DNA of 24,060 nucleotides, taken from the IMG/VR virus record IMGVR_UViG_3300046011_001657, positions 1 through 24,060 of that record, one strand, 5' to 3'. A program made the position numbers and the translations under genes. Each line of letters opens with the position of its first letter. Within the stretch, counting starts at the first letter, position 1. The notes below the pieces were generated by a model. That model searched no databases. It worked only from the letters and a program-made list of their open reading frames with translations, and was not told where the DNA came from. Below are positions 1 through 24,060 of the stretch, piece after piece. The DNA comes from a virus.

Positions 1-131
1 TGATTACTGACAAGGAAGGACTGCAAATCGTTGCTTGGTATGTTGCGGCCATTGATATGTGGTATTCCGAGAATCATGCTTGGTTTACCAGCGAAGTCAA
101 CTATTGGATGCCCATCCCCGAAATTGTTTAA
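1..131 (+). CDS. 3' end of a hypothetical protein (5' truncated by window)
   Basis: The reading frame that starts at base 3 is open from the window edge to a TAA at 129-131 and encodes 42 C-terminal residues rich in aromatic amino acids, ending in PIPEIV. It stops three bases before the ATG of the next gene, so it probably belongs to the same transcription unit. No family could be recognised from this fragment, and the true start lies outside the window. Confidence 0.6.
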   Translation, partial: ITDKEGLQIVAWYVAAIDMWYSENHAWFTSEVNYWMPIPEIV

Positions 132-134
132 GCC

Positions 135-485
135 ATGACCCCAGCACTCATCCACCACCTCGTTGACACCACGGCGGCCATCTTCGGCATCACCCCCGAC
201 CAAGTGCGGTCCCCGTCACGGGAACGGCCCTGCGTAATCGCTCGCAACATCGTGGCCGACATCGCATACAACGAGTACCTATTCACCTTCATGGCCATCG
301 GGAAGGAACTCAACCGCCACTACTCCACGATTATCATAAACCTTGAATCCTTCCACGCCGATTGCAAAGCGAAGCCCCAACTCCGCTACCTTCGGAGGCA
401 AGTTTTCAACAACGCCCAAGAGTATTTGCAGACGGCCGAAGGGGCGTACATAACTGATACTCTGCAACTTCCGAGCGGAGAATAG
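135..485 (+). CDS. DnaA domain IV-like DNA-binding protein
   Basis: This 116-residue protein resembles the C-terminal DNA-binding domain of the replication initiator DnaA. Residues 24-40 (VRSPSRERPCVIARNIV) resemble the basic first helices of domain IV, and residues 54-66 (AIGKELNRHYSTI) match the IG...RDHSTV signature, with Arg61, His62, Ser64 and Thr65 where DnaA contacts its box. No AAA+ ATPase domain is present, so it cannot be a full initiator. Family knowledge allows a role as an orphan DnaA-box binding protein that acts at a phage origin or competes with host DnaA; the choice between these is inference. It starts three bases after the upstream gene and is followed by a strong terminator at 507-541, so it likely ends its operon. 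Confidence 0.7.
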   Translation: MTPALIHHLVDTTAAIFGITPDQVRSPSRERPCVIARNIVADIAYNEYLFTFMAIGKELNRHYSTIIINLESFHADCKAKPQLRYLRRQVFNNAQEYLQTAEGAYITDTLQLPSGE

Positions 486-506
486 CCCAAAACCGCCTGA
501 ACGCCC

Positions 507-541
507 AAGGGGTCGGCCTAACCGCTGACCCCTTTTTTTTT
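507..541 (+). terminator. Rho-independent terminator
   Basis: An inverted repeat pairs AAGGGGTC (507-514) with GACCCCTT (527-534) around a 12-base loop and is followed directly by an uninterrupted run of nine T (533-541). It lies 21 bases after the stop of the DnaA-like gene and separates it from the sigma-like gene. Confidence 0.85.
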
Positions 542-543
542 GC

Positions 544-551
544 AATCTTTG
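544..551 (+). promoter_or_regulatory. Putative Bacteroidota -7 promoter element
   Basis: AATCTTTG differs from the Bacteroidota -7 consensus TAnnTTTG only at the first base. It lies immediately after the terminator T-run and three bases before the ATG at 555, so a transcript would start at or near the start codon. No clear -33 TTG was seen. The same arrangement recurs at 17051-17062, which raises confidence. Confidence 0.45.
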
Positions 552-554
552 TGC

Positions 555-1106
555 ATGGCATCCGCAGAAACCGTAATCCTCGACCTCTACCGCACGGGCG
601 AAATCCGAAAAGCCTGCCTAACGATTACGGGGGGCGACCCGCTTTGGCGAGATTTGGAACAGGAGTGCGTCCTTATCCTGCTGGAGAAAGACCCCGCCAA
701 AATCCTGCAAATCCAGTCGCAGGGGTACTTCAAGTTCTATGTGGTTCGGTTGCTGCTGAACCTCTACCGAGGCAAGAACAACCAGTTCGCCCAAAAGTAC
801 CGTCACCACGATTTGCTCGAAGAACTGGACCCCGATTCTCCTATCCCCCAGTCCGAGTACGATTCCTTGATGGACGACCTTTGGGCCATCGCAGAAGCGG
901 AGATGGACACTTGGGCCAAGGACGGGGCGTTCCCGTACGACAAGGAACTGCTACGCTTGCACCTGCGGACGGGGAACATGAAGAAACTATCCCGTGACAC
1001 GGGCATCCCGTACCGCAGCATTATATACTCAATAGACCAAGCCAAGGCCAAAATCAAGGCCGCCATTCAATCCCATGGACACGCTGATATTTCCCCTGCT
1101 GATTAG
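555..1106 (+). CDS. Sigma-70-like / helix-turn-helix transcription regulator
   Basis: This 183-residue protein has the general build of short sigma-like factors found in Bacteroidota phages. An N-terminal helical part (about residues 28-80, with WRDLEQECVLILLEK and YFKFYVVRLLLNLYR) resembles sigma region 2. A C-terminal segment (about residues 138-165, KKLSRDTGIPYRSIIYSIDQ) looks like the region 4 helix-turn-helix. The frame is open upstream to a TTG at 540, but that lies inside the terminator T-run, so I chose the ATG at 555. Its likely role is to direct host RNA polymerase to phage promoters, or otherwise to bind DNA; this is family-based inference. It overlaps the next gene by 32 bases. 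A diverged terminase-like HTH protein is an alternative. Confidence 0.6.
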   Translation: MASAETVILDLYRTGEIRKACLTITGGDPLWRDLEQECVLILLEKDPAKILQIQSQGYFKFYVVRLLLNLYRGKNNQFAQKYRHHDLLEELDPDSPIPQSEYDSLMDDLWAIAEAEMDTWAKDGAFPYDKELLRLHLRTGNMKKLSRDTGIPYRSIIYSIDQAKAKIKAAIQSHGHADISPAD

Positions 1107-1326
1107 CAGTTTGACCGCCCTCGCTATTGCGGAGTACCATGTCCTGCCGCAGGCTTGGTACAAGACCTGGTTCGCAAGACACAAGCCGTTCTCCTGCGTG
1201 ACTTGCCTCACTTTTTGGGTGGCGGTGGCCCTGACCCTGCCCACCTGCGGTTGGGTTCTCGCCCCTGTTTACGGCCTCGCCTCGGCGGGGTTAACCGTTA
1301 TCATCCTGCAACTGACCAACCGATGA
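1075..1326 (+). CDS. Small membrane protein with CxxC motif
   Basis: The 83-residue product has an N-terminal hydrophobic segment (about residues 4-20) and two further hydrophobic stretches (about 45-56 and 60-79), which suggests an inner-membrane protein with two or three passes. Between them lies FSCVTCLTFW (39-48), a CxxC pair next to a membrane segment, which resembles the Cys-rich membrane edge of DUF1360-type proteins. It begins inside the 3' end of the sigma-like gene, and its TGA overlaps the ATG of the methyltransferase. Function is unknown: a metal- or thiol-containing membrane modulator is possible, and a holin is less likely given the position far from the lysis genes. Confidence 0.6.
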   Translation: MDTLIFPLLISSLTALAIAEYHVLPQAWYKTWFARHKPFSCVTCLTFWVAVALTLPTCGWVLAPVYGLASAGLTVIILQLTNR

Positions 1327-2618
1327 CCCACCAACTGCACCACGGCGATTGCCTTGAAGTGTTGCGGTCCATGCCCGATTGCAGCGTGGATTCAATCGTT
1401 ACCGACCCGCCATATGGGTTGTCATTTATGGGCAAGAAGTGGGACTACGATGTGCCAAGCGTTGATGTTTGGGTGGAGTGCCTTCGGGTCTTGAAGCCTG
1501 GGGGTCATCTGCTGGCCTTTGCGGGGACGAGGACGCAGCACCGCATGGCGGTAAGGATTGAGGATGCGGGCTTTGAGATTCGGGATATGATTGCGTGGGT
1601 GTACGGGTCGGGGTTCCCGAAGTCGTTGGATGTGAGCAAGGCGATTGATAAGAACAATGGCGAGGTAGGAAGGTTGCACAAGTTTACCGAGTGGATGCGC
1701 ACAACGGGGCTATCTGCAAAACAAATCAATGACGCAACAGGGACCTTTATGGGTTCGCATTATTTGACCGACAAAAGTCAGCCAGCGATTCCTACCCGTG
1801 CGTTGTGGGGAAAACTTCGACCTTTATGCGGCCTTATTCCAGCTTGGGTTGATGAACTTGTTGACCGCATAGAAGCCGAGCGTGAGGTGGTGGGGAAGCG
1901 TGTCGGGGTTGACACAACCAAGCAAAGCATCGCTTGCGCTGTTTCGGCACAGGGGTTGGAGCAATCCACAAAGCACGAATTTAACATCACCGCCCCTTCC
2001 ACCGATGCCGCCAAGCAATGGCAAGGCTGGGGGACTGCCCTCAAGCCTGCGTTGGAGCCTATAACCGTGGCCCGCAAGCCGCTGGTCGGAACGGTGGCCG
2101 AGAATGTCCTGCAACACGGGACGGGGGCGCTAAACATTGACGGGTGTCGGGTGCGAGACGGGAGCGAAACTGGCGGCGAGAAACCTGTTTATGCGGCCAA
2201 TCACGGCAACGCAGTCTATGGTGCGGGGATGGGGGGCGGAGCGTGGGCGAACACCGATGGCCGCTGGCCCGCCAACTTCATCCACGATGGAAGCGAGGAA
2301 GCCACCGACCTGCTCAAAGATTCGGCCCGCTTCTTCTACTGCGCCAAGGCAAGTAAAGCGGATAGGGGCGAAAACCACCACCCCACCGTCAAGCCCACCG
2401 ACCTCATGCGCTACCTCTGCCGCCTCGTAACACCGCCAAACGGAATCGTATTGGACCCCTTCAACGGGTCGGGCTCCACGGGATGCGCTGCGGTCTTGGA
2501 AGGCTTCCAATACATCGGGATTGAACGGGAGGCGGAGTACATCGCTATATCCGAGAAACGCATTGAAGCACGCTCCAAACAAGTGCAGGAGCAACCCAAG
2601 CAACTGACCCTACTATGA
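1323..2618 (+). CDS. Site-specific DNA methyltransferase, beta class (N6-adenine or N4-cytosine)
   Basis: This 431-residue enzyme should transfer a methyl group from SAM to an exocyclic amino group in DNA. The catalytic motif IV DPPY is at residues 28-31 and the SAM-binding motif I (DPFNGSGSTG) at 378-387. That order, catalytic motif first and SAM motif last, defines the beta class. The long middle part should contain the target-recognition region. The frame is open further upstream, but the ATG at 1323 overlaps the previous stop (ATGA) and MTHQLHHGDC is the usual family N-terminus, so this start is preferred. No restriction nuclease lies beside it, so it is an orphan methyltransferase that probably shields phage DNA from host restriction or marks it for regulation. 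The recognition site cannot be read from sequence. Confidence 0.9.
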   Translation: MTHQLHHGDCLEVLRSMPDCSVDSIVTDPPYGLSFMGKKWDYDVPSVDVWVECLRVLKPGGHLLAFAGTRTQHRMAVRIEDAGFEIRDMIAWVYGSGFPKSLDVSKAIDKNNGEVGRLHKFTEWMRTTGLSAKQINDATGTFMGSHYLTDKSQPAIPTRALWGKLRPLCGLIPAWVDELVDRIEAEREVVGKRVGVDTTKQSIACAVSAQGLEQSTKHEFNITAPSTDAAKQWQGWGTALKPALEPITVARKPLVGTVAENVLQHGTGALNIDGCRVRDGSETGGEKPVYAANHGNAVYGAGMGGGAWANTDGRWPANFIHDGSEEATDLLKDSARFFYCAKASKADRGENHHPTVKPTDLMRYLCRLVTPPNGIVLDPFNGSGSTGCAAVLEGFQYIGIEREAEYIAISEKRIEARSKQVQEQPKQLTLL

Positions 2619-2875
2619 CCCAAGCGGAATACCTCACGGCTCAAAAACACCGCCATTATTGGGACCAGTACCAAGCCGCCCTTTTCATGCGGCTCTCCCC
2701 CGAAGCGGTCCACGACTTGCAGACCATCCTCGTCGCCCATGGCAGACCCAACACGAATTGGTGGTGCGCTGACTGCGTAAAATCGGCCCTCCAATACATT
2801 TACCAAGAGGCGGACCAATTCGCCGAAGCCAACCAGCACACCGTTACCCATGCCATCAACAACCCCAATCCGTGA
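2615..2875 (+). CDS. Hypothetical protein
   Basis: An 86-residue, probably helical, soluble protein whose ATG overlaps the methyltransferase stop codon (ATGA). It contains WWCADC near residue 50, a CxxC pair that could bind metal, and is otherwise polar with many Gln and Ala. Its last 26 bases overlap the next gene. No family was recognised. The tight coupling suggests translation together with the methyltransferase. Confidence 0.65.
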   Translation: MTQAEYLTAQKHRHYWDQYQAALFMRLSPEAVHDLQTILVAHGRPNTNWWCADCVKSALQYIYQEADQFAEANQHTVTHAINNPNP

Positions 2876-3197
2876 ACAGTTTGAAACCTATGCCGACTAC
2901 GGCGAAGGTGTCCGCAATAACGCCAAGCGGGGGATTGAACTCAACGAGCGGAACGGCAACAAGTGCGCCACGCAGACGGGTAAAGTCCGTGCCCAGCAAC
3001 TCGCCAACGGGGAGGGGGTATCCCTTGCAACGGTTAAGCGGATGCACTCCTACCTTTCACGGGCTGAAACCTACTACGACAACGCTGACAGTTCCAGCGA
3101 CTGCGGCTACATCAGTTACCTCCTTTGGGGTGGCAAAGCGGCCCTTGGCTGGAGCAGGAATAAACTTCGGGAACTTGGCGAACTCAACGAAGGCTGA
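2850..3197 (+). CDS. Stand-alone phage head-associated accessory domain protein
   Basis: The 115-residue product contains NGNKCATQTGKVRAQQLANG (residues 35-54), then VKRMHSYLSRAETYYDNADS and a terminal ISYLLWGGKAALGWSRNKL block. I associate this domain with the ends of phage capsid-protease or portal-type proteins, where it occurs as a fused module of unknown mechanism. Here it is a separate gene between the methyltransferase operon and the terminase. The ATG at 2850 overlaps the previous gene by 26 bases. A role in head assembly or packaging is inference from family context. Confidence 0.6.
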   Translation: MPSTTPIREQFETYADYGEGVRNNAKRGIELNERNGNKCATQTGKVRAQQLANGEGVSLATVKRMHSYLSRAETYYDNADSSSDCGYISYLLWGGKAALGWSRNKLRELGELNEG

Positions 3198-3222
3198 CCC
3201 CGAAGCCCAGGTGCAGGCCCGC

Positions 3223-3363
3223 ATGGACTCGCTCATGATGGTCATCACGACCCTCTGCGACTGCATTGGTGCGGTGGAAGAATCCAACTCGCCGAACGCC
3301 TTTGCGGTCAAGATGAAGATTGTGGACAAGATTGACGAACTGATTGATAAAATAGAATACTGA
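3223..3363 (+). CDS. Small hypothetical protein upstream of terS
   Basis: A short frame of 46 residues, beginning MDSLMMVITTLCDCIGAVEE and ending IDKIDELIDKIEY, looks amphipathic and helical. Its TGA overlaps the terS ATG (TGATG), which fits translational coupling. The start is uncertain: a GTG at 3211 or a TTG at 3175 is also in frame, while the part of the frame further upstream only shadows the preceding gene. It may be a small packaging or regulatory peptide. No family was recognised. Confidence 0.5.
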   Translation: MDSLMMVITTLCDCIGAVEESNSPNAFAVKMKIVDKIDELIDKIEY

Positions 3364-3767
3364 TGCACCCAACTAGGATATTCAAGACCCCCGAAGACCT
3401 TGGAAAAGCATGGGCCGCCTTCAAGGAGGATGTGAAGGTCCAAGGCGAACAATGGAAGCGGGTGCAGTATGTCGGGAAGGACGGGTTGAAGAAGGAAGAC
3501 CCCGCCAAAGTGCCGCTGACCTTGGAGGGGTTTAAGCGGTTTTGCCGCAATAATTACGGGGATGTTCAGCAGTACTTTGACAACAAGGACGGATATTATG
3601 AGGACTTCGTGGTTATCTGCCGTGCGATTCGGGAGGAAATCCGAGAGGACCAAATCATTGGCGGCCTGCTCTCGTTCTACAACCCCTCCATCACGCAGCG
3701 GTTGAACGGTCTTGTAGAAAAACAGGAAACGAGCGTCACCATCGAGCAGCCGCTTTTTGGGGAGTAG
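3363..3767 (+). CDS. terS: Terminase small subunit (DNA-packaging gp3-like)
   Basis: This 134-residue protein resembles the small terminase subunits of the P22 gp3/Bacteroidota phage type. These recognise the packaging site as oligomeric rings and regulate the large subunit. Recognisable features are the N-terminal EDLGKAWAAFKEDVK helix, the central LTLEGFKRFCRNNYGDVQQY block, YYEDFVVICRAIREEIREDQ, and the family-typical YNPSITQRLNGLVEKQE near the C-terminus. The position a short way upstream of the large terminase gene, with only two tRNA-like genes between them, supports the call. Translation is probably coupled to the preceding small gene through TGATG. Confidence 0.8.
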   Translation: MHPTRIFKTPEDLGKAWAAFKEDVKVQGEQWKRVQYVGKDGLKKEDPAKVPLTLEGFKRFCRNNYGDVQQYFDNKDGYYEDFVVICRAIREEIREDQIIGGLLSFYNPSITQRLNGLVEKQETSVTIEQPLFGE

Positions 3768-3791
3768 TGGTGCGGGTGTATGAAAGGCCCG

Positions 3792-3799
3792 TATCTTTG
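3792..3799 (+). promoter_or_regulatory. Putative -7 promoter element before the tRNA-like genes
   Basis: TATCTTTG is a perfect match to the Bacteroidota -7 consensus TAnnTTTG. It ends five bases before the first paired base of the tRNA-like gene at 3804, the distance expected for a start site at the mature RNA end. No convincing TTG lies about 18-20 bases upstream. Confidence 0.55.
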
Positions 3800-3803
3800 T
3801 GTC

Positions 3804-3914
3804 AGTCAGGTGGCGGAATTGGTAGACGCAGACCGTTGAAAGTTAAGTGGTCCAGAGTTGTTCGTCTGATTGCCTAAACGAGTAAACATACAGGTTCAAG
3901 TCCTGTCCTGACTA
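3804..3914 (+). tRNA. tRNA-Leu-like gene with abnormal anticodon arm and very long variable arm
   Basis: The acceptor stem AGTCAGG (3804-3810) pairs perfectly with CCTGACT (3907-3913). The D arm GCG/CGC (3813-3815, 3827-3829) encloses GAATTGGTAGA, typical of leucine tRNAs. The T arm ACAGG/CCTGT (3890-3894, 3902-3906) has the loop TTCAAGT. The anticodon region is not canonical: GACC (3831-3834) pairs with GGTC (3849-3852) around 14 bases, or a 7-bp stem GACCGTT/AGTGGTC encloses an 8-base loop. If GTTGAAA (3835-3841) is regarded as an insertion, a normal 7-base loop with anticodon TAA (Leu) would remain. The variable region is 37 bases (3853-3889) with an 8-bp hairpin TTGTTCGT/ACGAGTAA. At 111 bases it is longer than normal leucine tRNAs. 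Whether it is charged or decodes is unknown. Confidence 0.6.
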
Positions 3915-3917
3915 CAC

Positions 3918-3986
3918 GGCTATGTGGTGGAAGGCACACACGCCCCGAAATAGGGGTTTTTGCAGGTTCAAATCCTGCCATGGCCG
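3918..3986 (+). tRNA. Second tRNA-like gene (class I) with a six-base anticodon loop
   Basis: Acceptor GGCTATG (3918-3924) pairs with CATGGCC (3979-3985) with one G-T wobble. The D arm is GTG/CAC with loop GAAGGCA. The T arm GCAGG/CCTGC carries the standard loop TTCAAAT (3967-3973). The anticodon stem GCCCC (3942-3946) pairs with GGGGT (3953-3957) but leaves only six loop bases, GAAATA, with no T at the position of U33. No anticodon can be assigned with confidence. No CCA is encoded. It lies three bases after the first tRNA-like gene and 27 bases before terL, probably in the same transcript. Confidence 0.55.
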
Positions 3987-4013
3987 CAAAACCATTTCGT
4001 TGACGCCAACAAA

Positions 4014-5192
4014 ATGATGTTCCAGTACACCACCGCCATCCGCAAAATTCGGGCGATGACCGCTCGGAAGAAGGTGATACAAGGTGGCACAAGTGCGTCC
4101 AAAACCTTCGGCATCCTTGCGGTGCTGATTGACCATGCGGCCCGCCATCCCAAGTCGGAGATTTCGGTGGTGTCCGAATCCGTCCCTCACCTACGACGGG
4201 GAGCCATCAAGGACTTCGCCAAGATTATGCAATGGACCCACCGTTGGGTTCCCGACCGCTGGAACAAGACCCTGCTCCAGTACAACTTCGCCAACGGTTC
4301 CACGATTGAGTTCTTTTCGGCCGATTCGGAAGCACGCCTCCGAGGGGCAAGGAGGCAGATACTTTACATCAACGAGGCGAACAACATCGACTTCGATTCC
4401 TACTACCAGTTGGCGATTCGTACATCGCAGGAAATCTACATTGACTTCAACCCCACCCACGAATTTTGGGCGCACACCGAGGTCCTTCCCGAAACGGATG
4501 CGGAGTTCCTTATCCTGACCTACCAAGACAACGAGGCGCTTCCCGATACTATTCGGAATGACATCGAACTGAACCGCACCAAGGCCGAAACGAGTGCCTA
4601 CTGGGCCAACTGGTGGAAGGTGTACGGCCTCGGCCAAGTCGGGACGCTCCAAGGGGCGATATACGGGGACTACACGGTGGTTGAGGGTATAGACCCATCC
4701 ACCATGAAATTCGTCGCCCTTGGGCTTGACTGGGGCTTTAGCAACGACCCCACGGCCTTGGTCGCCGTGTACCGCAGGGGTGATGACCTATTCATTCACG
4801 AACTGCTCTATCATCGGGGCTTGACCAACTCCGACATAGCAACAAGGTTGAAGGAGTTCGGGATTACAAGGGCTTGGGAGATTGTGGCCGATTCAGCAGA
4901 ACCGAAGTCCATCGAGGAAATATACCGCCTCGGATTCAACATCAAGCCCGCATCCAAGGGACCCGATTCGGTCAGGCAGGGGATAGATGTGGTCAAGCGG
5001 TTCAACCTTCATGTGACCAAGGATTCCGTGAACTTGATAAAAGAACTCCGCAGTTACACTTGGGCCACCGACAAGGACGGCAAGGACACGGGGGTCCCGA
5101 TTGATTCCTACAACCACGCCTGCGATGCTCTGCGATATGTGGCCCTTAACAAACTCGCCGTCAGTAACTCAGGGAAGTACTTGGTGGTGTAA
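4014..5192 (+). CDS. terL: Terminase large subunit (packaging ATPase and nuclease)
   Basis: This 392-residue protein is the motor that pumps DNA into the prohead and cuts concatemers. The N-terminal ATPase has a Walker A-like QGGTSASKT (residues 23-31), with SKT in place of GKS/T, and Walker B ILYINE (116-121). The C-terminal RNase H-like nuclease shows LDWGFSNDPTAL with Asp239, VADSAEPKS with Asp293, and DSYNHACDALRYV with Asp364 and Asp371. The set matches the PBSX-like Terminase_3/6 group, and the length is near the usual 400-430. The frame is open upstream through the tRNA-like gene, so I chose the ATG at 4014 (a second ATG follows directly) because it lies outside that RNA. Confidence 0.95.
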   Translation: MMFQYTTAIRKIRAMTARKKVIQGGTSASKTFGILAVLIDHAARHPKSEISVVSESVPHLRRGAIKDFAKIMQWTHRWVPDRWNKTLLQYNFANGSTIEFFSADSEARLRGARRQILYINEANNIDFDSYYQLAIRTSQEIYIDFNPTHEFWAHTEVLPETDAEFLILTYQDNEALPDTIRNDIELNRTKAETSAYWANWWKVYGLGQVGTLQGAIYGDYTVVEGIDPSTMKFVALGLDWGFSNDPTALVAVYRRGDDLFIHELLYHRGLTNSDIATRLKEFGITRAWEIVADSAEPKSIEEIYRLGFNIKPASKGPDSVRQGIDVVKRFNLHVTKDSVNLIKELRSYTWATDKDGKDTGVPIDSYNHACDALRYVALNKLAVSNSGKYLVV

Positions 5193-5202
5193 CTTTACAC
5201 CC

Positions 5203-5331
5203 ATGAACCGAGAATCCCTGTTTGACATCCTGCTTATCGTTGGGCGGGTTGTCGGTTGGTTGCTAATCATAGCGGGCAATATCCTTTTTGCTTTGGGAAT
5301 CGCTCAATTTTTTGCCCCTCTATTCAAATGA
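5203..5331 (+). CDS. Micro-membrane protein A (42 aa)
   Basis: A 42-residue peptide starts MNRESLFDILLIVGRVVGWL and continues with an almost unbroken hydrophobic stretch to residue 39, so it should span the inner membrane once. The ATG is ten bases after the terL stop, and the TGA overlaps the ATG of a second, related micro-membrane gene. Both share MN-x-ESL-x-D and VGRVV at identical spacing, which implies tandem duplication. Function is unknown. A holin- or antiholin-like role, or a membrane anchor for the neighbouring glycosyltransferases, is possible. Confidence 0.6.
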   Translation: MNRESLFDILLIVGRVVGWLLIIAGNILFALGIAQFFAPLFK

Positions 5332-5429
5332 ACCTCGAATCCCTCCTTGACCTCGCCTTGGCCGTCGGTCGGGTCGTGCTGGCCTTGGTCTTTATCGGCT
5401 GCATCTTAACCCTACTATTCACCCAATGA
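5328..5429 (+). CDS. Micro-membrane protein B (33 aa), paralogue of A
   Basis: The product is only 33 residues. It begins MNLESLLDLALAVGRVVLAL and is hydrophobic from residue 6 to about 31, consistent with a single transmembrane helix. It aligns without gaps to the first half of the preceding protein (MN-ESL-D-VGRVV). Start and stop overlap both neighbours as ATGA, a strong sign that the frame is translated. It has one cysteine (residue 25) in the membrane segment. No known family was recognised. Confidence 0.55.
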   Translation: MNLESLLDLALAVGRVVLALVFIGCILTLLFTQ

Positions 5430-6085
5430 AACTCATCCATTACTACCACATCTATTGCGGCGGAGGCGGGCAATGGCAACTTATCATGCACCAGCACATG
5501 ATGGCCCTGTGCAACTACGGGCTGATTGAACAGTTGGACGAGATTCGTGTCGGCATCGTCGGTCCTCCTGACCAGCGGAAGTTGGTTAAGGATATCCTGG
5601 ACAACTCACTCGTCGCTTCGAAGATTAAAATAGTTGTGACCCGCACGAACGCATGGGAGCAAGCCACGCTGACCGAGATGTACCGAGCGAGCCAAACCGA
5701 GGATGCGGCCTACCTCTACGCTCACACCAAAGGATGCAGCGACCCATCGCTGGTTAAGCAGATGTGGTGCAGGTCCATGATTTTCTTCAATGTGGTCGCA
5801 TGGGAACGCTCCCTTGCGGAACTGGAGAAAGTGGATGCGGTTGGATGCCACTGGCTCACCACCGAGCAATTCCCCCAAATCGCTGACCACAACAACCCCG
5901 ACGGTTATCCTTATTTTGGCGGTAACTTTTGGTGGGCCAAGTCCAGCCATGTGCGGGAACTCGGTGAGCCAGTTCGGGAACATCGCTGGCAGGCCGAAAC
6001 TTGGATTGGGAAGCGGGAAGGCATGACCGTCTACGACCCCAACCCAGGTTGGCCCGACCCAAGTAAATTTGTCATCACATTCTAA
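5426..6085 (+). CDS. Glycosyltransferase-like protein
   Basis: This 219-residue protein resembles short bacterial and phage glycosyltransferase-like proteins. It has the N-terminal MKLIHYYHIYCGGGGQWQL, a central YLYAHTKGCS motif (about residues 96-105) and FGGNFWWAKSSHVRELGEP near residue 165. The last looks like the substrate-binding block of GT-A type enzymes in which a Trp-rich segment is followed by an Arg-Trp-x-x-E. No classical DxD was seen, so donor sugar and activity are uncertain. It is the first gene of a four-gene cassette inserted between packaging and tail genes. Modification of virion proteins or host surface glycans is the likeliest role, by inference. Confidence 0.6.
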   Translation: MKLIHYYHIYCGGGGQWQLIMHQHMMALCNYGLIEQLDEIRVGIVGPPDQRKLVKDILDNSLVASKIKIVVTRTNAWEQATLTEMYRASQTEDAAYLYAHTKGCSDPSLVKQMWCRSMIFFNVVAWERSLAELEKVDAVGCHWLTTEQFPQIADHNNPDGYPYFGGNFWWAKSSHVRELGEPVREHRWQAETWIGKREGMTVYDPNPGWPDPSKFVITF

Positions 6086-6087
6086 CC

Positions 6088-6603
6088 ATGAAGCAGAAAC
6101 CCGAAGAAATCCTCAAAGGCTTGGACTACGGCCACATCTATACAACCGATGTGACCCACATCCTTGAAATCCACAACACCGCCAAGAAACACGCAAAAGG
6201 GCGGGCCTTGGAACTCGGTAGTTACCTCGGACACTCTACCCTTGCCATTGCGATGGCGGGCCTTGAAGTCGTCGTGTACGACACCGATACCAGCGTAGAG
6301 GACAAGCGCAAAGCCCTGCTGAAGGATTACAAGGTGGAGTGGAACAACGCCCCATCCAGCGAAGCCCTCAACGAGCAGCGGTACTTTGAGTTCATCTTCC
6401 ACGATTCGGACCACGGCGACGGCATGATTCCCGAAATGGTGCGACTATTCAACGAGCGGTTGCTCAAAGGCGGCACGATGATGATTCACGATGCGGAATT
6501 ACTGACCATCCTTAACCTGTTGGGTCAGTTGGAACCACACGAACACAAGAGCAGTTGGGACGGAAGGGGACGGCAAATGCTGACCATCATCAAGAAACTA
6601 TGA
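6088..6603 (+). CDS. Class I SAM-dependent methyltransferase
   Basis: The 171-residue protein has the Rossmann-fold SAM-binding motif I ALELGSYLGHST (residues 40-51), an acidic strand end VVVYDTD (61-67), and FIFHDSDHGDGM (102-113) followed by LLKGGTMMIHD, typical of the Methyltransf_24 type. Such enzymes methylate small molecules or sugar hydroxyls rather than DNA, because no DPPY or PC motif is present. Placement between glycosyltransferase-like genes suggests O-methylation of a sugar, but this is inference. It starts two bases after the upstream stop, and its TGA overlaps the next ATG at 6600. Confidence 0.75.
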   Translation: MKQKPEEILKGLDYGHIYTTDVTHILEIHNTAKKHAKGRALELGSYLGHSTLAIAMAGLEVVVYDTDTSVEDKRKALLKDYKVEWNNAPSSEALNEQRYFEFIFHDSDHGDGMIPEMVRLFNERLLKGGTMMIHDAELLTILNLLGQLEPHEHKSSWDGRGRQMLTIIKKL

Positions 6604-7229
6604 CCGCCAAGACCTTCATCTTCTGCCACGATGCCGAAATCGTCAAGGGGTGTATCAATAGCGGACGCTTTGACTTGTTTGACGACTTGCGCTGGGTCAT
6701 GCTTGGCCCACGGGATTTTTCAAGCATTGCATCCATCCCAGGTCTAATCATCGCACGGGACTTGCCCGACAACATTGAGCATCACCGCAACCTTGTGGCG
6801 TGGACGGGGTGGTACGCTTTGGCCCGCAACGGTTACATCCAAGAGGGGGACATCGTGAATCTATTTGAATACGATGTCACTTACAACCAAGGCCAATTTC
6901 GTCAACTGCCTCAATGCGGGTACTTCCAAATCCCCGTGGACACAGTTCCTTATTGGCAATGCGGCCACAACTACGAGGGTCACATCAAAACCTTGACGGG
7001 CAAAGGTTCGGGTGAATTTACGGCCCCGATGGTTCCCGTGACTTCCAACTACACGATGGTTTGGAGCGATGCCCACCTCCAACTGACCTTGGACTGCATC
7101 ACCAAAGGCTTGACCGAGTTGACCTATGTAGGTCATGTCCTTGAAAGGGCATACTCGCAGCACTTCGTCGGCATCCCCATGCAAGTGGGTGCATTCAACC
7201 ACGCCTTCGCCAACTCCCACGGGTATTAG
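6600..7229 (+). CDS. Glycosyltransferase-cassette protein, probable sugar transferase
   Basis: The 209-residue protein starts MTAKTFIFCHDAEIVKGCIN, using an ATG that overlaps the methyltransferase stop. It contains EGDIVNLFEYDV (about residues 80-91), which could be the acidic metal-binding loop of a GT-A fold, and a C-terminal ELTYVGHVLERAYSQHF block. Similar length and context make a glycosyltransferase likely, but no diagnostic DxD is present. It is probably cotranscribed with the genes on both sides. Hypothetical protein is the safe alternative. Confidence 0.5.
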   Translation: MTAKTFIFCHDAEIVKGCINSGRFDLFDDLRWVMLGPRDFSSIASIPGLIIARDLPDNIEHHRNLVAWTGWYALARNGYIQEGDIVNLFEYDVTYNQGQFRQLPQCGYFQIPVDTVPYWQCGHNYEGHIKTLTGKGSGEFTAPMVPVTSNYTMVWSDAHLQLTLDCITKGLTELTYVGHVLERAYSQHFVGIPMQVGAFNHAFANSHGY

Positions 7230-7231
7230 CC

Positions 7232-7840
7232 ATGCACCTGGTCGGCATCAATTACGCAACCGCCGAATACTGGCCCGCCGCAAGGGAGCAAGGGATGTAC
7301 TATCCCTTCCCAGTTACAACGGTTACGGATGAAAAACGACCAGGCAGGGGCAACGATTGGTGGAGGTGGAAGCCGAAAATCATCTTGGACGCTCTGCTGG
7401 ATTTGCAGGACGACGAAGCCCTGCTCTACCTTGATGCCCAAGATGTCCACACGGACGAATGCTTTGACTTTGCAAAGCGGTGGCTGACCGACAACCCCAT
7501 CCTACTGCATCAAAACTTCCACAACCACATCTCCTACACCAAGGGCGATTGCTACGCCTTGATGGACTGCTTGCAGTTCTTCAACGAGGGGCCGATGCAA
7601 CTGGAGGCGGGGTTCTTAGGATTGCGCAAGACCGAGGCCAATATCGCCTTGATGCAAGAGTGGTCCAAATGGCTTGCGGTTGAAAAGGTCGTGAACGATG
7701 ACCCAAGCGAATACCCGAACCACCCATCCTTCATTGACCACAGGCACGACCAAAGCGTGCTGACAAACCTTGCCTTACTGCACGGCCTTCCGATGGTCGT
7801 GGTTCCTTCCGTACATTGCAACGCAAGACCGAAACTATGA
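7232..7840 (+). CDS. Glycosyltransferase-like protein (GT-A type)
   Basis: This 202-residue protein has features of retaining GT-A enzymes: a Trp-rich WWRWKPKIILDAL (residues 43-55), a putative metal-binding YLDAQD (66-71) in the position of a DxD motif, EAGFLGLRKTEANIALMQEW in the middle, and HRHDQSVLTNLAL near the C-terminus. The last resembles the acceptor/catalytic helix of phage glycosyltransferases. The start at 7232 lies two bases after the previous stop, and the stop overlaps the tail chaperone ATG. It probably adds a sugar to virion or host glycans together with its neighbours; donor and acceptor are unknown. Confidence 0.6.
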   Translation: MHLVGINYATAEYWPAAREQGMYYPFPVTTVTDEKRPGRGNDWWRWKPKIILDALLDLQDDEALLYLDAQDVHTDECFDFAKRWLTDNPILLHQNFHNHISYTKGDCYALMDCLQFFNEGPMQLEAGFLGLRKTEANIALMQEWSKWLAVEKVVNDDPSEYPNHPSFIDHRHDQSVLTNLALLHGLPMVVVPSVHCNARPKL

Positions 7841-8403
7841 AACTCCAAGACCTGACCATTGACCAATTCCAACGCATCGCTGCGCTGGAGTTCAGCCCTG
7901 TCCTCACGGACTACGACAAGCGTGCAGGGGTCGTTGCAATCGTTGAGGGGGTAGATGTATCGCTCGTCCGAGAAATGCCCGCCAAGGGGCTGACAAAGCG
8001 TTACAAGACCATCATAGCGGAGTGGAACGAACTACCTACCTTGGCGTATCGGCGGAGGTTCAAAGCGGGTGGCAAGTGGTGGATTCCCACCGTCTTCACG
8101 GATGAACTCACGGCTGGCCAACTCATAGACCTGATGGACACCGACACGACGGACGAAAAGAAACTCGTCCAAAACCTGCACCGCATCATGGCGACCCTTT
8201 GCAGGGAGGGCGGGTTCCTCGGTTACTTCCCGAAGAAGTACGACGGGGCAAGCCACCAAGAGCGGGCCGAACTGCTCAAAGCAAACGCTAAGATTGGCGA
8301 TGTTTGGGGGGTGGTCAGTTTTTTTTTGCTAAGTTCAGAATCCTACTTGAAAGTTTTGAGCGACTATTCCAAGCACCTGACCAAGGGGATGCAGGGCCAA
8401 TAA
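7837..8403 (+). CDS. Tail assembly chaperone, short form (lambda gpG-like role)
   Basis: The 188-residue zero-frame product has blocks such as YRRRFKAGGKWWIPTVF, ELTAGQLIDLMDTDT, NLHRIMATLCRE and KYDGASHQERAELLK, which I recognise from chaperones of Bacteroidota siphoviruses. It should coat the tape measure protein before the tail tube polymerises. The ATG at 7837 overlaps the previous stop (ATGA). An ATG at 7816 could also be used, but it falls inside the upstream gene. A nine-T run at 8319-8327 near its 3' end lets some ribosomes shift by -1 into a longer product. The first tail gene in the window, it lies upstream of the tape measure gene, as usual. Confidence 0.75.
   Translation: MKLQDLTIDQFQRIAALEFSPVLTDYDKRAGVVAIVEGVDVSLVREMPAKGLTKRYKTIIAEWNELPTLAYRRRFKAGGKWWIPTVFTDELTAGQLIDLMDTDTTDEKKLVQNLHRIMATLCREGGFLGYFPKKYDGASHQERAELLKANAKIGDVWGVVSFFLLSSESYLKVLSDYSKHLTKGMQGQ
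8319..8328 (+). promoter_or_regulatory. Programmed -1 ribosomal frameshift site (poly-T slippery sequence)
   Basis: Nine T followed by G give the slippery heptamers T TTT TTT and T TTT TTG in the frame of the chaperone gene. The downstream open frame is displaced by exactly -1 (codon starts change from 1 to 0 modulo 3). The site is in the final third of the short chaperone gene, where lambda-like tail phages place their G/GT slip. Confidence 0.75.
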
Positions 8404-8582
8404 CCAACCCGCTTGCTGGCTACGGTTGGCTGATGGTCGTGTGGAGGATGGCGAACAAGGATGTACTGAAATTTGAGGCCATCTTTGCGATGAAAGCGGT
8501 GGAGTTCTTGAACTATGCCCTGCTGATACATGACATTTTGGAAGCCGAACGGCAAGAGGCGGAGCGGATGCGGCGGAGGTAG
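8325..8582 (+). CDS. -1 frameshift extension of the tail assembly chaperone (GT-like)
   Basis: This open frame has no good start of its own and contributes about 85 residues after a -1 shift at 8319-8328. It begins FAKFRILLESFERLFQ and ends in a charged helix, EAERQEAERMRRR. The fusion protein would be about 248 residues. In lambda-like phages the long form bridges the tape measure and the tail tube subunits. The segment contains NPLAGYGWLMVVWRMANKD and KAVEFLNYALLIHDI, which look like conserved helices rather than random read-through. Expression depends on the slip, so its level should be a few percent of the short form in known systems. Confidence 0.7.
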   Translation, partial: FAKFRILLESFERLFQAPDQGDAGPITNPLAGYGWLMVVWRMANKDVLKFEAIFAMKAVEFLNYALLIHDILEAERQEAERMRRR

Positions 8583-8601
8583 GACACTTTGCTTGACGGG
8601 T

Positions 8602-8609
8602 TACATTTA
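8602..8609 (+). promoter_or_regulatory. TACATTTA motif before the tail completion gene
   Basis: The octamer TACATTTA, followed by CCACC and the ATG at 8615, recurs before other late genes (14183 in a variant form, 18154, 22348). Here, unlike those three, no TTG is found 18 bases upstream, so promoter function is doubtful at this copy. Confidence 0.25.
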
Positions 8610-8614
8610 CCACC

Positions 8615-9214
8615 ATGGAGTTTGATGTATTCGTCGGTGGTTCGGGCAAGAAACTGACCGACTTCCAAAAGCAAGCGTTGCCCGATTTCGGGGTTAATCT
8701 TGCGGACGGAGCCATTGACAACAAGTCCTACGCCGTAGTCAAGAAATGGTTGGAAGGGGTCATCACTTTGGCCAAGCAAAACCTCGCAAATTCGGGGGCC
8801 ATTGCAAGCGATTCCCTATCCGCAAGCATTGACTTTGAACCCATCACGCTGACCGACACTTCCTTCGTTGTCGCTATTGTCGCCAACGATTACTGGAAGT
8901 ATGTTGACCTCGGTGTCAAGGGTGCGGTCAGCAGTAGCCGTGCGCCAAATAGCCCGTTTCAGTACAGGGACAAACGGCCACCTATCCGTCCCATCCAAGA
9001 GTGGATTGCGTTCAAAAGCATCCCGCTGGAAGGCCGTGATAAGCAGGCGGCGAACAGGTCCTTTGCCATCAACATCGCCAACAAGATTAGGCGGGAAGGT
9101 CTACGGGCCACCAACTTCATGTCCAACGCAGCCACCAAGGAGATGGTGGATGTGCTTACCGAAAACATCGCCGAAGTCCTCGGCAAGTCCATCAGCGTCG
9201 CAACCGTCCGATAA
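8615..9214 (+). CDS. HK97 gp10-like neck / tail completion protein
   Basis: This 199-residue protein resembles HK97 gp10-type neck or tail-completion proteins. It shows YWKYVDLGVKGAVSS (about residues 92-106) followed by FQYRDKRPPIRPIQEWIAFK (115-134), the usual arrangement of a glycine-rich loop and a conserved helix. The N-terminus (MEFDVFVGGSGKKLTDFQ) suits a ring protein that joins tail and head. It starts 32 bases after the chaperone extension. Its place at the front of the tail module rather than beside the portal is unusual. Minor tail protein is an alternative. Confidence 0.55.
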   Translation: MEFDVFVGGSGKKLTDFQKQALPDFGVNLADGAIDNKSYAVVKKWLEGVITLAKQNLANSGAIASDSLSASIDFEPITLTDTSFVVAIVANDYWKYVDLGVKGAVSSSRAPNSPFQYRDKRPPIRPIQEWIAFKSIPLEGRDKQAANRSFAINIANKIRREGLRATNFMSNAATKEMVDVLTENIAEVLGKSISVATVR

Positions 9215-9217
9215 CCC

Positions 9218-10390
9218 ATGTCCATAACCGTCCTTTCGGGTTCGCCCCTCGTAGCGACCCCCGTTTACAACAAGATGCTTTTCAAGGTCAGCGGCTCGCT
9301 GATTGCACAACCGAACTACCGCTATGTCTGCGATGTCAAGAACCCCGCAGGCACGACGCTGGCACGGCTGAAGTGCGACAAACTGCCGACCACCAATTTC
9401 GGGTTCTTTGATGTGCAGAAGGTCGTGGAAACCCTCGTAGCCCCGACTGCCCCATCATTGACGCAGACGGGATTCGTGGACCATTCGGGGTTCTATTCGG
9501 GCTATCGGCTGGACTTCACCCAAGAGTACGGGAACACGCCCGTCGTCACGGGAGCAACCACAACGGTCAGCGGGGTGATGGCCTTTGCAGGAAACTTGGA
9601 GCAGTTGGAACTTGCGGGGTGGAGTGCAGGCCTGTACTTCCCTTCATTTATAGCGGATGGAGTGAGCAGGGCTTTGACCACGCCTACAAGTCGCACGGTT
9701 TACGGCACGGATTACGGATTCCTCTGCATGGGTCAGTCGGGTACACCTTTTGACAGGGTGCAGGTGACTTATCCAACGAGGACTTTTACCGTTGACCTTC
9801 CTGCATCCGTTAGCGGGTCAATCGCTCGCTTTGGTGCAGGGCCGATGAATCTCAAGGCGTTGACATCGGCACAATGCTCGGATGGCTCTGCTGGATCGGT
9901 CAACTTCCCCACCGCAGAAGGATCTTCCTACACGCTTGCTTTTGAGGATTCGGGTTCAGGCAATTTCTCGGTTTATTACACCTACACTATCGGCCCATGC
10001 CAGCGGTTTGATTCCATCCCCGTCCATTTCGTCAACAAGTACGGTGGGATTGATTCGTACACCTTCACGATGAAGAACCGCAAGCGGGCCAACATCCAGC
10101 GGGAGGTGTTCGGGTATAACTCCGATGTGTACGCAACCACCACCTACAACAAAGTTTGGGCGGGGTCCTTTGACTTCGTGTATGCTTTGAATAGCGATTG
10201 GCTGACCGATGCCGAATCCGAGTGGCTCATCGAGATGGTTCGGAGCGGGTATGTATGGCTCGAACTGGGCGGCCAACTCGTGGAAGCGGTGGTCAATGCC
10301 AACCAGTATCAATTTGTAACCAGACGGAACGACCGCCTAACGCAGTTGCAGATTGAGATTGCAGTAGCCTACGACAATTCGATTCTATGA
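9218..10390 (+). CDS. Minor tail / distal tail structural protein
   Basis: The 390-residue protein is rich in beta-strand-forming residues, Thr, Ser, Gly and Tyr, with few charges, as in tail-tip proteins. The C-terminal half (IPVHFVNKYGGIDSYTFTMK, then a WLTDAESEWLIEMVRSGYVWL segment) resembles distal-tail-like proteins of Bacteroidota phages in which a conserved NKYGG-D block precedes a beta domain. It starts three bases after the upstream gene, and its TGA overlaps the following ATG. No enzymatic motif was seen. A role in the tail tip or at the start of tube assembly is inferred. Confidence 0.6.
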   Translation: MSITVLSGSPLVATPVYNKMLFKVSGSLIAQPNYRYVCDVKNPAGTTLARLKCDKLPTTNFGFFDVQKVVETLVAPTAPSLTQTGFVDHSGFYSGYRLDFTQEYGNTPVVTGATTTVSGVMAFAGNLEQLELAGWSAGLYFPSFIADGVSRALTTPTSRTVYGTDYGFLCMGQSGTPFDRVQVTYPTRTFTVDLPASVSGSIARFGAGPMNLKALTSAQCSDGSAGSVNFPTAEGSSYTLAFEDSGSGNFSVYYTYTIGPCQRFDSIPVHFVNKYGGIDSYTFTMKNRKRANIQREVFGYNSDVYATTTYNKVWAGSFDFVYALNSDWLTDAESEWLIEMVRSGYVWLELGGQLVEAVVNANQYQFVTRRNDRLTQLQIEIAVAYDNSIL

Positions 10391-12645
10391 GCGTAACCCT
10401 AATCGCTTACCCGCTCAACGATTCCAATGTTGAGGTCCCCTATGTGCTGGACACGATGGGCGGGACCGATATCGCAGTCACCTATTCCATTGGCGACATT
10501 GAGGATGTGACCAAGCAGCGGGGGTCTTTCAGCAAGACGATAACGCTTCCCAACACCCCGACGAATCGGGCCTGCTTTGCGTATGCGTACAACATCCAAT
10601 CCTTTGTGGGTGGATTCCAACCGAACAAGCGAATCCGTGCCGCCATGTGGGAGGACGGGGTGCAGGTATTCAGCGGGGTGCTGCAACTGCTTAGCATGAG
10701 CAAGACCAAGGGAACCGTCACCTACGAGGTGGGCTTGTTCACCGATAATGTGTCCCTGTTCAAAGCGATAGAGGGCAATATGCTGGTGAACACGGCGGGA
10801 GTGACAGGCATGAACCACACGCCCACCAGCGGTCATGTGTCGGGAACCTGGACGGCATCGGGGGCGTTGAGTAGCGGGTATGTTTACGGGGTTGTGGATG
10901 CGGCGGGGTTCAGCGATGTGCAGCAAGGTGGCTCGTTCACGGTTCCTTGGTGGAGGCTCGGACCCAGCATCTATGTCAAGAAGATGGTGGACTTGATATT
11001 CACGGAGGCGGGGTTCCGCTACTCGTCAAGTTTCTTTAATTCATCCTTGTTCAACAAGTTGGTAATGCCCTACGCAGCGGGAACGCCAACGACCAACCTA
11101 TCGGGGTCCAATCTATTTGCCCAATCCACGGGGTCCGTGTCTGCATCGCTTGCAGGTGCAGCGGTTAATCTTGAATTTAGTCGGGACAATGTAGCCCCAT
11201 ATTTTGACAACGGCGGCTATTGGGTCGCATCATCCAGCACTTTTGTTGCCCCAGCCGTCCCGACCCGTTGGAATGTGTCCATAAACTACATCGTGAGCGG
11301 CGTGACCTTTGGCGTTGACGGCGTTGCAGGTGGCGACTTTGACCTATACAACACGGCTACGAGTTCGCCTATTGCACTCGTTGGAACGGTTGACCTTACG
11401 AGTGCGAGTTACCCTTTGTCGGGCAGCGTGTTCTTCAACAATGTAACCATTCCCGCCAATGCGGTCGTAAAGTTTCGGTATAAGGAAACCGAGGGGGCCA
11501 CATCTATCACCTTCCGTTCGGGGGCAACGCTGCAGATGACCTGCCTTGAAAACCCCCAAAGCATCGGGATTATTGACATGAGGACCGCACTCCCTGCCGA
11601 TGTCAAGCAGTCGGACCTCCTGCAAGATTTGCAGAAGATGTTCAACCTCCAGTTCATGCCCGACCCCCAAGACCCGAAACTCCTATACATTGAACCTTGG
11701 AAGGACTTCTATTCCAGCGGGTCGGTGGTGGATTGGTCGCAGAAATCCGACGAGAACGCAGAGCAGAACCTCACCAACGGCGACCCCAACGCCTACACCA
11801 ACATCGTCTTCAAGTACAAGGACATGGGGGATTACCTGTCCAAGACCTACAAGCAATCCTACCCGCTGAACAGGGAAGGCTACGGAGGGCGAATCTTCAA
11901 CACATCCAACTTTTACGGCAAGGGGGATAAGGTGGTTGAAACCCTTTGCGGCACTCTTATCCCCGCATCGTTCAGCACCGACAAAATCGTGGGCCGTACT
12001 TGGGACATTGACGGAACTCTCGCAAGCGGAACCATCAAACCCCTGCAAACTGGCTACCGATTGGCGCAGTACAATGTCGTCACGGCCCCAACGCCTTGGA
12101 GATACCAATATGGGGTTACAGGAACGCTGAACACGGTCCTTGCGGTTAGCCAAACGGCCCTGCCCTTCGTGTCCCACATCGACAACCCGTACGCCCCCAG
12201 CGTGGACCTCGCCTTCGGGCAGCCAAGGTTGGTGTACTACAACGCCGTGAACGCAAGCGGCAACCCGTACGCCTACACCAACAACAACCTCTACAACACC
12301 TACTGGCTGAACTACATTAACGAAACGGTGTCCCAAGAAGCCTTGCAGTTGGAACTCACGATGCTGCTATCCTCGGTGGACATCTACCAACTTGACTTCC
12401 GCAAGCCGATCTACTACGGCGGGATCCGTTGGCGACTGCTGGAGATTCGGGACTACCTGGTCGGGCAGATGAAGCCCTGCCGAGTGACGCTCCGACGCAT
12501 CCTGAACCTGACCGACTTTGCTGCAACCACGACCACGCCGATTGCAAGCGACCCCGAATTTTTGTTCAACGGCCCGATTGACCCCGACCCTGTGGACCCA
12601 GGCTATGAACCCCCCGTAAACCCCGAACTACCCTCCGAAGGCTAA
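10387..12645 (+). CDS. Large tail-tip / baseplate-hub-like protein
   Basis: This is the largest product in the window, 752 residues. Near the N-terminus it has VTKQRGSFSKTITLPNTPTN (about residues 39-58) and NKRIRAAMWEDGVQVFSGVL, a combination I associate with tail-tip or tail-associated hub proteins of Bacteroidota phages. The centre is a beta-rich Ser/Thr/Gly segment, followed by QSDLLQDLQKMFNLQFMPDP near residue 405, and the C-terminus is acidic and proline-rich (residues about 725-752). It probably forms the hub below the tail tube and may contact the host surface. No lysozyme or peptidase motif was identified. ATGA overlap with the preceding gene indicates a joint module. Confidence 0.65.
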   Translation: MSVTLIAYPLNDSNVEVPYVLDTMGGTDIAVTYSIGDIEDVTKQRGSFSKTITLPNTPTNRACFAYAYNIQSFVGGFQPNKRIRAAMWEDGVQVFSGVLQLLSMSKTKGTVTYEVGLFTDNVSLFKAIEGNMLVNTAGVTGMNHTPTSGHVSGTWTASGALSSGYVYGVVDAAGFSDVQQGGSFTVPWWRLGPSIYVKKMVDLIFTEAGFRYSSSFFNSSLFNKLVMPYAAGTPTTNLSGSNLFAQSTGSVSASLAGAAVNLEFSRDNVAPYFDNGGYWVASSSTFVAPAVPTRWNVSINYIVSGVTFGVDGVAGGDFDLYNTATSSPIALVGTVDLTSASYPLSGSVFFNNVTIPANAVVKFRYKETEGATSITFRSGATLQMTCLENPQSIGIIDMRTALPADVKQSDLLQDLQKMFNLQFMPDPQDPKLLYIEPWKDFYSSGSVVDWSQKSDENAEQNLTNGDPNAYTNIVFKYKDMGDYLSKTYKQSYPLNREGYGGRIFNTSNFYGKGDKVVETLCGTLIPASFSTDKIVGRTWDIDGTLASGTIKPLQTGYRLAQYNVVTAPTPWRYQYGVTGTLNTVLAVSQTALPFVSHIDNPYAPSVDLAFGQPRLVYYNAVNASGNPYAYTNNNLYNTYWLNYINETVSQEALQLELTMLLSSVDIYQLDFRKPIYYGGIRWRLLEIRDYLVGQMKPCRVTLRRILNLTDFAATTTTPIASDPEFLFNGPIDPDPVDPGYEPPVNPELPSEG

Positions 12646-12648
12646 GAT

Positions 12649-14178
12649 ATGGCAGATGTAACCAAAGAAATTGTACTTGAGGTTGGCCTCAAGGATTCCA
12701 CCGCCGCTGGAACGACCAGCGCAAAGACCCGCCTGCGGGAATTGCAGAAGACCCTTGCGGACATGGCCCTCGCAGGCCAAGACGGTACGAAGGCATTCCG
12801 TGACATGGAACGGGAAGCAGGGAAACTGAAGGACCAAATCGGGGACACGCAGCAACGGATTAAGAACCTCGCATCCGATACCCGAACCATTGACACCTTC
12901 GTCGGGGCCATCCAAGGTATCACGGCGGGATTCCAAATCGCCCAAGGAGCGGCGGCACTATTCGGAGCGGAGGAAGAAGAACTGCAGAAGTCCTTGGTCA
13001 AGGTCCAAGCGGCCATGGCCCTCGCTAACGGGGTGCAACAGGTGGCCAACCTGCTCAACAAGGATTCCATCTTGATAACCCAAGGCCAAGCAGCGGCGCA
13101 GGCACTCTACGCCGTGGCGGTGGGAACCAGCACGGGAGCGATGAAGGCGTTCCGCATCGCCCTCCTTGCAACGGGTATCGGTGCAGCAGTTGCGGCAATC
13201 GGGCTACTCGTAGCCAAGTGGGACGAACTGACCGCAGCGGTGCGCAGGTTCTTGAACTTACCCGACCCCAAACAACGGGCAGCGGAGCAGGCGCAGGCAT
13301 TGAAGGACCAAGAGGTGCAGTTGGAGAAATACCGCAGCGCATACGAGGCCCATACCGACGGCCTCATTGCCGCTGACGCCAAACGCAAAGCCGCCCGTGA
13401 CAAAGCCATTGCAGACCGCATCGCAGAGAACGAACGCCTCGCCATCCTCGCCGCTGCTGAACTCCAAGCGGAGGCCGATTCGGTGGCCTACGAGAAAGCC
13501 TTGCTGGACCAGCAGACCGCTGACTTCAATGCCTTTGCCGAAGCCTACTTTGCCGAAAGCGATGCCATCCTTGAACATGATCGCAAGAACGCCGAAGAAC
13601 GCAAGAACATTGAGAAAGCCGTTGCGGATTACAAGGAACAGGTGGTCTTTGATTCCGTTGCAGCCATCGGGCAGACGCTCTCCGCATTTGCAGGGGAAAA
13701 CAAAGCCTTGGCCATTGCGGCCTTGGCTATTGAGAAAGGTGCAGCGATTGCCAGCGTCATTGTAAACTTGAACAAAGAGATGGGAGCCAATGCGGTCATG
13801 GCGGCGGCCAACCCATTGAATGTCGTAACGGGAGGTGCAGCGGGAGCCGCACAACTGAAAGTCCTCAACACCTTGGCCAAGATTCGTGCGGGCTTACGGG
13901 TCGCATCCATCACGGCGGCGGGCATTGCAGCAGGCAAGGCTATCACAAGCGGCGGGGAAGGAGGCGGTGCACCTTCACCTGGCGGACCGATGCCGATGGG
14001 AGCGGGTGGCGGTGCTGCTCCCCCAATTTTCAGCAACCCCAATACGACCGACCTATCCTCCTTTGGGAACGGCCAAGGCCAAGGGATGCAACCCATGCGG
14101 GCCTATGTCGTTGAGCGTGACATCCAGCAGACGACCAGCAGGGTGCGCCGATTGTCCGAATTTGCAACATTGGGGTAA
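12649..14178 (+). CDS. Tail tape measure protein
   Basis: The 509-residue protein is mostly helical. Residues 20-120 contain coiled-coil-like heptads (TRLRELQKTLADMALAGQDG onwards). A hydrophobic segment IALLATGIGAAVAAIGLLVA (about 169-188) is typical of tape measure proteins, as are the Ala-rich repeats up to residue 430. A Gly/Pro-rich linker (about 440-470) leads to a conserved-looking end, MRAYVVERDIQ...LSEFATLG. Tape measures set tail length at about 1.5 angstrom per residue, giving roughly 75 nm here. It lies downstream of the chaperone pair as expected, although two tail-tip genes come between them, which is less usual. Confidence 0.85.
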   Translation: MADVTKEIVLEVGLKDSTAAGTTSAKTRLRELQKTLADMALAGQDGTKAFRDMEREAGKLKDQIGDTQQRIKNLASDTRTIDTFVGAIQGITAGFQIAQGAAALFGAEEEELQKSLVKVQAAMALANGVQQVANLLNKDSILITQGQAAAQALYAVAVGTSTGAMKAFRIALLATGIGAAVAAIGLLVAKWDELTAAVRRFLNLPDPKQRAAEQAQALKDQEVQLEKYRSAYEAHTDGLIAADAKRKAARDKAIADRIAENERLAILAAAELQAEADSVAYEKALLDQQTADFNAFAEAYFAESDAILEHDRKNAEERKNIEKAVADYKEQVVFDSVAAIGQTLSAFAGENKALAIAALAIEKGAAIASVIVNLNKEMGANAVMAAANPLNVVTGGAAGAAQLKVLNTLAKIRAGLRVASITAAGIAAGKAITSGGEGGGAPSPGGPMPMGAGGGAAPPIFSNPNTTDLSSFGNGQGQGMQPMRAYVVERDIQQTTSRVRRLSEFATLG

Positions 14179-14190
14179 CTGCTACATATC
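14161..14190 (+). promoter_or_regulatory. Putative promoter TTTG-N18-TACATATC before the protease gene
   Basis: TTTG (14161-14164) is separated by 18 bases from TACATATC (14183-14190), which lies five bases before the protease ATG at 14196. The spacing equals that at 18133 and 22326. The downstream box differs from TAnnTTTG in two bases, so this is the weakest of the set. Confidence 0.3.
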
Positions 14191-14195
14191 CCACC

Positions 14196-14789
14196 ATGGA
14201 ACTTCCCGTGTACCGAATGACCGTGGACGAAGTGGACGAAGGCGTGCAGTTTGTCGCCCTCGTCGATATGCCCGCTATCGAAAAGCCCTTCCAAGCCTTC
14301 GCCAAGACCCCGCAAAGATTCGCCGAAACGGGGGAACGCAGGGTGCTGACGGGACCGCTCATGCTTGCCGATACGCCCATCTATCGCAAGGACGACACCT
14401 ACGGGGAGTACTATGTGGTTTTTGACAAGGCGACCATCCGCAAAATCGTGCAGAAGTACTTCAAGCAAGGCAACCAGCACAATGTGAATGCTTACCACAA
14501 TGCCGAACTGGATGGGGTCTTCATGTTCGAGAGTTATATCACCGACACCGAGCGGGGCATAATGGCTCCCAAAGGCTACGAGGACACCCCCGACGGGTCT
14601 TGGTTCGGGTCCTTCAAGGTCGAGAACGACGAAGTTTGGGAGAACCGCCACGCCTTCAAGGGTTTCTCCGTGGAGGGCCTCTTTGGGATGAAGAACACAG
14701 GCACGGAATTAGAGGTCGCACTTGCGGGCCTCGCAGACGATTTAACCGCTTTTTTGCAACATATCAACCCAACCTACAAATCCCTTTAA
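14196..14789 (+). CDS. Prohead protease, XkdF-like
   Basis: This 197-residue protein fits the putative phage serine protease XkdF family. PIYRKDDTYGEYYVVFDKAT (residues 61-80) followed by IRKIVQKYF is the family hallmark. AYHNAELDGVF puts a His at 101, and GFSVEGLF a Ser at 158, plausible members of the catalytic set. Its role would be to cleave scaffold and capsid N-termini during maturation. The gene is immediately followed by the scaffold and capsid genes, as usual. It starts 18 bases after the tape measure stop, in a short gap with a candidate promoter. Catalytic assignment is inferred from position, not tested. Confidence 0.8.
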   Translation: MELPVYRMTVDEVDEGVQFVALVDMPAIEKPFQAFAKTPQRFAETGERRVLTGPLMLADTPIYRKDDTYGEYYVVFDKATIRKIVQKYFKQGNQHNVNAYHNAELDGVFMFESYITDTERGIMAPKGYEDTPDGSWFGSFKVENDEVWENRHAFKGFSVEGLFGMKNTGTELEVALAGLADDLTAFLQHINPTYKSL

Positions 14790-14792
14790 TCT

Positions 14793-15425
14793 ATGAACCT
14801 AAAATCAGCCATTGACACCCTTCGCACCGAGTTGCGGAAGTTCACAACCCAAAAGCAATCCTTCGCCGACTACAAGTTGGTAGATGGTACTGTTGTCCGT
14901 GTGGACGGCGACCTCGTTGCAGGAACCGCCGTGTATGTCATCACCGAAGACGAAACCTTGCCCGCTCCCGATGGCGAGCATCAAGTGGAAGGCGTTGGTA
15001 CAATCAAAACCGAAGGTGGCAAAATCACCGAAGTCGTCGTGGCCGAAGCCCCAGCACCCGCCGAGGAAGTCGCCGTTGCTGCTGAGATAACCCCCGAAGT
15101 TGCAGGCGAAGTGGTGAGTGAAATCGCCGAAGGCTACCCAATGGTGGACCCCGCCATGGTGGAAGAAATCGTCAAGAAGCACTTGGTGTCCATCATGGAG
15201 GAACTGAAGGCCGCCTACACGGAAATGGGAAAAATGAAGGAGAAAATGTCCGCATTTGCATCGCAGATGGAAACCATGACCGACATCGTTGAGAAGGTCG
15301 CCGAACTCCCCTCCGAAGCCCCGAAGCCAACCGCCTCTGCTATTGTGGAGCAACGGAAGGCATCTGCCCAGCAGAACTTCAACAACCTCGCCCAAGCAAT
15401 CCAAACTCTCAAAAACTCCAAATAA
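14793..15425 (+). CDS. Capsid scaffold-like protein
   Basis: The 210-residue protein starts with a short amphipathic helix, then a beta domain DYKLVDGTVVRVDGDLVAGT (residues 29-48) continuing into PDGEHQVEGVGTIKTEGG. This is a module I know from scaffold-like proteins of Bacteroidota phages. An acidic Ala/Pro/Glu-rich linker follows (about 85-115), then a coiled-coil half (about 120-170, EEIVKKHLVSIMEELKAAYTE onwards). Position between protease and major capsid genes supports a scaffold that is cleaved and expelled during head assembly. It starts three bases after the protease stop. Confidence 0.7.
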   Translation: MNLKSAIDTLRTELRKFTTQKQSFADYKLVDGTVVRVDGDLVAGTAVYVITEDETLPAPDGEHQVEGVGTIKTEGGKITEVVVAEAPAPAEEVAVAAEITPEVAGEVVSEIAEGYPMVDPAMVEEIVKKHLVSIMEELKAAYTEMGKMKEKMSAFASQMETMTDIVEKVAELPSEAPKPTASAIVEQRKASAQQNFNNLAQAIQTLKNSK

Positions 15426-15450
15426 ACTTTAACCCCCAAAACAAAAAGCC

Positions 15451-16377
15451 ATGTCATTTTCTCTTGGAACTCTAACCGCTTACACCGAGCAGCAGCGCCT
15501 CCCCCTCATCACCAAGGCCGTATTCTCGGCCCGTACCGCCGCCCTGTTCACGAAGCAGGTTGGTATCAAGTCAGCCGCCGCCCTCAACTTGATGGACACC
15601 GATGCTGCCCTGCAATCAGGAACCGCCTGCGGATGGAATGTCGCTGGTGCTGCATCAGGAACCACAACCTTCACGCAAAGGAATATCACCGTTGCACCCA
15701 TGAAAATCCAAGAGGCTCTTTGCCCTCGTTCCTTGGAGCAGTACTGGATGCAGTCCCAGTTGACCGCTGGTTCAACTTATGACGGTGTTCCATTCGAGCA
15801 AGCATTCGCCGAGCAGAAAGCCCTTCGCATCGCTGAAGCGTTGGAGAACGCCATTTGGTCGGGTTCTACCTTGGTCACAGGTTTGCTGACAATCTTGAAC
15901 GCCGCATCGGGTTCTACCGTATCGGGTAACACCGCTGCGATTTCGGGTTCTATCACGACCACCAATGTCATCAGCATCTTTGACAACATCTACACCCGCA
16001 TCCCTCAAGCCATCCTTACCAAGAACGACCTCGTGATGTTCTGCGGCTGGGACACTTTCCGCACCTTGATTGGAGCATTGAAGGCCAACACGGGTGTCAT
16101 GTACAACCAAGTTGACCTGCAAGGGTTGGCCGATGGTGACATCATCTACCCTGGTACCAATGTCCGTGTCGTCGCAGTCCCAGGTTTGCTTGGTTACAGC
16201 CGCATCGTTTGTTCTTACCTCGGCAATTTCTTCTACGGAACCGACCTGTTGAGCGACGAGGAAAACTTCAGCCTGTGGTACTCGCAGGACAACGATGAAG
16301 TCCGCTTCCAAGCCGCCTTCAAAGTTGGTGTCCAAGTCGCTTACCCTGACCTCATTGTTGACTGGAGATTGGCCTAA
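15451..16377 (+). CDS. Major capsid protein, HK97 fold
   Basis: This 308-residue protein is the likely shell subunit. The pattern ITVAPMKIQEALCPRSLEQY followed by FEQAFAEQKALRIAEALENA (about residues 115-134) and IWSGS resembles the E-loop and spine-helix region of HK97-fold capsid proteins. The C-terminal half includes FYGTDLLSDEENFSLWYSQD and an RFQAAFKVGVQVAYPDLIVD segment that fits the P-domain. The leader is A-rich (15426-15450) and lacks a Shine-Dalgarno sequence. A strong stem-loop follows the stop codon, which is typical for the most expressed gene. The length near 300 suggests a mature-size product without a long delta domain. Confidence 0.85.
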   Translation: MSFSLGTLTAYTEQQRLPLITKAVFSARTAALFTKQVGIKSAAALNLMDTDAALQSGTACGWNVAGAASGTTTFTQRNITVAPMKIQEALCPRSLEQYWMQSQLTAGSTYDGVPFEQAFAEQKALRIAEALENAIWSGSTLVTGLLTILNAASGSTVSGNTAAISGSITTTNVISIFDNIYTRIPQAILTKNDLVMFCGWDTFRTLIGALKANTGVMYNQVDLQGLADGDIIYPGTNVRVVAVPGLLGYSRIVCSYLGNFFYGTDLLSDEENFSLWYSQDNDEVRFQAAFKVGVQVAYPDLIVDWRLA

Positions 16378-16383
16378 GTGTAA

Positions 16384-16413
16384 GGGGGGCGGGTAACTGC
16401 CCCCCGTTATTTT
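16384..16413 (+). terminator. Stem-loop terminator after the major capsid gene
   Basis: GGGGGGC (16384-16390) pairs with GCCCCCC (16399-16405), seven base pairs around an eight-base loop, followed by GTTATTTT (16406-16413). The T-tract is interrupted, so it may be a partial terminator or an mRNA-stabilising hairpin. Confidence 0.75.
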
Positions 16414-16440
16414 GTTCCACCTTAAAATAAAATATACACT

Positions 16441-16968
16441 ATGTCTTGTTCTCTCACTACGGGCTACGCCCTCGGATGCCGTGATTCAGTCGGCGGCATC
16501 AAAACTGTCTTTGTCCAAGCCTTCAACCCAACGGGTTCCGTGAACACCAACGGAAGCGGAACAGTCACAGGCTTCACGGGTTTCTCATCGGGATTCTACG
16601 AGTACGACTTGACCAAGGCCACTTCGTCCATGACGGAAACCTTGAACGCAAGCACCGAGAACGGAACCTTGTTCTACACTCCCGAAGTAACCTTTACCAT
16701 CAACAAGTTGCAGACCGCCGTGCGGAATGAACTGCGCCTATTGGCTCGGAATCGCCTCTTGGTCATCGTCCAAGACAACAACAACCGCTACTGGGTGTTG
16801 GGTGCTGCGAATGGCTTGGAAGCCTCCGCTGGGACTGCTGGAACGGGTACTGCATTCGGTGACCGTTCAGGCTACGAGATGACGCTGACGGGCATGGAAC
16901 CCGACGCCATGCTGAACATCTTGCCAGCAACATTCTCTGCGCTGACCGCACAAATCAGCGGTTCGTAA
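16441..16968 (+). CDS. Structural protein, probable tail tube subunit
   Basis: The 175-residue protein is beta-rich (Thr/Ser/Gly with few charges) and follows the capsid gene and its terminator. The end (GTGTAFGDRSGYEMTLTGMEP at about residues 139-159, then TAQISGS) resembles tube-type or minor structural proteins of Bacteroidota phages. The centre has KLQTAVRNELRLLARNRLLVIVQDNNNRYWVLG, which could form the strand-helix-strand core of a tube subunit. The leader is AT-rich (16419-16440). Head decoration protein is an alternative. Confidence 0.5.
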   Translation: MSCSLTTGYALGCRDSVGGIKTVFVQAFNPTGSVNTNGSGTVTGFTGFSSGFYEYDLTKATSSMTETLNASTENGTLFYTPEVTFTINKLQTAVRNELRLLARNRLLVIVQDNNNRYWVLGAANGLEASAGTAGTGTAFGDRSGYEMTLTGMEPDAMLNILPATFSALTAQISGS

Positions 16969-16970
16969 AC

Positions 16971-16978
16971 TATCTTTG
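16971..16978 (+). promoter_or_regulatory. Putative -7 promoter element for a short RNA
   Basis: TATCTTTG matches TAnnTTTG perfectly and is identical to the box before the tRNA-like genes. It lies three bases after the tail-tube gene stop and has no open reading frame of note before the terminator at 17049. Confidence 0.5.
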
Positions 16979-16983
16979 ACCTG

Positions 16984-17049
16984 CGGGTTCTCATACGCCC
17001 GCATGGTTTAGTGGTCTGGGCCATCTCGCAAGGGGTGGCCCTTTTTTTT
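16984..17049 (+). ncRNA. Candidate small RNA of about 66 nt with two hairpins
   Basis: Between the TATCTTTG box and the terminator T-run lies a compact unit. It has a 6-bp hairpin TGCGGG/CCCGCA (16982-16987, 16998-17003), a single-stranded TGGTTTAGTGGTCT stretch (17003-17016), and the terminator hairpin GGGCCA/TGGCCC. The piece GGTTTAGTGG resembles a tRNA D-loop and GCGGGTTC a T-arm, but the order is not that of a tRNA. The 5' end is inferred from promoter spacing only. Confidence 0.4.
17018..17049 (+). terminator. Rho-independent terminator
   Basis: GGGCCA (17018-17023) pairs with TGGCCC (17036-17041), with a 12-base loop, followed by eight T (17042-17049). It separates the tail-tube gene and the candidate small RNA from the glycosyltransferase gene that starts 13 bases later. 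Confidence 0.85.
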
Positions 17050-17050
17050 G

Positions 17051-17058
17051 TACCTTTG
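17051..17058 (+). promoter_or_regulatory. Putative -7 promoter element of the GT4 gene
   Basis: TACCTTTG matches TAnnTTTG exactly and begins two bases after the terminator T-run. The ATG at 17062 is only three bases further, which would give a leaderless or nearly leaderless mRNA. No -33 TTG was found at the expected distance. Confidence 0.5.
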
Positions 17059-17061
17059 GGC

Positions 17062-18138
17062 ATGAGAATTTGCATCGTTTACAACGCCCACCCGACGGGG
17101 TGCTCCTTCTACCGCTTGGAGATGCCGAACGCCTACCTTGGCGACAACTTCACGGAGTTTGACTATGTGTGCGTGGACAACATCGCCAATGTCAAGGACG
17201 AGGACCTAAAGACGGTCGATGTGTGGCTTTTTAATCGCTTGTGGTGTCAAGGTACGCTGGAGCAAATTCGTAAGGTCTACGAGGCTCTGACGGCGTTTGG
17301 GGCGAAGGTAATCTTGGACCTTGACGACTACTGGGTGCTGGAGAGTGGACACATCATGTATCGGCACTACCTATCCAGCAAACTTGACGAGCAGATTCGT
17401 GAACACATCCGCCTTGCTGACCATGTGACCACGACCACGGAACACCTCGCCCAAAAGATTCGCCTGCTGAACAAAGCCGTGACCATCCTCCCAAACGAAC
17501 CCTACGAAGCCTATCAGCAGTACTTGCCCGACACGAACGCCGAACCCGAACCGCACCTGTTCAAAATCGGCTGGTTCGGAGGGGCGCAGCACCAAGAGGA
17601 CATCGCCTTGGTGGAACATTCTTTCGGCCTGCTGGCCCATGACCGTTCCCTTGACGGCCGTTACAAAATCTACCTTGGAGGGTGGAACGATGGGAACGCC
17701 GTGTACGACGATTACGAGCGGATGCTCTCCTGCCGTGGGCTGAACAAGAACTACGGACGCATCCAAGCGGCGGACATCTACTCCTATGTGGGAGGCTACA
17801 ACTTCATCAACGCCACCATCGCACCCTTGCGAGATACCAAGTTCAACAGGCTCAAATCGGAGTTGAAAGTCGTGGAAGCAGGCTGGATGGGCAAGGCGAT
17901 AATCGCATCCGAAACCATCCCCTACACCGACATTATCACCCACGGCCACAACGGTCTACTGATACCCTACGGCAAGAAAGACGCATGGTACAAGGCCGTC
18001 CGCAAGTTCGTGAACGAACCCGACTACGCTCGCTCCTTGGCCGTGCAGTTGTCCAAGGATGTACGGGAGCGCTTTGACATCAGCAAGACCGCCGAGCGGA
18101 GGGCCGAACTCTACCGAAGCATCGGGCGCAAATTGTGA
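17062..18138 (+). CDS. Glycosyltransferase family 4-like (GT-B fold)
   Basis: This 358-residue protein should transfer a nucleotide-activated sugar. The N-terminal lobe starts MRICIVYNAHPTGCSFYRLE and contains VILDLDDYW (residues 83-91). The C-terminal lobe has FKIGWFGGAQH (167-177) and the donor-binding helix LKSELKVVEAGWMGKAIIAS (264-283), with Glu267 and Glu272 in the area of the family EX7E motif, followed by HGHNGLLIP. The frame is open upstream through the terminator, but the ATG at 17062 follows a promoter-like box and gives the typical N-terminus. It stands alone among structural genes, apart from the cassette at 5426-7840. It probably decorates virion or host-surface components. Confidence 0.8.
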   Translation: MRICIVYNAHPTGCSFYRLEMPNAYLGDNFTEFDYVCVDNIANVKDEDLKTVDVWLFNRLWCQGTLEQIRKVYEALTAFGAKVILDLDDYWVLESGHIMYRHYLSSKLDEQIREHIRLADHVTTTTEHLAQKIRLLNKAVTILPNEPYEAYQQYLPDTNAEPEPHLFKIGWFGGAQHQEDIALVEHSFGLLAHDRSLDGRYKIYLGGWNDGNAVYDDYERMLSCRGLNKNYGRIQAADIYSYVGGYNFINATIAPLRDTKFNRLKSELKVVEAGWMGKAIIASETIPYTDIITHGHNGLLIPYGKKDAWYKAVRKFVNEPDYARSLAVQLSKDVRERFDISKTAERRAELYRSIGRKL

Positions 18139-18161
18139 AATTGGCGGGCAAAGTACATTTA
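18133..18161 (+). promoter_or_regulatory. Putative late promoter TTG-N18-TACATTTA
   Basis: TTG (18133-18135) and TACATTTA (18154-18161) are 18 bases apart, and the stretch TTGTGAAATT at the upstream box is identical to that at 22327-22336. The GTG start of the next gene follows eight bases after the downstream box. The box deviates from TAnnTTTG only in its last base. Confidence 0.5.
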
Positions 18162-18169
18162 AGGATAGC

Positions 18170-18568
18170 GTGATTTACCTATCCCCCAACACCACCAACA
18201 CAATCGTCGTCACTTGGACGCAGCGGGCCTCATCGGGGGACCGTTACATCTTGCGGCTGACCAACATCGCCAAGAACGCCACGACCGACTTCACCCTGCT
18301 GAAATCAGCCAACCTTTCTTCCTACACGAACCGCTATGACAAATTTCAGATTACCGTGGGGTCGCTTGAAACAGGCTCGTATCGTTATGAAGTTTACGAT
18401 ACCAGTAGCACGGTTGGTGCAGCCGTTGCGGTGGTTGAAACGGGCTTGGCGTATGTCCAGGTAGTTTCGCTGACCTTCAACACCTACGCCAATTCCATCC
18501 AGTACACCGTCTTCGGCTCGTCCGATGAGCGGGTGTTTGATTCAACCTTTGACCCCTCTTTCGCATGA
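18170..18568 (+). CDS. Structural protein, beta-rich, unknown
   Basis: I chose the GTG at 18170 as the start because the frame upstream runs inside the GT4 gene and a promoter-like motif lies just before it. The 132-residue product begins IYLSPNTTNTIVVTWTQRAS after the start residue, then YILRLTNIAKNATTDFTLL and GSYRYEVYDTSS, a beta-sandwich-like pattern seen in small structural proteins of Bacteroidota phages. No signal peptide or membrane segment is visible. Its stop overlaps the next ATG (ATGA), so both genes are probably one unit. Head decoration or tail accessory protein is possible. Confidence 0.6.
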   Translation: MIYLSPNTTNTIVVTWTQRASSGDRYILRLTNIAKNATTDFTLLKSANLSSYTNRYDKFQITVGSLETGSYRYEVYDTSSTVGAAVAVVETGLAYVQVVSLTFNTYANSIQYTVFGSSDERVFDSTFDPSFA

Positions 18569-19119
18569 GCGTACAAACCCGAAGCCAGTTGGTAGCATCT
18601 GCCGCCACCATTACCACCGAAACCGCCGCAGGAGCGAACACCGCCGCCCGTGTGGGTGGCCTCTTTGACGACCTTGCAGACACCGCTACCTTGGACCGAG
18701 AGCGGGGCGTGGCAAATCTCTACATTGACACGGACACCAACTTCACCCCAACCCAAGGGAGTGCAGTAAAACTCACCTCTGCGATGAAGTCGGGACTGCT
18801 GACTACTTACAACTTCACAAGGACAACAAGTTCTATCACCTACACGGGTACAACCAATGCTGCCTTGCGGGTATCTGCCAGCATGGTTTTCAAGCAGGGC
18901 AACGGCAACCAAATCAAGGTTTACATTGCAAAGAACGGCAACGCCATAAACCAGTCAATGACTGACATCACGACCGCACATAGTGAGGGTCACTCGGTTA
19001 CTCTTGAAGCGATTCTGCAAGGCGCAGTCAATGACGAGTTCACCATCTTAGTCAACGCCGTAAATAGTGGCGCAAACATCGCAATTTCGGCCCTCAACTT
19101 CACCGTCCACACGCTATGA
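18565..19119 (+). CDS. Fibre-like structural protein with C1q/TNF-type jelly-roll end
   Basis: The 184-residue protein has an N-terminal segment (residues 1-45, with TRSQLVASAATITTETAAGA and VGGLFDDLADT) that I associate with virion anchoring modules in Bacteroidota phage tail or head fibres. The C-terminal 120 residues are beta-rich, with LRVSASMVFKQGNGNQIKVY and DEFTILVNAVNSGANIAISA, resembling a trimeric C1q/TNF jelly roll. Such domains often bind surface glycans. Start and stop overlap the neighbours as ATGA. Its place before the portal gene could mean a head fibre, but tail attachment is equally possible. Confidence 0.55.
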   Translation: MSVQTRSQLVASAATITTETAAGANTAARVGGLFDDLADTATLDRERGVANLYIDTDTNFTPTQGSAVKLTSAMKSGLLTTYNFTRTTSSITYTGTTNAALRVSASMVFKQGNGNQIKVYIAKNGNAINQSMTDITTAHSEGHSVTLEAILQGAVNDEFTILVNAVNSGANIAISALNFTVHTL

Positions 19120-21221
19120 GCATAAAGCAATCATTCACCCAATGGCTTGGGATTGAACACAAGGTCCCCGTCATGTTGGAGAACAAGGCGGGCAAGTACA
19201 TCACTTATGGGGCGTTCAACGAGTACCCCTACTATCTGCTGGACAACTACCGCCGAAGCAGCAAGCACAACGCTATCGTCAACGGGAAGGTCAATTACAT
19301 CGTCGGCGGAGGCTGGCAACCAGGGGAGAAGATGACCGTGGAGCAGCAGGCCCGCTACGCCAAGTTCTTTGACGGGTTGAGCGAGCATGACGACCTTAAC
19401 GACATCACCGAAAAACTCGTCCTTGACTTGGAACTATTCAACGGGTTTGCCGTTGCGGTGACTTGGAACAAGATGGGAACCATTGCGAAAATGGAACACA
19501 TCCCCTTTGAAAAAATCCGAGTGGACAAGGACGAGCGGATGTTCCAGGTGGCCGATTGGTACGACGACGCAATGATCCAACTCTACCCCAAGATTGGGGA
19601 TGTCGAGAAAATCCCCGCATTTGATGCAGACAACCGCATCGGCAAGCAACTGTTCTACTATCGGGTGTATGCCGCAGGCGTGAAGTCCTATCCCCTCCCC
19701 GAATACATGGGGGGGTTGGCTTGGATAGAAGCGGATGTGCAGGTATCCAACTTTCACAACAATAACCTCCGCAATAACTTTTGGGGCGGGTATCTCATAA
19801 ACTTCAACAACGGAATCCCTACACCCGAAGAACAGGGCGACATTGAGCGTCAAATCAAGCGCAAGTTTTCGGGGACCGACAATGCGGGCCGATTCGTTGT
19901 GACTTTCAACGACGATGTTAGCAAGGCTCCCACCTTGGAACCGCTGACCCCGAGCGACATGGATAAGCAGTTCGAGATTTTGAACAAAGCCATCCAGTCC
20001 GAAATCTTCATTTCGCACAGGGTCGTGAACCCCATGCTCTTTGGCGTGAAGACCGAGGGCCAACTGGGAGGCAGGCAAGAACTAGTGGAGGCGTACGAAC
20101 TATTCAAGGCTACCTATGTGAACGACCGAGTGAGGAAGGTAGAGCGGATGATTAACTACTTGGGGTCGTTTAATGGCGTGGAGGGCATGGAACTGATTCC
20201 CGTGGAACCCATCACCGAGCGACTATCCGAGCAAGCTCTGCTGACCATTATGACCCCCGAAGAACTGCGTGAGAAAGCGGGCCTCCCTGCATTGGAAAAG
20301 CAACCCGCCGATGTGGTGGGACCGAATCCCCAACCCGACGAGGTTCCGCAAACGCCCATGGTCATGGGCAACGAGAATATCAAGAAATTATCGGGCCGTG
20401 AGTACCAAAACCTCATGCGAATCGTTCGCCACTATGCGCAAGAGAAAATCACGCTGGAGATGGCCCGCACGATGCTTTCCGCTGGATTCGGTCTAACCCC
20501 CGAAGAAGTGAACACCCTGCTCGGAGTGCAGGAGCAGGCGTTTTCCGAGCCTACATGGGGCGAAGAAGACACCGAGGATTACGGATGGGGGGACGAGGAA
20601 TTTAAGGTCTTGGAGGTGGTTGCAAGCAAGTTTGGGAGCAGTTCCGACGACTATGTGGTCATGCACTCCAAGCCCATGCGGTTTGATGCCGACTTGGACG
20701 ACCAAGTGCGTCAAGCCTTCGCTGAACTTGGGGAGGAAGAGAAAGAACTCGACGAGAAAATCGAAAAGTACCGCAAGAAGAACCGTGAAGCATCGGTGGA
20801 AGAAATGGCCAAGGAGTTCGGAGTCAGCAAGGCCAAGGTCGCAAAGCGGGTTGCCTACTTGATTACCAAAGACCGTTACCCCATCGCCCGTGCCGTGGAC
20901 CAAATCTCCAAGGAAGGTGCCAAGCCAACGGATGAACCCGTGCTGGAAGTGAGATACAAATACTCTTGGGCGGCAGGATTCAGCAACAAGGACAAACGGA
21001 CGAGCCGTGAGTTCTGCAAGGTTATGCTGGACCTCGCTGACCAAGGCAAGGTCTATACACGGGACGACATCAACGGCATCTCCAATATCATGGGATACTC
21101 CGTATGGAACCGCCGTGGTGGATGGTATCACACGGCCAGCGGAGTGAACCGCCCCCAATGCCGCCATGTATGGGAGCAGCAAATTGTAATCCGCAAAGGC
21201 AATAAAATCACGAAAGCATGA
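19116..21221 (+). CDS. Portal protein with long C-terminal extension (HTH-like and MuF-like segments)
   Basis: This 701-residue protein is about 250-300 residues longer than usual portals. Residues 1 to about 395 look like a portal core: an N-terminal YPYYLLDNYRRSSKHNAIVN, a clip/stem region with EIFISHRVVNPMLFGVKTEG (about 293-312), then QELVEAYELFKATYVND. A charged coiled-coil (about 535-555) leads to SVEEMAKEFGVSKAKVAKRV (559-578), which resembles a helix-turn-helix. The last 90 residues (EVRYKYSWAAGFSNKDKRTS to CRHVWEQQIV) resemble the end of MuF-type minor head proteins. The portal ring is the DNA entry port of the head. Start and stop overlap the neighbours, so cotranslation is likely. 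The fusion could be an assembly or ejection factor; this is inference. Confidence 0.75.
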   Translation: MSIKQSFTQWLGIEHKVPVMLENKAGKYITYGAFNEYPYYLLDNYRRSSKHNAIVNGKVNYIVGGGWQPGEKMTVEQQARYAKFFDGLSEHDDLNDITEKLVLDLELFNGFAVAVTWNKMGTIAKMEHIPFEKIRVDKDERMFQVADWYDDAMIQLYPKIGDVEKIPAFDADNRIGKQLFYYRVYAAGVKSYPLPEYMGGLAWIEADVQVSNFHNNNLRNNFWGGYLINFNNGIPTPEEQGDIERQIKRKFSGTDNAGRFVVTFNDDVSKAPTLEPLTPSDMDKQFEILNKAIQSEIFISHRVVNPMLFGVKTEGQLGGRQELVEAYELFKATYVNDRVRKVERMINYLGSFNGVEGMELIPVEPITERLSEQALLTIMTPEELREKAGLPALEKQPADVVGPNPQPDEVPQTPMVMGNENIKKLSGREYQNLMRIVRHYAQEKITLEMARTMLSAGFGLTPEEVNTLLGVQEQAFSEPTWGEEDTEDYGWGDEEFKVLEVVASKFGSSSDDYVVMHSKPMRFDADLDDQVRQAFAELGEEEKELDEKIEKYRKKNREASVEEMAKEFGVSKAKVAKRVAYLITKDRYPIARAVDQISKEGAKPTDEPVLEVRYKYSWAAGFSNKDKRTSREFCKVMLDLADQGKVYTRDDINGISNIMGYSVWNRRGGWYHTASGVNRPQCRHVWEQQIVIRKGNKITKA

Positions 21222-21799
21222 AGGCACTATTCATAAGCGAGCAAACCCTGCTGGACAACTCGGTAATCAACGAGAATGTTTCCTTTACGCAGATACGGCC
21301 TACCATCGTGAAGGTCCAAGAGATGCGGATCCAGCCAATAGTCGGATCGGCCCTGTACTCGGAAATGGTGACGCAGGTGGTCAGCGGCACAACGACTGCG
21401 CTCAACACCACCCTGCTGGAGGACTACATCCAACCCGCCATGGTGCAATGGTTGTACTACGAACTCCCGATGGTATTGGCGTTCAAATACATGAACAAGG
21501 GGATGGTCCGCAGAACCAGCGAGGAATCTTCCCAAATGTCCATGGACGAAATCACCCGCCTCACCGACAAAGTGAAGAACGATGCGGAGTGGTATTCCGA
21601 AAGAATTACCAGATACCTCATGGAGAACCGCACCGACTATCCGCTCTTCAATTCCCCGCCATCCGCTTTGGATACCATCTACCCGAACGGAACCAATTAC
21701 AACACGGGGATGGCCTTGGACGCTCGGACCCTGCGCCGTGGTGCTGGCTTGGACCGCCCTTGGCCATACGGCTACGACCCTTACTGCTCCAACTGCTGA
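21218..21799 (+). CDS. Head-tail connector / adaptor protein
   Basis: The 193-residue protein is mostly helical. LFISEQTLLDNSVINENVSF (residues 4-23), RIQPIVGSALYSEMVTQVVS and YELPMVLAFKYMNKGMVRRT resemble the DUF6712-type adaptor of Bacteroidota phages, which forms a ring under the portal. The C-terminus is Pro/Gly/Tyr-rich (WPYGYDPYCSNC). The ATG overlaps the portal stop (ATGA), which supports the connector call. Protein contacts are inferred from family position only. Confidence 0.65.
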   Translation: MKALFISEQTLLDNSVINENVSFTQIRPTIVKVQEMRIQPIVGSALYSEMVTQVVSGTTTALNTTLLEDYIQPAMVQWLYYELPMVLAFKYMNKGMVRRTSEESSQMSMDEITRLTDKVKNDAEWYSERITRYLMENRTDYPLFNSPPSALDTIYPNGTNYNTGMALDARTLRRGAGLDRPWPYGYDPYCSNC

Positions 21800-21841
21800 A
21801 CATGGGCGCACACTCTAAAAACATTTTGAAACTCCAAGCAT

Positions 21842-22345
21842 ATGTCATGGATAAAAATCAAGCAGGCACTCCTTGCGCTTGCAAATGCCCACCCTCAAGT
21901 AAACTCCTTCGGGACGGGCGACCCTCTTGCAATCGGAACGGACAACACGATAAACCTACGAACCCCAAGCCGTGAGCGAATCGTATATCCTTTGGTATTT
22001 GCGGATGTTCAGTCAGCGAGTACGGATTTGGGTAGCCTTAACCTTACTGTGGGTGTCTATTTTAGCGACCGAGTGGAATCCATTGCCACGATGGGTGGAG
22101 TGGTTTCGGGCAGTCCGACGCTCGGTTGGCAAGACAACGAAGACGAGGTTTTGAGCGACCAACTACAAATCGCACAGGACTTCATTTCAGCCCTCACAAA
22201 CGACCCGACGCAAGAGTGGACGCTAAGTACCAGCGTGTCATTAACGAGGTTCGTAGAGAGCCGTGACGACCGCACTGCGGGGTGGGTGGCAACCTTGTCG
22301 TTCCAACTGCCCTACTCGCACTCTGTTTGTGAAATTCCGACCTAA
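21842..22345 (+). CDS. Probable tail terminator / head-tail joining protein
   Basis: This 167-residue protein has an N-terminal helix (SWIKIKQALLALANAHPQVN, residues 2-21) and a beta-rich core, VYPLVFADVQ, LNLTVGVYFSD and ATLSFQLPYSHSVC. DNEDEVLSDQLQIAQDFISA (about 97-116) is a conserved-looking helix. The arrangement suits a ring-forming tail terminator that stops tube growth and joins the connector. It follows the connector gene by 42 bases. A short overlapping frame exists at 21802-21975, but this frame has the better protein signature. Confidence 0.6.
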   Translation: MSWIKIKQALLALANAHPQVNSFGTGDPLAIGTDNTINLRTPSRERIVYPLVFADVQSASTDLGSLNLTVGVYFSDRVESIATMGGVVSGSPTLGWQDNEDEVLSDQLQIAQDFISALTNDPTQEWTLSTSVSLTRFVESRDDRTAGWVATLSFQLPYSHSVCEIPT

Positions 22346-22355
22346 CCTACATTTA
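22326..22355 (+). promoter_or_regulatory. Putative late promoter TTTG-N18-TACATTTA
   Basis: TTTG (22326-22329) is 18 bases from TACATTTA (22348-22355). The upstream box shares TTGTGAAATT with the promoter-like site at 18133. The next start codon is at 22371, 15 bases after the downstream box. Confidence 0.5.
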
Positions 22356-22370
22356 CCCTAAAGCAGAAAT

Positions 22371-22652
22371 ATGCCAACTCCAATTCTTCAACAAATGCTC
22401 GGTCAGGGCGGTACTTGCGAACTGATTGATTCAGGTGCAGCCGCAACGGGCAAGAACTACGACTTTCTTGTCGTCAATTCAGCCGCAACGATGACCACCC
22501 TCACGGGTACGGGCAGCGAAAACTTGCTGACCGCTTACAACTTTTCCACCAAATCCATCTCCGCAGGCATCGTGATTTGCGGTCGCAACGGCGGCAAGAT
22601 TACGGCGGTAACGGTTTCCGTAGGCAGCGTCATCGGTTATACATTCCTCTAA
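22371..22652 (+). CDS. Small hypothetical structural protein
   Basis: The 93-residue product has a Gly/Thr/Ser-rich, probably beta, sequence (GQGGTCELIDSGAAATGKNY at residues 11-30, then FLVVNSAATMTTLTGTGSEN). It has two cysteines. It lies between the tail terminator and the putative receptor-binding gene and follows a promoter-like motif. It may be a tail or fibre attachment protein; no family was recognised. Confidence 0.55.
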   Translation: MPTPILQQMLGQGGTCELIDSGAAATGKNYDFLVVNSAATMTTLTGTGSENLLTAYNFSTKSISAGIVICGRNGGKITAVTVSVGSVIGYTFL

Positions 22653-22654
22653 CC

Positions 22655-23467
22655 ATGCTGATAGGCTACGGCTACGGCTACCCTCGCTCCATGCAGTTTG
22701 GAGGTGTTTCGTTTGTGGGCGTTTTGGACACTTATCCAAACGCATCCGCAGCGTATTCCCTGCGAAAATTGCGAGCCGCTTATGCAGGTAGCGCAGTTCG
22801 TGTCCGTAGAAGCAATGACAACGCTGAATCGGACATCGGATTTACGGCCTTGGGGGATTTTGATAGTTCTGCGCTCTCAACCTTTGTTGGCGCAAATTCA
22901 GCATTTATCGTCACTTGGTACGACCAAAGCGGCAACGGCTATAATGCCACGCAATCAACCGCCGCAGCACAACCAAGAATTGTGAACGCAGGAACGACAC
23001 AAACATTTGGCACACGATTTGGAATATCTTTTGACGGTAGCGATGATTCGCTGGATGTCGTCGCATTGGATGCCATTCCATTGGAAAGCGTTTTTTATGC
23101 AAATACACCTGGAATCGATGTTGCTGGATTGACGGCACGGGTTGCTGGTGAATACACAGCAATATCAAGCACAAATGCCCGCTATCGCACGGCATCACTA
23201 AACACCTTACAACCGCTAACAAGTAATGCAGGTGCGGCCATAAATTCATTCAATCGCTCAAGCAATGTAATTACGGCTTACCGAAATAGCGTTGCAAGTA
23301 TTACAACCCTAACAGGTGCGGCTCATACGGGGATTCAAGTTATTGGACGAAGGCCAGGCTCAACCGCTTTTGGCGGCGTGCTTTCGGAGTTCTTTTATTA
23401 CAACTCGGACAAAGCGTCAACTCGTGCAGCGATAGAGGCCAATTTAATTGCCTATTATGGACTTTAA
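22655..23467 (+). CDS. Putative receptor-binding / tail-spike protein with arabinofuranosidase-B-like (concanavalin-like) domain
   Basis: This 270-residue protein begins MLIGYGYGYPRSMQFGGVSF. AYSLRKLRAAYAGSAVRVRR (residues 33-52), then FIVTWYDQSGNGYNATQS (about 88-105) and ISFDGSDDSL, match the pattern I know from arabinofuranosidase-B catalytic-like or LamG-like domains used in phage adhesins. It ends in EFFYYNSDKASTRAAIEANL, typical of these domains. The frame is open upstream, but the ATG at 22655 lies two bases after the previous stop. It probably binds a surface polysaccharide. Catalysis is unproven. From about 22950 the gene is more AT-rich than the structural block, which suggests recent exchange. 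Confidence 0.6.
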   Translation: MLIGYGYGYPRSMQFGGVSFVGVLDTYPNASAAYSLRKLRAAYAGSAVRVRRSNDNAESDIGFTALGDFDSSALSTFVGANSAFIVTWYDQSGNGYNATQSTAAAQPRIVNAGTTQTFGTRFGISFDGSDDSLDVVALDAIPLESVFYANTPGIDVAGLTARVAGEYTAISSTNARYRTASLNTLQPLTSNAGAAINSFNRSSNVITAYRNSVASITTLTGAAHTGIQVIGRRPGSTAFGGVLSEFFYYNSDKASTRAAIEANLIAYYGL

Positions 23468-23675
23468 CGGCTATAAATTTTTAAGTGAAAAGGAAGCGAT
23501 TGCTGCGGTTAAGGCTTGCAATGACTTCTATAAAATTCCAAAGTCAAGTGAAGAATTGACACAAAATTGGACCAACTATGAAGCGATGGATGGGGCTTTC
23601 GTTATTAGGCACGACCCAAGTATTGAGGCTGTTTTAGGCAAACCAATCCGCATCACCGCAAAAACCGTTGATTAA
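23457..23675 (+). CDS. Small hypothetical protein after the receptor-binding gene
   Basis: A 72-residue protein from the ATG at 23457 (MDFNGYKFLSEKEAIAAVKA) overlaps the end of the receptor-binding gene by 11 bases; a TTG at 23448 is also in frame. It is acidic, soluble and probably helical, with IRHDPSIEAVLGKP near the C-terminus. GC content is low: 23 of 60 bases in 23461-23520 and 19 of 60 in 23521-23580, against 34 of 60 in a typical structural segment (17461-17520). It may be a fibre chaperone or an accessory protein; this is inference from position. Confidence 0.55.
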   Translation: MDFNGYKFLSEKEAIAAVKACNDFYKIPKSSEELTQNWTNYEAMDGAFVIRHDPSIEAVLGKPIRITAKTVD

Positions 23676-23710
23676 TTTGCAACACCTTCCAAATAAAAAC
23701 ATTTCCCCTT

Positions 23711-23932
23711 ATGCGCCTATTTCGCCGTAACCCCGACCAACCAAAACTCCCCCTTATGAAATCAGCCGTCATCGCTCTGCTTCGCCACCTGCTCACCTTC
23801 ATCGGCGGCACACTCGTCGCCAAAGGTATCATCGACACCGCAACCCTCACCGAAATCATTGGCTCAGTATTAACCCTATTATCAGTTGGTTGGATGGCTT
23901 TGGATAAATCAAAGGGCGAACCCAACAAGTAG
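23711..23932 (+). CDS. Putative holin, Pam3-gp28-like
   Basis: The 73-residue protein has a basic start (MRLFRRNPDQPK) and two hydrophobic segments, about residues 20-40 (IALLRHLLTFIGGTLVAKGI) and 44-63 (TLTEIIGSVLTLLSVGWMAL), with a short charged tail. The RHLLTFIGGTLVAKG pattern fits Pam3-gp28-type holins, which make the membrane hole that starts lysis. No endolysin is visible inside the window, so lysis genes would continue to the right. The ATG at 23711 is preceded by an A-rich leader, and an internal ATG at 23756 is also possible. Confidence 0.65.
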   Translation: MRLFRRNPDQPKLPLMKSAVIALLRHLLTFIGGTLVAKGIIDTATLTEIIGSVLTLLSVGWMALDKSKGEPNK

Positions 23933-23939
23933 CCAACAG

Positions 23940-24060
23940 GTGAACCTGCTGGAAACAACCATTATCGGCACCATCAGCGCAATCGTTGGCGGTGCAGTCG
24001 CTTGGCTCACACGGGGACGCTTCCAAGCGGATTCCCTCCAAGTCAAGCAAGCCCAAGCGG
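23940..24060 (+). CDS. Small membrane/coiled-coil protein, 3' truncated by window (lysis-associated?)
   Basis: A frame starting with GTG at 23940 (NLLETTIIGTISAIVGGAVA follows the start residue) is open to the window edge. The first 25 residues form a hydrophobic segment, then TRGRFQADSLQVKQAQA, which looks like the start of a charged helix. A membrane anchor followed by a coiled-coil resembles spanin-like or holin-accessory proteins, and the holin gene ends eight bases upstream. The identity is inferred from context. Confidence 0.45.
   Translation, partial: MNLLETTIIGTISAIVGGAVAWLTRGRFQADSLQVKQAQA

Follow-up and report, generated by a model that had tools for sequence, protein, structure and literature searches.

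Two adjacent tRNA-like genes lie between terS and terL, on the same strand, in a virus record of 24,060 bases (the window, the whole stretch of DNA analysed here), and the locus raises the question of what such genes do when neither has a usable anticodon arm. Rfam RF00005 detected exactly two tRNA-like genes in the window, unit 1 at 3804-3914 (38.5 bits, E 5.6e-5) and unit 2 at 3918-3986 (40.6 bits, E 1.5e-5), and both exceed the gathering score of 29. An earlier sequence-only reading of this DNA had proposed a check by tRNA finders, which was positive for both units with RF00005 but only partly so with ARAGORN, which called unit 2 alone as a tRNA, with an unreadable anticodon, and did not call unit 1. 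There were no Rfam matches in the window to tmRNA (RF00023), YrlA (RF02553), GOLLD or ROOL. The features of the locus are as follows.

3363-3767, plus strand: terS, small terminase, the upstream neighbour (phrog_606, E 2.4e-7; Pfam GP3_package below cut-off)
3792-3799, plus strand: TATCTTTG, a Bacteroidota-type -7 box (TAnnTTTG) that starts 12 nt upstream of unit 1, read directly; putative promoter
3804-3914, plus strand: unit 1, tRNA-like RNA with scaffold AGTCAGG/CCTGACT and discriminator A (RF00005, 38.5 bits; scaffold common to hundreds of elements)
3804-3810, plus strand: unit 1 acceptor stem, 5' strand AGTCAGG, pairing with 3907-3913 (folding)
3813-3829, plus strand: unit 1 D arm with a GCG/CGC stem, identical in sequence to cellular tRNA-Leu genes (also by fold)
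3831-3852, plus strand: unit 1 remodelled anticodon-like arm, 7 bp with the 8-nt loop GAAAGTTA (MFE fold); the exchangeable core begins here
3853-3885, plus strand: unit 1 variable region, two predicted 4-bp hairpins at 3853-3868 and 3870-3885 (MFE fold only)
3890-3906, plus strand: unit 1 T arm, ACAGG TTCAAGT CCTGT (RF00005, fold, pair variation in other elements)
3907-3914, plus strand: unit 1 acceptor 3' strand CCTGACT plus discriminator A (RF00005, fold)
3918-3986, plus strand: unit 2, tRNA-like RNA with scaffold GGCTATG/CATGGCC (RF00005, 40.6 bits; ARAGORN tRNA without a readable anticodon)
3942-3957, plus strand: unit 2 remodelled anticodon-like arm with the 6-nt loop GAAATA (folds and alleles)
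3962-3978, plus strand: unit 2 T arm, GCAGG TTCAAAT CCTGC (RF00005, fold)
4014-5192, plus strand: terL, large terminase, the downstream neighbour, with an alternative start at 4017 (Pfam Terminase_3 and Terminase_3C, phrog_2)

Folding gave unit 1 an acceptor stem of 7 bp, a D stem of 3 bp and a T arm of 5 bp. In place of an anticodon arm it has either the 7-bp arm with an 8-nt loop or 4 bp with 14 unpaired bases, followed by a variable region of 37 nt, which confirmed what the sequence-only reading had described for the first gene. Unit 2, which has the size of a normal tRNA, folded with a 7-bp acceptor stem, a D arm and a 5-bp T arm around a middle stem of 4-5 bp (CCCC/GGGG plus G-U), and its GAAATA loop is the 6-base loop without U33 that had been reported for the second gene; other unit 2 alleles have different stems with loops of 4-6 nt. 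An anticodon arm of 5 bp with a 7-nt loop and U33 was absent from both units by ARAGORN, a structural scanner and folding, so neither has a usable anticodon arm. The more general claim, that both genes keep paired acceptor, D and T arms around a non-canonical anticodon arm, was borne out by RF00005, ARAGORN and folding. The core of unit 2 is more stable than shuffled sequences (z = -2.5), while the core of unit 1 has a z of -0.37, its internal hairpins are predicted only, and it has too few variants for a covariation test of its fold. We consider it very likely that both genes encode non-decoding RNAs with this anatomy.

The closest named relatives of the terL protein belong to Flavobacterium phages, at about 50% identity. 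Unit 1 would be transcribed from the TATCTTTG box, judging by its spacing; a TAnnTTTG box stands at the identical spacing before 17 of 193 non-canonical elements versus 3 of 179 canonical ones.

We compared the locus among contigs whose terL is at least 90% identical to that of the window. They contained 24 distinct terS-terL intergenic sequences, each with 0-3 units detected by the scanner, and several close relatives had none. Across these contigs unit 1 has 12 distinct core sequences and unit 2 has 6. Two different variants of unit 2 accompany the window's unit 1, and several unit 1 alleles share one variant of unit 2; because each has multiple partners, the two units reassort. Contig pairs with flanks 85-100% identical had cores just 36-52% identical and scaffold ends up to 100% identical, a comparison that used a relaxed criterion, as a stricter one left no qualifying pair. 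Cores at this locus are replaced wholesale, not point-mutated. No ordinary tRNA was found between terS and terL in any of these relatives, and the one allele that the loose scanner flagged as canonical (an 84-nt unit 2, L098) folds otherwise. The proposed alignment of relatives across terS-terL thus gave no normal tRNA, swapped cores and kept scaffold ends. One common allele (L022, L024, L025 and L063) has kept the acceptor stem and has no T arm. Among 17 records of the window's phage group, there were never more than two tRNA-model matches per record and none in 8. We also observed that the terS genes of L062, L063, L082, L086 and L101 are about 48-52% identical to that of the window, yet their terL genes are 98-99% identical. 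The tRNA-like locus lies at the junction between the divergent terS alleles and the near-identical terL, and small terminase subunits seem to have been swapped there.

Since the units are intergenic and on the same strand as their neighbours, they could be RNA-processing punctuation or a terL leader, with tRNA-like ends that cut the terS-terL transcript and a middle that drifts freely. An acceptor stem and a T arm are enough for minimal RNase P substrates. However, several close relatives do without any unit at this position, which also told against the suggestion of a pure processing signal in the sequence-only reading, one allele lacks the T arm, and the D arm and cores are conserved. In addition, most elements of large phages are located elsewhere than between terS and terL. 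We regard this explanation as very improbable.

Unit 1 belongs to a large class. Its scaffold consists of the acceptor AGUCAGG/CCUGACU, a tRNA-Leu-type D arm and a T arm, and its 3' end (T arm and acceptor) matches at least 120 viral stretches; among the matches listed, records are as long as 270 kb and carry up to nine copies each. Cellular genome bins contain 13 stretches that match this 3' end, roughly half with a Bacteroidota name, and a 735-kb phage record carries a similar element with the acceptor AGTTAAG. The scanner requires a 7-bp acceptor, a T arm, U8 and GG in the D loop; in 2.4 Mb of real DNA it detected 382 distinct elements, versus 0 in shuffled DNA. To avoid selecting on the acceptor, we drew a second sample by D-arm sequence alone, and 130 of its 189 elements had the acceptor AGTCAGG. 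The pairing rules of the scanner were satisfied by 251 of 278 D-arm matches, many of the misses being truncated or mildly mismatched copies. Elements range from 66 to 225 nt (median, 107 nt), with middles of about 20 to more than 130 nt. The cores of 481 elements formed 309 clusters with 214 singletons and a Chao1 estimate of about 733, numbers that vary with the clustering threshold. Unit 1 follows the full class plan of an AGTCAGG-type acceptor, a tRNA-Leu-type D arm, a T arm and a non-canonical core; unit 2 shares the plan but has another acceptor (GGCTATG) and another D arm. Both units keep the acceptor stem and the T arm, and unit 1 also keeps a D arm of the class II tRNA-Leu type; the middle between the D and T arms is exchangeable. 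A BLAST search of phage and plasmid records with the scaffold returned mostly ordinary tRNA gene fragments.

Several minor observations concern individual members and their surroundings. Some elements in L189, L250, L233 and L258 have a second insertion, in the D loop, besides the replaced core. A small hairpin, roughly TTGACAGCTCGGAAAGACGAGCAA, lies directly 5' of several elements (L185 on the minus strand, L160, L199, L242, L258 and L273); it occurs in 10 of 193 upstream regions versus 2 of 179 for canonical tRNAs, and it is also located after the c66 module described below where that module is free-standing. A 106-kb phage record has a match to Rfam freshwater-1 RNA, slightly below the gathering score, among scaffold elements and tRNAs (L178, 4124-4186). 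The cultured phages Tenacibaculum pT24 and Gundel_1 have tRNAs annotated as "undetermined". In pT24 (L380), two near-identical genes of this kind, at 2790-2868 and 3157-3235, have an extended region before the anticodon arm; we rejected them as class members, as they have a nominal 7-nt loop and are not of the AGTCAGG class.

These data bear on whether the units are broken or remodelled translation tRNAs, including nuclease-resistant ones. Both units pass the tRNA model and unit 2 has a normal size, as would be expected of such genes. Nevertheless, no relative has an intact tRNA at the site, acceptor and T arms are intact, the cores spread over the wide length range and the many clusters given above, and 127 of the 130 D-arm-selected AGTCAGG elements are without a canonical anticodon arm. 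Change is limited to the anticodon and variable region, and the scaffold is kept with other non-canonical middles in many relatives, in agreement with the earlier argument against random decay. Recently broken tRNAs, which the sequence-only reading had also suggested, are disfavoured by the lack of an intact counterpart. Its comparison with altered-loop tRNAs that resist anticodon nucleases while still decoding was not supported either, given that no isoacceptor is readable, the locus has no normal tRNA in relatives, the middles differ so much in length and some of them occur without the scaffold. A translational origin of this kind is hardly credible.

Modules were found on other acceptors and outside the scaffold. 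The core c66, of about 100 nt, lies inside a scaffold with acceptor GGTTGGG (L479) and inside one with AGTCAGG (L522), and it is free-standing at L223 7204-7325, L207 4787-4901 (minus strand), L589 1514-1630 and L489 11222-11340 (L489/L373). Its outer helix has compensatory double changes at 6 of 6 pairs around a strongly conserved interior, with the conserved sequence ACGCACGGCARCCGAA...TTAGGCAATGC...TACCTCAC.GTGCGTAGGTAA. There was no credible Rfam match to c66, which may be a separate, new RNA family. Two scaffolds contain core c83, and in L171 this core has its own long stem. The complete scaffolds of L393 and L199 contain core c250, as does the allele at the window's locus that lacks a T arm, and a core shared by L245 and L275 was found on the acceptor AGTGCAG in the public phage record MW202828. 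The strongest reason to regard the middle as a functional module and the tRNA as its carrier is that modules occur on other acceptors and outside the scaffold. Known RNA families were absent from the cores of the stretches tested against Rfam, even at permissive E-values, and no single motif common to all cores rose above shuffles.

Within the D-arm-selected set, all 7 acceptor pairs and 4 of the 5 T pairs were seen as alternative Watson-Crick pairs; since the scanner demands pairing, this result shows that the bases vary while pairing persists and does not give an unbiased rate of pairing. Groups of related cores have compensated stems, for example, GTTGAA/TTCAAC versus GAGCAA/TTGCTC, and the c105 group shows double-sided changes at 20 pairs across several acceptors. 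Because compensatory changes occur in both scaffold and cores, we infer that selection acts on the RNA. The average stability of the cores (mean z, -0.44) is in slight excess of that of control windows (-0.14, p 0.009), and the internal fold of unit 1 therefore stays a prediction.

Selection on the RNA argues against the possibility that the units are selfish cassettes, which spread by recombination or homing without benefit to the phage. Their presence/absence polymorphism and reassortment at the locus would fit such cassettes, as would an HNH endonuclease gene (Pfam HNH_3) that occupies the terS-terL site instead of the units in L044 (1979-2584). However, neither an endonuclease nor any other recurrent gene is linked in 128 multi-element loci, where the search for a partner protein found no recurrent neighbour family apart from small groups of 2-4 and the terminases in the window's own group. 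We judge selfish cassettes to be improbable.

The scaffold resembles tRNA-Leu. Its D arm, GGTGGCGGAATTGGTAGACGC and close variants, is also found in cellular tRNA-Leu genes, and 376 of 433 elements have A as the discriminator, while the acceptor AGUCAGG was not found in the cellular tRNA-Leu genes examined. The use of a tRNA-Leu type may reflect the tolerance of class II tRNA frames for long inserts. Bacterial LeuRS does not require the anticodon, and leucylation of the scaffold is therefore a putative property.

A further alternative is that the units are uncuttable tRNA decoys, which bind and occupy tRNA-targeting defence nucleases, lack the part that is cut and have cores whose sequence matters little. 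Septu and retron-Eco7 cut the variable loop of tRNA-Tyr, and OLD cuts the anticodon arm (PMC13096335). The existence of such defences keeps this explanation alive, as the parts replaced in the units are those that known defences cut while the acceptor, D and T arms are kept. Against it, sequence conservation and compensated stems are found within the cores themselves, which also occur without the scaffold, and closer mimicry of a single host tRNA would be expected from a decoy. A non-decoding decoy, as the sequence-only reading had also proposed, is possible, though we think it unlikely.

We somewhat favor a tRNA chassis that carries an exchangeable module acting in trans. In its full form, the proposal is that phages whose hosts are mostly of the Bacteroidota type carry many hundreds of distinct RNA effector modules on a chassis derived from tRNA-Leu, which the tRNA enzymes of the host mature and possibly charge. 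The modules would be swapped between phages that are unrelated and would be directed against functions or defences of the host; we offer this proposal tentatively. The likeness to tRNA suggests that host tRNA enzymes would mature the RNA ends, and the tRNA elbow and fold would confer stability. The common allele that does without a T arm is not what a strict model of tRNA maturation would predict. Modules would pass between phages by recombination within the constant ends, as the observed allele pattern suggests, and the independence of the modules from the scaffold points to action in trans, with a host or a rival as the target. Given rapid turnover, the multi-copy arrays of large phages and the absence of a linked partner gene, our guess at the purpose is counter-defence or host takeover; counter-defence in particular is a conceivable purpose that we would not yet call probable. 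We rejected rRNA antisense or mimicry, because in a genome from the same genus as a Flavobacterium bin the 16S and 23S loci had no more matches to core k-mers than to those of shuffled cores.

The elements share features with several known systems. Like phage tRNAs, especially class II tRNA-Leu (RF00005), they have the acceptor stem, T arm, U8, D-loop GG, tRNA-Leu D arm and, mostly, discriminator A. Unlike phage tRNA-Leu, they have no anticodon arm, a middle of 20 to more than 130 nt is replaced as a module, and the acceptor is AGUCAGG. As in tmRNA, two ends form a tRNA-like domain and a non-tRNA insert replaces the anticodon arm, but the elements are far smaller, have hundreds of different inserts and a full D arm, include no tmRNA match in the window and presumably lack the G3-U70 alanine signal of tmRNA. 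YrlA (bacterial Y RNA-like), an RNA of phages or bacteria, combines mimicry of tRNA with a further domain. This combination is common to both, although the window has no YrlA match; one large phage with elements, L258, has a match below threshold. A phage-encoded tmRNA and this YrlA-like match (5724-6218 and 11258-11367) lie in one array with tRNAs and scaffold elements. Engineered tRNA scaffolds for RNA expression carry an RNA insert at the anticodon arm; the elements, in contrast, are natural and phage encoded, with many inserts and, in some, further D-loop insertions. GOLLD and ROOL are structured phage RNAs of unknown function near tRNA islands (PMC12286853), but each is one family of hundreds of nucleotides, whereas the elements have about 70-225 nt, the frame of a tRNA and cores of many unrelated kinds. 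The tRNAs with which phages counter PARIS, Septu and retron-Eco7 have the tRNA shape with changes in the anticodon or variable region, as the elements do, but they are decoding isoacceptors (PMC13096335) and the elements have no anticodon. The nearest kinds are tmRNA and YrlA, for tRNA mimicry with an insert, and GOLLD and ROOL, as structured RNAs near tRNA islands.

The class of anticodon-less tRNA-scaffold phage RNAs is apparently undescribed: we found no description in Rfam 15, where the elements are labelled only as tRNA, or in the open PMC literature, and a published account may exist in subscription papers or preprints, which were outside this scope. Because annotation pipelines label the elements as tRNAs that are odd or undetermined, a large class of phage RNAs may be overlooked, and tRNA gene counts in environmental phages should not be equated with translation aids. 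If the modules are effectors, they would be an RNA counterpart to the protein anti-defence repertoire: one interchangeable carrier would bear hundreds of testable devices, and tRNA-scaffold engineering would have a precedent in nature.

Elsewhere in the window, a methyltransferase-domain protein (Methyltransf_24) is encoded at 6088-6603, in what is a small phage, and a group 1 glycosyltransferase at 17011-18138; several proteins neighbouring these genes had no Pfam match. Near the end of the record, the protein encoded at 22577-23467 matches the catalytic domain of alpha-L-arabinofuranosidase B and is perhaps a tail or surface-binding protein.
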